DNA of 64,000 nt from Sulfurospirillum cavolei (GTDB taxonomy: Bacteria; Campylobacterota; Campylobacteria; Campylobacterales; Sulfurospirillaceae), in assembly GCF_001548055.1 (NCBI RefSeq), contig NZ_AP014724.1, positions 1,054,001-1,118,000 on the forward strand, in the 5' to 3' direction. The notes beneath the pieces were generated by a model. That model was not told where the DNA came from. It saw only the letters and a list, made by a program, of their open reading frames with translations, and did not search any database. A program made the position numbers and the translations under genes. Of this stretch, positions 1 through 64,000 are shown piece by piece. Numbering within the stretch: the first letter of the stretch is position 1; every line of letters begins with the position of its first letter.

Positions 1-1051
1 CATTACCCATCGTAATTTAATCGACAGTGCACGCGTTGTTTCCAACTACCTTGAACTTAAAGAAGAAGACGTCATTTCGGGAACATTACCGTTTATTTTA
101 GACTACGGTCTCAATCAGCTTTTTGTTTCGATCTATCATCATGCGACCTTGGCACTTCATTCTTTGGTTCTTCCGGCCGATTTTTTCAACCATCTTATCA
201 ACGATAAAGTGACCGTTTTACCGGTGATGCCGCCGCACATTACCCAAATGTTTGACGATAGTAGCCGAATTCCCAATGCCAAATTATTGCAAAACGTGCG
301 CATCGTGACCTCTTCAGGCGGTAAAATTACGCCGAAAATGATCCACGACATCGAAGCACATTTTAAAAACGCTAAGTTTTATTCGATGCACGGTTTAACC
401 GAAGCATTTCGTTCGACTTACCTCGATCCGGCACAACTTAAAATTCGTCCTAATTCCATCGGTAAACCGATTCCGGGCGTTGAAATTCACGTGATCAACG
501 AACAAGGCTTGGAGTGTGCGCCTAGAGAAATCGGCGAGCTCATTCATCGAGGCGGTTATATTTATAAAGGCTATTGGAAATCCAAAGAAGATACGCAAAA
601 ACGTTATAAAAGCGTCGATATTTTGAAAAAAATCGTGAACCTAGAGGGCGATTTGACCGATGAAATCGTTGTTGCCAGCGGTGATTTCGTTTATCGAGAC
701 GAAGAGGGGTATTTGTATTTCGTCTCTCGTAAAGACGACATGATTAAAGTCAGCGGTTTTCGTATTAGCCCTTACGAGATTGAAAGCGTCGTTTACGATA
801 AACTTCCGAGCGTAGCACAATGTGCTGTTTTTTCCATTGAAAACGAAAAAACGGAAGAAGAAATCGTCATGGTTTACGGTGCTATAAGGGAAATTCCGAA
901 AAATGAAATTCTTTTCGAGTTGAAAAAACATTTGCCCAATCATATGATTCCTTCGATTATCGTTTACAAAGAAAAGTTGCCGCAAACGAGTCCGAGTGAA
1001 GTCAAAATTGACAAAGAAGCTTTACGAAAAGAGGTCTTGGAACTTCGTTAG
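1..1051 (+). CDS. AMP-forming acyl-CoA ligase (ANL superfamily), 5' end outside window
   Basis: The reading frame is open from base 2, so the gene runs in from the left and only about the last 350 residues are present. Visible ANL features are ITHRNLIDSARVVSNYLEL near the window edge, the acyl-binding DYGLNQLF segment, HGLTEAFRSTYLDP (adenylate-binding core), GELIHRGGYIYKGYW, SGDFVYRDEEGYLYF and the hinge/C-terminal motif SRKDDMIKVSGFRISPYEIE. A late lysine (SPSEVKIDKEAL) fits the catalytic C-domain Lys. The words DYGL and TEAFRSTYL resemble, from memory, the exosortase-A-associated acyl-CoA ligase subfamily rather than acetyl-CoA synthetase. The acyl substrate cannot be read from this fragment. 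It likely activates a carboxylic acid with ATP and CoA. Confidence 0.85.
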   Translation, partial: ITHRNLIDSARVVSNYLELKEEDVISGTLPFILDYGLNQLFVSIYHHATLALHSLVLPADFFNHLINDKVTVLPVMPPHITQMFDDSSRIPNAKLLQNVRIVTSSGGKITPKMIHDIEAHFKNAKFYSMHGLTEAFRSTYLDPAQLKIRPNSIGKPIPGVEIHVINEQGLECAPREIGELIHRGGYIYKGYWKSKEDTQKRYKSVDILKKIVNLEGDLTDEIVVASGDFVYRDEEGYLYFVSRKDDMIKVSGFRISPYEIESVVYDKLPSVAQCAVFSIENEKTEEEIVMVYGAIREIPKNEILFELKKHLPNHMIPSIIVYKEKLPQTSPSEVKIDKEALRKEVLELR

Positions 1052-1154
1052 AACCTTGCGTATCTTGGAGTTCTTAATCGAATCTTATGCAATTTTTAAG
1101 TAAAGCTAAGGTAAAATCCATACCTTAAATTATTTTTACAGAAGGAAACTTTCG

Positions 1155-1289
1155 ATGAAAAGAACGTATCAACCTCACAGTACCCCTAAAAAGCGTACAC
1201 ACGGTTTTAGAGAGAGAATGAAAACCAAAGGCGGACGTAAAGTCATTGCAGCACGTCGTGCTAAAGGAAGAAGAAGATTGGCCGCTTAA
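1155..1289 (+). CDS. rpmH: 50S ribosomal protein L34
   Basis: A 44-residue very basic protein beginning [18 protein letters not shown] and ending [10 protein letters not shown], the invariant L34 pattern (KRTYQPS/H, RKRxHGFRxRM). L34 is a late-assembling protein of the large ribosomal subunit. A ribosome site GAAGGAAA lies 8 bases before the ATG. It heads the conserved cluster rpmH-rnpA-yidD-yidC-jag-mnmE, and the start of rnpA must lie at or inside its 3' end. Confidence 0.97.
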
Positions 1290-1615
1290 GGGCGTATGAA
1301 ACTCTCAAGGAAACACGAGAGTATTCATATATTTACAATCACGGGAAAAAATGGCACTACGAAGGTGCCCTTGTTTTTTACTTGAACGATACGACAAAAA
1401 GGGTTGGATTTACCGCGAGTAAAAAAGTCGGTAATGCTATTAAACGCAATTTAGCCAAACGAAGGCTTCGGGCAATTTTTTTAGATATACAACCTACGTT
1501 GAACGACGGTGTTTATGTTTTTGTTGCAAAAGAGAAGATACACCAATTATCCTACGAGGCACTCAAAAAAGGGATAATATGGTCTATGAAAAAGTTGAAC
1601 TGTGTTAAAGAATGA
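1277..1615 (+). CDS. rnpA: Ribonuclease P protein component; start codon anomalous
   Basis: RnpA is the protein cofactor of RNase P, which matures tRNA 5' ends. The frame reads [20 protein letters not shown], then [20 protein letters not shown], the conserved RnpA RNA-binding region. Homology clearly begins near base 1292, but between the in-frame stop at 1262 and the TTG at 1382 there is no ATG, GTG or TTG. Starting at 1382 would delete the conserved N-terminal third. The start given is an ATT at 1277, well placed behind AAGGAAG at 1265-1271 and inside rpmH. The alternative is a one-base loss in the A-run after the ATG at 1296; one more A would give [10 protein letters not shown]. The gene overlaps yidD by 4 bases. 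Confidence 0.8.
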
Positions 1616-1950
1616 AATCCTTGACATTGTGGCTTATAAAACTGTACCAAAAGTTTTTGACGCTTTTTAGTTACGGAAGTTGTAGGTATTATCCGACATG
1701 TTCGCAATACGCAAAAGAACAACTTTTGTACAATGGTTTTTTCAAAGCACTTTGGTACAGTGTTATACGCATTTTAAAATGCAATCAACTTTTTGTAGGC
1801 GGAATCGATTATCCTATCGTTCGCAAAGTGTTTGCCGCTCCTTCTTTTGTACATGTAAAACGGATTTCCTCACAACGTGTTGTTTATTGGTTCGTGCCAA
1901 AAGGCACACAAAGTTTTTACATCGTAAAAGCTTTTAAAACATTGAAATAA
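1612..1950 (+). CDS. yidD: Membrane protein insertion efficiency factor YidD
   Basis: A 112-residue protein with an amphipathic N-terminus (LTLWLIKLYQKFLTLF) and the YidD signature SCRYYPTCSQYAKE followed by GFFKALWYSVIRILKCNQL. YidD sits at the inner membrane and helps YidC insert proteins. Its ATG overlaps the rnpA stop (ATGA), and yidC follows 11 bases later, the usual order. The C-terminal 40 residues are longer and less conserved than in gamma-proteobacterial YidD. Confidence 0.95.
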   Translation: MKSLTLWLIKLYQKFLTLFSYGSCRYYPTCSQYAKEQLLYNGFFKALWYSVIRILKCNQLFVGGIDYPIVRKVFAAPSFVHVKRISSQRVVYWFVPKGTQSFYIVKAFKTLK

Positions 1951-1961
1951 AGGGAATCTCA

Positions 1962-3542
1962 ATGACAGATAAACTGACTCCTCAGGTGCGTATTATTATC
2001 GCCACCGTTTTATCTTTTTTATTTTTTGCACTCTACGATCACTTTTTTATCCCCAAAAATCCTCCGATGACCGATGCCAATACTTCTGTTGCTGCTGAGC
2101 AAAAAGCCGCTACATCGGCACCGAGCGTAACGACGAATAGCCAAGATGTGACGGCCGCACCGACCAATGCAACGTCCACGACGGAAGTCATTACGACGAT
2201 TAAGGCGGCTTCTTATGAAATTCAAATTGATCGTTTAGGACGCATTGCAAGAATGTACCTTCAAGAAGGGAAATACAAAGACGATAAAGGCGAGCGTTTT
2301 CAGCTCATCGACGCTTCTCAAAACTTATTGCCTTTAGAAATTCGTTTTAAAGATAAATCGCTCAACGACGATGCTTTTGCTATGTCGTACAGCACGGATA
2401 AAAGTACGGTAGACGTCGACGCAAAAGGTGCTACGGTCGTGTTGACGCAACAGTTGAGCGGTTTAAGCGTCACAAAAACATTGACGTTTTATCCTAACGG
2501 AAATTACGATATTCATGTCATGCTTTCCAGTCCGAAAGAGTATTTTATTTCTCCGGGCTTTCGTCCGCATGTCGCAATCGACAGTTATACTTTCCACGGT
2601 GCATTGATTAAAAAATCCGACGATACGATTCAAACGATCGACGACGGTTCCGCTAAGAGCGACGTACAGTTTAGTGCGGCTAAAATCGTAGCGGCAGCCG
2701 ATAAATACTATACGACGTTTTTTTACAACCTCGATAAAGGCCTTAACAGTATCGTCACGATCGGTAAGGACAAAGATCCTCTTTTATTCGTTCAAGGCGA
2801 AGCCGATTTTAAATTGGGCGGGTATATCGGTCCTAAAGACCATAAATTGCTCCAATCGATTCATCCGGGATTGACCGACGTCGTCGAATACGGCTTTTTT
2901 ACGTTTATTGCAAAACCGCTTTTTATGTTACTCTCTTATTTGCACGGTATTTTCGGTAACTGGGGTTGGGCTATCGTCGGAATGACGATTATCGTACGTT
3001 TGGTATTGTATCCATTAACCTATAAAGGCATGGTTTCAATGAATAAGCTCAAAGAGCTTGCACCGAAAATTAAAGAATTACAGAAAAAATACGGCGACGA
3101 TAAGCAAAAACTGAATATGCACATGATGGAGTTGTATAAAAAACACGGTGCCAATCCGATGGGCGGATGTTTGCCGATTCTTCTTCAAATTCCGGTCTTC
3201 TTTGCCGTGTATCGCGTGTTACAAAATGCGATCGAACTCAAAGGAGCAGAGTGGATTTTATGGATTAACGATCTTGCCGTCATGGATCCTTATTTTATTC
3301 TTCCGATTTTGATGGGTATTACGATGTTCGTCCATCAACGCATTACGCCGACGAGTTTCACCGATCCGATGCAAGAAAAAATTATGAAATTTTTACCGCT
3401 TATCTTTACGTTTTTCTTTGTCACGTTCCCTGCGGGTTTAACGCTTTATTGGTTTACCAATAACCTTGCATCGATCGTTCAACAGTTTTACGTCAATAGA
3501 ATTTTTGCCAAAAAACATGAAGAGCCAAAGGTCGAAAAATGA
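1962..3542 (+). CDS. yidC: Membrane protein insertase YidC
   Basis: A 526-residue inner-membrane insertase of the YidC/Oxa1/Alb3 family. It has an N-terminal signal-anchor helix (about residues 9-27), a Ser/Thr/Ala-rich linker, a large periplasmic domain (about 60-290) and the conserved five-helix core. The core shows GWAIVGMTIIVRLVLYPLTY with the substrate-groove Arg, then the cytoplasmic hairpin KLKELAPKIKELQKKYGDDK and GGCLPILLQIPVFFAVYRVL. The C-terminus is a basic tail. It follows yidD and overlaps jag by 4 bases, so the three are probably co-transcribed. It works with SecYEG and alone. Confidence 0.97.
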   Translation: MTDKLTPQVRIIIATVLSFLFFALYDHFFIPKNPPMTDANTSVAAEQKAATSAPSVTTNSQDVTAAPTNATSTTEVITTIKAASYEIQIDRLGRIARMYLQEGKYKDDKGERFQLIDASQNLLPLEIRFKDKSLNDDAFAMSYSTDKSTVDVDAKGATVVLTQQLSGLSVTKTLTFYPNGNYDIHVMLSSPKEYFISPGFRPHVAIDSYTFHGALIKKSDDTIQTIDDGSAKSDVQFSAAKIVAAADKYYTTFFYNLDKGLNSIVTIGKDKDPLLFVQGEADFKLGGYIGPKDHKLLQSIHPGLTDVVEYGFFTFIAKPLFMLLSYLHGIFGNWGWAIVGMTIIVRLVLYPLTYKGMVSMNKLKELAPKIKELQKKYGDDKQKLNMHMMELYKKHGANPMGGCLPILLQIPVFFAVYRVLQNAIELKGAEWILWINDLAVMDPYFILPILMGITMFVHQRITPTSFTDPMQEKIMKFLPLIFTFFFVTFPAGLTLYWFTNNLASIVQQFYVNRIFAKKHEEPKVEK

Positions 3543-4501
3543 TACGAGTCGAAGCTGAAACACTTCAGGAGGCTTATTCAAAAGCCGCGGGCGAGTTGTC
3601 GTGTTCGGTAGTGGATTTAGAAATCAACATTATCCAAAACGGATCAGGCGGATTTTTGGGGCTTTTTAAGAAAAAAGCCATTATCGAAGTTCAACGTAAA
3701 GGGGCACATAAGCCTCATTTTAAAGAACGAGAAGAGCGTGAAGTCAAAGAACCTACAGAGCATCAAAGAGGCGGTGAAACGCCTAGCGATGCAAGTTTTG
3801 ATGAGCGTAAAGAGTTTCAAAAACGTTCTAAAAATAGACGCCATCGTACGAAAAATAAAGAGCCTTTTAAAGAAGGAGTACAACAAGAGCGACCCGAGCG
3901 GAAACCGCTAAACACGAAAGAGACGCCCGTAACGCACGAGCCTAAATTCGAGCAAGCTAAACCGTTGAGAGAAGTGCGCCATACGATAGCACCTAGCGTT
4001 ATCGATCAAAATTTCCATCAGGAAAAACGCGAGATTAACGATATTTTGGACGAAGTACGACAAAACATCAAAAATCTTTTTAAATACGGATGTTTTACGC
4101 TGGATACGCCCTTGGTCTCAAAATACGACGAAGAGACGATTTTAATCGAATTTAGCGGTGAAGACGCGGCTCTTTTGATCGGAAAAGAGGGGTATCGCTA
4201 TAAAGCACTTTCGTATCTGTTATACAATTGGATTAACCTCAAATACGGTCTTAACATTCGCCTTGAAATTGCGGAATTTTTGAAAAATCAAGAAGAGATG
4301 ATCGAGAAGTACTTGGTACCGGTAATTGAGCGTATTCGTAACAGCGGAAAAGGTCAAACGAAGATTTTAGACGGAGTTCTGATCAAAATTGCGCTGGAAG
4401 CATTACGAACCGAATTCCCCGAAAAATACGTCGGTATCAAATCGGGAAAAGACGGCGGTAAATTTATCGTCGTGAATGATTTTAATAGGAAAAACGCATA
4501 G
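3539..4501 (+). CDS. jag: Jag/KhpB-type RNA-binding protein
   Basis: A 320-residue protein. The N-terminal Jag_N domain (residues 1-55: ETLQEAYSKAAGELSC...GGFLGLFKKKAIIEV) is followed by a long charged, low-complexity linker rich in Glu, Lys and Arg (about 60-150). A KH domain carries the loop LIGKEGYRYKALSYLLYNW, then a C-terminal domain. The usual R3H motif is not evident, as is common in this phylum as far as I recall. KhpB-type proteins bind RNA and influence envelope growth. It sits between yidC and mnmE as in many bacteria. Its TAG stop overlaps the apparent mnmE start (ATAG). Confidence 0.9.
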   Translation: MIRVEAETLQEAYSKAAGELSCSVVDLEINIIQNGSGGFLGLFKKKAIIEVQRKGAHKPHFKEREEREVKEPTEHQRGGETPSDASFDERKEFQKRSKNRRHRTKNKEPFKEGVQQERPERKPLNTKETPVTHEPKFEQAKPLREVRHTIAPSVIDQNFHQEKREINDILDEVRQNIKNLFKYGCFTLDTPLVSKYDEETILIEFSGEDAALLIGKEGYRYKALSYLLYNWINLKYGLNIRLEIAEFLKNQEEMIEKYLVPVIERIRNSGKGQTKILDGVLIKIALEALRTEFPEKYVGIKSGKDGGKFIVVNDFNRKNA

Positions 4502-5835
4502 ACACGATAGCTGCGATAGCTACGAGTTCGGGTATCGGCTCCATTGCGATTGTGCGTGTGAGCGGAGCGGATGCCCTAAGCGTAGCCCTTCGACTTTCTC
4601 ACCAAACGACGCTGATACCAAGGCATGCGACTTTATCGTTTTTATACGATAACGCTTGCGCAGCGATTGACCGAGCGATCGTTCTTTATTTTAAAGCACC
4701 GCACAGTTTTACGGGCGAAGACGTCGTCGAATTCCAATGCCACGGCGGTTCAATCGTCGCAAGTATGGTTCTTGACGCGCTCTTAGGCTTAGGCGTGCGC
4801 CTTGCTCAACCGGGGGAATTTTCCAAAAGAGCTTTTTTAAACGGTCGTATCGATTTGTCCGAAGCCGAAGCGATAGCCGCCTTAATCGAAACGAGAAGTG
4901 CGGATGCCGCAAAAATATTAACGCGTCAGCTCAAAGGCGAGCTGAAACAGTTTGTCGAACATGTGAGAGACCAACTCGTTGAAATGTTGGCTTTTATCGA
5001 AGTCAATATCGACTATGCCGAAGAAGATTTACCGCTGGATATGATGCAAAAAATTCGCCTGCGTTTAGATGCTTTGAGTGAAGAATTGCGCCGTACTTAT
5101 GAGAGTAGCGAACGTCGAAAAGGACTGATGAGCGGCTTTAAAATAGCCATTGTCGGCAAACCGAACGTCGGTAAAAGTTCCCTTCTAAATGCACTTTTGA
5201 GTTACGACAGAGCCATTATCAGCGATATTGCCGGTACAACGCGCGACACGATCGAAGAAGAGCTTCGTATCGGTTCGCACTTGGTGCGTATCGTCGATAC
5301 GGCAGGAATTCGCCAAGCCCACGATACGATCGAACAAATCGGAATCGAACGTTCGATCGCGGCGATCGAAGAGTCTGAAATCGTCATTGCGATGTTTGAC
5401 AATAGCCGTACATGTGATGCGGAAGATCTTCACATGTTAACCTTACTTCAAACGTATGAAGCGACAAAGTCCGTGATTTACGTCTTGAATAAAAGCGATT
5501 TACCCGCTTTATTTGATCGCTCGCTCTTACAGGAAGCATGTTTGATGCTCTCCGCTCATCGCGATACCGACCTTTTAATTCAATCGCTTCAATCGCTTTT
5601 GGATCGATGCGCACACGAAGATAGTATTATGTTGACCTCTTCGCGTCAAGTCGAAGCGGTTAAAACAGCGTACAAAGAGGTTATGGCTTCGTTTGATCTC
5701 CTTAAAGAAGGCCAGCTTGAATTGTTCGCGTTTCACATCAACGCTGCCGTCGAAGCGATTTCTTCAATTACGTCCGCTTTCGAACGCGATGAAATTCTCG
5801 ATAAAATGTTCAGCCGCTTTTGCTTGGGAAAATAG
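4498..5835 (+). CDS. mnmE: tRNA U34 modification GTPase MnmE; apparent ATA start
   Basis: MnmE works with MnmG to install 5-carboxymethylaminomethyl on U34 of several tRNAs. The N-terminal tetrahydrofolate-binding domain starts DTIAAIATSSGIGSIAIVRV. The G domain has the P-loop GKPNVGKSSLLNALL, DIAGTTRDTIEE, DTAG and NKSD. The C-terminal catalytic motif FCLGK is intact. The conserved Asp-Thr-Ile is at base 4501, and in this frame stops lie at 4483 and 4486, so the only codon able to start it is ATA at 4498, overlapping the jag stop and 7 bases behind AGGA. Internal GTGs at 4546 and 4552 would lose conserved N-terminal residues. About 445 residues, normal length. Confidence 0.93.
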   Translation: MDTIAAIATSSGIGSIAIVRVSGADALSVALRLSHQTTLIPRHATLSFLYDNACAAIDRAIVLYFKAPHSFTGEDVVEFQCHGGSIVASMVLDALLGLGVRLAQPGEFSKRAFLNGRIDLSEAEAIAALIETRSADAAKILTRQLKGELKQFVEHVRDQLVEMLAFIEVNIDYAEEDLPLDMMQKIRLRLDALSEELRRTYESSERRKGLMSGFKIAIVGKPNVGKSSLLNALLSYDRAIISDIAGTTRDTIEEELRIGSHLVRIVDTAGIRQAHDTIEQIGIERSIAAIEESEIVIAMFDNSRTCDAEDLHMLTLLQTYEATKSVIYVLNKSDLPALFDRSLLQEACLMLSAHRDTDLLIQSLQSLLDRCAHEDSIMLTSSRQVEAVKTAYKEVMASFDLLKEGQLELFAFHINAAVEAISSITSAFERDEILDKMFSRFCLGK

Positions 5836-5895
5836 CGATTTACAAATTATTTACTTCTTTTCGTTACTATAAAACTCGAACGAAAGGGGGTTTTT

Positions 5896-7059
5896 ATGTT
5901 AACATCGATAGAAGAATTTATTAAAAAAGAGTCCTCTTCGGGCATTCTTTTGATTGTCGTTACTCTAACGGCACTTTTGCTTCAAAATAGCGTTTTAACC
6001 GACTTTTACTCTCGTTTTTTAGAAACGCCTTTGCAGATCAGTTTCGGCTCGTTCGGCATAGCCAAACCGCTTTTGCTTTGGGTGAACGACGGATTGATGG
6101 CGGTATTCTTTTTTTTAGTCGGCTTGGAAATCAAACGTGAAATTTTAGAGGGGGAACTCTCTTCTCGAAGTCAAATTACCTTACCTTTGATTGCCGCGAT
6201 AGGCGGAATGATAACTCCCGCATTCGTCTTTGCGTTTTTTAATTACGGCGATAGCTTTGCAATGAACGGATGGGCAATTCCGACCGCGACGGATATTGCA
6301 TTTGCTTTAGGTATTTTGTCTTTGCTCGGGCCTCGCGTTCCTCCTTCCTTAAAAATCTTTTTAATGGCACTTGCGATTATCGACGATTTGGGAGCCGTCG
6401 TGATTATCGCACTTTTTTACACCTCCAAACTCTCGTTTATGTCGATGATGGTCGCTTTAGGGGCTATGATGCTTTTAGTGATCATGAACCGTTTGGGTGT
6501 CGTGAAAAAAGCGGCTTATATTTTAGTCGGTATCGTTTTGTGGGTTGCCGTTTTAAAATCGGGCGTTCATGCAACCATTGCCGGCGTCGTGTTGGCTTTT
6601 ACGATTCCGCTTTATTCTTACACTGCTCAAGGAGAGCGTTTTTCGATGCTCAAAGAGTTGGAACACGACTTGCATTATTGGGTCGCCTTTTTGATTTTGC
6701 CTCTGTTTGCTTTCGTCAATGCCGGCGTTGATCTTAAAGGGGCTTCCGTTCAAACGTTGGTTTCGAATGTTTCGCTTGGAATTGCACTCGGACTTTTCCT
6801 TGGAAAGCAAGTCGGTGTTTTTTGCTTTAGTTATATGGCCGTGAAATTAAAATGGGCCAAATTGCCCGAAGGCAGTAGTTTTAAACAACTCTACGGTGTC
6901 GCCGTTTTGACGGGAATCGGTTTTACGATGAGCTTATTTGTGACGACGTTAGCGTACAACGATAGCACTGTTTTTTTTCAGGCCGATAAACTGGCGATTC
7001 TCATCGGTTCTTTTTGCTCGGGCATCGTCGGGTATTTGTTTCTTAAAAAAATTTTATAA
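5896..7059 (+). CDS. nhaA: Na+/H+ antiporter NhaA
   Basis: A 387-residue membrane protein with about 12 helices. Key features are LVGLEIKREILEGEL, the discontinuous-helix region PTATDIAFALGILSLLG, and LAIIDDLGAVVIIALFYTSK carrying the two adjacent aspartates that bind Na+ and protons. NhaA exports Na+ in exchange for 2 H+ and controls cytoplasmic pH and salt. A strong ribosome site (GAAAGGGGG) precedes the ATG, and a weak promoter-like ACTATAAA lies just upstream. Monocistronic by spacing. Confidence 0.96.
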   Translation: MLTSIEEFIKKESSSGILLIVVTLTALLLQNSVLTDFYSRFLETPLQISFGSFGIAKPLLLWVNDGLMAVFFFLVGLEIKREILEGELSSRSQITLPLIAAIGGMITPAFVFAFFNYGDSFAMNGWAIPTATDIAFALGILSLLGPRVPPSLKIFLMALAIIDDLGAVVIIALFYTSKLSFMSMMVALGAMMLLVIMNRLGVVKKAAYILVGIVLWVAVLKSGVHATIAGVVLAFTIPLYSYTAQGERFSMLKELEHDLHYWVAFLILPLFAFVNAGVDLKGASVQTLVSNVSLGIALGLFLGKQVGVFCFSYMAVKLKWAKLPEGSSFKQLYGVAVLTGIGFTMSLFVTTLAYNDSTVFFQADKLAILIGSFCSGIVGYLFLKKIL

Positions 7060-7123
7060 TTATGACATAAGCTAAGGAAAGCTATACTGTAATACGTTTT
7101 GTGCCTCGTCAAAGGAGCCGGCA

Positions 7124-9700
7124 GTGAAACAATTAAGTCTTACCAAACGTCTTTTTTGGATAATAACGCTTTTTATTTTTCTTGCCAATGCCGTCGTTAT
7201 CGGTTATTTATACCGACAAGCGCACGAGTTGACCGCGATTAGAGCGTATTCGAAAGCCAAAACACTCCATGACTATTTTATTTCGATGCGTTATGTGTAT
7301 CACCAACAGTTTCTCTCAAGCGGTATCGATTTAAACGACTCGACGGTCGGATTTTTACCTGCGCACGCTTCAACGCATATCAGTGATTTCTTTAGCCAAC
7401 GCTCCAAACAAGGTATTACGATTCGTAATGTTTCGGATAGACCGCGCAATCCTGACAATAAAGCCGACGCGCTTGAAGAGACGATGATCCGCTATTTCGA
7501 TGCCCACCCTAAAGAAGACGAAAAGCTCGAATTAATCGAAGAGGCGAACGGGCAATCGTTTTATTTTTTCTCGTCGCCGTTACGAATTCAGGCATATTGT
7601 TTAGCCTGTCACGGTAAAAAAGAGGAAGTATTGCCCTATATCGCCCAGCGTTACGACAATGCTTACGGTTATTCTTTGGGTGAAGTAAGAGGACTTACCA
7701 GCATAAAAATGCCCAAAAACCTTGTCTTTGACGATGTCATCGCGCTTTTTTGGAAAGAAGTCGTCTTTAGCGTAGCGGCAACGCTTTTTTTGCTAGTTGT
7801 AACGTTTTTGGCGATTGAAGAGCTAACGAAAAGAGAAGTGGAACAGAAAAAAGAGTTGGAAGCGTTGGTCAAAGAACGGACGCAAAAATTGATGCAAAAA
7901 AGCGATGAACTGGAAAAAGCGTACGATCATCAAAAGCATCTTTACTCGGTTTTGCGTACGGTTGCCGACAGTAATCAAATCTTAATTACGACGCAGACGC
8001 TCGACGAGTTATTACACCAAACGGCACAATGCCTTTTTGAAAACGATTCGTTTGCCCATGTCAAAATTATTTTGTGGGACGAAGAGAAACTCTTGGTTAA
8101 AGAGTCCTTGGGACTTGACGGTGATTTCAACATTACGGATATCGAAGAAGAGGTTTTTCATAAAGGGGGTTACCGTATTTTAACGCACAACGATAAAGCC
8201 GTCGGCTCTTCATGCCAAACAATGATGCATCGTTACGGTGTGAGCGAAGCGTATATTACCGCGCTTAGAAGCGATAAATTTGCGCGTAACGTTTTGGGCG
8301 TGTTAACGATTTGTACGACGATACCGCAAGGTTTTAGTCAAGAAGAGCGCGCGATGATCGAAGAGTTGGCGGGAGACGTCGGCTTTGCCATTAACTCGTT
8401 TCGTCAAAAGGAGAGCATTATTAAGCTTTCGTATTACGATCCGCTAACCGATTTGGCTAACAAAACGATGCTAAGCGAGCACATTCGCCTTGCCATACAA
8501 GCGCACCAAAATTCTCACATGTACGGTGCGTTGTTATTTTTAGATATTGATAATTTTAAGTCGATTAATGATCTTAAAGGCCATGCAACGGGCGATAAGC
8601 TTTTGGTCTTAATGGCGGAGCGTCTCAAAGGCTTCACGCGGGACAATGATGTTTTAGCGCGCTTCGGCGGCGACGAGTTTACCGTCTTACTTCCGAATAT
8701 TGCCGACAATGTGGAAGCAACCGCGCGTAGTGCCGAAGAGACGGCTATGAAGATTTTAATCGCGGCAAAAGAGCCGTTTATGATTGATCATCATCCTTTT
8801 TTCGTGACGGTTAGTATCGGGATCGGACTTTTTGGTGAAAAAGAGAGCGTAGAGTCGTTATTAAGCCATGCAGATAGTGCCATGTATGCGGCTAAAAGAG
8901 ACGGACGCGATACGATTCGTTTTTTTGACGCATTTATTCAACATGTCATGGAAGAAAAATCGTTGATGTTGCAACGCTTACGCGACGCATTGGACAGTGA
9001 GCAGTTTTTCTTGCTCTATCAGCCGCAACTTGATCATAATCGCCGTATCGTCGGCGTGGAGGCATTGGTTAGACTTCAGACAAAAGACGGGAAGATCATT
9101 TCACCGGCACATTTCATTCCTATTTGCGAAGAATCCGGATTGATTATACCTTTAGGTTATTGGGTTATGAAAGAGGCGATTTCCCAAGCGGCGAGATGGA
9201 AAGAAGATGCCGAAAAATCCTTATGGCGCATTTCGATTAACGTGAGTATCAAGCAATTTGAACGTGAAGATTTTATCGCAATTTTAGAATCGATGTTGAA
9301 CGAAAACGGCATCGATCCCTCACGACTTCGCTTGGAATTAACGGAGAGCCTTTTGATTGGAGACAGTGAAAAAGCGTTGAAGAAGATCAATGCGCTCAAA
9401 ACACTCGGCGTTTCATTGTCGATCGATGATTTTGGAACGGGATATTCGAGTTTGCAGTATCTCAAAAATTTTCACGTCGACGAATTAAAAATCGACCAAT
9501 CGTTTATTCGCGATTTTATTCACAATCGAAGCGATGCGATGATTGTGGAAACGATTCTTTCTATGGGGCAAAGTTTTCATTTGGAAGTCATCGCCGAAGG
9601 CGTGGAAACACAAGAACAGTTTGAGGCGTTAAAAGAACTCGGATGCCGTTATTTTCAAGGCTATCTCTTTTCAAAACCGACGGCACCGGAGCTTCTTTAA
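7124..9700 (+). CDS. Membrane GGDEF-EAL protein with periplasmic CxxCH (haem) sensor and GAF domain
   Basis: An 858-residue dual c-di-GMP enzyme. TM1 (residues 10-32) and TM2 (about 208-230) flank a periplasmic domain of the DUF3365/Tll0287 kind with C159-LA-C162-H163, a c-type haem attachment motif, suggesting redox or gas sensing. A coiled coil and a GAF-like domain (about 265-430) follow. The GGDEF domain reads ARFGGDEFTVLL with an RDND inhibitory site five residues upstream. The EAL domain keeps GVEALVRL, LELTESLL, DDFGTGYSSL, DELKIDQSF and VIAEGVETQEQ. Both halves therefore look catalytically competent (synthesis and hydrolysis). Start GTG at 7124 behind AAAGGAG. Confidence 0.93.
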   Translation: MKQLSLTKRLFWIITLFIFLANAVVIGYLYRQAHELTAIRAYSKAKTLHDYFISMRYVYHQQFLSSGIDLNDSTVGFLPAHASTHISDFFSQRSKQGITIRNVSDRPRNPDNKADALEETMIRYFDAHPKEDEKLELIEEANGQSFYFFSSPLRIQAYCLACHGKKEEVLPYIAQRYDNAYGYSLGEVRGLTSIKMPKNLVFDDVIALFWKEVVFSVAATLFLLVVTFLAIEELTKREVEQKKELEALVKERTQKLMQKSDELEKAYDHQKHLYSVLRTVADSNQILITTQTLDELLHQTAQCLFENDSFAHVKIILWDEEKLLVKESLGLDGDFNITDIEEEVFHKGGYRILTHNDKAVGSSCQTMMHRYGVSEAYITALRSDKFARNVLGVLTICTTIPQGFSQEERAMIEELAGDVGFAINSFRQKESIIKLSYYDPLTDLANKTMLSEHIRLAIQAHQNSHMYGALLFLDIDNFKSINDLKGHATGDKLLVLMAERLKGFTRDNDVLARFGGDEFTVLLPNIADNVEATARSAEETAMKILIAAKEPFMIDHHPFFVTVSIGIGLFGEKESVESLLSHADSAMYAAKRDGRDTIRFFDAFIQHVMEEKSLMLQRLRDALDSEQFFLLYQPQLDHNRRIVGVEALVRLQTKDGKIISPAHFIPICEESGLIIPLGYWVMKEAISQAARWKEDAEKSLWRISINVSIKQFEREDFIAILESMLNENGIDPSRLRLELTESLLIGDSEKALKKINALKTLGVSLSIDDFGTGYSSLQYLKNFHVDELKIDQSFIRDFIHNRSDAMIVETILSMGQSFHLEVIAEGVETQEQFEALKELGCRYFQGYLFSKPTAPELL

Positions 9701-9706
9701 GATCGC

Positions 9707-10222
9707 TTATTCACGGACGATATCGTATCCTTTCGGAATATCGGGGCGAAACATTTCGTCGTCGATAAAAAGATCGGTTGAAGCGTTGGAAAAGAGAATT
9801 TCGACGTTATTTTCCAATTTATCTTTGTAGCTTATCTTCTCGATCGTATCGTTAGAACCGACAATCGTATACGTCGTGTCCATAAAGCGGGTGATATAAC
9901 GGTTCGGAGCGACCTCTTTGGCTTCGCGAAGCAATTGTGCGATGTTGGGCGTGTTTTGCAACGTCGTAACGATCACTTGCTCCAACTCCGGTTCGACAAT
10001 TAACACTTTGTTTTGGTTAAAATAGATTTTTTTCACGACGGGTTTTTGATAAACCCATAACGCTTTTTGTTCTTTTGTGGCATAAAACGTCCCTTCGTAC
10101 GCAATCGTTTTATTTTGATCGTTGGTCACTTTTTGAATAAAATCGCTTTGAATCGTTTTAAAATCGCCGATTTTTGCGCATAAAAGCGTTGTAAGGCAGA
10201 GTAAAATTCCAATCAAACGCAT
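9707..10222 (-). CDS. lolA: Outer-membrane lipoprotein carrier protein LolA
   Basis: 171 residues with a cleavable signal (MRLIGILLCLTTLLCA), then the LolA fold: FKTIQSDFIQKVT, YEGTFYATKEQKALWVYQKP, and PDIPKGYDIV at the C-terminus. LolA ferries lipoproteins across the periplasm. The ATG at 10222 is preceded by AAGGGG at 7 bases; a GTG start seven residues earlier lacks a site. It converges on the GGDEF-EAL gene and is divergent from secA. The LolC/E-like permease lies two genes away. Confidence 0.9.
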   Translation of the reverse strand: MRLIGILLCLTTLLCAKIGDFKTIQSDFIQKVTNDQNKTIAYEGTFYATKEQKALWVYQKPVVKKIYFNQNKVLIVEPELEQVIVTTLQNTPNIAQLLREAKEVAPNRYITRFMDTTYTIVGSNDTIEKISYKDKLENNVEILFSNASTDLFIDDEMFRPDIPKGYDIVRE

Positions 10223-10346
10223 AAAAACCCCTTGGTCGTGCAATATCGTTATGGAGTTTTATCAAAGAGATAGTAAAAGTATGATAAAATCCTGAATTCT
10301 AATGAAAACAGATCAGAAAAAAGAAAGAAAATTAGAGGAAAATCGT

Positions 10347-12932
10347 ATGTCACTCAGTAGTATCGTTCGTAAAATTTTCGGCACGAAAAATGATCGCGTC
10401 GTGAAAGAGTTAATGGGACGCGTCAAAAAAATCAATGCCTTAGAACCGACGTATGAAAGGCTAAGCGATGAAGATCTTAAGGCGGCGTTTAACGCATTGA
10501 AAGCGGATGTCCAAGCCGGTTTAAAATCTTTGGACGAGGTTTTGAACGATGTTTTTGCAATGACGCGAGAAGTCAGCAAACGTACGACGACGATGCGCCA
10601 TTTCGACGTACAAATGGTCGGCGGTTTAGTTTTGCACGGCGGCAATATCGCCGAGATGAAAACGGGTGAAGGTAAAACGTTGGTTGCAACGCTTCCGGTC
10701 GTACTCAACGCAATGAGCGGTGAGGGTGTACATGTCGTGACCGTGAACGATTATTTGGCGAAACGCGATGCGGCGGATATGGCTAGAATTTATAACTTTT
10801 TAGGGCTTAGCGTAGGTGTGGTGACCAACGATCTTGCCAACGATACCGAACGTAAGGCGCAATACGACGCCGACATTACGTACGGTACGAATAACGAATT
10901 CGGTTTTGACTACTTGCGCGACAATATGCGCTACTCTTCGGGCGAAAAAGTACAACGTATGCATAATTTCGTGATCGTCGACGAAGTCGATTCGATTTTA
11001 ATCGACGAAGCGAGGACGCCTTTGATTATCTCCGGACCTGCGAATCGAACGTTAGAGGGATATAAACTTGCCGACGGCGTAGCGCGAAAATTGGTTAAAG
11101 AACGTGATTTTAGCGTCGATGAAAAAAATCGAACGATTATTTTGAGCGAAGAGGGCATCAGCAACGCCGAAAAATTGTTTGAAGTCGACAACTTGTACAG
11201 TTTGGAAAATGCCGTTTTATCACACCACCTCGATCAAGCGTTGAAAGCCCACTATCTTTTTGAAGCGGACGTTCACTATGTCGTCAGAGAAGGCGAAATT
11301 GTTATCGTCGACGAATTTACGGGTCGATTGAGCGAAGGCAGACGCTTTTCCGAAGGTTTACACCAAGCCTTGGAAGCCAAAGAGGGCGTGATGATCAAAG
11401 AAGAGTCACAAACTTTGGCGGATATTACTTTCCAAAACTATTTTCGATTGTATAAAAAGCTTGCGGGTATGACGGGAACCGCACAAACCGAAGCAACGGA
11501 ATTTTCTCAAATTTACAATTTAGAAGTTATCTCTATTCCGACAAATTTACCGATGCGTCGCGAAGATATGAACGATTTGATTTACAAGACTGAACGCGAA
11601 AAGTTCGAAGCCGTCATTAAAGACATTAAAGCATGCCATGAAAAAGGTCAACCTGTTTTGGTGGGTACGGCATCCATCGAAAAAAGCGAATTGTTGCATA
11701 CGTTGCTGAAAAAAGAGAAAGTGCCGCATTCGGTTTTAAATGCGAAAAACCATGAAAAAGAGGCACAAATTATCAAAGATGCGGGCTTAAAAGGTGCCGT
11801 TACGATCGCAACGAATATGGCGGGACGCGGTGTAGACATCAAATTGACCGATGAAGTCAAAGCTTTGGGCGGTCTTTATATTATCGGTACGGAACGTCAT
11901 GAAAGCCGTCGTATCGACAACCAACTTCGCGGTCGTTCGGGACGTCAGGGTGACGTGGGCAAGAGCCGTTTTTATTTAAGTTTGGAAGACAATCTTTTAC
12001 GTATTTTCGGAAGCGATCGTATTAAAGCGATTATGGAGCGACTCGGCATCGAAGAGGGTGAACATATCGAATCGAAAATGGTAACGCGTGCGGTTGAGAA
12101 CGCACAGAAAAAAGTTGAAGCCCTTCACTTTGAAGCGCGCAAACACTTGTTGGAATACGACGACGTTGCCAATAAACAACGTAAAACCATTTACAATTTT
12201 AGAAACGATCTTTTAAATCCCGCATTCGGTATCGAAGAAAAAATCAAAGAAATTCGTCTCGAGTTCGTTACCAATCTGCTCTTTAGAGCTGAAATTTACG
12301 AAGGTATTTCCGAGACGCAATACGATCTTGAACGTCTTTGTGCCGTTGTGAGAGACGAGCTTGGAGAAGCATTTGAAGCCCCATCGTTTCAAGAGCTTGA
12401 TTTTGACGGATTGCGCACGAAATTGACGGAGTTATTGGAAGCACGTTACGATGAAAAGATGTCCCTCGTTGATGCGACGCAACGTAAAGAAATCGAACGT
12501 ATCTTATACCTTCAAGTTTTAGACAATGCATGGCGTGCCCATTTATACCAAATGGATATTTTAAAAACAGGTATCGGGCTTCGCGGTTATAATCAAAAAG
12601 ACCCGTTAACCGAATATAAAAAAGAGAGTTATAACCTTTTTATCGAATTGGTCGAACAAATCAAATTTGAGAGTTTTAAAACGCTTCATATCGTTAAACT
12701 TCGCGATCAAAAAGAAGAGGACGAGCGACGTCAAGCGATGGAAGAGATGATCCGTCGTATGGAAGAGAACAATACTTCGACGACCTTAGAACACCAAAAT
12801 CCTTATGCGGAAGACGAAGAAGACGAAAAAGAGAAAAAAATTCCTAGAAATGAACCGTGCCCGTGCGGAAGCGGTAAAAAATACAAACAATGTTGCGGTA
12901 AGAGCGGTCCTAAAAAAGGGCTTTTAGCATAA
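10347..12932 (+). CDS. secA: Preprotein translocase ATPase SecA
   Basis: 861 residues from the ATG at 10347 (AGAGGA 8 bases upstream); a further 15 codons upstream are open but lack the family N-terminus. SecA drives Sec-dependent export by ATP hydrolysis. It shows Walker [34 protein letters not shown], the helicase C motifs ([35 protein letters not shown]) and the C-terminal zinc/SecB-binding motif [15 protein letters not shown]. The gene lies 9 bases before the LolC/E-like permease gene. Confidence 0.98.
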
Positions 12933-12941
12933 AGGGTAACG

Positions 12942-14147
12942 GTGGTGCAAGGAAATCTTAGTCTTTATCTCGTTAAAAAATATTTGCGATTCGATAAATC
13001 GCAGCCGTTCATTACCGTGATTTCGCTTTTAGCATTTTTCGGCGTGGCGATCGGATTGACGGTTTTAATGGTCGCTATGGCGATTATGAACGGCTTTGAC
13101 AAAGAGTTTGAAAAAAAACTTTTTACGATGAATTATCCGCTTTCGATCTATTCGCGTACCTTTTCTCCGGTGACGCAAAACGATTTGGAAACGCTGAAAG
13201 CGAATTTTCCTTCACTGAAGTTTAGCCCGTATATTTCCACCCAAGTGATCGTGAAAAAAGGAGACCGCTTAGAAGGCGGATTGCTTTTCGGTGTTCATTT
13301 CGAGCAAGAGGCACAGATCAACAGTATCGTCGCCGATGCGGTGCGCGGAAAAACGCTTGATAAATACGATTTGATTACCGGAAGCGAACTGGCAAAACAC
13401 CATTTACTCAGTGCCGATGAAAAAGCGACGTTGATTTTTACGAAAAACGATCCGGGCGGTATGAGTTTGATTCCGAAGATGAAACGGTTTAACTATCAAG
13501 GTTCGTTTCATTCGGGCTTAATCGCGTACGACAAAGCTTACATGTACACGACGTTGGACTCTTTAGCGCAAATTTTGCAATACCAAGAGGGAACGTTTGA
13601 CGGCATTCATATCTATTCGGACAATCCTCTCGTCGATATCGAAAAGATTCGAAAAACCTTACCGGCGGATTTAGGAATTGTCGGTTGGTGGCAGATGAAC
13701 GGCAATTTTTTTGCCGCTTTAGCATTGGAAAAACGCGCTTTGTTTATCGTCTTAATGCTGATTATTCTCATTGCATCTTTGAATATTATCAGCTCTTTGT
13801 TGATGACGGTTATGAACCGACGCAAAGAAATCGCTCTTTTGCTTTCACTGGGAGCCTATAAAAAAGAGATCAAAAATACGTTTTTTTACCTAGGCTTGGT
13901 GATTGGCGGCGGCGGAATGCTTTTTGGTATGCTCTTAGGCAGTATTGTTTTATGGGTACTCGGTTCGTTTGATATTATCTCGCTCCCTGCCGATGTTTAC
14001 GGTACGGCGCGCTTGCCGCTTGATTTATCGTCGCTCGACTTTTTCTTGATCGTCTTAGGAACGAGTGCTATCGTGGCTCTTTCCTCGTATTACCCCGCGT
14101 ATAAAGCAACGCAGATTAACGTTTTAGATACCCTTCGTAACGAGTAG
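12942..14147 (+). CDS. lolC: LolC/LolE-family lipoprotein-releasing ABC permease
   Basis: A 401-residue MacB/FtsX-type permease. TM1 (about 22-46: VISLLAFFGVAIGLTVLMVA) and a periplasmic domain (about 50-265) precede three C-terminal helices with the coupling segment MNRRKEIALLLSLGAYKKEI. In LolCDE it extracts lipoproteins from the inner membrane and hands them to LolA. No LolD ATPase is in the window. A GTG start at 12942 follows AAAGGGTAAC, 9 bases after secA. Choice between LolC and LolE is not possible; many Campylobacterota carry a single copy. Confidence 0.88.
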   Translation: MVQGNLSLYLVKKYLRFDKSQPFITVISLLAFFGVAIGLTVLMVAMAIMNGFDKEFEKKLFTMNYPLSIYSRTFSPVTQNDLETLKANFPSLKFSPYISTQVIVKKGDRLEGGLLFGVHFEQEAQINSIVADAVRGKTLDKYDLITGSELAKHHLLSADEKATLIFTKNDPGGMSLIPKMKRFNYQGSFHSGLIAYDKAYMYTTLDSLAQILQYQEGTFDGIHIYSDNPLVDIEKIRKTLPADLGIVGWWQMNGNFFAALALEKRALFIVLMLIILIASLNIISSLLMTVMNRRKEIALLLSLGAYKKEIKNTFFYLGLVIGGGGMLFGMLLGSIVLWVLGSFDIISLPADVYGTARLPLDLSSLDFFLIVLGTSAIVALSSYYPAYKATQINVLDTLRNE

Positions 14148-14158
14148 TTATGCTTTTC

Positions 14159-14187
14159 AAAGCGGGCAATATTTTGCCCGCTTTTTT
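14159..14187. terminator. Bidirectional rho-independent terminator
   Basis: A perfect 11-bp inverted repeat (AAAGCGGGCAA / TTGCCCGCTTT) with a 4-base loop followed by a T-run on the plus strand; the A-rich left flank gives a weaker tract for the opposite strand. It ends the lolC transcript and overlaps the stop of the convergent minus-strand gene. Confidence 0.9.
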
Positions 14188-14590
14188 ATACATGTAGAAG
14201 TTCGGTCGTGATATTGCAGTTATCTTCCACCATCTCTTGAAGCTTACTCAAAAGCGTCTTGGAATCGGTTCCGTCCTCCGGATAGGTAACGACGTTATCG
14301 TGGGGCGATTGATCTAAAAATTCTTGAATCCCCGAAAGCACTTCGGTCGCACCGTTCCAATCGGTTCCCGTCAAGATAACGACATAATGGTTATTGTGGT
14401 TGAAAATCGCGTCGGTGCGTCGAAGAATGCGTTGAAACATCTCCAAACTATCCATCTCTTTGCGATCTTCGAGGGAGAAAAAAATCAGCGAAAACGGAAC
14501 TTCGTCTTTAATTCCGAAACGCTCCAATAAGGCGATATGATGGTCGATAAGATTGGCGAGATTGATCTTGGAAAAAGCGATTCCGGACAT
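14186..14590 (-). CDS. Small degenerate GGDEF-fold protein
   Basis: 134 residues from ATG 14590 (AAGGAGACG upstream). The pattern LIDHHIALLERFGIKDEVPF, SLIFFSLEDRKE, FQRILRRTDAIFNHNNHYVV, ILTGTDWNGATEVLSGIQEF resembles the alternating strands and helices of a diguanylate cyclase core. The metal-binding Asp and the GGDEF loop are replaced (NHNNHYVV at the loop position), so catalysis is unlikely. It has no membrane segment or signal. It lies between lolC and cprS, with 113 bases to cprS. Inference: a regulatory or nucleotide-binding remnant; a non-homologous alpha/beta protein is the alternative. Confidence 0.6.
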   Translation of the reverse strand: MSGIAFSKINLANLIDHHIALLERFGIKDEVPFSLIFFSLEDRKEMDSLEMFQRILRRTDAIFNHNNHYVVILTGTDWNGATEVLSGIQEFLDQSPHDNVVTYPEDGTDSKTLLSKLQEMVEDNCNITTELLHV

Positions 14591-14703
14591 AAAACGTCTC
14601 CTTGTCAATGAGTTTTTATTTACTTTCTTTCATTCGTCGTAAGTGATCTCTTTATCGCGAACTCCGTCTTGAAAGAGGGTAATGAAAGCAATCTATTGTA
14701 ACA

Positions 14704-15942
14704 TTAATTCGGTTCGAGCGTATCGAGTTTTTCAAAATTGAAATAATTATACCCGTCTTTGTGTTCGTAAGTAAACGTCAAACGGTGTGCTTTGAGAATA
14801 TGATGCACGATGTAAAGACCGAGTCCGAAACTGTGGTGTGAATTGTTTTCTTGCACAAACGGTTCCAAATAATGTGCCAGTTCGTATTTGAGCGGCTTGC
14901 CTTGGCTAATAAACGCCATTTTCGTTTTGCGCGCAACGATGCGTACCTTTTGATCAATGGAGTATTTGATACCGTTGTCGATGACGTTTTTCATCGCCGT
15001 CGTAAAGAGTCGAAAATCGACGTTTAAAATAATCTCTTCTTCGCCGTCGATTTCGATTTGCGTAGGAGAAATCATCGCAAGATCGATGGCTTCGTCAAGC
15101 ATATCGACCAAACGGTACGGTTTGACGTTTTTGAGCCCCTCTCCGGAGGTAATTTGTTCAATCGAGGCAAATTCGTTAATCAGAAGTTCCAGTTTTTCAA
15201 ACGTTCCGATCAGACGCGTGCGTTGCTTGCCTTCTTCGAGCATTTCGGCACTAATGCGACCTTTTGTGATAGGTGTTTTGAGTTCGTGCATGATATTGCG
15301 TAAAAAGAGCTGTCGGGATTGGTTGAGTTTGTTGATCTGCGCGACCGCATTATGAAACGCATTGGCGACTTGGGAGATTTCGTCTTCGCCGTCGGTTTTA
15401 CAGTTGATCGTAAGGTTGCCTTTGGCAAACGCATCCATTTGGCGTTTGAGTTTTCGTAAAGGTTTGATTTTACGAATCGTCAAAATATACGCGATGATAA
15501 TAATCGTAAAGACGATGCCGAAAATCGTTTTAATCAAATCGTAACGGTAGGGTTGAAAATCTTCGTCTTTTAGCAGTAACGACGAGTATTTGGTTTCGAT
15601 TTGTAAGTAGTGGTCGTTTTCGTAGCGCAAAATGGCACTCGATCCGATTCGATCGGAGATTTTTTGAATCACTTGCGCATTTTGGATAATATGTTCTTGT
15701 TGCGCTTTATCCGTAATCTCGCGCATTTGGTACCCTTGCACTTGCTTTTTCAACTCTTCGTTGGTAATAAAATTATTAAGGTGAAAAAGCGTCGCACGCG
15801 CGATGATGGAGTACTTGATATTGAGTTTTTCGGTATAGGTTTGCTTGTCGTATTCCAACAAGAAAAGGAGTGCAAGGAAAATACTCACGATGCTGATCGC
15901 AAAAATAAAGGTAATGCTGTAAAAAATAGAAGACTTGGTCAT
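14704..15942 (-). CDS. cprS: CprS-like sensor histidine kinase
   Basis: 412 residues. TM1 (about 7-29) and TM2 (about 140-158) enclose a periplasmic sensor. HAMP is followed by HisKA with the phospho-acceptor in NIMHELKTPITKGR. The N-box is NVIDNGIKYS, and the G-box SFGLGLYIVHHIL closes the ATPase domain. It overlaps the response regulator gene by 4 bases (ATGA). The order kinase-regulator-htrA-cbpA-hspR-kefB matches, as I recall, C. jejuni Cj1226c-Cj1231, where the pair is CprS/CprR (envelope and biofilm control). Naming rests on that synteny; H. pylori ArsS is a related family. Confidence 0.85.
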   Translation of the reverse strand: MTKSSIFYSITFIFAISIVSIFLALLFLLEYDKQTYTEKLNIKYSIIARATLFHLNNFITNEELKKQVQGYQMREITDKAQQEHIIQNAQVIQKISDRIGSSAILRYENDHYLQIETKYSSLLLKDEDFQPYRYDLIKTIFGIVFTIIIIAYILTIRKIKPLRKLKRQMDAFAKGNLTINCKTDGEDEISQVANAFHNAVAQINKLNQSRQLFLRNIMHELKTPITKGRISAEMLEEGKQRTRLIGTFEKLELLINEFASIEQITSGEGLKNVKPYRLVDMLDEAIDLAMISPTQIEIDGEEEIILNVDFRLFTTAMKNVIDNGIKYSIDQKVRIVARKTKMAFISQGKPLKYELAHYLEPFVQENNSHHSFGLGLYIVHHILKAHRLTFTYEHKDGYNYFNFEKLDTLEPN

Positions 15943-16619
15943 TGTAAAAATTTGTATCCTATACCGCGAATGGCGTGAATATACGTCGGTTCTTTAGGGT
16001 TTTCTCCGAGTTTTTGACGAATACGTCCGATGATGACGTCGATGCTTTTGTTGGTTGTCTCTTCGCTAATGGCTTCGATATTGTAAATCAGCTCTTCGCG
16101 TGAGACGACGCCGCCTTCTTTTTTGATGAGATAGCCCAAAATACCGTATTCGGCAGCCGTTAAGGGAAGGGCTTTTCCGTGAAAAACAATGGTGCGTTGC
16201 TCTTCGTTGAGGACTAAATCTTTCGTTTTTTGTACGTTTTGATCGATAGGCGTTAAGCCTTTATTGCGTCGTAGAAGACTCATAATGCGCGCTTGCAATT
16301 CTCTTGGATTGTAAGGTTTGGGTAAATAATCGTCCGCGCCGTTTTCCAAAGCGGTCACTTTATCGGTTATATCGGTGCGTGCGGAGGAGATGATGATAGG
16401 AATCGTATGACGTTTGCGAATCTCTTTACACACGTCAAGCCCGTCGATACCCGGAAGCGTGAGGTCTAAAATCAAAAGATCGAAAGGATGCATATCTAGC
16501 GTCGAGAGTCCTATGTAAGGATCTTCCGCGACCGTGACGGACATGTCAAAAGGTTCTAAATATTCCGTTAAGATTTCGGCTAATTCCAAATCGTCTTCGA
16601 TCATCAATATTTTCGTCAT
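15939..16619 (-). CDS. cprR: CprR-like OmpR/PhoB-family response regulator
   Basis: 226 residues. The receiver domain shows the acidic pair in LMIEDDLELAE, the phospho-acceptor Asp in DLLILDLTLPGIDGLDV, and the Lys in DDYLPKPYNP. The C-terminal winged helix contains LTAAEYGILGYLIKKEGGVV and IDVIIGRIRQKLGENP. It is paired with the upstream-overlapping kinase and transcribed away from htrA's 3' end. In C. jejuni CprR is linked to control of htrA, which is the neighbour here. A TTACATGTCA palindrome (16628-16637) lies 9 to 18 bases upstream of the start, close to the ribosome site. Confidence 0.88.
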   Translation of the reverse strand: MTKILMIEDDLELAEILTEYLEPFDMSVTVAEDPYIGLSTLDMHPFDLLILDLTLPGIDGLDVCKEIRKRHTIPIIISSARTDITDKVTALENGADDYLPKPYNPRELQARIMSLLRRNKGLTPIDQNVQKTKDLVLNEEQRTIVFHGKALPLTAAEYGILGYLIKKEGGVVSREELIYNIEAISEETTNKSIDVIIGRIRQKLGENPKEPTYIHAIRGIGYKFLQ

Positions 16620-16627
16620 AATACTCC

Positions 16628-16637
16628 TTACATGTCA
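16628..16637. repeat. TKACATGTMA palindrome between cprR and htrA
   Basis: TTACATGTCA, one of 17 exact copies of a 10-bp palindrome in this window, here in the 61-base gap upstream of cprR. Role unknown; see the findings. Confidence 0.7.
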
Positions 16638-16653
16638 ACGGTATTATAGCCAA

Positions 16654-16678
16654 TTTTAGGAGGTTTTCCCTCCTAAAA
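16654..16678. repeat. Hairpin downstream of htrA
   Basis: A perfect 10-bp inverted repeat TTTTAGGAGG / CCTCCTAAAA with a 5-base loop, 3 bases past the htrA stop. It can form a stable RNA hairpin for htrA (minus strand), but the following tract is only AATTGG, so it may be a processing or attenuating hairpin rather than a classical terminator. Confidence 0.6.
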
Positions 16679-16680
16679 CC

Positions 16681-18099
16681 TTAAGGCATAACCAAAATGG
16701 CTCTGTAATTTTGACGGTTGATGATGACGCGTTTTTTATGGTTTTTATACTCTTTCAAGGCATTGTTCAAGTCTTTCATCGTTACGATACGTTTTTGCTC
16801 GATTTGAACGATAATATCGCCTTCTCTAAAGCCCATCAGTTCCGCTTTAGAATCTTCTTGGACGTCGGTAACCAAAATACCTTCGGTCTCTTTGGGAATT
16901 TGGTACTGCATACGTGTTTGGTTATTGATTTCGGTGAGATCGAGACCTTCGATAGGACTGGACGCTCCTTTACTCTCGGCTTTACTGCTTTGAGTATCCA
17001 TTTTGGCGAGTTTGAGTTTTGCCGTTTTAATTTTTTTGTCGCGTTCGTATGTAATCGTGACGCTACTCTCGGGTGCAATGGCGGCAATCGTATTTTTCAA
17101 GTCGTTGGAATTTTTGATTTTCGTGCCGTCGACTTCAATAATCAGGTCGGAAACCTGCAAGCCGCCTTTTTCTGCCGGTGAATCTTTTTCGACCATTACG
17201 ATGAGCGCACCTTGTTTATTGTCGTACAGTTCTTTCAGATCGGACGTTAAATCGGAGATGGAAACGCCCATAAAACCGCGTTCGATTTTGCCGTTTTCAA
17301 CCAACGAAGTAGCGATTTTTTGAACCATATTGGAAGGGATGGCAAATCCTACGCCGTTGTTACCGCCTCCTTTAGAAAGAATGGCACTGTTGATACCGAT
17401 GAGCGCGCCGCGGCTATCGACTAAAGCACCGCCTGAATTACCGGGATTGATCGAAGCGTCGGTTTGAATAAAGTTTTCGTATTGATTGAGTCCGACGTTG
17501 TTTTTATTGAGAGCGGAGACGATGCCTTGCGTAATGGTCTCCCCCACGCCGAAAGGATTTCCGATCGCGAACACCACGTCGCCTTCTAATAGATTGGAAG
17601 AGTCTCCGAATGAGGCTACATGTAGGTTTTTGGCATCGATTTTAATGACCGCAAGATCGGTTTTTGAATCTTCTCCGATGACTTTAGCTTTGTACTCTTT
17701 TTCGTCGTTCGGAAGCGTCACGACGATTTCATCGGCACCCTCGACGACGTGGTTGTTGGTAACGATATAGCCGTCCGCGGAGATAATGACGCCTGAGCCT
17801 AAAGAGTGCGATTTACGCTCTTGCTGTTTTAATTCGGGAAGTCGGTTTCCGAAAAATTCTTTAAAAAACGGATTGAGCATCATCAGTTCGTTGAGCTGGT
17901 CGCTCTGCTTGGTTTTCTTGGTCGTTGCGATATTGACGACGCTTTGTTTGACGTTTTTGATCGCATTGTTGTACGAGAGAATAACGTTGGAAGACGTTGC
18001 GTCTTGTCTTGGCGAATCTTTAGGCATCTGAGCGATTTGGATCGTTCCTGCAAAAAGGGAAAGAGAAGCGATAAGAGAGAGTAAAATCGTTTTTTTCAT
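16681..18099 (-). CDS. htrA: Periplasmic serine protease/chaperone HtrA (DegP family)
   Basis: 472 residues with a signal peptide (MKKTILLSLIASLSLFAG). The protease domain has the triad His in VTNNHVVEGADEI, Asp in DSKTDLAVIKI and Ser in INPGNSGGALVDSRG. Two PDZ domains follow (about 275-365 and 380-470). HtrA degrades or refolds misfolded periplasmic proteins under heat and envelope stress. It is divergent from cbpA-hspR and upstream of cprR. A ribosome site AAAGGACTAACG precedes the ATG. Confidence 0.96.
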   Translation of the reverse strand: MKKTILLSLIASLSLFAGTIQIAQMPKDSPRQDATSSNVILSYNNAIKNVKQSVVNIATTKKTKQSDQLNELMMLNPFFKEFFGNRLPELKQQERKSHSLGSGVIISADGYIVTNNHVVEGADEIVVTLPNDEKEYKAKVIGEDSKTDLAVIKIDAKNLHVASFGDSSNLLEGDVVFAIGNPFGVGETITQGIVSALNKNNVGLNQYENFIQTDASINPGNSGGALVDSRGALIGINSAILSKGGGNNGVGFAIPSNMVQKIATSLVENGKIERGFMGVSISDLTSDLKELYDNKQGALIVMVEKDSPAEKGGLQVSDLIIEVDGTKIKNSNDLKNTIAAIAPESSVTITYERDKKIKTAKLKLAKMDTQSSKAESKGASSPIEGLDLTEINNQTRMQYQIPKETEGILVTDVQEDSKAELMGFREGDIIVQIEQKRIVTMKDLNNALKEYKNHKKRVIINRQNYRAILVMP

Positions 18100-18188
18100 C
18101 GTTAGTCCTTTAAAAAATGTGCTGGTCGTGAAATTATAAAAGAGTGAAGTAAATATAAAGTAAATATTAAGCTAATGCTGGTATAAAA

Positions 18189-18209
18189 CTTGATTGACCT
18201 AGACTAAAC
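18189..18209. promoter_or_regulatory. HAIR-like HspR operator at the cbpA promoter
   Basis: CTTGATT-N7-ACTAAAC matches the HspR inverted repeat consensus CTTGAGT-N7-ACTCAAG at 11 of 14 positions with the exact 7-base spacer. It covers the likely -35 of cbpA-hspR (TTGACC, 18194-18199). Binding by HspR would make the operon autorepressed, as in Helicobacter and Campylobacter. Confidence 0.7.
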
Positions 18210-18223
18210 TTTTATGTTATAAT
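18194..18223 (+). promoter_or_regulatory. Sigma70-type promoter of cbpA-hspR
   Basis: TTGACC and a perfect TATAAT (18218-18223) separated by 18 bases, about 80 bases before the cbpA ATG. The -35 lies inside the HAIR-like site. Confidence 0.7.
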
Positions 18224-18302
18224 CACTATAAATATTTTCAAGCGAAGAAGAGGCTTCTTCTTGAGAAGATGCCTCGATACATCGCTTTTGAAGGGTAATA
18301 TG

Positions 18303-19184
18303 ATGAGTAAAAGTTTATACGAAACCTTAGACGTAGCGCAAAGTGCAAGTGCCGACGAGATCAAAAAGGCGTATCGCCGTTTGGCACGTAAATACCATCC
18401 CGACGTCAATAAAGATCCGGGAGCGGAAGACAAATTTAAAGAGATCAACGCCGCATACGAAATTTTAAGCGACGAACAAAAACGCCGCCAATACGATCAA
18501 TACGGCGATAGTATGTTCGGTGGACAAAATTTCCACGATTTTGCCAATGCGCAAGGCGGAGCCAATCTCGACGACATTCTACGCAGCATTTTCGGCGGCG
18601 GCGGATTTGGGGGATTCGGCGGTTCGGCACGCGGCTTTAGCGGTGGATTCGGCGGTTTCGGCGGCGGCGGATTTAGCGGTTTTAACGAACCGGATTTGGA
18701 TGTTAACGCTAAAATCGTCGTTCCGTTTAACGTAGCGATTTTAGGCGGAAAACATTCGCTTTCTTACAACGGCGAAAATTTTGACGTTAAGATTCCCGCA
18801 GGGATTCAAAGCGGCGAAAAAATGCGCGTGAAAGAGAAGGGTAAAAGCTATCAAGGGTACAAAGGCGATCTGCTTTTAACCGTCGACGTTGCGCCGAGTC
18901 CCGAGTATGTTCGAGAAGGAGACGATTTGGTCAAGACCGTGGATATTCCTCTCAAAACGGCACTTTTCGGCGGTAAAATCACGACGGATACGCTTTACAG
19001 AGAGATTACGCTTAAAGTCAAAGAAGAGACGAAAAACGGTCAAAAATTCCGTGTGAAAGAGTACGGTGCTTTAAATCGTAAAACACAAACCAAAGGCGAT
19101 CTTTATTTGGTTGCCAATATCGTTCTTCCGAGCCTTTCGTCTTTGGATCGAGACTTAAAGGCGATGATGGAAGCCAAACTTTAA
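18303..19184 (+). CDS. cbpA: DnaJ-type co-chaperone CbpA
   Basis: 293 residues starting [19 protein letters not shown] at 18303 (AAGGG 6 to 10 bases upstream). The J domain carries the HPD tripeptide ([11 protein letters not shown]). A Gly/Phe-rich stretch follows (about 100-132), then the two C-terminal substrate-binding beta domains ([20 protein letters not shown]). The zinc-finger region of true DnaJ is absent, which places it in the CbpA class that stimulates DnaK (encoded at 41.2 kb). First gene of cbpA-hspR-kefB. Confidence 0.93.
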
Positions 19185-19211
19185 ACGAAGCTATCGGCAA
19201 AGGAGCGCAAA

Positions 19212-19586
19212 ATGCATCATGGATATGAAGAACCCGTTTATCTCATCAGCGTCGTGGCGAAAGTATTGACCATTCATCCTCAAACGCTCAGACAGTATGA
19301 ACGCGAAGGGTTGGTTATGCCTTCTCGAACGGACGGTAAGATGCGTCTTTATTCGCAACGCGACATCGATAAAATCAAGATGATTCAACGTTTAACACGC
19401 GATCTGGGCGTCAATCTTGCCGGCGTGGATATTATCATGCAGCTCAAAGATAAAATCGATGAGTACGAAACGTTAATCGAGGGATTGCGCAATGAAATTA
19501 GCGGATTGTCGAAAAAAAGTACGCAAACGAAAAATCCGTTGGTAAAACATAAAAACAGTTATGAAATTATTCTTTTCGGAGAGTAG
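19212..19586 (+). CDS. hspR: Heat-shock repressor HspR (MerR family)
   Basis: 124 residues with a MerR-type winged helix: YLISVVAKVLTIHPQTLRQY, ERE then RMRLYSQRDIDKIKMIQRLT, LGVNLAGVDIIMQL, and a C-terminal coiled coil. HspR binds HAIR sites and represses chaperone genes. HAIR-like sites lie upstream of its own operon (18189) and of hrcA-grpE-dnaK (39736), so it probably controls both. Located 27 bases after cbpA. Confidence 0.93.
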   Translation: MHHGYEEPVYLISVVAKVLTIHPQTLRQYEREGLVMPSRTDGKMRLYSQRDIDKIKMIQRLTRDLGVNLAGVDIIMQLKDKIDEYETLIEGLRNEISGLSKKSTQTKNPLVKHKNSYEIILFGE

Positions 19587-19597
19587 GGAGAAGCGTT

Positions 19598-21196
19598 TTG
19601 GATAATATACTGGTCATTATTTTAAGTGCGACGGCGATTGCTACCGTACTCAATATTTTATTCAAACGCATTAACCTTCCGACGATTATCGGTTATATTT
19701 TAACCGGTTTTGCGATCGCTTCGTTTTTTAATCTTCGTAACAACGACTCGTTAACGCATATCGCGGAATTCGGTATCGTTTTTTTAATGTTCACGATCGG
19801 TTTGGAATTTTCGCTTAAACACTTGCTCAGCATGAAGCGCGACGTTTTCGTTAACGGCTTTTTACAGGTTCTACTAGCCGGAGGCATTATTTCGCTTAGT
19901 GCCGAATACCTTTTCGGCATGGATCGAAAGAGTGCGATTATCGTGGGCTATGCCTTGGCACTCTCTTCAACGGCGATTGTTTTGAAGATTCTAAACGATA
20001 CCGGAACGATGCATACGATCTACGGGCGAAAGTCGTTGGGTATCTTGTTGTTTCAAGATATTGCCGTGATTCCGATCTTGTTGATGATCAATATTTTTTC
20101 CAATCAGACCAGTACGCTCTCGTCGCTTTTGTTGGAAACGTTGATTAGTGCGGTCATTATTTTAGGGTTAATGTACCTCATCGGAAAATATTTATTGAAT
20201 CGTTTTTTATCGCTCGTGGTATGGGCGGATACGCAAGAAATTTTTATCGCGTCGGTGTTATTGTTGGTCGTCGGAGCTTCATTTTTAGCGCATACGTTTG
20301 GATTTTCATACTCTTTAGGTGCTTTTTTAGCGGGCATGATGATGTCCGATACGCAGTATAAACATCAAATCGAAGCGGACTTGGTTCCCTTCCGCGATAT
20401 TTTACTCGGTCTGTTTTTTATTACCGTCGGTATGCAAATCGATATTGCCTTGATCGAAAAACACTACGATTGGATTTTGATTCTTTTAGCGGCTATTTTG
20501 GCGATTAAAATCGGGGTCGTTTATGTGATACTCGTGTGGAGGCAAGGCAGTCGTATTGCGCTTAAAACGGCTTTGGCATTGTGTCAGGGCGGCGAATTTT
20601 CGCTTGCGGTCTTAGCGTTGGCGAGCTCCTCTTCGCTTTTAAGTCAGACTACGGCGCAAGTTTTAATCGTCACGGTCGTTATTTCAATGGTTTTAACACC
20701 TTTTATTCTCAAAAATATGCAAAAAATCGTTAATGCTATTACCAAAGAGCCCAACGTCGGTGATTTTAGAATTCACTCATCAGGCATCAAAGATCATATT
20801 ATCGTCTGCGGATACGGAAAGCTCGGGCAAGAGATCGTTTATCGATTGAAAAAAATGAACGTTAATTATTTGGTATTGGAACACGACATTACACTCGTCA
20901 AGCTCGGGCAAAGCAGAGGCGAACCCGTTTACTTCGGAAATGCCGCCGAAAAAATTATTTTAAAAAATGCCTTTGTCGAAGATGCCAAAGCAGTGATTAT
21001 CGCCATTAACAACGAGAAAAAGCTGATTTTACTCTGTGAAGTGCTTAAATCTTTCGGAACACCGATCAAAATCGTCGCCAAAGCCAGCGACTTTGAAGAG
21101 AAAAAACTGCTCAAAGCCTTACAGATTCGCCACATCGTCAATGAAGGACGCGAAGCGGCGAAAGCTCTTTTGAAAGAGGCGATGGAAGCGTCTTAA
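19598..21196 (+). CDS. kefB: Kef/CPA2-family cation:proton antiporter with RCK domain
   Basis: 532 residues. About 12 helices form the Na+/H+ exchanger fold (LPTIIGYILTGFAIASFF, EFGIVFLMFTIGLEFSL, ALSSTAIVLKIL, CQGGEFSLAVLAL). A C-terminal Rossmann RCK/TrkA-N domain begins IIVCGYGKLGQEIVYRL. It likely exports K+ or Na+ in exchange for protons with nucleotide or glutathione gating. A TTG start at 19598 follows AGGGAG, 11 bases after hspR. C. jejuni has the same gene after hspR (annotated kefB), but the ion is not certain. Confidence 0.88.
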   Translation: MDNILVIILSATAIATVLNILFKRINLPTIIGYILTGFAIASFFNLRNNDSLTHIAEFGIVFLMFTIGLEFSLKHLLSMKRDVFVNGFLQVLLAGGIISLSAEYLFGMDRKSAIIVGYALALSSTAIVLKILNDTGTMHTIYGRKSLGILLFQDIAVIPILLMINIFSNQTSTLSSLLLETLISAVIILGLMYLIGKYLLNRFLSLVVWADTQEIFIASVLLLVVGASFLAHTFGFSYSLGAFLAGMMMSDTQYKHQIEADLVPFRDILLGLFFITVGMQIDIALIEKHYDWILILLAAILAIKIGVVYVILVWRQGSRIALKTALALCQGGEFSLAVLALASSSSLLSQTTAQVLIVTVVISMVLTPFILKNMQKIVNAITKEPNVGDFRIHSSGIKDHIIVCGYGKLGQEIVYRLKKMNVNYLVLEHDITLVKLGQSRGEPVYFGNAAEKIILKNAFVEDAKAVIIAINNEKKLILLCEVLKSFGTPIKIVAKASDFEEKKLLKALQIRHIVNEGREAAKALLKEAMEAS

Positions 21197-22248
21197 CGCG
21201 TGAGAAAAAGTGCCAGTTCGTCGCTGAGAAAATAATCTTGATTGAAAAGACGATCGTTGATTTGCACGAGCTTTTTTTCGTGAAGCAAAATGGCGGCATT
21301 TTCACGCTCTCGTTGCGATAACAGCGATGTTAGAACGCCGACGTTGCTTCGCAATCCTAAAAAAATCTTTTCGACATGTAAGTCTTCTAGGCTAAGCATT
21401 TCGGTACGTCTTGCCAGAGGATTTTGCACGTATGCTTCGATTTCGCTCGGAGGATAAAAACGCCGATCGTCGAAAAACCCGACCGCTCCGGCACCGACTC
21501 CCATATAATTTTCATGAAGCCAATATCCTGTATTGTGCCTGCTTTGGTAACGGCCGAAGTTGGAGATTTCGTATTGGGGAAAACCCGCTTCGACGATGGA
21601 CGCGACAAACGCACGTGCGAGTTCTTCGGAGGGATTGGTCGTCTCGTTTCTCCCGAAAAAAGGCGTGTTTTCTTCCAGCGTGAGCGCATAAGCGCTGATG
21701 TGATTGATCGGAAGAGAGCACGCAATACGCAAGTCTTCGTTTAAAAGTGCTTCCGTGTCGTACGCCGTTGCATAAATGAGATCGACGGAGAGGTTTCGTA
21801 TACCGGCGTTAAAAGCGTTTTCGACGGCACGAATCGCCGTGACGGGCGTATGGTTTCGTCCTAAGAAGGCAAGCTTTTGCGCATGGAAACTCTGTACGCC
21901 GAAACTGATACGGTTAACGCCCAAAGCATGCATGGTTTGCAACCACGAAAGGGTCGCCGAATGCGGATTTGCCTCGGTCGTGATTTCGGCATCCGGAGTC
22001 AAATAGGGCGTTATAAGCGCAAAAAAAGGCTCATACCGCGCCGCATCGATGCACGAAGGCGTTCCGCCTCCGATAAATAACGAACGGATGCTTTGTTTTT
22101 CGATGGCGTTTTGTTCCAGTTCAAAGCGGAGTTGGTCGTTGATCGCCGACATGTAAGCTTTTTTCAGCGTTGATTTAGTGTCGTACGAGTTAAAGGCGCA
22201 GTAATGACACTTACTGTCGCAAAAAGGGATATGAAGGTAGGCTAGCAC
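21193..22248 (-). CDS. hemW: HemW-type radical SAM protein
   Basis: 351 residues from GTG 22248 (AGGA 5 bases upstream); a TTG six codons earlier is possible. The radical SAM cluster motif is CDSKCHYCAF, followed by SLFIGGGTPSC and GVNRISFGVQSFHAQKLAFLGR, diagnostic of the HemN-like HemW group. HemW binds haem and inserts it into respiratory enzymes; it is not the coproporphyrinogen oxidase. The gene converges on kefB with a 4-base overlap and is divergent from rppH. Confidence 0.88.
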   Translation of the reverse strand: MLAYLHIPFCDSKCHYCAFNSYDTKSTLKKAYMSAINDQLRFELEQNAIEKQSIRSLFIGGGTPSCIDAARYEPFFALITPYLTPDAEITTEANPHSATLSWLQTMHALGVNRISFGVQSFHAQKLAFLGRNHTPVTAIRAVENAFNAGIRNLSVDLIYATAYDTEALLNEDLRIACSLPINHISAYALTLEENTPFFGRNETTNPSEELARAFVASIVEAGFPQYEISNFGRYQSRHNTGYWLHENYMGVGAGAVGFFDDRRFYPPSEIEAYVQNPLARRTEMLSLEDLHVEKIFLGLRSNVGVLTSLLSQRERENAAILLHEKKLVQINDRLFNQDYFLSDELALFLTR

Positions 22249-22325
22249 GGGATTCCTCGGTATCAAGCAAGTTTAATGACTTTTTGGCTACTATTTTAAC
22301 AAAAATATAGAGGTAATGTATAAGC

Positions 22326-22796
22326 ATGGAATCTCCAAAACGATACAGACCCAATGTTGCCGCCGTCATCGTCTCCGATAAATATCCGTTTAAGTGCGAG
22401 CTTTTTATTGCCAGCCGCAGCGATATCGAAGGTGCATGGCAATTTCCTCAAGGAGGCATTGACGCGGGGGAAACTCCCAAAGATGCGCTTTACCGAGAGC
22501 TTGAAGAAGAAATCGGCACGGCAGAGGTAGAGATTATCGCCGAATTTCCCGAATGGCTACAGTACGATTTTCCTCAAAAGATAGCCCAAAAAATGTACCC
22601 TTTTGACGGACAGAGTCAAAAGTACTTTTTAGTCAGGCTTAAAAAAGACGCTAAGCTCAATTTGGCGACGAAAGAGCCGGAATTTAACGACTATAAATTT
22701 GTCGCGTTAGAAGAGATTTTCGATTTTATCACCTATTTCAAGCGTCCGGTATACAAACAAGTGTTAGAATATTTTAAAAAAGAAGGGTATTTGTAA
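22326..22796 (+). CDS. rppH: RNA pyrophosphohydrolase RppH (Nudix)
   Basis: 156 residues: [20 protein letters not shown], then the full Nudix box [22 protein letters not shown] and [20 protein letters not shown], the RppH signature. RppH removes pyrophosphate from mRNA 5' ends to start decay. It lies 1 base before lysC and heads the collinear run to cmoA. Confidence 0.94.
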
Positions 22797-22797
22797 G

Positions 22798-24000
22798 ATG
22801 TTGATCGTCCAGAAATACGGCGGTACGAGTGTCGGAAACGTCGAAAGAATCGACGCGGTAGCCGCTAGAGTGATTGAAAGTAAAAAAGCAGGACACGATC
22901 TTGTCGTGGTCGTTTCCGCTATGAGCGGAGAGACCAATAAATTGTTGGAATTTGCGGGATTTTTTAGTCAAACGCCCAATCATCGCGAAGTTGACATGTT
23001 GCTCAGTTCGGGCGAACGCGTTACAAGCGCGTTGCTGGCTATCGCATTGGAAGCCAAAGGCTATCCCGCCGTTTCCATGAGCGGAAGACGTGCCGGTATC
23101 GTGACCGATATGATTCATACGAAAGCTAGAATCGAGTATATCGATACGACGGAGATGAAAAAAACACTCGGTGAAGGTAAAATTATCGTCGTCGCGGGTT
23201 TTCAAGGCGTTAGCGATAACGGCGAAGTTACGACGCTCGGACGCGGCGGTAGCGATTTGTCCGCCGTAGCGGTTGCCGGAGCATTGGAAGCGGACCTTTG
23301 CGAGATTTATACCGATGTGGACGGCGTGTATACGACCGACCCTCGAATCGAGCCTAAAGCTAAAAAACTCGATAAGATTAGCTATGAAGAGATGTTGGAA
23401 CTTGCCAGCTTGGGTGCAAAAGTGTTGCAAAGCCGTTCGGTCGAATTGGCGAAGAAACTCAACGTCAACTTGGTAACGCGCAGTAGTTTTAACCATCATG
23501 AAGGAACACTCATTACAAAGGAAGAAAATATTATGGAACAACCGTTAGTGAGCGGCATCGCTTTAGATAAAAATCAAGCACGCGTGACGCTTCGAGGCGT
23601 TACCGATAAACCGGGTATTGCCGCAGAGATTTTTCAAAAATTAGCCGATTGCAACGTAAACGTCGATATGATTATTCAAAACGTGGGGTATGACGGTACG
23701 ACGAACCTCGGTTTTACCGTACCGCAAAACGAGCTTGAAGTGACCAAACAAGCGATGAGCGAACTCAAAGCCAGCGAGATTATGCAATACGACAGCGACA
23801 TCGTTAAAGTTTCCGTCGTCGGCGTGGGTATGAAATCGCACAGCGGCGTTGCCTGCAAAGCGTTTTCCACGATGGCAAAAGAGGGCATCAATATCGAGAT
23901 GATCAGCACGAGCGAAATTAAGATTTCGATGGTGATTCAGGCCAAATACGGTGAACTTGCCGTCCGAGCCCTTCATAGCGCATACCAGCTGGATAAATAG
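22798..24000 (+). CDS. lysC: Aspartate kinase
   Basis: 400 residues. N-terminal kinase motif IVQKYGGTSVGNVERI, VVVSAMSGETNKLL, TTLGRGGSDLSAVAVA and YTDVDGVYTTDPR are followed by two C-terminal ACT domains (from about residue 260) for feedback control. It phosphorylates aspartate, the first step to lysine, threonine, methionine and diaminopimelate. It supplies the route used by thrC (48 kb). Start ATG immediately after rppH, and 3 bases before hobA. Confidence 0.97.
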   Translation: MLIVQKYGGTSVGNVERIDAVAARVIESKKAGHDLVVVVSAMSGETNKLLEFAGFFSQTPNHREVDMLLSSGERVTSALLAIALEAKGYPAVSMSGRRAGIVTDMIHTKARIEYIDTTEMKKTLGEGKIIVVAGFQGVSDNGEVTTLGRGGSDLSAVAVAGALEADLCEIYTDVDGVYTTDPRIEPKAKKLDKISYEEMLELASLGAKVLQSRSVELAKKLNVNLVTRSSFNHHEGTLITKEENIMEQPLVSGIALDKNQARVTLRGVTDKPGIAAEIFQKLADCNVNVDMIIQNVGYDGTTNLGFTVPQNELEVTKQAMSELKASEIMQYDSDIVKVSVVGVGMKSHSGVACKAFSTMAKEGINIEMISTSEIKISMVIQAKYGELAVRALHSAYQLDK

Positions 24001-24003
24001 TTA

Positions 24004-24555
24004 ATGCAACAGTTCTTAAAGTGGACCTTAGAGCAAATACGCAAAGACGGCTCTTCGATGAGTTGGATGGAAGAGAAGCGGTTCGAATGGGTGCCGCTTT
24101 GTGCTTCCATGCTTAAAAATTTACTGGACGGGCATACCTTTATCGTCGTAACGGACGATGATAGGGCGTGGTTTTGCCATTACCTGCTTCGCGCGGTCAA
24201 TAATCGTCAGAAAAATCGTCCGCTTTTACCTTTCATCGCGTTGCAAACACTTTATCCCAATTTGTATCAGGTCAAAAATAACGAAGACATCGAGCTTTTA
24301 GAAGATATGCTCTCTCAAGCGTTTCCCGGCGGTTATACCTTCTTTTACGTCGGTAAGAACAGCGATATTAAAATGCAAATCGCTAAACGCAAAGACGATA
24401 GCTTTATGTGGATTATGGACGAACACATCCAAAACAGTTTCTACCTTTTAAGCGACGACGACAGCTTGGATATTAAATTGATTCAACTTTTTAGACTTCT
24501 CGATAAAAGTATCGATGCCGTGCTTTTTGCTGAGGTTGCGTTTGAAAATGAGTGA
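24004..24555 (+). CDS. hobA: DnaA initiator-associating factor HobA
   Basis: 183 residues: FLKWTLEQIRKDGSSMSWME, FIVVTDDDRAWFCHYLLRAV, RPLLPFIALQTLYPNL and DSFMWIMDEHIQNSFYLLS. HobA is the phylum-specific functional counterpart of DiaA: a tetramer that binds DnaA domain I and helps assemble it at oriC. It lies between lysC and holB, as in H. pylori (HP1229-HP1231 from memory). It is a strong taxonomic marker. Confidence 0.93.
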   Translation: MQQFLKWTLEQIRKDGSSMSWMEEKRFEWVPLCASMLKNLLDGHTFIVVTDDDRAWFCHYLLRAVNNRQKNRPLLPFIALQTLYPNLYQVKNNEDIELLEDMLSQAFPGGYTFFYVGKNSDIKMQIAKRKDDSFMWIMDEHIQNSFYLLSDDDSLDIKLIQLFRLLDKSIDAVLFAEVAFENE

Positions 24556-25177
24556 CGAAGAGGTTTTAAGCCATATTTTTATTTGTAAAAATGTGGAAAA
24601 AGCCAAAGAGCATTTAAGCCTTTTGTTGGACAAAAAAAGGCATCTGTTTTTTGTGAAAGACGAATTTTTGATGGAAGACGCCAAAGAAGTTATCAAAGAG
24701 GCGTACGTCGCCGAAGCGGCAGATAAATACCTGATTTTGGTCGCAAAAAGCTACCGCATCGAAGCTCAAAACGCACTTTTAAAAATTTTAGAAGAACCGC
24801 CGCGTCACATCGTTTTTATCGTAGTCGCCCCTTCAAAAACGGCACTTCTCCCGACGATTCGTTCCCGATTGGCATATAAGGAATTGGCGGTCGAACACGA
24901 ACGCATTCGCAGCGAACTTGTGCTTTCCAAACTGGATATCTCCGATATTTACGCATTTGTGCAAGCCCACCAAACGATTGAGAAAAATGCACTTAAAGAG
25001 TTGGTGCAAGGGATCGTTTACGAAGCGATTCACGAATATCGTCTCCATTTTAGCGAGAAGGAGCTGGAGCATTTTCAAAAGCTTTTGCATTTGGTCGAGC
25101 TCAATTCCAGACCGCAAACGATTCTCACATCGCTTTTGCTTTCCGTGATGTTAAGGAAACACCGTGAAACTCTATGA
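24548..25177 (+). CDS. holB: DNA polymerase III delta-prime subunit, short form
   Basis: 209 residues from ATG 24548, inside the hobA 3' end (8-base overlap). KYLILVAKSYRIEAQNALLK and ILEEPPRHIVFIVVAPSKTA, then LLPTIRSRLAYKEL, are the clamp-loader delta-prime core with the SRC-like arginine region (IRSRLAY). It is much shorter than the about 330-residue E. coli protein: the N-terminal P-loop region and zinc module are lacking. Such short forms are usual in Campylobacterota. It forms the clamp loader with DnaX and HolA (not in the window). Confidence 0.85.
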   Translation: MSDEEVLSHIFICKNVEKAKEHLSLLLDKKRHLFFVKDEFLMEDAKEVIKEAYVAEAADKYLILVAKSYRIEAQNALLKILEEPPRHIVFIVVAPSKTALLPTIRSRLAYKELAVEHERIRSELVLSKLDISDIYAFVQAHQTIEKNALKELVQGIVYEAIHEYRLHFSEKELEHFQKLLHLVELNSRPQTILTSLLLSVMLRKHRETL

Positions 25178-26312
25178 ACTTTCGTCTGCTTCCGATGTCA
25201 AAACGGTATTGGAGCGTCTGGGCGTTACGCACGAAGGGCAGAAGCTTTTAGTCCCGAAAAGCAGATTGCACTTGATTTATATCCGTGATCTGAAAACACC
25301 GGCGGCCAATATCTTAAAACAAGATGCACTCAGTATCGGTGCGGATTTGGCAGTACCCAAAGAGACGGTGACATGTAGCGTTCCTTTGGTTGATGCGCTC
25401 TTGATTGCCAACGAAAAACAGCTCAAAGAGCTGATTCAAAAAGAAAAAGCACAACCTTTCGGACTCAAAACGGTTTCTAATGCGTTGACATCGCTTGTAA
25501 AGCAGCCCGTTGATGACAATGCCTTCGAGGTGATGGGCGTCGTGAATGCCAATGAAGACAGTTTTTTTCAAGGCAGTCGTTTTCACGGAGACGCCGCGTT
25601 ATCGCATATCGTATCGATGATCGACGAGGGAGCTACGATCATCGATTTGGGCGGCGTTTCCAGCCGCCCCGGAAGCCTCGGCGTTAGCGAAGAGGAAGAA
25701 CTTTCGCGCGTTCGCCCGATTATCGATTTGATTGCACACCACAACCTGACATGTAAGGCGCGTTTTTCGTTAGATAGCTATTCGCCGCTTTGCCTTGAAT
25801 ACGCACTTTCACGCGGTTTTTCGATCGTAAACGATATTACCGCTTTGTCCGACGATGCGGTGGCGAGCGTTGCGGCAAAATACCGAGCAACGGTTGTTTT
25901 GATGCATATGCAAAACGATCCTACGACGATGCAATGTGAGCCCGTTTACGATAACGTTGTTTTAGCCGTCGATGCATTTTTTGAAGAGCGTATCGAAAAG
26001 GCGAAACGGTTTGGAATTTCCGATATGATTTTAGACGTAGGCATCGGTTTTGGAAAAACGCTTGAGCATAATTTACAACTTTTAAAACATCACGCTCACT
26101 TTTTGCGTTTCGGTTATCCGCTTTTAGTCGGAGCGAGTCGAAAATCGATGATCGACAAAATTATTCCCACGCCCGTCGAAGAGCGATTGCCCGGAACGCT
26201 TGCGTTGCATCTCAAAGCTTACGAAGAGGGTGCGACGATCATCCGTGCGCATGACGTTAAAGCACATGTACAAGCCCTGAGTGTGTTTAAAGCACTCCAT
26301 TTGACTGTTTAG
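25164..26312 (+). CDS. folP: Dihydropteroate synthase
   Basis: 382 residues, about 100 longer than E. coli FolP owing to an N-terminal extension (about 1-120) typical of this phylum. The TIM-barrel core shows VMGVVNANEDSFF, IDLGGVSSRPGS, ILDVGIGFGKTLEHNLQLL, LLVGASRKSMIDKI and a C-terminal IIRAHDVKAHVQAL. It condenses p-aminobenzoate with dihydropterin pyrophosphate in folate synthesis and is the sulfonamide target. The usual loop NVTPDSF reads NANEDSF here. GTG start, 14-base overlap with holB. Confidence 0.93.
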   Translation: MKLYELSSASDVKTVLERLGVTHEGQKLLVPKSRLHLIYIRDLKTPAANILKQDALSIGADLAVPKETVTCSVPLVDALLIANEKQLKELIQKEKAQPFGLKTVSNALTSLVKQPVDDNAFEVMGVVNANEDSFFQGSRFHGDAALSHIVSMIDEGATIIDLGGVSSRPGSLGVSEEEELSRVRPIIDLIAHHNLTCKARFSLDSYSPLCLEYALSRGFSIVNDITALSDDAVASVAAKYRATVVLMHMQNDPTTMQCEPVYDNVVLAVDAFFEERIEKAKRFGISDMILDVGIGFGKTLEHNLQLLKHHAHFLRFGYPLLVGASRKSMIDKIIPTPVEERLPGTLALHLKAYEEGATIIRAHDVKAHVQALSVFKALHLTV

Positions 26313-26322
26313 GATAGTAATT

Positions 26323-27067
26323 GTGGAAAAAATAATGGATCTTTTAAATCGTATCAGCACGCTTTATGCGATTCCTCAATGGATCGTCAATAGCGGTGCT
26401 ATCGCGATTTGTATTATCTTGGTCGCTTCGCCTTTTGTAGCACGTTTTTTAATGCGACCTAAGTATTATAAATTTCGTGAAATGCTTTTATTTAAAGTGT
26501 TATGGCGATGGAAATACAAAAAAGGCGACATTATCGCACTTTGGTGTTATTGTCCGAAGTGCCGCGCAATGTTGTTTTGCGATGACGAGAATTGTCGAAC
26601 GACGGACGTTTTACAAGATAAAATTACCTTTTTCGTATGTAACGAATGCGGCGGAAACGAACTCGGGCGCGTGGTAGGCGGCGATAGACGCTATGCGCTC
26701 AGTTTGGTCAGACGCGATATTTGGAGGCATATTAAAGACGGAACGTATAACGAGGTTGCCAAAGCGACCAAAGAGGCTTTGGAACTGTTGCAACACCTCG
26801 AAGAGGAACGAAAAGCACAAGAACTTCACGACACTACGCAAGAACCGTCCACGCTACAAGAAGCAATGCCACATGCGCCTTTGCTCAAAACATGCCAAGA
26901 TAACGAAACGCCTCAAGAACCTTTAATGAATTCGGCTGAGGACAAACTTTCTTCGACTACAGAAGAAGCGTCGCAATCAAACGATGATGCTTCCATACCT
27001 CCTCAAGAGGAACAAAATAACGAAAAACAAGAGAACGTAGAGGAAGCAAAACCTGAGGCAGAGCGTC

Positions 27068-27078
<11 letters not shown>
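26323..27078 (+). CDS. Membrane-anchored zinc-ribbon protein of unknown function
   Basis: 251 residues. A single N-terminal helix (about 19-43: IVNSGAIAICIILVASPFVA) is followed by a cytoplasmic zinc-ribbon-like domain with two CxxC-type pairs (CYCPKCRAMLFC and CNECGG). A helical segment comes next, then a 100-residue acidic, Gln/Glu/Pro-rich, low-complexity tail. It sits in the folP-ligA interval where H. pylori has the uncharacterised HP1233. GTG 26323 is the better start (AGGAT); ATG 26335 is possible. No function can be assigned. Confidence 0.75.
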
Positions 27079-30481
<3,403 letters not shown>

Positions 30482-31309
30482 CGTCGATACCCTTGCCATC
30501 GGCAGTTTTGACGGTATGCACGTTGGGCACAGACAACTTTTAAAACACCTTGGAGCTAACGGTGCGCTTTTTGTGATCGACAAAGATCAAGCCAATCTGA
30601 CTCCGGGCGTTAAGCGTAGCGAATATGCGGGCTATCCGTGTATGTTTTTTCATTTTCTCAAAGTAAAAAATATGAGCGGCGAAGAGTTTGTCGCACTACT
30701 TAAACGCGAATTTATTCATCTCAAAAAACTGGTCGTCGGATACGATTTTTGTTTCGGCAAACACCGTTCGTGTACGGCAATCGATTTACGTACCTTTTTT
30801 GACGGCGAAGTCGTCATCGTGGACGAGTTTAGCTATCGAGGCGTTTCGGTTCACTCGAGTGCGATCCGCGACTACTTAAAAGAAGCAAAACTAGAAGAAG
30901 CAAACCGTTTTTTAGGGCGTGAATACGCAATAATCGGCGATGTGATTGCGGGGCAGGGAATCGGTAAATCACACCTTTTTGCCACGCTCAATCTGAAAGT
31001 ACACGAGTATCTGATTCCCGCCGAGGGCGTTTACGCAACGCGCACGAAGATTCGCGATAACATTTACGACTCGGTTTCGTTTATCGGCATTCGAGAGAGC
31101 ACGGACGGGCGTTTTTCGATTGAAACGCATATCTTAGACCTTGATATCGGTAACGTTGAAGGAAGCGTACAGCTCTCTTTCGTGCATTTTTTACGAGAAA
31201 ATAGACGATTTGAAAGCTTGGAGGCGTTAAAAAAAGAGATTCAAACGGATATTCAAAAAGCGCGTCTCTTTTTGAAAACATGCCGTTTTTATTTGGGAGA
31301 TTTTTCGTG

Positions 31310-32023
31310 ATGGACGATACGCTTTTTTCAAAACCGATTTCGAAACAGTTTGAATTCGACGAAGACGTTGCCGTCGTTTTCGACGACATGTTGGAACGTT
31401 CTATCCCTTTTTACAAGGAAGTCATTGAATTGACATGTGATTGTATCGTACGGCACGTTCCTTCTTGCGCCTCGATCGTGGATTTGGGGTGTTCGACCGC
31501 TAACACGCTTTTGACGCTTTATAAAAAAAGCGATAAAAGTTATCGGTTGTTGGGCGTCGATAATTCCGAAGCGATGTTGCATCTAGCACGGCAAAAAGTG
31601 CATGCGTACGGAGCGCACATGAGCTTTCTCAACGCCGACATTACCGAAGTGGCACTTGAACCCCACGATGCGATTATCGCTAATTATATGCTTCAGTTTA
31701 TTCGCCCTTTACAGCGAAGTGCGTTTGTTCAAAAACTCTATAATGCCCTCAAACCTCAGGGTATTTTACTTTTGAGCGAGAAAATCGTTTTTGACGATAA
31801 AGTGCTTAACAAGCAGATGATTGACGTATATTACGATTTTAAACGCAAACAAGGCTATAGCGATTTTGAGATAGCGCAAAAACGCGAAGCTTTGGAAAAC
31901 GTTTTGATTCCTTATACCGAACAAGAAAATAAAGCCATGCTGGAAGAGGTCGGATTTGAAACGATAGAGACGCTTTTTAAATGGGGAAATTTTGCAACGT
32001 TCATCGCAAAGAAAAAGGGGTAA
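31310..32023 (+). CDS. cmoA: Carboxy-S-adenosyl-L-methionine synthase CmoA
   Basis: 237 residues. The SAM-binding motif is SIVDLGCSTANTLLTLYKK, then LLGVDNSEAMLHLARQKV, ADITEV, NYMLQFIRP and SEKIVFDDKVLNKQMIDVYY, all CmoA family hallmarks. CmoA converts SAM and prephenate to carboxy-SAM, which CmoB (54.7 kb) uses to make 5-carboxymethoxyuridine at tRNA position 34. The gene ends the collinear run begun at rppH. Confidence 0.92.
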   Translation: MDDTLFSKPISKQFEFDEDVAVVFDDMLERSIPFYKEVIELTCDCIVRHVPSCASIVDLGCSTANTLLTLYKKSDKSYRLLGVDNSEAMLHLARQKVHAYGAHMSFLNADITEVALEPHDAIIANYMLQFIRPLQRSAFVQKLYNALKPQGILLLSEKIVFDDKVLNKQMIDVYYDFKRKQGYSDFEIAQKREALENVLIPYTEQENKAMLEEVGFETIETLFKWGNFATFIAKKKG

Positions 32024-32034
32024 ATCCCCTTTTT
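32012..32034. terminator. Bidirectional terminator between cmoA and a convergent gene
   Basis: A perfect 9-bp stem AAAAAGGGG / CCCCTTTTT with a 5-base loop straddles the cmoA stop and reaches the stop of the minus-strand gene. The T- and A-runs serve both directions. Confidence 0.85.
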
Positions 32035-32317
32035 AATGCTGTGGGTGGAATAATTTAGGGTATTTGTTCTTCATATAGGTAATGACCTCGATAATCTCGT
32101 CGAATCCCATTTCCGCATCGTCGTCTTCGTCTTCAAAAACTTCGTCGATACTTTTTAAATAAAGATCAATCGCTTTAGGAAGGTCTTCTTTTTTCGCGCC
32201 CGCAAAAAAGAGTGCCGCACCTAACATGTCGGCTAATTGCATCGCCATCTCTTCGATCTCTTCTTCGGCGCGTTGAAGTTCGTGTTGAAGTTCGTGTTGA
32301 AGATCTTTCTTTTCCAT
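32033..32317 (-). CDS. Small acidic helical protein of unknown function
   Basis: 94 residues, strongly acidic (FEDEDDDAEMGFDEIIE) and mostly helical, with no signal or membrane segment. The N-terminus contains the repeat LQHELQHELQ, encoded by a tandem 12-base repeat, and starts a heptad-like coiled coil (about 5-30). It lies 3 bases downstream of the DHH phosphoesterase gene, so it is probably co-expressed. I do not recognise the family. Confidence 0.7.
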   Translation of the reverse strand: MEKKDLQHELQHELQRAEEEIEEMAMQLADMLGAALFFAGAKKEDLPKAIDLYLKSIDEVFEDEDDDAEMGFDEIIEVITYMKNKYPKLFHPQH

Positions 32318-32320
32318 AGA

Positions 32321-33346
32321 TTATCCTTTTGACGCGATAATATTCGTCACTTGTGACTTAATCGCATCATACGTAAACGCATCTTTAAAACTGCTGAGAA
32401 GTCCTCCGCTTGCGTTGTGATGTCCGCCGCCGTTTGCAAGGTGTGCCGCCATCTTACTGACGTCGACTTTACCGTTGGAGCGTAGACTGATCGTCTTTTT
32501 CGAGGTAACGTCCATGAAAAAATCGAAATCGGGATTGGCGGTTAAAAAGTCGTTTCCGATAATCGAGACGTTTCCGATGTTGTACGTGAGAATACCTTGG
32601 TACTCTTTGTAGGTGATGCGCATTTTTTCTTTGGCATTGCTTAGTAAAACGACGTTGTATGCGGAAACGAGATTGCTAAGCGTATCGTTTTTATCCGTTT
32701 GAAAAAAGGCTTTTTTCAAGCCGTGTACCGCATCGTCCAAGGCGATATGCGCACCCTCTTGCGTAAAAAATGCCTGCGCATTGTGAAGAAGATTGAAAAT
32801 ATAAGCGGTATTTTCGTGCGGGAACATCACTTTATTAACTTCTTTAGCACCGCTAACCATTCCCATGCAGACTTTGCCGAGCTCAAAATGCGGGTCGTTT
32901 TCGAGCCAAATATCGACGGCATTGACGACATCGACGAAATGCGAAAGTTTTGCATCGTGACCGTAAATGGAACTAAAAAAATCGTAGGTAATTTTAGTGG
33001 CGCAACGCATGGAATCGAGGTAATACCATTCAAACGTTTCGGCGCATTCAAAGCCGGATTTATGATGATCCAACAAGAGCAGTTGAATCTCTTTTTCGCA
33101 AATCGTGGCTTTGGATTCAAACTCCTTAGCCTGCTCCATCGTGAGATTTAAATCGGTGATGAGAATGACGTGTTTCTCGATGGAAGAAGCTTGGATGGAT
33201 TCTAAAATTTGGTTGAAGCATTCGTTGATTTCTTTGCCGTAGTTGGAATTGTAAAATACGATAGAATCAAAATAGCGTGCACTCACCATCTGACAACCGT
33301 AGCCGTCTAGGTCCGTATGCGAGAGGTGGTGGAGAAGATAATTCAT
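32321..33346 (-). CDS. DHH-family phosphoesterase
   Basis: 341 residues. The metal-binding motifs are SHTDLDGYGCQ (DxD) and LLLDHHKSGFE (DHH), with a C-terminal GGGHHNASGG DHHA1-type substrate motif. It belongs to the NrnA/NrnB/RecJ-like superfamily acting on short oligonucleotides or phosphoesters such as pAp or cyclic dinucleotide products; the exact substrate cannot be set. It follows flhA, as in H. pylori (HP1041-HP1042 from memory). Confidence 0.88.
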   Translation of the reverse strand: MNYLLHHLSHTDLDGYGCQMVSARYFDSIVFYNSNYGKEINECFNQILESIQASSIEKHVILITDLNLTMEQAKEFESKATICEKEIQLLLLDHHKSGFECAETFEWYYLDSMRCATKITYDFFSSIYGHDAKLSHFVDVVNAVDIWLENDPHFELGKVCMGMVSGAKEVNKVMFPHENTAYIFNLLHNAQAFFTQEGAHIALDDAVHGLKKAFFQTDKNDTLSNLVSAYNVVLLSNAKEKMRITYKEYQGILTYNIGNVSIIGNDFLTANPDFDFFMDVTSKKTISLRSNGKVDVSKMAAHLANGGGHHNASGGLLSSFKDAFTYDAIKSQVTNIIASKG

Positions 33347-33354
33347 AAAAATCC

Positions 33355-33364
33355 TTACATGTAA
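33355..33364. repeat. TKACATGTMA palindrome between flhA and the DHH gene
   Basis: TTACATGTAA in the 21-base gap after the flhA stop and before the DHH gene start. It overlaps the likely ribosome-site region of the DHH gene. Confidence 0.7.
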
Positions 33365-33367
33365 AGT

Positions 33368-35560
33368 TTAAAGTTTGTCGATTTCGATGGAACCCATCAC
33401 CTCGAATTTTGAAGCCGAATCGATCTCTGCGTGCGAAAGAACGACGATATCGAGACCGAACTTTTCAAAAATGTCCGATAACGATTTGCGAAGCATCGGA
33501 TCGACGATGATAATTACCGGTGCGACGCCTTTATGCAAAAGCTTTCCCGCTTCGTCGCTACAGACTTTAACGAGTAAATTGATTTGACCGATGTTGAGCA
33601 TCAAATCGCGCACGCCGTCGCGATCTTTTAGTGAATCTAACAGTTTTTGTTCGGTCGCGGCATTAAACGTTAAAAGCTTTAAAACGCCGTTTTCGTCTTT
33701 GTACAGTTTCGTAATGACGCGGGCAAGCCGTGCGCGCACCTGTTCGACGATAATCGAGACGTTTTTCGTCACTTCGGCAATGTCGCTGATCGTCTCGATG
33801 ATCGTGAGCAGATCTTTAATCGGAATTTTTTCATGCAACAAGGCTTTGAGCACTTTTTGAATCAAACCGATATTGGCAACTTTGAGACAATCTCCCACGA
33901 CGACCGGATAATCTTTTTGGAGTTTGTCGACGAGGCTTTGCACCTCTTGGCGCGTGAGCAACTCTTCGGAGTATTTTTTAATCAATTCGCTTAAATGCGT
34001 TGAAATAACGGTCGCCGGATCGACCGTCGTATAGCCTTTGATAATCGCGTCTTCTTTAATATTGGCATCAATCCAAATTGCATCCAGTCCGAAAGCCGGC
34101 TCTTTGGTCGGGATACCTTGAACTTTATCGATGGTCAAGCCGCTGTCCATCGCCAAAAATTTATCGGGATAGATTTCGCCGCTACCGATTTCGATGCCTT
34201 TTAATAAAAGTTGATAATGGTTCGGCGCAAGATGTAAGTTATCGCGGATACGAACTTGCGGGATCAAATAACCAAAATCGGAGGCAATTTTGCGACGCAT
34301 ACTTTTCACGCGATCCAGAAGGTCTCCGCCTTGTGCGGGATCGGCTAATTTGATGAGTTGATACCCCAAGTCAAGCTCTAAAATTTCCAATTTTAAAATA
34401 TCGTTGAGCGTGTTTTCTTCTTCTTTGCGCAACTCTTCGGGACTTTTTTTCGGAGCTTGGGACGTTTGTGCCTTTGCTTCGGCTTCTTGCTTGGCTTTTT
34501 GCACGGCTGCGGGCGTGGATGCAAAAAAAGATTGTAGTGAAAAATGGCCGTCGTGCGTTTGTTTGATCAAGTACGCCAATCCTAAAAAGATCAATCCGAC
34601 AAATGCGAGCGAAAGACTCGGAAGCCCTGGAACCAAGGCAAAAAGAACTAAAATAAAGCCGACGATCGCCAAGGTTTTGTAGTCGCCGAAGAGTTGGTTG
34701 ACCGCTCCGTCGGAAAAGCTCGATTCATCGGCTTTATTGGCGCGCGTGATGATAATACCCGTCGCGGTCGAGGTGATGAGTGCAGGAAGTTGGGAGACCA
34801 GACCGTCCCCGATCGTTAAAATCGTATACGTCGATGCACTGGTCGCTAAATCGAGTCCGTGTTGAAACGCTCCGATTAAAAAGCCGCCGATAATGTTAAT
34901 GATCGTAATGATAATACCCGCAACCGCGTCGCCTTTGACGAATTTACTCGAACCGTCCATCGCTCCGTAAAAATTGGCTTCTTGAATAATCTCTTCACGG
35001 CGTTTACGTGCGGCTTTTTCATCGATCAGTCCTGCATTAAGATCCGCATCGATCGCCATTTGTTTTCCGGGCATCGCATCTAGGGTAAAACGTGCCGCAA
35101 CTTCCGCAACGCGGGTCGAACCTTTGGTAATAACCATAAAATTGATTAAAACGAGAATCGAAAAGACGATAACGCCGATAACGTAATTACCGCCGACGAC
35201 GAATTGTCCGAAGCTAGAAATTATCTCGCTTACCGCGTCCGGTCCATTGTGTCCGTTGGTTAAAATCATACGCGTCGTCGAAATGTTCAATGCCAAACGA
35301 TAGAGCGTAATAATCAAAATAAGCGTCGGAAACGTTGTCAAATCGGTCGGTTTAGGGATATAAAGCGAAATCAGAATAATCAAAACGGAGATCGACAATG
35401 AAATAACAAGAAAAAAATCGAGTACGGGACTGGGAAGCGGAACGATGATAATCGCTAAAATCGCAACGATAAAAACGACAATCGTTAAGTCTTTCGACTT
35501 AATGATCGGTTCTAAATACGGGATAATACGCCTGAGCAACTCATTTTGATTTTTTGCCAA
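33368..35560 (-). CDS. flhA: Flagellar type III export gate protein FlhA
   Basis: 730 residues. About 8 helices lie in the first 320 residues, with the FHIPEP signature (RVAEVAARFTLDAMPGKQMA and DADLNAGLIDEKAARKRREE). An Ala/Glu/Lys linker (about 350-385) precedes the large cytoplasmic domain that docks export substrates. FlhA also feeds RpoN-dependent flagellar gene control in Campylobacterota. It lies 9 bases after the rrf2 gene. Confidence 0.97.
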   Translation of the reverse strand: MAKNQNELLRRIIPYLEPIIKSKDLTIVVFIVAILAIIIVPLPSPVLDFFLVISLSISVLIILISLYIPKPTDLTTFPTLILIITLYRLALNISTTRMILTNGHNGPDAVSEIISSFGQFVVGGNYVIGVIVFSILVLINFMVITKGSTRVAEVAARFTLDAMPGKQMAIDADLNAGLIDEKAARKRREEIIQEANFYGAMDGSSKFVKGDAVAGIIITIINIIGGFLIGAFQHGLDLATSASTYTILTIGDGLVSQLPALITSTATGIIITRANKADESSFSDGAVNQLFGDYKTLAIVGFILVLFALVPGLPSLSLAFVGLIFLGLAYLIKQTHDGHFSLQSFFASTPAAVQKAKQEAEAKAQTSQAPKKSPEELRKEEENTLNDILKLEILELDLGYQLIKLADPAQGGDLLDRVKSMRRKIASDFGYLIPQVRIRDNLHLAPNHYQLLLKGIEIGSGEIYPDKFLAMDSGLTIDKVQGIPTKEPAFGLDAIWIDANIKEDAIIKGYTTVDPATVISTHLSELIKKYSEELLTRQEVQSLVDKLQKDYPVVVGDCLKVANIGLIQKVLKALLHEKIPIKDLLTIIETISDIAEVTKNVSIIVEQVRARLARVITKLYKDENGVLKLLTFNAATEQKLLDSLKDRDGVRDLMLNIGQINLLVKVCSDEAGKLLHKGVAPVIIIVDPMLRKSLSDIFEKFGLDIVVLSHAEIDSASKFEVMGSIEIDKL

Positions 35561-35569
35561 TAAAGACCT

Positions 35570-35974
35570 CTAAATTTCGATAATATCTTTAAGTGTCATA
35601 TTATCCAAAAAATGGTCAATTTTTGATTGAAGTCTATTTAAGATCGGCCAAACGCGGCAAAAATCTCCTTTGCCTCCGGGACATTTTTGCGATGACGGAG
35701 AACATTCGAAGACAACGGTTTGTTTTTTTTCGGCACATTCGACAATGGCTTTGAGCGTTAATTCATCCGGTTTTTTTGCCAGCATAAAACCGCCGTGAGC
35801 GCCTTTAAAAGAGCTTAAAATATTTTCTTTGGCAAGCGATTGGAGGATTTTGGCTAAGAAGCTTTTGGAAATACCTAATTGGTTTGAGAGCGTATCGACG
35901 TCTTGCGGCGAGTTTTTTTGTGCAATAATAATCAGTGACAATAGAGCGTATTCGCTAGCTTTGGTTAAGAGCAT
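35570..35974 (-). CDS. Rrf2-family (IscR/NsrR-like) transcriptional regulator
   Basis: 134 residues. The winged helix LTKASEYALLSLIIIAQKN...LGISKSFLAKILQSLAKENI and SFKGAHGGFMLAKKPDELTL is diagnostic of Rrf2. The cysteines in ECSPSSQKCPGGKGDFC (C-X6-C-X7-C) are well placed to ligate an Fe-S cluster. It likely senses iron-sulfur status, redox or NO and may regulate flhA, with which it appears to be co-transcribed; both regulation and signal are inferred. Confidence 0.88.
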   Translation of the reverse strand: MLLTKASEYALLSLIIIAQKNSPQDVDTLSNQLGISKSFLAKILQSLAKENILSSFKGAHGGFMLAKKPDELTLKAIVECAEKKQTVVFECSPSSQKCPGGKGDFCRVWPILNRLQSKIDHFLDNMTLKDIIEI

Positions 35975-36092
35975 CCATGCATCCTCGGTTTTCTTTAATT
36001 AAGAGAAATATTGTACTAAATAAACGTTAGAGTTAGCTTTAATTCATAAGATAATTCGTATGCGTTGCCTCAAAATGTTACGGAAGGGTTTA

Positions 36093-36121
36093 TTGACAAT
36101 TTTCGTTCTTTAAGATACAAT
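36093..36121 (+). promoter_or_regulatory. Sigma70-type promoter of rpsO
   Basis: TTGACA (36093-36098) and TACAAT (36116-36121) with a 17-base spacer, 46 bases before the rpsO ATG. Confidence 0.75.
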
Positions 36122-36166
36122 TTCAGGCTTTTGAAAAGCAACTAAATTACCAATCAGGAGGTCGTT

Positions 36167-36439
36167 ATGGCTTTAGGTTCGGCGGAAAAACAAGTTATTG
36201 TTTCACAATTCGGTAGAAAAGAGGGTGACACAGGTTCACCGGAGGTTCAAATTGCGCTTCTTTCAAAAAGAATCAGCGATTTAACGGAACACCTTAAACT
36301 TAATGCGAAAGATCACTCTTCACGCCTTGGTCTCTTAAAACTTGTCGGACAAAGAAAACGTTTAATGCAATACCTTAAACGTAAAGATTTTGCTACGTAC
36401 AGCAAAGTTATTAAAGAACTTTCTATCCGCGACAAATAA
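36167..36439 (+). CDS. rpsO: 30S ribosomal protein S15
   Basis: 90 residues: MALGSAEKQVIVSQFGRKEG, DTGSPEVQIALLSKRISDLT, LKLNAKDHSSRLGLLKLVGQ and RKRLMQYLKRKD, the invariant S15 sequence. It binds 16S rRNA early in small-subunit assembly. A strong AGGAGG ribosome site precedes it, and a strong terminator follows. Confidence 0.98.
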   Translation: MALGSAEKQVIVSQFGRKEGDTGSPEVQIALLSKRISDLTEHLKLNAKDHSSRLGLLKLVGQRKRLMQYLKRKDFATYSKVIKELSIRDK

Positions 36440-36457
36440 TATCGTTTGTCCTTCCGT

Positions 36458-36496
36458 GCCGAGATAGCATTTTTTGCTATACTCGGCTTTTTTTTT
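36458..36496 (+). terminator. Rho-independent terminator of rpsO
   Basis: GCCGAGATAGCA pairs with TGCTATACTCGGC (one bulge) and is followed by nine Ts. Confidence 0.92.
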
Positions 36497-36582
36497 GCCC
36501 CGTTTTTCCCTTTACTCCCTCTTCTTTACCGATACCGCAATAGTTTACAACAGCATTCTTTGGACTCTTTTGTTGATAATTT

Positions 36583-36623
36583 TATACGGTTTAACGTATA
36601 AAATATATATTTAATGTATAAAA
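36583..36623. promoter_or_regulatory. Putative operator of the HTH gene: inverted and direct repeats
   Basis: TATACG-N6-CGTATA (36583-36600) is a perfect inverted repeat. Overlapping it are two direct repeats TTTAACGTATAAAA (36590-36603) and TTTAATGTATAAAA (36610-36623), exactly 20 bases apart (two helical turns). TTTATGTATAA recurs at 36714-36724. This suits binding by the HTH protein encoded just downstream; that link is inferred. Confidence 0.5.
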
Positions 36624-36753
36624 AATAAAAAAATTAGATATTTATGTCAAATTTTATTATAAATATATACTAAAACATCATTTTTAAGATATAATAACTT
36701 ATAAAATATCCTATTTATGTATAATTAATCCGGTATTGGTTAGAATCGTATAC

Positions 36754-36999
36754 ATGAAAACAAACGATATTTTTAATCTGCTTCATAATGCTGTCGAATC
36801 GAAGTATTTGGGAAAGAAGATTTCTCAGCGTGAAATGGCGGATAAACTCGGCGTATCGATGCGAACGTATCAAGATTGGAGATTAGGTAACTCCATGCCT
36901 CAAGCGGCTTTAGCGATTTTTAAAATGCTAGGCGAGCTTGATGAAGACGATGCGATCAGATTGATTAAACGTATTGTTAAAGATTCAAAGGATGCATGA
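36754..36999 (+). CDS. Small helix-turn-helix protein
   Basis: 81 residues from ATG 36754 (an in-frame upstream start at 36736 has no ribosome site). ISQREMADKLGVSMRTYQDW and RLGNSMPQAALAIFKML form a Cro/XRE-like HTH with the usual Gln-Arg-Glu-Met-Ala-Asp helix and recognition helix. A C-terminal helix follows. No signal or membrane segment. It overlaps the next ORF by one base (TGATG). Probably a repressor, perhaps autoregulatory through the repeats upstream; an antitoxin role is possible but unsupported. Confidence 0.75.
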   Translation: MKTNDIFNLLHNAVESKYLGKKISQREMADKLGVSMRTYQDWRLGNSMPQAALAIFKMLGELDEDDAIRLIKRIVKDSKDA

Positions 37000-37169
37000 T
37001 GAGCACGCTCTCTCAAAATGAACGCAAAGCACTCAACGATATTTTCACGGCTATGACCGAAAAAGAGACATTTTTTTCCCGTCTTAAAGAGAGCAAAGGC
37101 GAATTGAAGCATTTTTTTAGATTGATTTTTATGCGCCATAAAAAACGTATTAAACACCCCGTTCGATAA
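36999..37169 (+). CDS. 56-residue basic protein coupled to the HTH gene
   Basis: Starts at the ATG overlapping the HTH stop and ends at TAA 37167-37169. It reads MSTLSQNERKALNDIFTAMT, then EKETFFSRLKESKGELKHFF and a basic tail RHKKRIKHPVR. Amphipathic helices, net positive, no signal peptide. The one-base overlap indicates translational coupling and a functional pair with the HTH protein. I do not recognise the family. Confidence 0.6.
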   Translation: MSTLSQNERKALNDIFTAMTEKETFFSRLKESKGELKHFFRLIFMRHKKRIKHPVR

Positions 37170-37782
37170 ACCCCTTTTTCGTTTCTTTCCTTCTCGCACG
37201 TTTGGTATGCGAGCATATTCACTCTTGTTTTAGCATATAGGTACTATTTAGATGGTAATTGTCATCACAACATGTTTGATCATAACTATGCAATTTTTAC
37301 ATATTGAGTCTAAATCACCTAGTTTTTTATAAAAAATAATACTTTTCATTATAATTTTTAAGGTTATGACGAATACCATATTACTGTTATATCACAGACA
37401 ATCAAATGTATGTTGTGTTACTCAAAAAGGGGCATCATAAGAGGTATGTACGTGTCTGGCAGTGTCCCATGTTAAGGCGTTTTGTTTCAAAACTACGTAA
37501 ACCTTGGCATTCCACTATTTCAGTTTTAGCCCCGTTGGCGGGAATTATGTATTGAAGTTTTAGGATTACATGTAAACCTTTTTCAAACCAAAAAGCTTTA
37601 CATGTAAAGAATAGAAGAACACCAAAGGAGGCAAATTGTGAGTTACAAACCAAGGTGGCATAAGCTAGGCAATATGACAAATTTAAAGATAAAAACAGGA
37701 GAAGAAATTTGAGAAAGTTAAACGTCAAACACCCGTTTTATTGCATTAGTGAAAAATATAAATAATTTAAGGAAAAATAAAA
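37170..37782. other. Long non-coding stretch with hairpin element and possible attC-like words
   Basis: No convincing gene. From left to right there is AT-rich DNA with a TATAAT at 37350-37355, then a structured block (about 37400-37545) containing words similar to integron attC sites. The first 47-base hairpin element (37566-37612) follows. After it, a near-perfect AAGGAGG leads a 24-codon ORF (GTG 37636 to TGA) that runs into an 18-codon ORF. Both are probably leader or remnant reading frames ahead of the exported-protein gene. Confidence 0.55.
37566..37612. repeat. 47-bp hairpin element, copy A
   Basis: Two TTACATGTAA palindromes flank a T5/A5 core. TTACATGTAAACCTTTTT pairs with AAAAAGCTTTACATGTAA at 17 of 18 positions around a 6-base loop. 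Copy B lies exactly 1000 bp downstream with 43 of 47 bases the same; the differences are in the loop, its edge and one stem position. No T-run follows, so a terminator role is weak. Confidence 0.85.
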
Positions 37783-38529
37783 TTGAGACCTAAAATTCGA
37801 AAAGGCTTGTATATACTAGCCGTTGTTATAGGAATAACTTCGTATGCTGGATCATTACCTGAGATAAATATTGAAGGATCTGATGCAATAAAGACATACG
37901 TTGCAAACGCTTCCTCTTCTGAAAAACAACAGATGCATAAACTGTTAGAAGCAGGGGATAAATTTGCCAAACTATTTTTGGATGGAGAAATTTGTGGTTG
38001 TGAACCATACGAAGAATGTCCAGTTGTAGCCGCATTAACCGAATATCCCATTGTAGATGATTTTTTACATAACTTTTGTAAAGGGTGGGAAGTAATATGG
38101 GTCAATAATCAAAGGGGTTTTAATCATTATTTGGTAGACACAGACACCCATTTAGTGTCCATAGATATTGATCCAAACGCCTATACGGCAGTTTTAACAT
38201 ATGAAAGTAGTTTGGTTGGTGTATTTATAGAAGGTCAAAGCACAAATGACAATGAGGATCTTATCGTGTCTTGGGATATCTCAAATCGAGGTAAGCATAT
38301 AAGTGTTAGTTTTACTTTTAATACCAATACCAATAAAGTCATTGATTACGCAAAAGGAAGTGAAAATGTTGATTATTACACTCAGAGCATTTGGTATCCA
38401 GAAAGTATGCTGGGTCGTGCAGCTTTTCTTAATTGGAGTGAAGAGCACAGAAAACGACAAAGAGACCTTGCGAATCAAATCAAAGCAGATCTTTTAAACT
38501 ACCAAAGAACACACAAAAACACAAAATAG
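37783..38529 (+). CDS. Exported protein of unknown function (accessory gene 1)
   Basis: 248 residues from TTG 37783 (AAGGAA 8 bases upstream). The N-terminus RKGLYILAVVIGITSYAG is a signal peptide or anchor. The mature part has Cys in DGEICGCEPYEECP, then a beta-rich middle (HYLVDTDTHLVSIDIDPNAY, ISVSFTFNTNTNKVIDYAKG) and a charged helical C-terminus (NWSEEHRKRQRDLANQIKAD). Base composition is clearly more AT-rich and Arg codon choice differs from the housekeeping genes, suggesting acquisition. No recognised domain. It lies between two copies of the hairpin element. Immunity-type or envelope-associated roles are guesses. Confidence 0.7.
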   Translation: MRPKIRKGLYILAVVIGITSYAGSLPEINIEGSDAIKTYVANASSSEKQQMHKLLEAGDKFAKLFLDGEICGCEPYEECPVVAALTEYPIVDDFLHNFCKGWEVIWVNNQRGFNHYLVDTDTHLVSIDIDPNAYTAVLTYESSLVGVFIEGQSTNDNEDLIVSWDISNRGKHISVSFTFNTNTNKVIDYAKGSENVDYYTQSIWYPESMLGRAAFLNWSEEHRKRQRDLANQIKADLLNYQRTHKNTK

Positions 38530-38565
38530 AAAGCATAGGGGTCAGGTCTAAATTTTTAACTTTCT

Positions 38566-38612
38566 TTACATGTAAACCTTTTTCAATGCAAAAAGTTTTA
38601 CATGTAAAGAAT
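38566..38612. repeat. 47-bp hairpin element, copy B
   Basis: Same architecture as copy A: TTACATGTAAACCTTTTT pairs with AAAAAGTTTTACATGTAA at 17 of 18 positions around the loop CAATGC. It starts 37 bases after the stop of accessory gene 1, preceded by the word GGGGTCAGGTCTAAATTTTT (38539-38558). Confidence 0.85.
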
Positions 38613-38659
38613 CAAATGGTGGCGTAAGTCTGGTTAGAGAAAGACAATAAGGAGAGGCA

Positions 38660-38722
38660 ATGAAAGAAAATCAATGGTTACAAGGGCAAGTGAAATCTTT
38701 ACATGTAAAGGAAGAAAAATGA
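38660..38722 (+). CDS. 20-residue leader ORF coupled to accessory gene 2
   Basis: A strong AAGGAGAGG site precedes ATG 38660. The ORF reads MKENQWLQGQVKSLHVKEEK and its TGA overlaps the ATG of accessory gene 2 (ATGA). It contains the palindrome TTACATGTAA (38699-38708), which encodes its LHV. Either a real leader peptide that couples translation or the tail of a lost gene. Confidence 0.45.
   Translation: MKENQWLQGQVKSLHVKEEK
38699..38708. repeat. TKACATGTMA palindrome in the accessory gene 2 leader
   Basis: TTACATGTAA, the fifth exact copy within 1.15 kb. It directly abuts the ribosome site (AAAGGAAG) of accessory gene 2. Confidence 0.7.
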
Positions 38723-39465
38723 AAAGGTTACTACTAATAAGTGGGCTTTTGATGGTAAATACGCTGTTACAAGCTGATAGTTACTTACTTGTAATGAGCA
38801 AAGATGACAAATTGTGTCAAAACATCACCACGATGTTCAATGAAGATCTTTTTAAACACAAAGAAGTGCGCTTGAAAGACCATAAAGAGTTTAATGTGGT
38901 GGTGTGGGATAAAGAGTTTGAGTTTTATCGTGCAAGCGGAGACCAAGATATACTCTATAGCGAACCACGTTGTGATAATGAGCAATCTCTGGGATGTAAA
39001 AATGCCATCTTTGATATTAACAATGACGGCAAAGATGAGCTTGTAGCCTATCTGGATGAACGTTTATATGGAACGGCTAGTTATAATCAAATCAGTTACG
39101 CACCACAAGAAGAGAATGGTTCTTTAAAGTTCAAGTACAGACAAAGCACTATTGTAGGTGATGAACACTATAAAGAATTTCCAGTACAAAGAGTTGCCAA
39201 AGATGGTTTCAAATTTTATATCACGTCCAGTTCATTTGTTTTACTCCGTCCGTTTAAAGTTGCCGATACCTTTTACATTGCGACATTTTTCAATACGTAT
39301 GGAAGAAATAATTGGGATCCCTATCGATATAACAGTAAAAACCTGAACGATAACAATATGGTTTCCATTAGCAAATATGACGCAAACAATGAACAGCATG
39401 ACCTATGCTACATGATACGTGTGTTTACCAGTCCAACCTTCACTAAAACAAAAAAGGCTAAATAA
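38719..39465 (+). CDS. Exported protein of unknown function with EF-hand-like DxNxDG loop (accessory gene 2)
   Basis: 248 residues from ATG 38719, chosen because MKRLLLISGLLMVNTLLQAD is a clean signal peptide behind AAAGGAAG. An open extension 15 codons upstream has neither. The mature protein includes CQNITTMFNEDLFKHKEVRL, paired Cys (PRCDNEQSLGCKN), and AIFDINNDGKDELVAYLDER, a calcium-binding-loop pattern (DINNDGKDE) as in FG-GAP or EF-hand proteins. A Tyr/Phe-rich beta region follows. AT-rich like gene 1 but not similar to it in sequence, despite equal length. Its stop overlaps the start of a decayed third frame by one base (TAATG). No function assignable. Confidence 0.7.
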   Translation: MKRLLLISGLLMVNTLLQADSYLLVMSKDDKLCQNITTMFNEDLFKHKEVRLKDHKEFNVVVWDKEFEFYRASGDQDILYSEPRCDNEQSLGCKNAIFDINNDGKDELVAYLDERLYGTASYNQISYAPQEENGSLKFKYRQSTIVGDEHYKEFPVQRVAKDGFKFYITSSSFVLLRPFKVADTFYIATFFNTYGRNNWDPYRYNSKNLNDNNMVSISKYDANNEQHDLCYMIRVFTSPTFTKTKKAK

Positions 39466-39726
39466 TGGCACTTTGATCGACTTGGGATAGGGTTATGTAT
39501 GATGTCTTTCAAAACAATGGTACTCTAAAATCCGATTTAAAAAATCTGGCGTCTTCTGTACGTAGTGATTTGAGCGATGAACAAGCTATTCAAGCAGTCA
39601 AAGATCTAAAGCTTTGTTGATAAGACTTGGCAGTTTAAAGCAGGCGGAGGTATCGATACGCCTAAAGCTTTAATGATTGACCTACGCCTGATCTCACTAA
39701 CGCTTTTTCTGACATGTCAGTCTTAA
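39465..39726 (+). pseudogene. Decayed gene downstream of accessory gene 2
   Basis: An ATG overlapping the previous stop opens MAL, then TGA, then in the same frame STWDRVMYDVFQNNGTLKSD and LASSVRSDLSDEQAIQAVKD, up to LKLC and TGA at 39618. Removing one T near 39613-39615 lets the frame continue VDKTWQFKAGGGIDTPKALM and IDLRLISLTLF to TAA at 39724. One in-frame stop plus one frameshift in otherwise protein-like sequence indicates a broken gene of about 85 residues, or a fragment of a larger one. Family not recognised. Confidence 0.6.
39710..39719. repeat. TKACATGTMA palindrome at the right edge of the accessory region
   Basis: TGACATGTCA, a fully symmetric copy, 17 bases before the HAIR-like site of the hrcA operon. 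Confidence 0.7.
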
Positions 39727-39735
39727 ACGGTATTA

Positions 39736-39756
39736 CTTGACAATACTTGACTCAAT
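39736..39756. promoter_or_regulatory. HAIR-like HspR operator at the hrcA-grpE-dnaK promoter
   Basis: CTTGACA-N7-ACTCAAT matches CTTGAGT-N7-ACTCAAG at 11 of 14 positions with the correct spacer. It covers the -35 (TTGACA, 39737-39742). Confidence 0.72.
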
Positions 39757-39766
39757 GTTGTATAAT
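39737..39766 (+). promoter_or_regulatory. Sigma70-type promoter of hrcA-grpE-dnaK
   Basis: A consensus TTGACA (39737-39742) and TATAAT (39761-39766) separated by 18 bases, between the HAIR-like and CIRCE-like sites. Confidence 0.8.
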
Positions 39767-39770
39767 TACA

Positions 39771-39797
39771 TCAGCAATTAAATAACAAGAGTGCTAA
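39771..39797. promoter_or_regulatory. CIRCE-like HrcA operator
   Basis: The right arm GAGTGCTAA (39789-39797) is perfect. The 9-base spacer is exact, and the left arm TCAGCAATT matches TTAGCACTC at 6 of 9. It overlaps the hrcA leader just before the ATG, giving HrcA self-repression. Confidence 0.75.
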
Positions 39798-39800
39798 AAA

Positions 39801-40604
39801 ATGAAAAAACCTTCGAAGCAAGCGTTGATTTTAGAATCGATTATTCAAGCTTATTTGAAGTCGAAAATGCCTATCGGCTCATCCGAACTTCAAATGAAGA
39901 TGACGTTAGGGATTTCGCCTTCAACGATTCGCATCTATTTTAAAAAGCTTTCCGAAGAAGGATCGTTAGTTCAGCTCCATGTCAGTAGCGGGCGCGTACC
40001 GACACACCGAGCATTGCAAGGGTATTGGCAAGAGCGTATCGACACGTCGCTTCCCGTCGAAATTAAAAATATCGAGAAGTTGAGACGTTCCACGAACGAA
40101 CATCAGCTTTTTTGCGTCGTCGAAAGAAGTTCAGAAGCTATTTTTAAAGAGATCGTTGCCGTTCAGGATCGCTTTTTGATTTTAGTCTTTGACGCACACG
40201 AAGTTGCATTAAAATACAATACGAAAGTGGAGCAGTTTCTTCAACGCCTTATCGGCTGTACGATGCGCGAACTCAAAGATATTTCCGTGCAGGTAGGTCT
40301 TTACGAGCTACATGAAAAGCTTTCGATGATTTTTCAGCAATCTCCGCTTCTTCGAGAAGGCGAAAAAGAGATGTATGCGATTGCGCAAGAATTTCAAACC
40401 GATGCGTTTATAGAGCGTTTTAGACGATTGCATTTTCTAGAATCGATTGAAGACGGTTTGTATTTTGACGGATTTATTCCGTTTGGATGCATGGCGGTAA
40501 AACAAAAGGTTCAATTAAAAGACCAAAATGCGATGGCCGACATGTTGTGTTTCGGTCGCATCGAGAGTGATTTTGAAGATTTTTTCAATCAAGTAAAGGA
40601 GTAA
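39801..40604 (+). CDS. hrcA: Heat-inducible repressor HrcA
   Basis: 267 residues, shorter than the about 340 of Bacillus but usual for this phylum. The N-terminal winged helix reads LILESIIQAYLKSKMPIGSS and LGISPSTIRIYFKKLSEEGS, then LHVSSGRVPTHRALQGYW, the conserved HrcA core. A GAF-like dimer domain follows. HrcA represses chaperone operons through CIRCE. First gene of hrcA-grpE-dnaK, with HAIR-like and CIRCE-like sites upstream. Confidence 0.93.
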   Translation: MKKPSKQALILESIIQAYLKSKMPIGSSELQMKMTLGISPSTIRIYFKKLSEEGSLVQLHVSSGRVPTHRALQGYWQERIDTSLPVEIKNIEKLRRSTNEHQLFCVVERSSEAIFKEIVAVQDRFLILVFDAHEVALKYNTKVEQFLQRLIGCTMRELKDISVQVGLYELHEKLSMIFQQSPLLREGEKEMYAIAQEFQTDAFIERFRRLHFLESIEDGLYFDGFIPFGCMAVKQKVQLKDQNAMADMLCFGRIESDFEDFFNQVKE

Positions 40605-40607
40605 AAC

Positions 40608-41177
40608 GTGAATGAACCGTTAAACGAAGAGCAACAGCGGCAAGAAGCTGCTCCCGAGGAAGTGACGCAAGACGTTTGCTCGGAAGCGGTATGCGATGCG
40701 CAGCCGTGTTCGGAAAACAATGAAGTCGAACAATTAAAAACCAAGCTTGCCGAGCTTGAAGATAAATATTTACGAGCCAATGCCGACTTCGATAATATCA
40801 AACGTCGCCTGGAAAAAGAGAAAATGCAGGCGATCTCTTATGCCCATGAAGTCTTTGCAAGAGATCTTCTTCCCGTAATCGATGCGTTAGAGATGGCTCT
40901 CGTAGCCGGTAAAAATACCGAAATCGATAGTACGGAACTTTTAGGAAAGGTTAAAGAAGGGTTGGAACTAACGATTGAGCAGTTCCGAAAAGCTTTTGAA
41001 AAACACGGAATCGAACTGGTTGAAAGTGAAGGCGGTTTTGATCCGAACGTTCATGAAGCGGTGATGCAACTTGAGAGTGAAGAGAAGCAAAGCGGGGAGA
41101 TTTTACAAGTCTTTCAAAAAGGCTATAAAATCAAGGATAGAATTTTACGACCGGCAATGGTCAGTATCGCCAAATAA
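40608..41177 (+). CDS. grpE: Nucleotide exchange factor GrpE
   Basis: 189 residues from GTG 40608. A disordered acidic N-terminus (about 1-40, Gln/Glu-rich, with several Cys) precedes the long coiled coil (EDKYLRANADFDNIKRRLEK) and the four-helix/beta-wing domain (LLPVIDALEMALVAGKN, GFDPNVHEAVMQ, YKIKDRILRPAMVSIAK). It releases ADP from DnaK. 3 bases after hrcA. Confidence 0.96.
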   Translation: MNEPLNEEQQRQEAAPEEVTQDVCSEAVCDAQPCSENNEVEQLKTKLAELEDKYLRANADFDNIKRRLEKEKMQAISYAHEVFARDLLPVIDALEMALVAGKNTEIDSTELLGKVKEGLELTIEQFRKAFEKHGIELVESEGGFDPNVHEAVMQLESEEKQSGEILQVFQKGYKIKDRILRPAMVSIAK

Positions 41178-41229
41178 AGCAATCTTGCGTTTATCGGCAT
41201 TTATATTAAAATTAAATAAAGGATAAAAA

Positions 41230-43110
41230 ATGGGAAAAGTAATCGGTATAGATTTGGGAACGACCAATTCATGCGTTTCCGTGTATGAAAGAGGAGAAAG
41301 TAAAGTTATTCCTAACAAAGAAGGAAAAAACACGACCCCTTCGGTTGTTGCTTTTACGGACAAAGAAGAGGTTTTAGTCGGTGATACGGCAAAACGCCAA
41401 GCGGTAACGAATCCTAAGCGCACCATCTATTCTATCAAAAGAATTATGGGTTTGATGAGCAACGAAGAAAAAGCCGGTGAAGCGAAAAAACGTCTTCCTT
41501 ACGCGGTTGTCGACCGAAACGGTGCATGTGCGATTGAAATCGACGGCAAAGTGTACACTCCGCAAGAAATTAGTGCCAAAGTCTTGATGAAACTTAAAGA
41601 AGACGCGGAAGGCTTTTTGGGCGAGAGCGTGACCGATGCGGTTATTACCGTTCCGGCATATTTTAACGATAGCCAAAGAAAAGCGACCAAAGAAGCCGGT
41701 ACGATTGCCGGATTGAACGTATTGCGTATTATTAACGAGCCGACGGCGGCGGCGTTAGCTTACGGTTTGGATAAAAAAGAAGCGGAAAAAATCGTTGTTT
41801 ACGACCTCGGCGGCGGAACGTTCGACGTTACCGTACTGGAAACGGGCGATAACGTCGTTGAGGTATTGGCAACAGGCGGAGATGCCTTCTTGGGCGGCGA
41901 CGACTTTGATAACCGTCTTATCGACTGGTTAGTCGGTGAATTTAAAAGCGAAAACGGTATTGATTTAAAAGCGGACGTGATGGCACTTCAACGTCTCAAA
42001 GAAGCGGCTGAAAATGCAAAAAAAGAGCTTTCGTCTTCTATGGAGACCGAGGTCAATTTACCGTTTATCACAGCCGATGCAACCGGTCCAAAACACTTGG
42101 TCAAAAAGCTTACGCGTGCAAAATTTGAATCGATGATTGAAGATTTGGTAGCATTGACGATCAAGAAAATCAAAGAAGTCGTCAATGATTCCGATCTTAA
42201 AAAAGGCGAAATTAAAGAAATCGTTATGGTCGGCGGATCAACGCGTGTACCTTTAGTTCAACAAAAAGTGAAAGAGTTCTTTGAAAAAGAGCTCAACAAA
42301 TCCGTCAATCCGGATGAAGTTGTTGCGATCGGTGCGGCTATCCAAGGCGCGGTTATTAAAGGCGATGTCAAAGATATTCTTCTACTCGATGTTACGCCTC
42401 TAAGCCTCGGTATTGAAACGTTGGGCGGCGTTATGACGAAATTGATTGAAAAAGGTACGACGATTCCGGTTAAAAAATCGCAAGTCTTTTCGACCGCAGA
42501 AGACAATCAACCTGCCGTTACGATTCACGCACTTCAAGGTGAGCGTGAATTCGCACGCGATAATAAATCGCTCGGTCAATTTAACCTTGAGAGTATTCCG
42601 CCGGCACCTCGCGGCGTACCGCAAATCGAAGTCTCTTTTGACATCGACGCCAACGGTATTTTAACCGTTTCTGCTAAAGATAAAGCAACGGGTAAAGCTC
42701 AAGAGATTAAAATCTCCGGAAGTTCGGGACTCGATGATGCCGAAATCGAACGAATGGTTAAAGATGCAGAATTGCATAAAGAAGAGGACAAAAAACGTAA
42801 AGAAGCGGTTGACGCACGTAATCAAGCCGATGCATTAGCGCATCAAACCGAAAAATCTTTAGGTGAGATGGGTGATGCGATTAGTGCCGAAGATAAAACG
42901 AAAATCGAAGCAGAGCTTAAAGCCCTTAAAGAGGTTCTCGCGAATGAAAGTGCGACCAAAGAGCAAATCGACGCTAAAGTGAAATCATTAAGCGAAGCCA
43001 GCCATAAACTAGCCGAAGCAATGTATAAAAAAGAGCAAGGCGGAGCCGCCGGAGGCGAACAGCCAAAAGCAAAAAAAGACGATGACGTCATCGACGCCGA
43101 AGTCGAATAA
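41230..43110 (+). CDS. dnaK: Molecular chaperone DnaK (Hsp70)
   Basis: 626 residues. The ATPase domain starts [18 protein letters not shown] and holds [32 protein letters not shown] and [15 protein letters not shown]. The substrate domain includes [21 protein letters not shown] helical lid and the C-terminal [10 protein letters not shown] tail complete it. It partners with GrpE next door and CbpA at 18.3 kb. Ends just before a strong hairpin. Confidence 0.98.
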
Positions 43111-43125
43111 ACTTCTTTCTTTTTA

Positions 43126-43153
43126 GTATCCAAGCGTTTTCACGCTTGGATAC
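43126..43153. terminator. Hairpin terminator after dnaK
   Basis: A perfect 11-bp stem GTATCCAAGCG / CGCTTGGATAC with a 6-base loop, followed by a pyrimidine-rich but not pure T tract; 16 bases after the dnaK stop. Confidence 0.75.
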
Positions 43154-43252
43154 CTCTTTCCCCTCCCTTCCTCTAATTATTAGAAATATAAGTTTTAAAC
43201 AAAAATATATGATTCACTTGATATAATCGTCTTGTAGATTCAAGGTTGTATT

Positions 43253-44284
43253 ATGAGCAAAATCATTAAACTCTTTTTGAAGCAAGGCTTTACCCCGGTA
43301 GACAATAGGGTTTTTAAACTAGGCTCCGTCCTCCCTTTTGATTGCTATATCCAAAGGTTTAACGGCTTTTTTATCGTTCTAGAAAGCGGTACGTTTTTGA
43401 ACGAGTCGACGTATCGTAAACTGGTACAAAAAAACCTCCAAATTTTTGTTCAAACACGAAAATACGAAGATTATAAAACGTATGTACAGCGCTTTGCTTC
43501 TCAAATCGGTGATAAGCATACGTCTTACGAAACACAGGAATTAGAGGATGTTGTAGCGCAATGCTATGATATGAAGTCTCTTTTAAAGCAAGCGCAATCA
43601 TTGCACGATAAATTAAAGATTATCTATACGTATTCCAAGTACCTTTTAAATGCTTGGTTGCAATCCAAGCAGCGCGAACGCGTTCCCGTGGATGCGATAT
43701 CTTTTTTAATGGAAGAATTCGTTTTTGTGGCTAATAGTGAGCATTTAACGCTTTCAAAGTTCAATGATTTTTTGGATGAAGAAGACGATTTGGCGGCACA
43801 TTTAGTCAAAGTCGCTTTTTTCGCAGCTATGATAGGAAGTCATATCAATTTGGATTTTAGCGATCAAAAGAAGTTGCTGATTGCCGCCATTTTGCATGAT
43901 GTCGGTAAGACGGAATTGGATGAAAATCTGCTACACAAATCGGATTTCTTATCGGAATTTGAGTATAAGCTTATACAACGACATGCAGAGGCGAGTGCCC
44001 ACATGGTTCGTCAAAGCGGACTGAAAGATCGCGTGATTTTAAATGCCATTAAAGATCATCATGAGCGTTTGGACGGTAGCGGGTATCCCAAAGGTGCTAA
44101 AGAAGATCGTATCAGTATGTTCGGAAAAATTCTTGCGGTATGCGATATGTTCGATGCTATGATTACGATTAAACCGTATCGAGGTGCGTTCAGTACGTAT
44201 AATGCACTCAAGCTTATGCGCCTAGAGGCGCGAGACAAGCTTGAAATGCGTTATGTGAATCTTTTGGTTAAAGATTTAAAATAA
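43253..44284 (+). CDS. HD-GYP-domain protein (c-di-GMP phosphodiesterase)
   Basis: 343 residues. The N-terminal half (about 1-170) has no recognised domain. The C-terminal HD-GYP domain is intact: AAILHDVGKTELDENLLHKS, IQRHAEASAHMVRQSGL and NAIKDHHERLDGSGYPKGAK, then RISMFGKILAVCDMFDAM. The family hydrolyses c-di-GMP to GMP with two or three metal ions. Soluble, no TM segment. A TATAAT at 43222-43227 probably drives it alone. It complements the GGDEF-EAL protein at 7.1 kb. Confidence 0.9.
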   Translation: MSKIIKLFLKQGFTPVDNRVFKLGSVLPFDCYIQRFNGFFIVLESGTFLNESTYRKLVQKNLQIFVQTRKYEDYKTYVQRFASQIGDKHTSYETQELEDVVAQCYDMKSLLKQAQSLHDKLKIIYTYSKYLLNAWLQSKQRERVPVDAISFLMEEFVFVANSEHLTLSKFNDFLDEEDDLAAHLVKVAFFAAMIGSHINLDFSDQKKLLIAAILHDVGKTELDENLLHKSDFLSEFEYKLIQRHAEASAHMVRQSGLKDRVILNAIKDHHERLDGSGYPKGAKEDRISMFGKILAVCDMFDAMITIKPYRGAFSTYNALKLMRLEARDKLEMRYVNLLVKDLK

Positions 44285-44287
44285 GAT

Positions 44288-45175
44288 TTATCCGTTGAGA
44301 TGAGAGAGGTTTTCGCTCGGTAAGCTTTTTTCCATAATCTCAATTTCTTCTTTACCGGTTCGAACGACGTTTGGATCAAGTGTTAGATGTTTTTTCTTAA
44401 TTTTATCGGGATAATCGACGTTTTGTAAGATGTGGCGAATCGTATTGAGTCTGGCTTTGCGTTTATCGTCGGATAAAATAATCGTCCACGGACAACGCGG
44501 ATTGTTGGATGCTAAAAGCATGGAATATTTGGCGACCGTGTATTCGTCCCAAAGTTCTTGCGATTTTTCATCGACGGGAGAGAGTTTAAATTGTTTAAGC
44601 GGATCGGTTTTTCGTTCTCTAAAACGTTTGGCTTGTTCTTCTTTTCCGACCGAAAAATAGAATTTGAATAAAATAATGCCTGAATTGACCAACATGGTTT
44701 CAAATTTTGGGACTTCGCGTAAAAACTCTTTGTGTTCTTCTTGGGTACAAAAACCCATCACCGGTTCGACGCCGGCGCGATTGTACCATGAACGGTCAAA
44801 TAAAACGATTTCTCCGGCAGAGGGTAAGTGTTGGGTATAACGTTGGAAATACCATTGTGAACGCTCCGTATCGGAGGGCTTTGAAAGTGCGACGATACGC
44901 GCGCCTCGCGGGTTAAGATGTTCGGTAATGCGCTTAATCGTTCCGCCTTTACCCGCCGCATCGCGTCCTTCGACGAGAATCAGAACTTTTAAGCCTTTAT
45001 CTTTCACATGGTTTTGAAATTTTAGCAGTTCGACTTGGAGTTTTGTAAGCTCTTTTTCATATTTTAGCTCGCTTTTTTTGACCCAAATTTGAACTTTGTC
45101 GTCATGTTTTTCTTCTTTTGAAGCAAGAATCTCTTCATTTTGAAAGGCGATTTTTGTTTTCTTTTTCTTTCCCAT
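44288..45175 (-). CDS. ppk2: Polyphosphate kinase 2
   Basis: 295 residues. Walker A VEGRDAAGKGGTIKRITEHL, the lid DTERSQWYFQRYTQHLPSAG, and Walker B-like EIVLFDRSWYNRAGVEPVMG are class I PPK2 motifs. It transfers phosphate from polyphosphate to NDP (or the reverse), linking polyphosphate stores to the nucleotide pool. It converges on the HD-GYP gene (3 bases apart) and is divergent from dsbD. Confidence 0.95.
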   Translation of the reverse strand: MGKKKKTKIAFQNEEILASKEEKHDDKVQIWVKKSELKYEKELTKLQVELLKFQNHVKDKGLKVLILVEGRDAAGKGGTIKRITEHLNPRGARIVALSKPSDTERSQWYFQRYTQHLPSAGEIVLFDRSWYNRAGVEPVMGFCTQEEHKEFLREVPKFETMLVNSGIILFKFYFSVGKEEQAKRFRERKTDPLKQFKLSPVDEKSQELWDEYTVAKYSMLLASNNPRCPWTIILSDDKRKARLNTIRHILQNVDYPDKIKKKHLTLDPNVVRTGKEEIEIMEKSLPSENLSHLNG

Positions 45176-45277
45176 TCCTCTTCCTTTTAGCCCTTGAATG
45201 CCTTTAAATCGTTGTAATTTAAAAAATATTTAGGCTTATTCGCTACAATAAATCATTCTTTTTTTAAAGGTAACATT

Positions 45278-47017
45278 GTGAAACGTATTGTAAGCTCTTT
45301 TTGCTTAGTTCTTTTCTTCGCGATTTCGTTATTTGCGATCGAAAAACCTAAAATTTTAACTCCCGAAGAAGCGTTTAACGTGACAACTTCGCGCGATACT
45401 CAAGGCATTCGCATCGCGTTTACGATTGCTCAGGGTGTTTATTTATACGACGATAAGATCAAAATAGAGCTTTTAACGCCGAAAAGTAGCGATATTACCT
45501 CTTCTTTGCCGCGCCCGCCGGCCGAATCGTTTCACGAATACCAAACCCAACGTCGCTCGTTTGAGATATTGATTCCGGAACATCTTCTTGCATCGCAAGC
45601 TTCCGCGTTTGAGCTTAAGGTCTCATACCAAGGGTGCGCGGAAATGGGAATTTGTTATCAGCCGCAAGTCAAACAGTTTCGATTCGACCAACAAGCTGCT
45701 TCTAAAACTTCCCTTTCGGAGCAAGACGCGATTGCGATGCGTTTAGCGGAGGGCAATTACGGTTGGATTCTTTTGAGCTTTTTCGGTTTTGGATTGCTTT
45801 TATCGCTTACGCCGTGCGTGTTTCCGATGATTCCGATCCTCTCGTCCATTATCGTCTCTCAGCCGAGTGTGGCAATGGGCGCAAAAAAAGGGTTTGTTTT
45901 ATCGTTGGTATACGTTCTTTCAATGGCATCGGCGTATACGATCGCGGGAATTTTAGCGGCACTTTTTGGGGCCAATTTACAAGCTTCGTTGCAAAATCCA
46001 TGGGTCATTAGCGTGTTTAGCGCGATGTTTGTCGTCTTGGCATTGTCGATGTTCGGTTTCTTTGAAATTAAGATGCCAAGCCGCATTCAAAGTAGACTTA
46101 GTAAAACTTCCGACGAAGCACAATCGCAAGGGATAGCGGGTATCGCGGTTATGGGGTTTGTGTCGGCATTGATCGTCGGTCCGTGCGTTGCGGCTCCTTT
46201 GGCGGGTGCTTTGATTTATATCGGACAATCGGGAGACGTTCTTTTGGGCGGAACGGCTTTGTTTGTCATGAGCTTGGGTATGGGTGTTCCGCTTTTGGCA
46301 ATCGGAACGACGGCAGGACGCTATATGCCGCGCCCGGGTGCATGGATGCAAAACGTAACGGCTTTTTTCGGCGTGACGCTTTTGGGTGTGGCTGTTTGGA
46401 TGCTTTCTCGTATCCTTCCTTCATTTGTTACGATGGGCTTGTGGATGCTTTTATGCCTTCTCTCCGCGCTCTTTTTCGGTGCAATCGAACCGCTTGCGAA
46501 CACTGTGAGCGGATGGAAAAGACTTGTCAAAGGATTTTGGTTTATCGTTTTGCTCTACGGGATTGCTTTATTTGTTGGGCTTTTAAGCGGTGCTAGCAAT
46601 CCGCTTTCTCCGTTTGAACGCTTGACGTTGAAAGAAAATAGGCTTCATACCGCCTCTTCGCCAGACGCTTCCATGTTACATGTCAAAACGTTAGAGGAGT
46701 TAAACGTGTTCATCGCCAAAGCGCAAAAACCCGTTATGGTCGATTTTTATGCCGATTGGTGTGTGAATTGCGTCGAGTTTGAGCGTTTTACGTTCCAAGA
46801 CGCTCGCGTTCAAGAAAAGCTCAAAACGATGGAGCGGGTGAAAATCGACGTAACGAACAACAGCGATGAAGATAAAAAGCTCCAAAAAGCGTTCGGTATT
46901 TTCGGACCTCCGGCAATTTTATTTTTTAAAAATGCCCAAGAAATAAGCGAACTGCGCCTTGTCGGTTATAAAAACGCCGACGAATTTTTAACACATATCG
47001 AGAAAGTAGGGCACTAA
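45278..47017 (+). CDS. dsbD: Thiol:disulfide interchange protein DsbD
   Basis: 579 residues. A signal peptide (about 1-20) precedes an N-terminal periplasmic DsbD-alpha domain with the Cys pair in CAEMGICYQP. Eight helices follow with the redox Cys in LTPCVFPMIPILS and GPCVAAPLAGALIY. The C-terminal thioredoxin domain has DFYADWCVNCVEFE. It passes electrons from cytoplasmic thioredoxin to periplasmic partners, including cytochrome c maturation. TTACATGTCA at 46676 encodes LHV in the linker before the thioredoxin domain. Likely promoter TACAAT near 45245. Confidence 0.95.
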   Translation: MKRIVSSFCLVLFFAISLFAIEKPKILTPEEAFNVTTSRDTQGIRIAFTIAQGVYLYDDKIKIELLTPKSSDITSSLPRPPAESFHEYQTQRRSFEILIPEHLLASQASAFELKVSYQGCAEMGICYQPQVKQFRFDQQAASKTSLSEQDAIAMRLAEGNYGWILLSFFGFGLLLSLTPCVFPMIPILSSIIVSQPSVAMGAKKGFVLSLVYVLSMASAYTIAGILAALFGANLQASLQNPWVISVFSAMFVVLALSMFGFFEIKMPSRIQSRLSKTSDEAQSQGIAGIAVMGFVSALIVGPCVAAPLAGALIYIGQSGDVLLGGTALFVMSLGMGVPLLAIGTTAGRYMPRPGAWMQNVTAFFGVTLLGVAVWMLSRILPSFVTMGLWMLLCLLSALFFGAIEPLANTVSGWKRLVKGFWFIVLLYGIALFVGLLSGASNPLSPFERLTLKENRLHTASSPDASMLHVKTLEELNVFIAKAQKPVMVDFYADWCVNCVEFERFTFQDARVQEKLKTMERVKIDVTNNSDEDKKLQKAFGIFGPPAILFFKNAQEISELRLVGYKNADEFLTHIEKVGH

Positions 47018-47308
47018 ATGAAAGTGATTTTAGTCGTTGACGTCGAGGGCTTAAACGATCAAGTCGTTTTTGAAAAGCATTTGAAAAAAGAGGGTTTTAC
47101 GCCTATTAGCGGGGAGTCGTTCGCATATGAGGGCGATACGACGACGCATTTGTTTAGTACGCGAGCGTTTATCATGGAAGTCGTGGGTAAAGCTTTGGAT
47201 AAATCAGGATTTTTAGAGTGCCGTATCATGTTTCAAGTCGGAGAAAATCCGATGGAGACATACCGCTTCGATACGTCTTCCCAAGAGTTTGTGCTTACGA
47301 ACGGTTAA
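47018..47308 (+). CDS. Conserved small protein of unknown function
   Basis: 96 residues starting directly after the dsbD stop. It reads MKVILVVDVEGLNDQVVFEK, EGFTPISGESFAYEGDTTTH, then VVGKALDKSGFLECRIMFQV; an alpha/beta, ferredoxin-like small protein by pattern, with no signal. It is coupled to dsbD and overlaps convergent kdsB by 14 bases. I do not recognise the family. Confidence 0.75.
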   Translation: MKVILVVDVEGLNDQVVFEKHLKKEGFTPISGESFAYEGDTTTHLFSTRAFIMEVVGKALDKSGFLECRIMFQVGENPMETYRFDTSSQEFVLTNG

Positions 47309-48005
47309 AAAAGCGCAATGCGCGCTCTAAATCTTCGGGGGTGTCGATACCGAAGCTTTGACTGTGCACTTTGACCATGGCAATTTTATAGCCGTGGTAT
47401 AGGGCGCGTAGTTGTTCCAGTTTTTCGATATGTTCAATAGGTGCATAAGGAAGCGCACAAAAAGTTTCCAATGCTTCTTTACGAAAGGCATAAATCCCTA
47501 AATGCCCGAAATAACCCTCGAAACCGCCTTCACGATCATAAGGAATCGCACTTCTGGAAAAATAGATCGCTTGATCGTCGGCATCTAAAATGACCTTGAC
47601 GAGATTGGGGTCTTTGACATGTGAAAGATCGATCGGTTTGCATGCGCTGGTAATCAATGCTTTGGTTTGTTCGGCACGTTGGATCACGTGTTGAACGACG
47701 CTTTCCTCGATAAACGGCTCATCTGCTTGCACGTTCACGATGATTTCGTCGGAAGGAAGGCAGAGTTTGGATGCGGCTTCGTTAATGCGATCCGTTCCGC
47801 TTTGATGCTCTTTTGAAGTTAAAATCGCCTTGAATCCGTAAGATTGGGCTAATGCTACAACTTCTGCCGTATCGGCGGCAATCGCAACATCGTCGAGATG
47901 TTCTACGCGCTTAGCGGTTGCGATCACCATCGGAATACCGTCAATTGGAGCTAAAATCTTACCGGGAAAGCGCGTCGATGCAAAACGTGCTGGGATGATA
48001 ATCAC
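47295..48005 (-). CDS. kdsB: 3-deoxy-manno-octulosonate (KDO) cytidylyltransferase
   Basis: 236 residues from GTG 48005, which overlaps the thrC TGA (GTGA) and has AAAGGA 7 bases upstream; an ATG six codons earlier is less well placed. IIIPARFASTRFPGKILAPI, then TSKEHQSGTDRINEAASKL and VNVQADEPFIEESVV are the KdsB signature. It makes CMP-KDO for lipid A core; LpxK in the same run acts in the same pathway. Confidence 0.95.
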   Translation of the reverse strand: MIIIPARFASTRFPGKILAPIDGIPMVIATAKRVEHLDDVAIAADTAEVVALAQSYGFKAILTSKEHQSGTDRINEAASKLCLPSDEIIVNVQADEPFIEESVVQHVIQRAEQTKALITSACKPIDLSHVKDPNLVKVILDADDQAIYFSRSAIPYDREGGFEGYFGHLGIYAFRKEALETFCALPYAPIEHIEKLEQLRALYHGYKIAMVKVHSQSFGIDTPEDLERALRFFNRS

Positions 48006-49498
48006 TGTGCATCCTTTTGACATGTAGCGTTTAAGAAATCAAAAATCTCTTCTTCGATGCGATCTTTTTCAACGACGCGATCGTGAATGATCGTTTCGTT
48101 AAAGAGGTTTTGAATGCAAGGCGGAATCGTGACATGTAAGGTTTGAGCGATGCCTTCCAATGCCTCTTTATCGCTGTATTTGAGTGTATCGTGTCGAAGA
48201 GCGTTAAGCATTGTGGGTGCAAATTTCGTCCATTCGGCGGTTGAGCATAGAACGCACGTAAGCGGTTTGGCTTTCAGCGTTTGATAGGCTTTGAGGCACG
48301 TTGCCGTATGCGGATCGAGTACATAGCCTTTATCGGCATAATGACGGATTTGCTCTTTGCCGAAATCGTCGTCGCAATACACCGCCGCAAAATCTTCTTG
48401 TAAAGCTAAACGCTCTTGATCGTTTAGCGTATAGACTTTGTTTTCTTTGAGCGACTCCATCAGCTCTTTGGTACGCATAGCTCCGAACTTATCGAATAAA
48501 ACGCGCTCGACGTTGGAGGAGATCAAAATATCCATCGCCGGCGAAGTGGTTTGCAGCAAGCTTCGATGACGCAAGTCGTAAACACCCGTCGTAATCAGGT
48601 CGGTTAAAATATTGTTGATATTGGAAGCGATTAGGATTTTTTCAATCGGCAATCCCATTTTTTTAGCATAGTAAGCTCCCAAAGCGTTTCCGAAATTTCC
48701 GCTTGGAATAATCGTGTAAAAAGGTTCTCCTAGCGTTGCTTTACGTTGTTTCAGTAACGCGATATAGGCGTAAATGTGATAAACGATCTGAAAGATAATG
48801 CGCCCGAAATTAACCGAATTGGCGGCACTGAGTTTCATCTGTTTTGCATGCAGAGCTTCTTTGAACGTAGGTGAAGCTAAGAGCGTTTTGAGTGCGTTTT
48901 GTGCATCGTCGAAGTTACCGTGAATGCCGATGACTTTAAGGTTGCTACTTTTTTGCGTCGTCATTTGAAGACGTTGTACGTCGCTTGTTCCGCCGCTTGG
49001 ATAAAGGCATGCGACGTGAATATTCGCTTTATCGGCAAAGGTATCCAATGTCGCAGGTCCCGTATCGCCGCTGGTTGCCGCTAAAATAAGGTACTGTTCG
49101 TTTCGTTGTTGTGCAAGATGGGAGAGAATATAACCGAAAGGTTGCAATGCCATGTCTTTAAAGGCGCGCGTCGGTCCGTGGTAGAGCTCGTTAACGAAAA
49201 GGTCGTTTTCGATTTGCACAAGCGGCGTAGGTTCTTTTGCATCGTCAAATGCATCGTAAAGCGCGAGTGCTTCTTGGATCACTTTTTCTTCGATATCGAT
49301 TTGAAAAAGACGTAAAATATCGAACGTAATCTCTTTGTAGCTTTTATGAACGGCTTTTTCTAAAAAATCGGTATCGATTTTAGGGAGTGTTTCGGGTACG
49401 TAAAGCCCGCCGAAGCTTGCGCTTGGATTTAAAATAGCAAACGAAAACGGGACGTTTTGAGGTTTAATGCCGTCGTTTCCGCGAGTTTCGATAAACAT
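48002..49498 (-). CDS. thrC: Threonine synthase
   Basis: 498 residues, the long class. The PLP lysine is in NELYHGPTRAFKDMALQPFG, with AATSGDTGPATLDTFAD and the glycine-rich phosphate loop PSGNFGNALGAYYAKKMG. It converts O-phosphohomoserine to threonine, downstream of LysC. In C. jejuni it also lies between lpxK and kdsB as I recall. TGACATGTAA at 48130 encodes LHVT. Confidence 0.96.
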   Translation of the reverse strand: MFIETRGNDGIKPQNVPFSFAILNPSASFGGLYVPETLPKIDTDFLEKAVHKSYKEITFDILRLFQIDIEEKVIQEALALYDAFDDAKEPTPLVQIENDLFVNELYHGPTRAFKDMALQPFGYILSHLAQQRNEQYLILAATSGDTGPATLDTFADKANIHVACLYPSGGTSDVQRLQMTTQKSSNLKVIGIHGNFDDAQNALKTLLASPTFKEALHAKQMKLSAANSVNFGRIIFQIVYHIYAYIALLKQRKATLGEPFYTIIPSGNFGNALGAYYAKKMGLPIEKILIASNINNILTDLITTGVYDLRHRSLLQTTSPAMDILISSNVERVLFDKFGAMRTKELMESLKENKVYTLNDQERLALQEDFAAVYCDDDFGKEQIRHYADKGYVLDPHTATCLKAYQTLKAKPLTCVLCSTAEWTKFAPTMLNALRHDTLKYSDKEALEGIAQTLHVTIPPCIQNLFNETIIHDRVVEKDRIEEEIFDFLNATCQKDAQ

Positions 49499-49514
49499 GG
49501 AATTCCTTTAGCTC

Positions 49515-50366
49515 TTATTCTTTAATGATGGTGCCGATACCGTCTTTGGTAAAAAGCTCTAATAAAATCGAGTGTTCGATGCGTCCGTCGATGATATGTG
49601 CACATTCGACGCCCGCACGAACGGTTTCCAAGCACGCATCAAGTTTGGGAATCATTCCTCCGCTGATCGTGCCGTCTTTTTTGAGTTCTTTGATTTTTGC
49701 TTTATCTAAAACGGAAATCAGATTGCCTTCTTTATCGAGAACACCCGGAGTATCGGTTAAGAAGATGATTTTTTTGGCTTTGAGCGCCACGGCGATCTTA
49801 CTGGCGGCAAGATCGGCGTTAATGTTGTATCCGGGATGTTCGGGTGTATCGCCTGCGGCAATCGGTGCAATGACGGGAATAAATTTCTCTTCCATCAATT
49901 TTTTGATCACTTTTTTATTAATATGCGTAATATCGCCGACCAAACCGTAGCGTCCTTCGCTTAGAGGTTTTGCACGCATAAAATTGGCGTCTTTTCCCGT
50001 GATGCCGATGGCTTTTGCGCCGTTATGGTTCAAAAGCGTCGTAATCTCTTTATTGATGCTACCGCTTAAAACCATTTCGACGACTTCCATGACATGTTCG
50101 TCCGTGACGCGAAGGCCGTCGACGAAACTGCTTTGTACGTCGAGTTTATCCAAAAGCGCATTGATTTTTTTGCCGCCGCCGTGAACGATGATAGGTTTAA
50201 TGCCGACAAGGTAAAGCAGCACCAAGTCTTTGGCAAATTTTTCTTTGAGTTCGGGGTTGATTTGCGCCGCACCGCCGTATTTGATCACGATGGTTTTTTT
50301 ATTAAAAAGTTTAATATAAGGAAGCGCGTCCATTAAGATTTGTGCTTGATGAATTTTATGTTGCAC
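49515..50366 (-). CDS. argB: Acetylglutamate kinase
   Basis: 283 residues from GTG 50366 (AAAGGATACGAAC upstream); a TTG seven codons earlier is an alternative. KTIVIKYGGAAQINPELKEK, then PIIVHGGGKKINALLDKL, KAIGITGKDANFMRA, NINADLAASKIAVAL and GTISGGMIPKLDACLETV are the ArgB motifs. Second step of arginine synthesis. 16 bases before thrC in the same direction. Confidence 0.96.
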   Translation of the reverse strand: MQHKIHQAQILMDALPYIKLFNKKTIVIKYGGAAQINPELKEKFAKDLVLLYLVGIKPIIVHGGGKKINALLDKLDVQSSFVDGLRVTDEHVMEVVEMVLSGSINKEITTLLNHNGAKAIGITGKDANFMRAKPLSEGRYGLVGDITHINKKVIKKLMEEKFIPVIAPIAAGDTPEHPGYNINADLAASKIAVALKAKKIIFLTDTPGVLDKEGNLISVLDKAKIKELKKDGTISGGMIPKLDACLETVRAGVECAHIIDGRIEHSILLELFTKDGIGTIIKE

Positions 50367-50403
50367 GTTCGTATCCTTTGGGGACAATTTCAGAGGAATT
50401 ATT

Positions 50404-51342
50404 TTAGCGTTTAGGAGCTAAAAGTGCGTTGATTTTTGTCAGCGTTTCGGGGAAGATGTCGATGTCGAGTTTTAAAATAGAAAGCGGCAGATCAAACGTT
50501 GCCATTTTAACGGCGTCTTTTTGCGTCGTGAGTATTGAAGTCGCCTGATGCTCGTGCATCAGCGTTTCAAGCTCTTTTTCCGTGTACATGTAATGATCGG
50601 GAAAGGCGACTTTGCCGATCACGTTATCGGGGAGATAAGCGTCTAAGCGGCTCGGTTTGGAAATGGCGGTGACCAGTAGCATTTTGCGCGTCGGCGCAAT
50701 GACCTCGACGCGACGGAAAAAATCAACGCCTTCGGTAATAATCAGATCGGCTTTTTGGTATAAAAAGCGAGGTTCCCGATACGGACCGCTCGGAAGGCAA
50801 AATGCATTGATCGGCTCGGGATTGGGTTTCATTAAAATATCGATTTTAGCGATATGGCTTTTGGAAAAACCGTCGTCCAAAAAGATGAGTTTTGCCCCTT
50901 TTTTCTTGGCAAGGCGAATTGCATCGACGCGGTCTTCGCTGACGATGACGGTAGCTTCGGGCAAGGCTTTGGCGTACAACATCGCTTCATCGCCGCTTGC
51001 CATCGCATCGCACATCATTTGTCCGCGATCGCTGACGACCAGCATACCGTGCGATTTTCTTCCGTATCCTCGTAAAATGACGGCAACGTTGTCATACTGT
51101 TGCGCTAGCGTAATGCAAAAAGGTGTTTTTCCGTTGCCTCCGAGGGTTAAATTGCCGACACTGACAATCGGAATTCCAAAACTCAATCGTTTCTTTTTTC
51201 CTCGATAACGTTTAAAAAGGGTGATCGCACAATAAAGAAAGCTGATCGGCAAGAGAGCATACGAAAGAAGCTTGTGACTCAACGTATGAGGGTAAAAGAG
51301 ATACTCTTCTACCCATAAAACGAATTTAGGGTTTTTAAACAC
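50404..51342 (-). CDS. lpxK: Tetraacyldisaccharide 4'-kinase LpxK
   Basis: About 312 residues. An N-terminal membrane helix (LLSYALLPISFLYCAITLF) is followed by the P-loop VGNLTLGGNGKTPFCITLA, then VILRGYGRKS, GDEAMLYAKALPEATVIVSE and LIFLDDGFSKSHIAKID. It phosphorylates lipid A at the 4' position on the inner membrane's cytoplasmic face. The start is uncertain between GTG 51342 and TTG 51354; both overlap degT. Confidence 0.94.
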   Translation of the reverse strand: MFKNPKFVLWVEEYLFYPHTLSHKLLSYALLPISFLYCAITLFKRYRGKKKRLSFGIPIVSVGNLTLGGNGKTPFCITLAQQYDNVAVILRGYGRKSHGMLVVSDRGQMMCDAMASGDEAMLYAKALPEATVIVSEDRVDAIRLAKKKGAKLIFLDDGFSKSHIAKIDILMKPNPEPINAFCLPSGPYREPRFLYQKADLIITEGVDFFRRVEVIAPTRKMLLVTAISKPSRLDAYLPDNVIGKVAFPDHYMYTEKELETLMHEHQATSILTTQKDAVKMATFDLPLSILKLDIDIFPETLTKINALLAPKR

Positions 51343-52468
51343 GGTTTTTTGCAATTTCTTTAATCTGTTCGCACACGTGTAAAACCTCTTTATCGCTGAG
51401 GCTCGAATAAATCGGCAAAGAGAGAATTTGCTGATAGTTGCTGAGAGCTTTTGGAAAATCGTTAACCCGTAAGTTGTATTTGTGTTTGTAGTAGCTTAAA
51501 AGGTGTAGGGGAATAAAATGAAGTCCCGTGTAAATACCTTTATCTTTCAATTCGCGAGCAAAATTATCGCGATTCTTATCGATTTTAATGATGTATTGCG
51601 TGTAAACATGATCGCGTTTTTTGATCGGAGTGCTGACGTGCGGGCACGAAGCGAGTTCACGGTTGTAAATATCGGCGATTTCCATTCTTCGTTCGATAAA
51701 ATCGTCGTTTTTTTCCAATTGTCCGATCGCAAAAGCGGCATTAAGCTCGTTGAGATCGTATTTGAGTCCGATATCGACGACGTCGTACACGTAACCGATG
51801 TTGCCGAATTTATCCCAGCCTTCGCTGACGATCGCATGGTTACGCAAAAGGCGTGCACGACGGCTTAACTCTTCGTCTTTGGTCGTCATAATGCCCGCAC
51901 TGGAGACGGAGTAATTGGATTGTGGATTGAAGCGAAAAACGGTAATATCGGCTTCAAGTGAGCCTATTTTTTTCTTCTCGTACGTTGCACCGAGTGCCGC
52001 GGTTGCATCTTCGACGATTTTAATGTCGTAATGGCGCGCCAATTCGTAAATGCGATTCATATCGGCAGGTTGCCCCGCGATATGGCTGATAAACGCACCT
52101 TTGAGTTTTTTAGCTTTGTTGTTTTTAAGAACACTTTCGAGCTGATCGACGTCGATGTTAAAATCGTCTTTGTCGATATCGACAAAAATCGGCTCGGCGT
52201 CAAAATGACGTACGACTTCGGCTACGGAAGGAAAAGCGTTCACCGAACAGATGATTTTATCGCCGCGTTTGAGATCCAACGCGCACATCGCAAGATGCAT
52301 TGCCGCCGTACCGTTTACGGTTGAAATCGCATCGCCGCAATCGATGTACTTGATAAATTCTTTCTCAAGCGTTTCGACTTTATTGGCTTTTTCCAAATCC
52401 AAGACTTCGTTGATTAAGGAACGCTCGCGTTGATCGATGTAAGGCTTGTAAAACGGTATTTCTTTCAT
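51335..52468 (-). CDS. DegT/DnrJ/EryC1-family protein lacking the PLP lysine
   Basis: 377 residues with the overall family fold: STVNGTAAMHLAMCALDLKR, SVNAFPSVAEVVRHFDAEPI, SHIAGQPADMNRIYELARHY and VEDATAALGATYEKKK (the PLP-ring Asp). At the Schiff-base position, where the family has FSFxxxK, this protein reads FRFNPQSNYS with Ser184. The following EGG motif is SSAGIM. Normal aminotransfer is therefore unlikely. It could be a dehydratase-like variant (ColD replaces this Lys by His), a binding protein or a partner for sugar-nucleotide enzymes. It lies between nadE and lpxK, so an envelope glycan role is plausible. Confidence 0.85.
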   Translation of the reverse strand: MKEIPFYKPYIDQRERSLINEVLDLEKANKVETLEKEFIKYIDCGDAISTVNGTAAMHLAMCALDLKRGDKIICSVNAFPSVAEVVRHFDAEPIFVDIDKDDFNIDVDQLESVLKNNKAKKLKGAFISHIAGQPADMNRIYELARHYDIKIVEDATAALGATYEKKKIGSLEADITVFRFNPQSNYSVSSAGIMTTKDEELSRRARLLRNHAIVSEGWDKFGNIGYVYDVVDIGLKYDLNELNAAFAIGQLEKNDDFIERRMEIADIYNRELASCPHVSTPIKKRDHVYTQYIIKIDKNRDNFARELKDKGIYTGLHFIPLHLLSYYKHKYNLRVNDFPKALSNYQQILSLPIYSSLSDKEVLHVCEQIKEIAKNRV

Positions 52469-52477
52469 AATAGTCCT

Positions 52478-53245
52478 TTATTTGACGCTATGTAAATCAG
52501 CGATAGTGGGAAGTTTACCTTTGAAACGATTGTTTTCGATACGATTCAGGGTCGTTTCGACCAGTTCACGTTCGAAACCGAGCGCAATGAGAGCATTTTT
52601 ATCTTTCTTTTCTTCGATATGGGCAAAGAGGACTTTGTCGATTTGAGCGTAGGTAAACCCGAACTCGCCTTCGTCGCTTTGGTCTTCCCATAAATCGGCG
52701 GAAGGAGCTTTGTTTAAGATAGAATCGGGGACGCCTAAATGACGTGCCAGTTCAAAAATTTCCGTTTTGTAAAGGTTCCCGATGGGATTGATCGCGCATG
52801 CCAAATCGCCGAAAATCGTACCGTATCCTAATAGAATTTCGCTTTTATTGCCCGTACCTAAAACCAGTGCGTTTTCACGTGCGGAAATATCGTATAAAAC
52901 AGACATACGCATACGCGCACTAAAATTTCCGATACGCAGTTTTGAAGCGTCGGGATGATGGCTGAAGTAGAGATCGACTAATGACCCTACGGGAATTTTT
53001 TCATAGCGAATGCCGAATTTTTCGCATAATTCGCTTGCATGTTCTATGCTAGCGTTACTGGAAGTTGAAGCCGGAAGCATCAGTCCCAAAAGATCGTTGT
53101 GAAACGCTTGACGTGCTAAAAGAGCCACCACGGCAGAGTCTACGCCGCCGCTAATGCCTAAAACGACTTTGGAAAATCCCGCTTTGGCGACTTCGTCTTT
53201 CAAAAATTGAACCAAGTAAGCTTCGATTTTTTCATATTTGTTCAT
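52478..53245 (-). CDS. nadE: NAD+ synthase (ammonia-dependent)
   Basis: 255 residues from ATG 53245 (AAAGGTCGTAGT upstream); an open extension of nine codons lacks a site. The PP-loop is VVLGISGGVDSAVVALL, with LGTGNKSEILLGYGTIFGD and LYKTEIFELARHLGVP plus APSADLWEDQSDEGEFGF. No glutaminase domain, so it uses ammonia or a separate amidase. The order nadE-lpxK-thrC-kdsB matches C. jejuni Cj0810-Cj0813 from memory, with degT and argB added here. Confidence 0.95.
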   Translation of the reverse strand: MNKYEKIEAYLVQFLKDEVAKAGFSKVVLGISGGVDSAVVALLARQAFHNDLLGLMLPASTSSNASIEHASELCEKFGIRYEKIPVGSLVDLYFSHHPDASKLRIGNFSARMRMSVLYDISARENALVLGTGNKSEILLGYGTIFGDLACAINPIGNLYKTEIFELARHLGVPDSILNKAPSADLWEDQSDEGEFGFTYAQIDKVLFAHIEEKKDKNALIALGFERELVETTLNRIENNRFKGKLPTIADLHSVK

Positions 53246-53325
53246 ACTACGACCTTTACAAAATGTGAGCAACGACTTTCTAAACGTTTTTGCGTAACTC
53301 TTTGTCTTTGCATGGCGGCTTAGAC

Positions 53326-53335
53326 TGACATGTAA
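53326..53335. repeat. TKACATGTMA palindrome in the nadE / hydrolase divergent region
   Basis: TGACATGTAA in the 225-base intergenic region between divergent nadE and the metallo-hydrolase gene. The region otherwise shows only a weak TATACA/TAAAAT promoter-like tract near 53366-53380. Confidence 0.65.
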
Positions 53336-53470
53336 CCTATCCGTGCACGCCTAAGTCGACTAATTATACACAAGATAAAATTAATGCATTCTTTTAAGCT
53401 TCAAAAGAAATCCAAGAAGAGTTATGTTACACTTTTTAAAATGGCTCTTTTAGTCTTAGAAGGATCGATG

Positions 53471-54064
53471 ATGGAAATAATGCATCGCGCATGCGGCGCG
53501 TACGGAACGAACTGTTATATCGTCAAAATAAAGGATAAAGAACTGATTATCGATCCGGGTGTCGATGCGTTTGCTTGGGTGGAGCGTAACGTAAAGCATC
53601 CGGTCGCCATTTTAAATACGCACGGTCATTTCGATCATATTTGGAGTAACGCCGCATTGGTTAAGCGATTTGCCGTGCCTATTTATGCACCCAAAGACGA
53701 TTGCTTTATGCTCGAAAACGATCCTTTTTTACAAGGAACGCCTTCATCGAAAGCCGACGTGGAAGTTGAGGGTAACCAAAGCTTTACGATAGAGGGTATC
53801 GACGTCACGTTTTTGCATTGTCCGGGACATACGCCCGGATGTAGTATGATTCGTATTGCCGATAAACTGTTTAGCGGGGATTTTATTTTTCGCCGATCGA
53901 TCGGTAGGTACGATTTTCCTTACAGCGATGCTTCTCAAATGCGACGCAGTTTAGAGCAGTTTTTAACACTTCAAGACGATTGGGAAATCTTTCCCGGACA
54001 CGGCGAGAAAACCAGCGTTAAAGAGGAACAGAAGAACATACCGTATTGGCTAGAGTATTTTTAA
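53471..54064 (+). CDS. Metallo-beta-lactamase-fold hydrolase (glyoxalase II-like)
   Basis: 197 residues from ATG 53471 (AGGA 6 bases upstream; an adjacent ATG at 53468 is possible). GAYGTNCYIVKIKDKELIID, the zinc motif NTHGHFDHIWSNA (HxHxDH), HCPGHTPGCSMIRI, LFSGDFIFRRSIGR and FPGHGEKT are intact. It probably hydrolyses a thioester such as S-lactoylglutathione or a bacillithiol/other thiol conjugate. C. jejuni has the homologous Cj0809c next to nadE. Confidence 0.9.
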   Translation: MEIMHRACGAYGTNCYIVKIKDKELIIDPGVDAFAWVERNVKHPVAILNTHGHFDHIWSNAALVKRFAVPIYAPKDDCFMLENDPFLQGTPSSKADVEVEGNQSFTIEGIDVTFLHCPGHTPGCSMIRIADKLFSGDFIFRRSIGRYDFPYSDASQMRRSLEQFLTLQDDWEIFPGHGEKTSVKEEQKNIPYWLEYF

Positions 54065-54612
54065 GCAAACTCTTTGGCGAGATTGGCTTGTAAATCGTCT
54101 AATTTCGTTTCTAAAATATGGTGTTCGAGTAAAACGGCTTGAAAAACGCCTTCAAACACTTTGATTTCGTTGATGATACCGACGACTTTGACTTCGCGTT
54201 TACGCGCTTCTTCAAACCGTCCTTTGGCTTCAAAGGAGATAATATCGCCGACGCGCGCAGGCGCAAAAAATTTCGAGCGGCATCCGATGACGACGAGATT
54301 GGCTTCGTTGATGGCGGCAACGGCGGCATACTCCGCCGCACCGAAAATAAAACCGTTATGCACCAATCCTAAATCGTCTACCGCCATTTCGTAGGTGGTT
54401 TGAAAGACGACTTTGGCATTATTTTTTGAAAGAGCACTTAATGAGCCAACGTAGGCATTTTTGATTTTTTGATGGGTTTTAAGTCCTTCGTGGAAGTCGA
54501 TTACGTTTTCGTCGAGCATCGACTCATCGGCATTCTCTTCGGATACTGCCTCGTCGTATGCCGCCGTATTTTCGATCATCTCTTTGACGAGTCCTAACTT
54601 ATTCTTGCCCAT
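54061..54612 (-). CDS. Hot-dog-fold protein (Cj0977-like)
   Basis: 183 residues: an acidic N-terminal stretch (about 15-50), then the hot-dog core FQTTYEMAVDDLGLVHNGFI, FGAAEYAAVAAINEANLVVI, RSKFFAPARVGDIISFEAKG and VKVFEG-like INEIKVFEGVFQ. The fold binds acyl-CoA or acyl-ACP; the catalytic acidic residue of thioesterases is not obvious. C. jejuni Cj0977, a sigma28-linked virulence protein of this fold, is also adjacent to cmoB (Cj0976), which supports orthology. Overlaps the convergent hydrolase gene by 4 bases. Confidence 0.82.
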   Translation of the reverse strand: MGKNKLGLVKEMIENTAAYDEAVSEENADESMLDENVIDFHEGLKTHQKIKNAYVGSLSALSKNNAKVVFQTTYEMAVDDLGLVHNGFIFGAAEYAAVAAINEANLVVIGCRSKFFAPARVGDIISFEAKGRFEEARKREVKVVGIINEIKVFEGVFQAVLLEHHILETKLDDLQANLAKEFA

Positions 54613-54655
54613 CTAGCATCCTTGCTCTAAAATTTATGAAAAACAAATCGGCGTT

Positions 54656-55558
54656 TTAGCGTTTTGCTTTAACGTAGACGCGTTTTGGAGCGGGATATCC
54701 CTCTATTGTGCGACTCGGGTCTTTCGGGTCTAAAAACTGTTCCAAACTCTCGCCGAAAATCCATTCGGTTTTACGTTGTTCGTTCGTATCGGTAACTTTG
54801 ATTTCCAAGACTTCCGCGTCTTTAAATTTAGCGCGTTCCAGCCAATTGAAAAGGGCTTGAACCGTCGGAACGAAATAGACGTTGGGGATTTTAGAATAGG
54901 TTTGTGCGGGGCAAAGTGCAACGGGGCTCTCTCCGTCGATCATAAAGGTATCCAAGAAGAGTTCGCCTCCTTGATTTAAGCCTTGATAGAGTGCTTTGAG
55001 GGTTTGAATCGGATCGCTTCGGTGGTACAAAACTCCTAAACAAAAAAGCGTATCGAAACGGTGTTCGTACAGGGGAAGGTGTTCGACGCCGAGCATTTCG
55101 TAGACGATGTCGCTTTGAACAAAACGATTGATAAAGTCAAATTGGGTTTTGTACAAAGCGGAAGGGTCGAATCCGACCAATTTTTTAGGCTTTTGCATTA
55201 ACATGCGAAAAAGGTAATAGCCGTTGTTACAACCGATATCGCCGACGATTTTATCCGACAAATCAAAATGAGGTTCTAAAAGGTTGTATTTGATAAAGCT
55301 TTGCCATTCGGTATCGATGAAGGTATCGAAAAGTCGAAACGGTCCTTTTCGCCACGGCATCAGTTTTTGAGCGCACTCGTGAACGAGGTTTCGTACTGTT
55401 GAAGAAACGGAAGCGTCATCGACGTGAATGCAGTCTTCAAGTGTTACATGTAGGTTTTCAAACTGCGGAAGCAAAGCAAGAGCTTCTCGCATCGGCTTAA
55501 TATCTTTCCACTCAAGCCAAGCAAGGCGCTCTTGGCGAATCGCATCCAAAGAAGACAT
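54656..55558 (-). CDS. cmoB: tRNA U34 carboxymethyltransferase CmoB
   Basis: 300 residues. [20 protein letters not shown] and [20 protein letters not shown], then [40 protein letters not shown] and [13 protein letters not shown] are CmoB-specific. It transfers the carboxymethyl group from carboxy-SAM (made by CmoA, 31.3 kb) to 5-hydroxyuridine 34. Its ATG overlaps the lipoprotein gene end by one base. Confidence 0.95.
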
Positions 55559-55776
55559 TATTCAAAAAGGCTTTTAGTTTTATCGACGCCTTTACCCACG
55601 CCGTCGGTGACGGTTTTATAATCCACGATATTTTCGTCGCACGTTTTGTGATAGACGCCCATCGAATCGTAGTATTCCTTGCAATCGTTATAGTATCTTC
55701 CCGATACGCCGCGATCGTTAAAATAGAGGCATCCTTGAAAAATAAAAAGAGGTAAAAGGATTAATATTGTTTTCAT
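55558..55776 (-). CDS. Small lipoprotein
   Basis: 72 residues with a lipoprotein signal ([16 protein letters not shown]; lipobox FQGC, Cys16). The mature part has two further Cys ([20 protein letters not shown]), likely a disulfide. Outer-membrane sorting by the Lol system is inferred. C. jejuni has a small lipoprotein (Cj0978c) at the same place. Function unknown. Confidence 0.8.
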
Positions 55777-55820
55777 AGCGGGTATAATACCATTCGACGA
55801 TTAATTTTTCAAGGGTCAGT

Positions 55821-57113
55821 ATGCAAGCGATTTTAGAACATTTTAAAGCGATTAGCACGATTCCCCGTTGCAGTTACCATGCCGAAAAAATGAAGGATTT
55901 TATTAAGCATTTTGCTTCCGATTTAGGCTTTGGGGTGCGAGAAGACGCTTGCGGTAACGTTTTATGCGTCAAAGGAACGCCGCACGTTTGTTTGCAGGCG
56001 CATTACGATATGGTATGCATCGGCGATACCGATCCGATAGTGCTTTATCAAGAGGATTCTTGGCTCAAAGCGCGCGCATCGACGCTCGGTGCGGACAACG
56101 GTATGGGCATGGCGATCATGTTCTGGGCGATGGAGCGTCACGACGATTTGGAATGCCTTTTTACGAGCGACGAAGAGGTCGGACTTTTAGGTGCGATGGG
56201 ATTTTCATTACCGTTACGATCGGATTATATTTTAAATTTAGATGCGGAAGAAGCGGGCGAAATTTACATCGGTTGCGCCGGAGGCGTTGACGTGCATGCA
56301 ACGCTAGAGCTCACGTACGCGCCGTTGGAAAAAGAGGCATTGCTTTACGAAGTGCATGCATTTGATTTTTTAGGCGGTCATTCGGGCGTCGATATCGATA
56401 AACCGATCCCCTCGGCGATTAAAGCATTGGCGTACGAGTTATTGCATCACAAAGAGATTCGACTCGTTTCGATTGAGGGCGGAGAACGTTTAAATGCCAT
56501 TCCTAAAAGTGCTACGGCAGTCGTTGCGTGTTCTCACCCTTTAGGCATCACCGATCCTCGCATACGGGTACGACGCCTTGAAGACGCACGTTTTACGCAC
56601 GCACTCGTTCAAAGCGATCGTATCGTCAGTGCTTTGGGTGCTTTTGCTCAAGGCGTTCGCGCATGGGACAAAACCTTGGATATTCCCTCTTTGAGCATGA
56701 ATTTAGGTATCGTGACGCAAAAGCAAAACGAACTTCACGTCGAAGTGTCGATTCGTGCGATGGATGATGAAAATTTAGCTATACTTGCAAACGAAACGAC
56801 GGCGTTTTTTAAGGGTTTTAGCTTTACATGTAAGCTAGAAGGCGGACACGGAGCATGGAAGCCTTCCGTCGGTGCTTTTGCCGACGTTGTACGAGACGCC
56901 ATGCAAACTTTTTACCCGCATGCCGTCTTTAAAGCCATTCATGCAGGGCTCGAATGCGGTGAACTCGTCGCGCGCCAATCGAAAAAAATTGAAGCGGTCT
57001 CCATCGGACCTACGATTCGCTATCCCCATGCGGTACGCGAAGAGTGCGATTTGGATTCGGTAGAACGCATTGCACAGGTCGTTCAAAAAATTATTTCATT
57101 TTATAAGGATTAA
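55821..57113 (+). CDS. pepD: Aminoacyl-histidine dipeptidase (M20 family)
   Basis: 430 residues, slightly shorter than E. coli PepD. Zinc-site motifs are CLQAHYDMVCIGD, TLGADNGMGMAIMFWAMERH and FTSDEEVGLLGAMGF, with NLDAEEAGEIYIGCAGG and VHAFDFLGGHSGVDIDKPIP. It hydrolyses Xaa-His dipeptides and related substrates. TTACATGTAA at 56824 encodes FTCK. C. jejuni has pepD (Cj0980) nearby. Confidence 0.94.
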   Translation: MQAILEHFKAISTIPRCSYHAEKMKDFIKHFASDLGFGVREDACGNVLCVKGTPHVCLQAHYDMVCIGDTDPIVLYQEDSWLKARASTLGADNGMGMAIMFWAMERHDDLECLFTSDEEVGLLGAMGFSLPLRSDYILNLDAEEAGEIYIGCAGGVDVHATLELTYAPLEKEALLYEVHAFDFLGGHSGVDIDKPIPSAIKALAYELLHHKEIRLVSIEGGERLNAIPKSATAVVACSHPLGITDPRIRVRRLEDARFTHALVQSDRIVSALGAFAQGVRAWDKTLDIPSLSMNLGIVTQKQNELHVEVSIRAMDDENLAILANETTAFFKGFSFTCKLEGGHGAWKPSVGAFADVVRDAMQTFYPHAVFKAIHAGLECGELVARQSKKIEAVSIGPTIRYPHAVREECDLDSVERIAQVVQKIISFYKD

Positions 57114-57116
57114 CTC

Positions 57117-57680
57117 ATGGCACTGATTCAATCGGCTCCTATTGCTTTAGGTACGCCGCTTAAACATTTTAGTCTTGAAGATCCCGACGGAAACGGGTTG
57201 AGTAGCAAAACGCTCTTCGGTAAAGGCGGTTTTTTGCTGGCGGTGATGTGTAATCATTGCCCTTATGCCAACGCGGTGTGGAAACGTCTGGTCGCCGTAG
57301 CGGAGTTTGCGAAAAAATTGGATATTTCGACCGTTGCGATTAACCCGAACATTCATCCCAATTATCCGGAAGATTCGCCGGCGCATATGCGCGATAAAAT
57401 TGCCGAAATGGGCATTTTCTTCCCGTATTTGATTGATGAAAAACAAGAAGTCGCTCAGAGTTTGGGCGCGACATGTACACCCGATATCTTTTTATTCGAT
57501 GCGGAGCAAAAGCTCTATTATCACGGGCGTATCGACGATAATTGGCGCGATGAATCCGCCGTAAAAGAAGAAGAGCTCCGCGAAGCGATTATGTTGCTTT
57601 TTAGCAAACAAGAAGCCCCCAAAGTCCAACACCCCTCCATGGGATGTTCGATCAAATGGATCGATACGGTCACGGGTTAA
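57117..57680 (+). CDS. Peroxiredoxin/thioredoxin-fold protein
   Basis: 187 residues: APIALGTPLKHFSLEDPDGN, then VMCNHCPYANAVWKRLVAVA with a CxxC-type pair, ISTVAINPNIHPNYPEDSPA, and a resolving Cys in GATCTPDIFLFDAEQKLYYH. This matches the AhpC/TSA-like family found beside thiol-redox genes. No signal peptide, so cytoplasmic. 3 bases after pepD, 4-base overlap with convergent nth. Confidence 0.87.
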   Translation: MALIQSAPIALGTPLKHFSLEDPDGNGLSSKTLFGKGGFLLAVMCNHCPYANAVWKRLVAVAEFAKKLDISTVAINPNIHPNYPEDSPAHMRDKIAEMGIFFPYLIDEKQEVAQSLGATCTPDIFLFDAEQKLYYHGRIDDNWRDESAVKEEELREAIMLLFSKQEAPKVQHPSMGCSIKWIDTVTG

Positions 57681-58321
57681 ACGGCTTTAAACCCGTCTTT
57701 ACTTTTACAATAAGGCTGCAAAAGGCAGGTATCGCAAAGCGGCTTGATCGCTTTGCAATGGTATCTGCCGAACAATACCATCGCTTGATGGAGCGTATCC
57801 AAATCGTTCTTAAAAAGTTTCGTTAACTCTTCTTCGGTTTTAACGGCTGTTTTAGCATTTGAAAGCCCCAATCGGTGAGCGACGCGAAAAACGTGCGTAT
57901 CGACCGCCATCAAATTCGCTTTGGCGTACTCGATCATAACGACGTGAGCCGTTTTTTGTCCGACTCCCGCGAGTGTGATCAGTTGCGTTTCGTCAAGCGG
58001 AATTTCTCCGCCGTATGTTTGAACGACGGTTTGCGCCATCTTGACGAGGTTTTGTGCTTTGTTGTTAAAGAACGAACACGAACGAATCAGGGCTTTGACG
58101 TTTTCAAGATCGGCGGAAGCTAAGGCTTGGACGTCCGGGTAGTGTTTAAAAAGCTCGGGAGTAATGATGTTGACGCGTTTGTCGGTGCATTGTGCGGAGA
58201 GCATAACGCATACCAAAAGCTCGTACAACGAGTGATAGCGTAATTCCGTAACGGCTTGCGCATAATGCTCTAAAAAAAAGGCTTTAATGGCTTGAACTTC
58301 TTTGGCGGCGGCTTTTTTCAT
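57677..58321 (-). CDS. nth: Endonuclease III
   Basis: 214 residues. The helix-hairpin-helix ITLAGVGQKTAHVVMIEY has the catalytic Lys, followed by the catalytic Asp in AVDTHVFRVAHRLGLS. The 4Fe-4S cluster motif is CKAIKPLCDTCLLQPYC (C-X6-C-X2-C-X5-C). It removes oxidised pyrimidines and cuts AP sites in base excision repair. Confidence 0.97.
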   Translation of the reverse strand: MKKAAAKEVQAIKAFFLEHYAQAVTELRYHSLYELLVCVMLSAQCTDKRVNIITPELFKHYPDVQALASADLENVKALIRSCSFFNNKAQNLVKMAQTVVQTYGGEIPLDETQLITLAGVGQKTAHVVMIEYAKANLMAVDTHVFRVAHRLGLSNAKTAVKTEEELTKLFKNDLDTLHQAMVLFGRYHCKAIKPLCDTCLLQPYCKSKDGFKAV

Positions 58322-58446
58322 AATTGACTAAACCTTGATTCTTTTTGGAAAAATTATACCGCTAATCCTTGAAATTAACACTTTATTTAAGAAATCGTAA
58401 TATCATTTTAGATAGAATTCCACAATAACTTTCTTAAAGGACTTGA

Positions 58447-59259
58447 GTGAAAAAAATTATTCTAAGTAGTATTGCCGCGGCAGTACTTGGCGTGAGTTTA
58501 AATGCGACGGTTTTTGCAACCGTTAACGGCGAAGACGTAACGGATCAAGATATTGCGGTATTAATGCGCGCAATGCAAGGTGCAAAGTTTGAGACACTCC
58601 CCGAAGATGCCAAACAAAAAATCGTCGAGCAAGCGATTGAACGTAAATTGTTAACCGCCGAAGCGATGAAAAGCGGCGTCGAAAAAGACAAAGATTATGC
58701 CGAAGCACTCAAACGCATTAAGAGCGATCTCGCCCTTGAAGTTTGGATGAAAAAAATCTTTGACGGCGTCAAAGTAAGCCCTCAAGAAGTCAAAGACTAT
58801 TACGATAAAAATGCCGATAAATTTATGCAACCGGCAACCGTAAAAGCACGACATGTCCTCGTTAAAACGGAAGAAGAAGCTAAAGACGTCATCAAACAAC
58901 TCGACGGCCTTTCCGGTCAAAAACTTGCCGATAAATTCATTGAACTTGCAACGACCAAATCAACGGGTCCTAGTGGTCAAGGCGGCGGCGATCTCGGTTG
59001 GTTTGCGGCAAATCAAATGGTAAAACCTTTTGCGGATGCAGCATTTGCGCTTAAAAAAGGCGAAATTACAAAAGTTCCCGTTCAAACACAATTCGGATAC
59101 CACGTTATTTTAGTCGAAGATACGAAAGCGGCTGAAAAAGCAACGTTTGAAACGGTTAAAGCTAACATCGAAAACGGTTTGAAAATGGAAAAATTCCGTG
59201 TTCAAGTTTCCGAAAAAGCTAAAAAATTACGCCAAAACGCTAAAGTAACGACGAAATAG
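58447..59259 (+). CDS. peb4: Periplasmic SurA-like peptidyl-prolyl isomerase (PEB4 family)
   Basis: 270 residues from GTG 58447. A signal peptide (MKKIILSSIAAAVLGVSLNA), then a SurA-N-like chaperone domain (TVNGEDVTDQDIAVLMRAMQ), and a parvulin domain (ARHVLVKTEEEAKDVIKQLD, GPSGQGGGDLGWFAANQMVK, VQTQFGYHVILVED). It helps outer-membrane proteins fold. The gene precedes fbaA as in C. jejuni (Cj0596-Cj0597, as I recall), although here 256 bases with a repeat separate them. Confidence 0.93.
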   Translation: MKKIILSSIAAAVLGVSLNATVFATVNGEDVTDQDIAVLMRAMQGAKFETLPEDAKQKIVEQAIERKLLTAEAMKSGVEKDKDYAEALKRIKSDLALEVWMKKIFDGVKVSPQEVKDYYDKNADKFMQPATVKARHVLVKTEEEAKDVIKQLDGLSGQKLADKFIELATTKSTGPSGQGGGDLGWFAANQMVKPFADAAFALKKGEITKVPVQTQFGYHVILVEDTKAAEKATFETVKANIENGLKMEKFRVQVSEKAKKLRQNAKVTTK

Positions 59260-59310
59260 TCAAATGACACGCCTTACGCTTTGCCGTTAAGGCGTGAAAA
59301 CAAGATAAAT

Positions 59311-59387
59311 GCAGTTTTTTCTGCCTCGCACGAGGCAAGCTTTAGTCAAAGCGAAGCGTAGCTTTTCGGGCTTTGCCGTTAAGGCGT
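59311..59387 (+). repeat. 77-bp direct repeat, copy 1 (REP-like)
   Basis: 67 identical bases shared with copy 2, then a 10-base end differing at two positions. Contains GCAG-T6-CTGC and the tight palindrome GCCTCG-CA-CGAGGC. A shorter related piece (CTTTGCCGTTAAGGCGT) lies just before, at 59279-59295. Confidence 0.9.
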
Positions 59388-59412
59388 TAAAATGATAAAG
59401 CGTTAAAGTGAG

Positions 59413-59489
59413 GCAGTTTTTTCTGCCTCGCACGAGGCAAGCTTTAGTCAAAGCGAAGCGTAGCTTTTCGGGCTTTGCCCGGAAGGCGT
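59413..59489 (+). repeat. 77-bp direct repeat, copy 2 (REP-like)
   Basis: Identical to copy 1 over the first 67 bases; the end reads CGGAAGGCGT rather than GTTAAGGCGT. Repeat unit spacing is 102 bases. It ends 26 bases before the fbaA ATG, so it lies in the probable fbaA leader. Each copy offers a hairpin and a T6 run and could terminate peb4 transcription. Confidence 0.9.
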
Positions 59490-59515
59490 GTAAAAATTAA
59501 AAACAAAGGCGTTTT

Positions 59516-60592
<1,077 letters not shown>

Positions 60593-60597
60593 AATAC

Positions 60598-60617
60598 AAG
60601 GCCTCGAAAGAGGTCTT
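60598..60617 (+). terminator. Hairpin after fbaA
   Basis: AAGGCCTC-GAAA-GAGGTCTT forms an 8-bp stem (one G-T pair) with a stable GAAA tetraloop, 5 bases past the fbaA stop and 11 before the next start. No T-run follows, so it may attenuate rather than terminate. Confidence 0.45.
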
Positions 60618-60628
60618 GACCTTTGTCG

Positions 60629-61504
60629 ATGGTCTCTTTTCAACCCTCTTTATTTGAAGAAAAATTTTTTCAAAACCGCCGCATCTATTTTAAACGCGAC
60701 GACCTTTTAGACGTCGATTTTTCCGGCAACAAAGCGCGTAAATTTTACGCTTTTTTAGTGCGGGATTTTCCGCATATTCGACGTGTCGTCAGCTCCGGTT
60801 CCAATCAATCCAATGCGATGTATTCGCTCTCCGTTTTGGCAAAAAAAAGAGGATGGGAATTTATTTACGTTTGCGACCATATTCCGTCATTTCTCAAACA
60901 AAATCCCATCGGCAATTACGCTAAAGCCCTTGAAAACGGTATGCGTATTTTCGAGTCGTCCTCGCGCGAAACCGCACTAGAGGCTTTCTTGGATTCGCAT
61001 ACCTTACATGTCAAGGAGGGCGGAAGGCAAAAAGAGGCGGAAGAGGGCGTGGCACTTTTGGCACAAGAATTGGTGTGCGACGTCGCGCGCGAACATATCG
61101 AGAATCCCTACCTTTTTTTACCTTCAGGTACGGGAACGACGGCACTTTTTTTGCAAAAACACTTGCCTTTCAAGGTTTATACCTGTGCTACGGTAGGCGA
61201 TAGCGCGTATTTGAGGCGCCAATGGGAATCCATTGAGACAAACGTACATGTCTATCCGACGATTTTGGAAACGCATCGAAAATACCGTTACGGCAAACTT
61301 TACCGCGAGCTTTTCGAGGTTTGGAAAAACGTACAGGCGGAAACGGGTGTCACGTTTGATTTGGTGTACGACCCTTTGGGCTGGAAAGTTCTGATAGAGC
61401 ATCTTTTGATGCTGAAAGGAACGCCGATTTATTTGCACCAAGGCGGGCTTTTGGGCAATACGTCGATGCTTCAACGCTACGCGCGCAAAGCAATTATGTT
61501 ATAA
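60629..61504 (+). CDS. PLP-dependent ACC deaminase/D-cysteine desulfhydrase family protein
   Basis: 291 residues from ATG 60629; TTG 60623 is an alternative. Fold-type II PLP features: YFKRDDLLDVDFSGNKARKF with the Schiff-base Lys, VSSGSNQSNAMYSLSVLAKK, and the phosphate loop LPSGTGTTALFL. The family deaminates 1-aminocyclopropane-1-carboxylate or desulfhydrates D-cysteine; this one is short and the substrate is not determinable. TTACATGTCA at 61004 encodes TLHVK. Confidence 0.85.
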   Translation: MVSFQPSLFEEKFFQNRRIYFKRDDLLDVDFSGNKARKFYAFLVRDFPHIRRVVSSGSNQSNAMYSLSVLAKKRGWEFIYVCDHIPSFLKQNPIGNYAKALENGMRIFESSSRETALEAFLDSHTLHVKEGGRQKEAEEGVALLAQELVCDVAREHIENPYLFLPSGTGTTALFLQKHLPFKVYTCATVGDSAYLRRQWESIETNVHVYPTILETHRKYRYGKLYRELFEVWKNVQAETGVTFDLVYDPLGWKVLIEHLLMLKGTPIYLHQGGLLGNTSMLQRYARKAIML

Positions 61505-61624
61505 TAGAGCTCTTATAAGCCGTTTTCAAAAGCATAGTGCACCAACATTTATTGTGACGTGCCGTTGCGATGCTTAGGGCTGATTGAACACAGTTGATTG
61601 ATGAATTTTAACGAGGAAAAAACG

Positions 61625-62917
61625 ATGCTACTTTTAAAAACCGAGCAGAAAGACTTTCAAACGCATTTTGATGCACTTTTACGCCGCGGACATATGGATA
61701 TGGAAAACGTTTCAAAAATCGTCGGAGGTATTTTGAACGAAATCAAAGCCGAAGGAAACGATGCACTCAAGCGACATATCGAGAAGTTCGACCGATGGCA
61801 TGTTGAAAACGACGCGGCTTTATGCGTAACGCCTGAGACGATGAAGGCGGCGTACGATACGTTGGATGCACCCCTCAAACAAGCACTGGAGCTTGCGTAT
61901 CGACGCATTTATACCTATCATGAGAAATTAATGCCTAAATCATGGCTTGATTTTGAAGACAACGGAACGGTGCTCGGGCAAAAGGTCACGCCGATGGATC
62001 GTGCGGGACTTTATATTCCCGGCGGTAAAGCGGCATATCCGAGCAGTTTACTGATGAACGCCATTCCCGCAATCGTCGCAGGCGTCAAAGAGATCGTTGT
62101 TTGTACGCCGGCTCCCGATAACGAGCTTAATCCTTTATTATTGGCGGCGATGCACGTGTGTCGTATCGAAAAAGCGTACAAAGTCGGTGGAGCAAGTGCC
62201 ATCGGCGCGATGGCGTACGGCACGCAAAGTATTCCGAAAGTCGACGTGATTACGGGACCTGGCAATATTTTTGTCGCAACGGCTAAGAAAATGGTATTCG
62301 GCGAGGTCAATATCGATATGATCGCAGGTCCAAGCGAAATCGGCGTTTTAGCCGATGAGAGCGCAAATGCGAACCATTTGGCGATCGATTTGCTCTCACA
62401 AGCCGAACACGATGAAATGGCAAGTTCTATTTTGATTACGCCTTCGTCCGAGATTGCGGAAAAAACGCGCAAAGAGATTGACACGTGGCTTCCAACCTTG
62501 CAACGAAAAGCGATTGCGGAGGTGTCGATTCAAGAGCGAGGCGCGATTATTCTCACGCGCGATATGGACGAAGCGGTGGCTTTAATGAATCAAATCGCGC
62601 CGGAACATCTGGAAATCGTCACGTCTCACCCGTTTGATCTTTTGCCGAAAATTCGTCACGCGGGTGCCATTTTTATGGGAGCGTATACGCCAGAACCGAT
62701 CGGAGATTATATCGCAGGTCCTAATCATACGCTTCCTACAGGAGGAACCGCAAAATTTTATTCGCCTTTGAGCGTCGATCACTTTTTGAAACGCTCTTCG
62801 ATCATTAGTATGAGCAAACAAGGCATCGACGAGATCGGCGAAGCATGTGCACTGCTTGCTAAGACCGAAGGACTTGGAGCACACGAAGCGAGCGTTAAGG
62901 TTCGATTAAAAGCATGA
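61625..62917 (+). CDS. hisD: Histidinol dehydrogenase
   Basis: 430 residues from ATG 61625, behind GAGGAAAAAACG. MDRAGLYIPGGKAAYPSSLL, VDVITGPGNIFVATAKKMVF, IDMIAGPSEIGVLADESAN, LLSQAEHDEMA and PNHTLPTGGTAKFYSPLSVD carry the zinc and catalytic residues. It catalyses the last two oxidations of histidine synthesis. The 120-base region upstream shows no clear histidine-rich leader peptide. Its end overlaps panE by 4 bases. Confidence 0.97.
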   Translation: MLLLKTEQKDFQTHFDALLRRGHMDMENVSKIVGGILNEIKAEGNDALKRHIEKFDRWHVENDAALCVTPETMKAAYDTLDAPLKQALELAYRRIYTYHEKLMPKSWLDFEDNGTVLGQKVTPMDRAGLYIPGGKAAYPSSLLMNAIPAIVAGVKEIVVCTPAPDNELNPLLLAAMHVCRIEKAYKVGGASAIGAMAYGTQSIPKVDVITGPGNIFVATAKKMVFGEVNIDMIAGPSEIGVLADESANANHLAIDLLSQAEHDEMASSILITPSSEIAEKTRKEIDTWLPTLQRKAIAEVSIQERGAIILTRDMDEAVALMNQIAPEHLEIVTSHPFDLLPKIRHAGAIFMGAYTPEPIGDYIAGPNHTLPTGGTAKFYSPLSVDHFLKRSSIISMSKQGIDEIGEACALLAKTEGLGAHEASVKVRLKA

Positions 62918-63867
62918 AGTTTATTGTTTTAGGCGCGGGCGGAGTCGGAAGTTATTTTGCCGCAAAGCTCTTGCGAGCGGGTCATGAAGTTTTATTGGTG
63001 GCGCGCGGCGCACATTTGGAAGCGTTGCGTACGGAAGGTTTGCACCTATTTCACCCCGATTTGACGTGTTCGATGCCCGTTCACGCCGTGGACATGGAGG
63101 CGTTATTCTCTATCGACGTGCTTGAGTACGATGCGATTTTACTTGCGACAAAGTCGATGGCGACGCGGGAAGTTGCGATTTTTTTGGCAAAACGCTTACG
63201 TGGAAACGTGAAAATTCCTTATATCGTTTCATTGCAAAACGGTGTCGAAAATGAAGCGATTTTATGCGATTACTTCGCGGAAGAGTACGTTATCGGCGCG
63301 TTGACGCGCAAAATAGGCGCACATGTAATCGCCCCGGGACGCATCGAAGCGGTCGGTGAGGCCGAAACGATCGTGGGTACGTTGTTCTCGACGACGGAAA
63401 ATGAGTTATTCTTGGAAACACTTGCACAATCGTTTAACGAAGCGGGTATCCCGACGCATACGACGTACGATATTCGTCAAGAGTTATGGAAAAAGCTGAT
63501 CATTAACAACGGAGTAAATGCGTTGTGTGCTCTTTTGGAAGTTAAAACGGGCGTTTTGTTCGACGATACCAAACTCTCTGCCTTGGTCTACGGCTTAATG
63601 CAGGAGACGGCACGTGCAGCACGAAGCTTACATGTCAAGATTTCTCAAGAAGACGTCGATGCGATGTTTGAACTGATTTCGCATTTCGACTCGATCAAAC
63701 CTTCGATGTTGGTCGATTGGGAACATCATCGTGCGTTGGAAATCGATGAGATTTGCGGTATCGTGATTCGCGCCCTTCATCAAATCGGTGAGGACGCGGC
63801 GTATACGAAAACGATTGCGACGCTTTTAGAATTTAAGACGGAGAAACGAAACCATGACAGAGATTAA
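62914..63867 (+). CDS. panE: 2-dehydropantoate 2-reductase
   Basis: 317 residues. Rossmann motif FIVLGAGGVGSYFAAKLLRA, LLATKSMATREVAIFLA, SLQNGVENEAILCDYF, and the catalytic Lys in RQELWKKLIINNGVNALCAL. The C-terminal helical domain ends SMLVDWEHHRALEIDEICG. It reduces ketopantoate to pantoate for coenzyme A. TTACATGTCA at 63628 encodes SLHVK. It overlaps mogA by 14 bases. Confidence 0.93.
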   Translation: MKFIVLGAGGVGSYFAAKLLRAGHEVLLVARGAHLEALRTEGLHLFHPDLTCSMPVHAVDMEALFSIDVLEYDAILLATKSMATREVAIFLAKRLRGNVKIPYIVSLQNGVENEAILCDYFAEEYVIGALTRKIGAHVIAPGRIEAVGEAETIVGTLFSTTENELFLETLAQSFNEAGIPTHTTYDIRQELWKKLIINNGVNALCALLEVKTGVLFDDTKLSALVYGLMQETARAARSLHVKISQEDVDAMFELISHFDSIKPSMLVDWEHHRALEIDEICGIVIRALHQIGEDAAYTKTIATLLEFKTEKRNHDRD

Positions 63868-64000
63868 AATCGGAATTTTAACCGTATCGGATCGCGCCAG
63901 CGCCGGTGTTTACGAAGACCTCTCAGGGCAGGCGATTATCGCTACCCTCAATGAGTATTTAAGTTCTCCGTGGAAAAGTGCGTATCGCGTTATTCCCGAC
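63854..64000 (+). CDS. mogA: Molybdopterin adenylyltransferase, 3' end outside window
   Basis: Only the first 49 residues are present: MTEIKIGILTVSDRASAGVY, then EDLSGQAIIATLNEYL. The N-terminal TVSDRASAGxYED is diagnostic of MogA, which adenylylates molybdopterin before molybdenum insertion. Translationally coupled to panE through a 14-base overlap. Confidence 0.9.
   Translation, partial: MTEIKIGILTVSDRASAGVYEDLSGQAIIATLNEYLSSPWKSAYRVIPD

What the first reader, a model, noticed from the sequence alone, without database searches (positions are those of the whole stretch)
37566..38612. Two copies of a 47-bp hairpin element exactly 1000 bp apart bracket an accessory gene
Each copy consists of two TTACATGTAA palindromes at the ends of an 18-bp imperfect stem with T5/A5 core. 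The copies differ at only four positions. They flank accessory gene 1, and copy B also precedes accessory gene 2. A fifth palindrome lies in the gene 2 leader. Repeated structured DNA separating unrelated single genes of alien composition is the layout of a cassette array or of REP-type mobile units.
Basis: partly seen in the sequence, partly recalled or inferred. Interest (0 to 1): 0.65.

Follow-up and report, generated by a model that had tools for sequence, protein, structure and literature searches.

The report
Genome-wide palindrome repeated throughout Sulfurospirillum
The two hairpins flagged here are built from a 10-letter palindrome, TTACATGTAA, that this bacterial genus keeps in up to about 1,500 places per genome, strictly enough to shape its proteins, so they point to an apparently undescribed genome-wide DNA signal rather than to a local gene-cassette array.

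Summary
In detail: 47-bp copies at 37566 and 38566, 1000 bp apart, three (not four) differences, each a stable hairpin. Two layers explain it.

(1) Its unit, TTACATGTAA, is a highly iterated palindrome of Sulfurospirillum and its family: 69 in 400 kb of this genome and 213 in 380 kb of a relative, versus about 0.4-0.5 expected; up to about 1,500 per genome (TTACATGTMA); nearly absent from 22 other families of the order. Orthologous sites are kept (21/23 at 77% DNA identity; background 10-13%). The core ACATGT is strict, the flanks form "dialects". Leu-His-Val is 5-fold enriched and 89% encoded as TTACATGTA. Plasmids are depleted. Two nested lineages, both lacking an orphan D12 adenine methyltransferase, have lost the sites. 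Works like cyanobacterial HIP1 or a DNA uptake signal; reader protein unknown.

(2) The hairpin, two palindromes around a T5/A5 stem, is a small dispersed family, in relatives found at toxin-immunity junctions of RTX arrays. The window's 2.5-kb insert beside hrcA looks like a remnant. Copy B also abuts a REP motif belonging to a single-copy RAYT transposase.

The cassette/REP reading is partly supported; the larger finding is the palindrome. I found no prior description in open literature.

The parts
37566..37612 (+). Hairpin copy A: two TTACATGTAA palindromes (37566-37575, 37598-37607) around CCTTTTT-loop-AAAAAGC
37613..37678 (+). Leader after copy A, homologous to G016 RTX-module leaders (with copy A: 80% over 114 nt); ends in a short open frame MTNLKIKTGEEI*
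38538..38563 (+). REP motif GGGGTCAGGTCTAAATTTTTAACTTT, same family as the motifs that bracket the single-copy RAYT gene elsewhere in the genome
38566..38612 (+). Hairpin copy B (stem 38562-38611)
   Evidence: whole 160-bp unit recurs at G000 C1:1855796-1855955, 76% identity
38699..38708 (+). Fifth palindrome, overlapping the probable ribosome-binding site of gene 2
39710..39719 (+). TGACATGTCA, dialect form, roughly where relatives with an empty site carry TTTACATGTAAA before hrcA
33355..33364 (+). Another exact TTACATGTAA
56824..56833 (+). Another exact TTACATGTAA
37200..39731 (.). About 2.5-kb insertion between the HTH/57-aa gene pair and hrcA; the empty site in relatives is about 70-100 bp
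37783..38529 (+). Gene 1: 248-aa protein with an N-terminal hydrophobic stretch, no Pfam/NCBIfam hit; candidate orphan immunity gene (inference from position)
38719..39465 (+). Gene 2: 248-aa protein with an N-terminal signal-like stretch, no Pfam/NCBIfam hit; candidate orphan immunity gene (inference from position)

Best explanation
The hairpins are local composites of a genome-wide highly iterated palindrome, TTACATGTAA (core ACATGT). In Sulfurospirillum this palindrome is kept at hundreds to about 1,500 fixed places per genome by selection or biased conversion, most likely because a trans-acting DNA-recognition factor reads it as a mark of self chromosomal DNA. I think it most likely works like an uptake/exchange signal, possibly coupled to adenine methylation of its CATG core as with CtsM/RAATTY in Campylobacter jejuni; that step is inferred. 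The 47-bp paired form is a dispersed hairpin that in relatives sits at toxin-immunity junctions of RTX toxin arrays, where it encodes the toxin tail FTCK..QK.LHVK and may act as an RNA hairpin and as homology for module exchange. In the window two copies survive in a 2.5-kb insert beside hrcA that looks like a remnant of such modules. Copy B also lies next to a RAYT-type REP motif. Shown: iteration, conservation, dialects, loss, plasmid depletion, hairpin family, REP/RAYT. Inferred: what reads the palindrome, the uptake role, the immunity role of genes 1 and 2.
For: Copy number: TTTACATGTAAA 144 in this genome, reversed control 0; TTACATGTMA 563 here, up to 1,503 in same-genus genomes, 0-8 in 56 genomes of other families. 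Enrichment: 213 vs 0.47 expected in G020, 69 vs 0.38 in G000; one-off variants of the core at or below chance. Conservation: 21/23 at 77.5% identity vs 10-13% for other 10-mers. Loss nested in the tree: G009 0/26, G021 3/24. Proteome: LHV 103 vs 20.9 expected, 89% encoded as motif vs 1.7%. Intergenic density 2,251/Mb vs coding 389/Mb in G020; spacing slightly more even than random (CV 0.90 vs 1.02, p 0.014). Plasmids 40-200/Mb vs about 441/Mb. Orphan D12 methyltransferase tracks density within the genus (Mann-Whitney p 0.0006, not corrected for phylogeny). Hairpin family and RTX arrays; compensatory changes and G.U bias for + strand RNA (14 G.U vs 5 A.C).
Against: The methyltransferase is absent from G018, G010 and G027, whose cores stay strict, and present in g4 genomes that lack the sites, so it is not the sole determinant and its specificity is unknown. 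ComEC (PF03772) is kept by the lineages that lost the palindrome, which argues against simple loss of competence. Known uptake sequences are not palindromic. Genes 1 and 2 have no homologue among the loci I held, so the immunity reading rests on position alone.
Confidence: 0.55

Rival explanations
1. HIP1-like product of methylation: an orphan adenine methyltransferase plus a methylation-dependent mismatch-repair process creates and maintains the palindrome, with no role in DNA uptake.
For: Palindromic; deviations concentrate at the outer positions while the core is strict, as reported for HIP1; orphan D12 methyltransferase correlated with density within the genus, and no restriction gene evident beside it in three genomes.
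Against: Strict sites persist without that enzyme in G018, G010, G027; g4 genomes have the enzyme without sites. A different methyltransferase could fill in.
Confidence: 0.25
2. Binding site of a chromosome-wide structuring or regulatory protein, denser in intergenic and convergent regions, partly acting in terminator-like hairpins.
For: Intergenic density six times coding, highest between convergent genes; strong conservation in place; plasmid depletion.
Against: About 1,500 sites with 63% inside genes (134 of 213), reshaping protein sequence, is unusual for a regulator; no candidate protein tested.
Confidence: 0.2
3. REP/BIME-type mobile units spread by the RAYT transposase.
For: Y1 transposase bracketed by inverted REP motifs in many genomes; REP motif directly before copy B and before the 1855k copy.
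Against: The bracketing REPs lack the hairpin; the REP-like pattern has only 1-14 matches per genome against hundreds of palindromes; G016 and G021 hairpins lack REP; orthologous palindromes change mainly by substitution, not insertion.
Confidence: 0.1
4. Integron-like cassette array with the hairpin as recombination site.
For: Hairpins recur between single genes and in a G016 array.
Against: Array modules are RTX toxin and immunity-like genes; homologous recombination between repeats suffices. Integrase genes were not searched.
Confidence: 0.04

Closest known systems
Highly Iterated Palindrome HIP1 (GCGATCGC) of cyanobacteria
   Same: Short palindrome grossly over-represented, mostly intact core with variation at outer positions, clade-specific alternatives, proposed link to orphan methyltransferases (PMC4390886)
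   Different: Different phylum and sequence (10 bp, A+T-rich, CATG core); six-fold denser in intergenic DNA; methyltransferase link incomplete
DNA uptake sequences (Neisseriaceae DUS, Pasteurellaceae USS)
   Same: Roughly one per 2 kb, intergenic enrichment, close pairs forming hairpins, coding footprint, dialects between species (comparison from own knowledge and the abstracts)
   Different: Palindromic rather than directional; uptake untested; ComEC kept in lineages that lost the motif
CtsM/RAATTY methylation-dependent uptake in Campylobacter jejuni
   Same: Same phylum; palindromic degenerate adenine-methylated site; orphan methyltransferase (PMC8468864, PMC8627207)
   Different: RAATTY is short and abundant (about 28,000 sites in C. 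coli); homology of the D12 enzyme to CtsM not tested
RAYT/REP elements
   Same: Single Y1 transposase gene bracketed by inverted REP copies, few dispersed copies; one abuts copy B
   Different: The palindrome and the hairpin are separate from the REP motif
Polymorphic toxin/immunity arrays (RTX type)
   Same: G016 array repeats RTX-repeat proteins with DUF5625 or ankyrin proteins, hairpins at RTX gene 3' ends
   Different: Window keeps only two short genes and fragments; toxin identity not shown

Membership tests
HIP (highly iterated palindrome) | Palindrome of 8 bp or more, grossly over-represented across the chromosome | tested here: met
   213 vs 0.47 expected in G020, 69 vs 0.38 in G000; whole-genome counts
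HIP (highly iterated palindrome) | Deviation biased to outer positions, core kept | tested here: met
   G000 one-offs 46 and 94 at positions 1-2; 4, 4, 3 at positions 3-5, at background
HIP (highly iterated palindrome) | Cognate methyltransferase recognising the core | tested here: inconclusive
   Orphan D12 enzyme correlates within the genus but with clear exceptions; specificity unknown
DNA uptake sequence | Over-represented at about one per 1-2 kb with coding footprint | tested here: met
   545/Mb in G020; LHV/FTC footprint
DNA uptake sequence | Directional (non-palindromic) motif | tested here: not met
   Motif is a perfect palindrome
DNA uptake sequence | Promotes uptake by the competence machinery | not testable with these tools
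   ComEC present in nearly all genomes including losers
REP/RAYT | Y1 transposase gene bracketed by copies of the repeat | tested here: not met
   Bracketing repeat is GGGGTCAGGGCTAAACTTTTAAC, without the hairpin; met for that REP motif, not for the hairpin
Integron cassette array | Integrase gene and attC-type sites | not tested
   No integrase search was run
RTX toxin-immunity array | RTX toxin genes alternating with immunity genes | tested here: inconclusive
   RTX repeats alternating with DUF5625/ankyrin proteins in G016; the window insert keeps leaders and two short genes but no intact RTX gene

The most novel reading that the evidence does not exclude
TTACATGTAA is a methylation-coupled self-recognition signal for DNA exchange in Sulfurospirillaceae: a palindromic, dialect-forming equivalent of uptake sequences that has rewritten hundreds of codons per genome and is quickly erased when the system is lost.
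Probability: 0.3. Interest if true: 0.88.

Novelty: new variant of a known kind. Interest (0 to 1): 0.72.

Why it matters
HIP1 was described in 1995 and still has no settled function; it is known from cyanobacteria. A second, independent highly iterated palindrome in a distant phylum, with a strict core, dialects, nested loss and plasmid depletion, makes the question testable by comparison: which gene is lost when the sites are lost. It also shows a DNA-level constraint strong enough to enrich particular tripeptides (LHV, FTC) across a proteome, which matters for anyone reading protein or codon evolution, or studying DNA transfer, in these organohalide-respiring bacteria.

Tried and rejected
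Rfam: no match. Half-element pattern in the genus-wide contig collection: one hit, a Sulfurospirillum MAG. Methyltransferase as sole determinant: rejected, because strict sites persist without it. ComEC loss as the cause: not supported. PF01555 methyltransferases: patchy, no pattern. Syntenic check of the methyltransferase locus via a neighbouring amidase failed, because the amidase is itself absent from most genomes. Gene 1 against plasmids: no match. Methyltransferase against solved structures: none. Viral contigs with the 14-bp form: 120 or more, mostly with a single copy and not followed up. IQ-TREE gave no file; FastTree was used. Papers naming the palindrome: none found.

Full report
Observation. 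The two 47-bp copies are at 37566-37612 and 38566-38612, exactly 1000 bp apart. They differ at three positions, not four. Each folds as a stable hairpin (z -5.4 and -7.6). A fifth palindrome lies at 38699-38708. In the window TTACATGTAA with up to one mismatch occurs 21 times against 2.15 expected, so the palindrome is not confined to the element.

The palindrome is genome-wide. The window lies in a single-contig 2.70-Mb genome (G000). Its genus is Sulfurospirillum: G017 of the same genus carries a second contig identical to plasmid pSDCE1 of S. diekertiae ACSDCE. TTTACATGTAAA occurs 144 times in G000, its reversed control never. TTACATGTMA occurs 563 times in G000 and 68 to 1,503 times in 23 same-genus genomes, 6 to 739 times in 20 other genomes of the family, and 0 to 8 times in 56 genomes of 22 other families. 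In sampled stretches the 10-mer is 213 against 0.47 expected in G020 and 69 against 0.38 in G000.

It is a defined motif with dialects. In G020, G014, G015, G016 and G023 most ACATGT sites are the exact 10-mer. In G000 the density of ACATGT is the same or higher (823/Mb against 743/Mb in G020) but the flanks are relaxed (TT, TG, GT, CG, TA, CT), while one-off changes inside ACATGT stay at background. This is relaxed specificity, not decay. In G021 core one-offs are raised (9 against 3.5 expected), as expected for decay. G024, G033, G010, G018, G027 and G025 also have TTACATGTAA among their strongest words.

It is maintained in place. Over 60 kb around hrcA, 21 of 23 aligned G015 sites are identical in G016 at 77.5% identity, where other 10-mers are identical in 10-13% of cases. 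In G009 and G021, closer to G015 by DNA identity (81-82%), 0 of 26 and 3 of 24 are kept. A DnaK/HrcA/FlhA tree places G009 and G021 inside a clade (support 1.0) whose other members, including the deeper G014 and G016, keep the sites, so the sites were lost. At former sites G009 has diverged more inside the motif (0.357) than in the flanks (0.242), which suggests removal rather than passive decay; the comparison is conditioned on conservation elsewhere and has 21 sites.

It shapes the proteome. In G020 coding sites fall in the frames Leu-His-Val and Phe/Leu-Thr-Cys-Lys and mostly avoid the frame with a stop. Leu-His-Val occurs 103 times against 20.9 expected and 89% are spelled TTACATGTA against 1.7% expected from codon usage; in G009 and G026 the effect is weak or absent. 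Density is 2,251/Mb between genes and 389/Mb within genes. Spacing is a little more even than random placement (CV 0.90 against 1.02, p 0.014). Plasmid pSDCE1 and two stretches of pSulSP carry 100, 40 and 200/Mb against about 441/Mb for the chromosome (whole-genome TTACATGTMA rate of G017).

What reads it. An orphan D12 adenine methyltransferase (PF02086; G000 C1:269305-270312) has no evident restriction gene beside it in three genomes. Within the genus, genomes at least 90% complete with it have 209-516 sites/Mb and those without have 26-395 (Mann-Whitney p 0.0006, not corrected for phylogeny). But G018, G010 and G027 keep strict cores without it, and g4 genomes have it without sites. I therefore treat it as a lead. 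ComEC is present in 41 of 44 genomes, including the losers. In Campylobacter, uptake depends on CtsM methylation of RAATTY, and in Helicobacter pylori hpyIM methylates CATG; these make a methylation-coupled reading plausible, not shown.

The hairpin. The 47-bp form is a small dispersed family: a 160-bp relative at G000 C1:1855796-1855955 (76%), four copies 2.6-3 kb apart in G016, two in G021, and single copies elsewhere. In G016 the hairpins lie at the 3' ends of RTX-repeat proteins, followed by DUF5625 or ankyrin proteins, and encode tails such as FTCK..QK.LHVK; the frames through copies A and B read the same pattern. Pair counts show some compensatory change (6 cells, 0 of 500 shuffles) and more G.U than A.C cells on the + strand (14 against 5), consistent with an RNA role; the palindromic arms inflate pairing by construction.

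The window locus. In most relatives examined the HTH/57-aa pair lies about 70-100 bp from the hrcA region; G000 has about 2.5 kb there. The closest relative, G002, has an RTX-like protein and apparent secretion genes upstream of hrcA instead. Genes 1 and 2 have no Pfam or NCBIfam match and no homologue in held loci. I read them as orphan immunity genes of a degraded RTX module set, an inference from position.

REP/RAYT. The REP-like pattern has 1-14 matches in each of 24 Sulfurospirillum genomes, and in many of them an inverted pair about 823 bp apart brackets a Y1 transposase gene.

Limits. No prior description of this palindrome was found.

Noticed in passing
G000 C1:269305-270312 (L322:9305-10312): Orphan D12 adenine methyltransferase, 335 aa, conserved in most of the family, no evident restriction gene beside it in the three genomes checked.
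   Followed up: partly
G000 C1:2417063-2417906 (L260): Single Y1 transposase (RAYT) bracketed by inverted GGGGTCAGGGCTAAACTTTT(A/T)AC; similar arrangement in many genus members, often at comparable map positions.
   Followed up: partly
L299:5600-19600 (G016): Array of RTX-repeat proteins with DUF5625 and ankyrin-repeat neighbours, beside a large RTX protein.
   Followed up: partly
G002 C13, upstream of hrcA (L079): RTX-like protein and apparent type I secretion genes where G000 has its 2.5-kb insert: an insertion hotspot.
   Followed up: no
window, whole: TCGATATCGA is also over-represented (count 8 on both strands, 0.35 expected); minor next to TTACATGTAA.
   Followed up: no
L209-L214 (G026): In a family member without the motif the top word is TATCATGA (49 vs 8 expected), also with a CATG core.
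   Followed up: no
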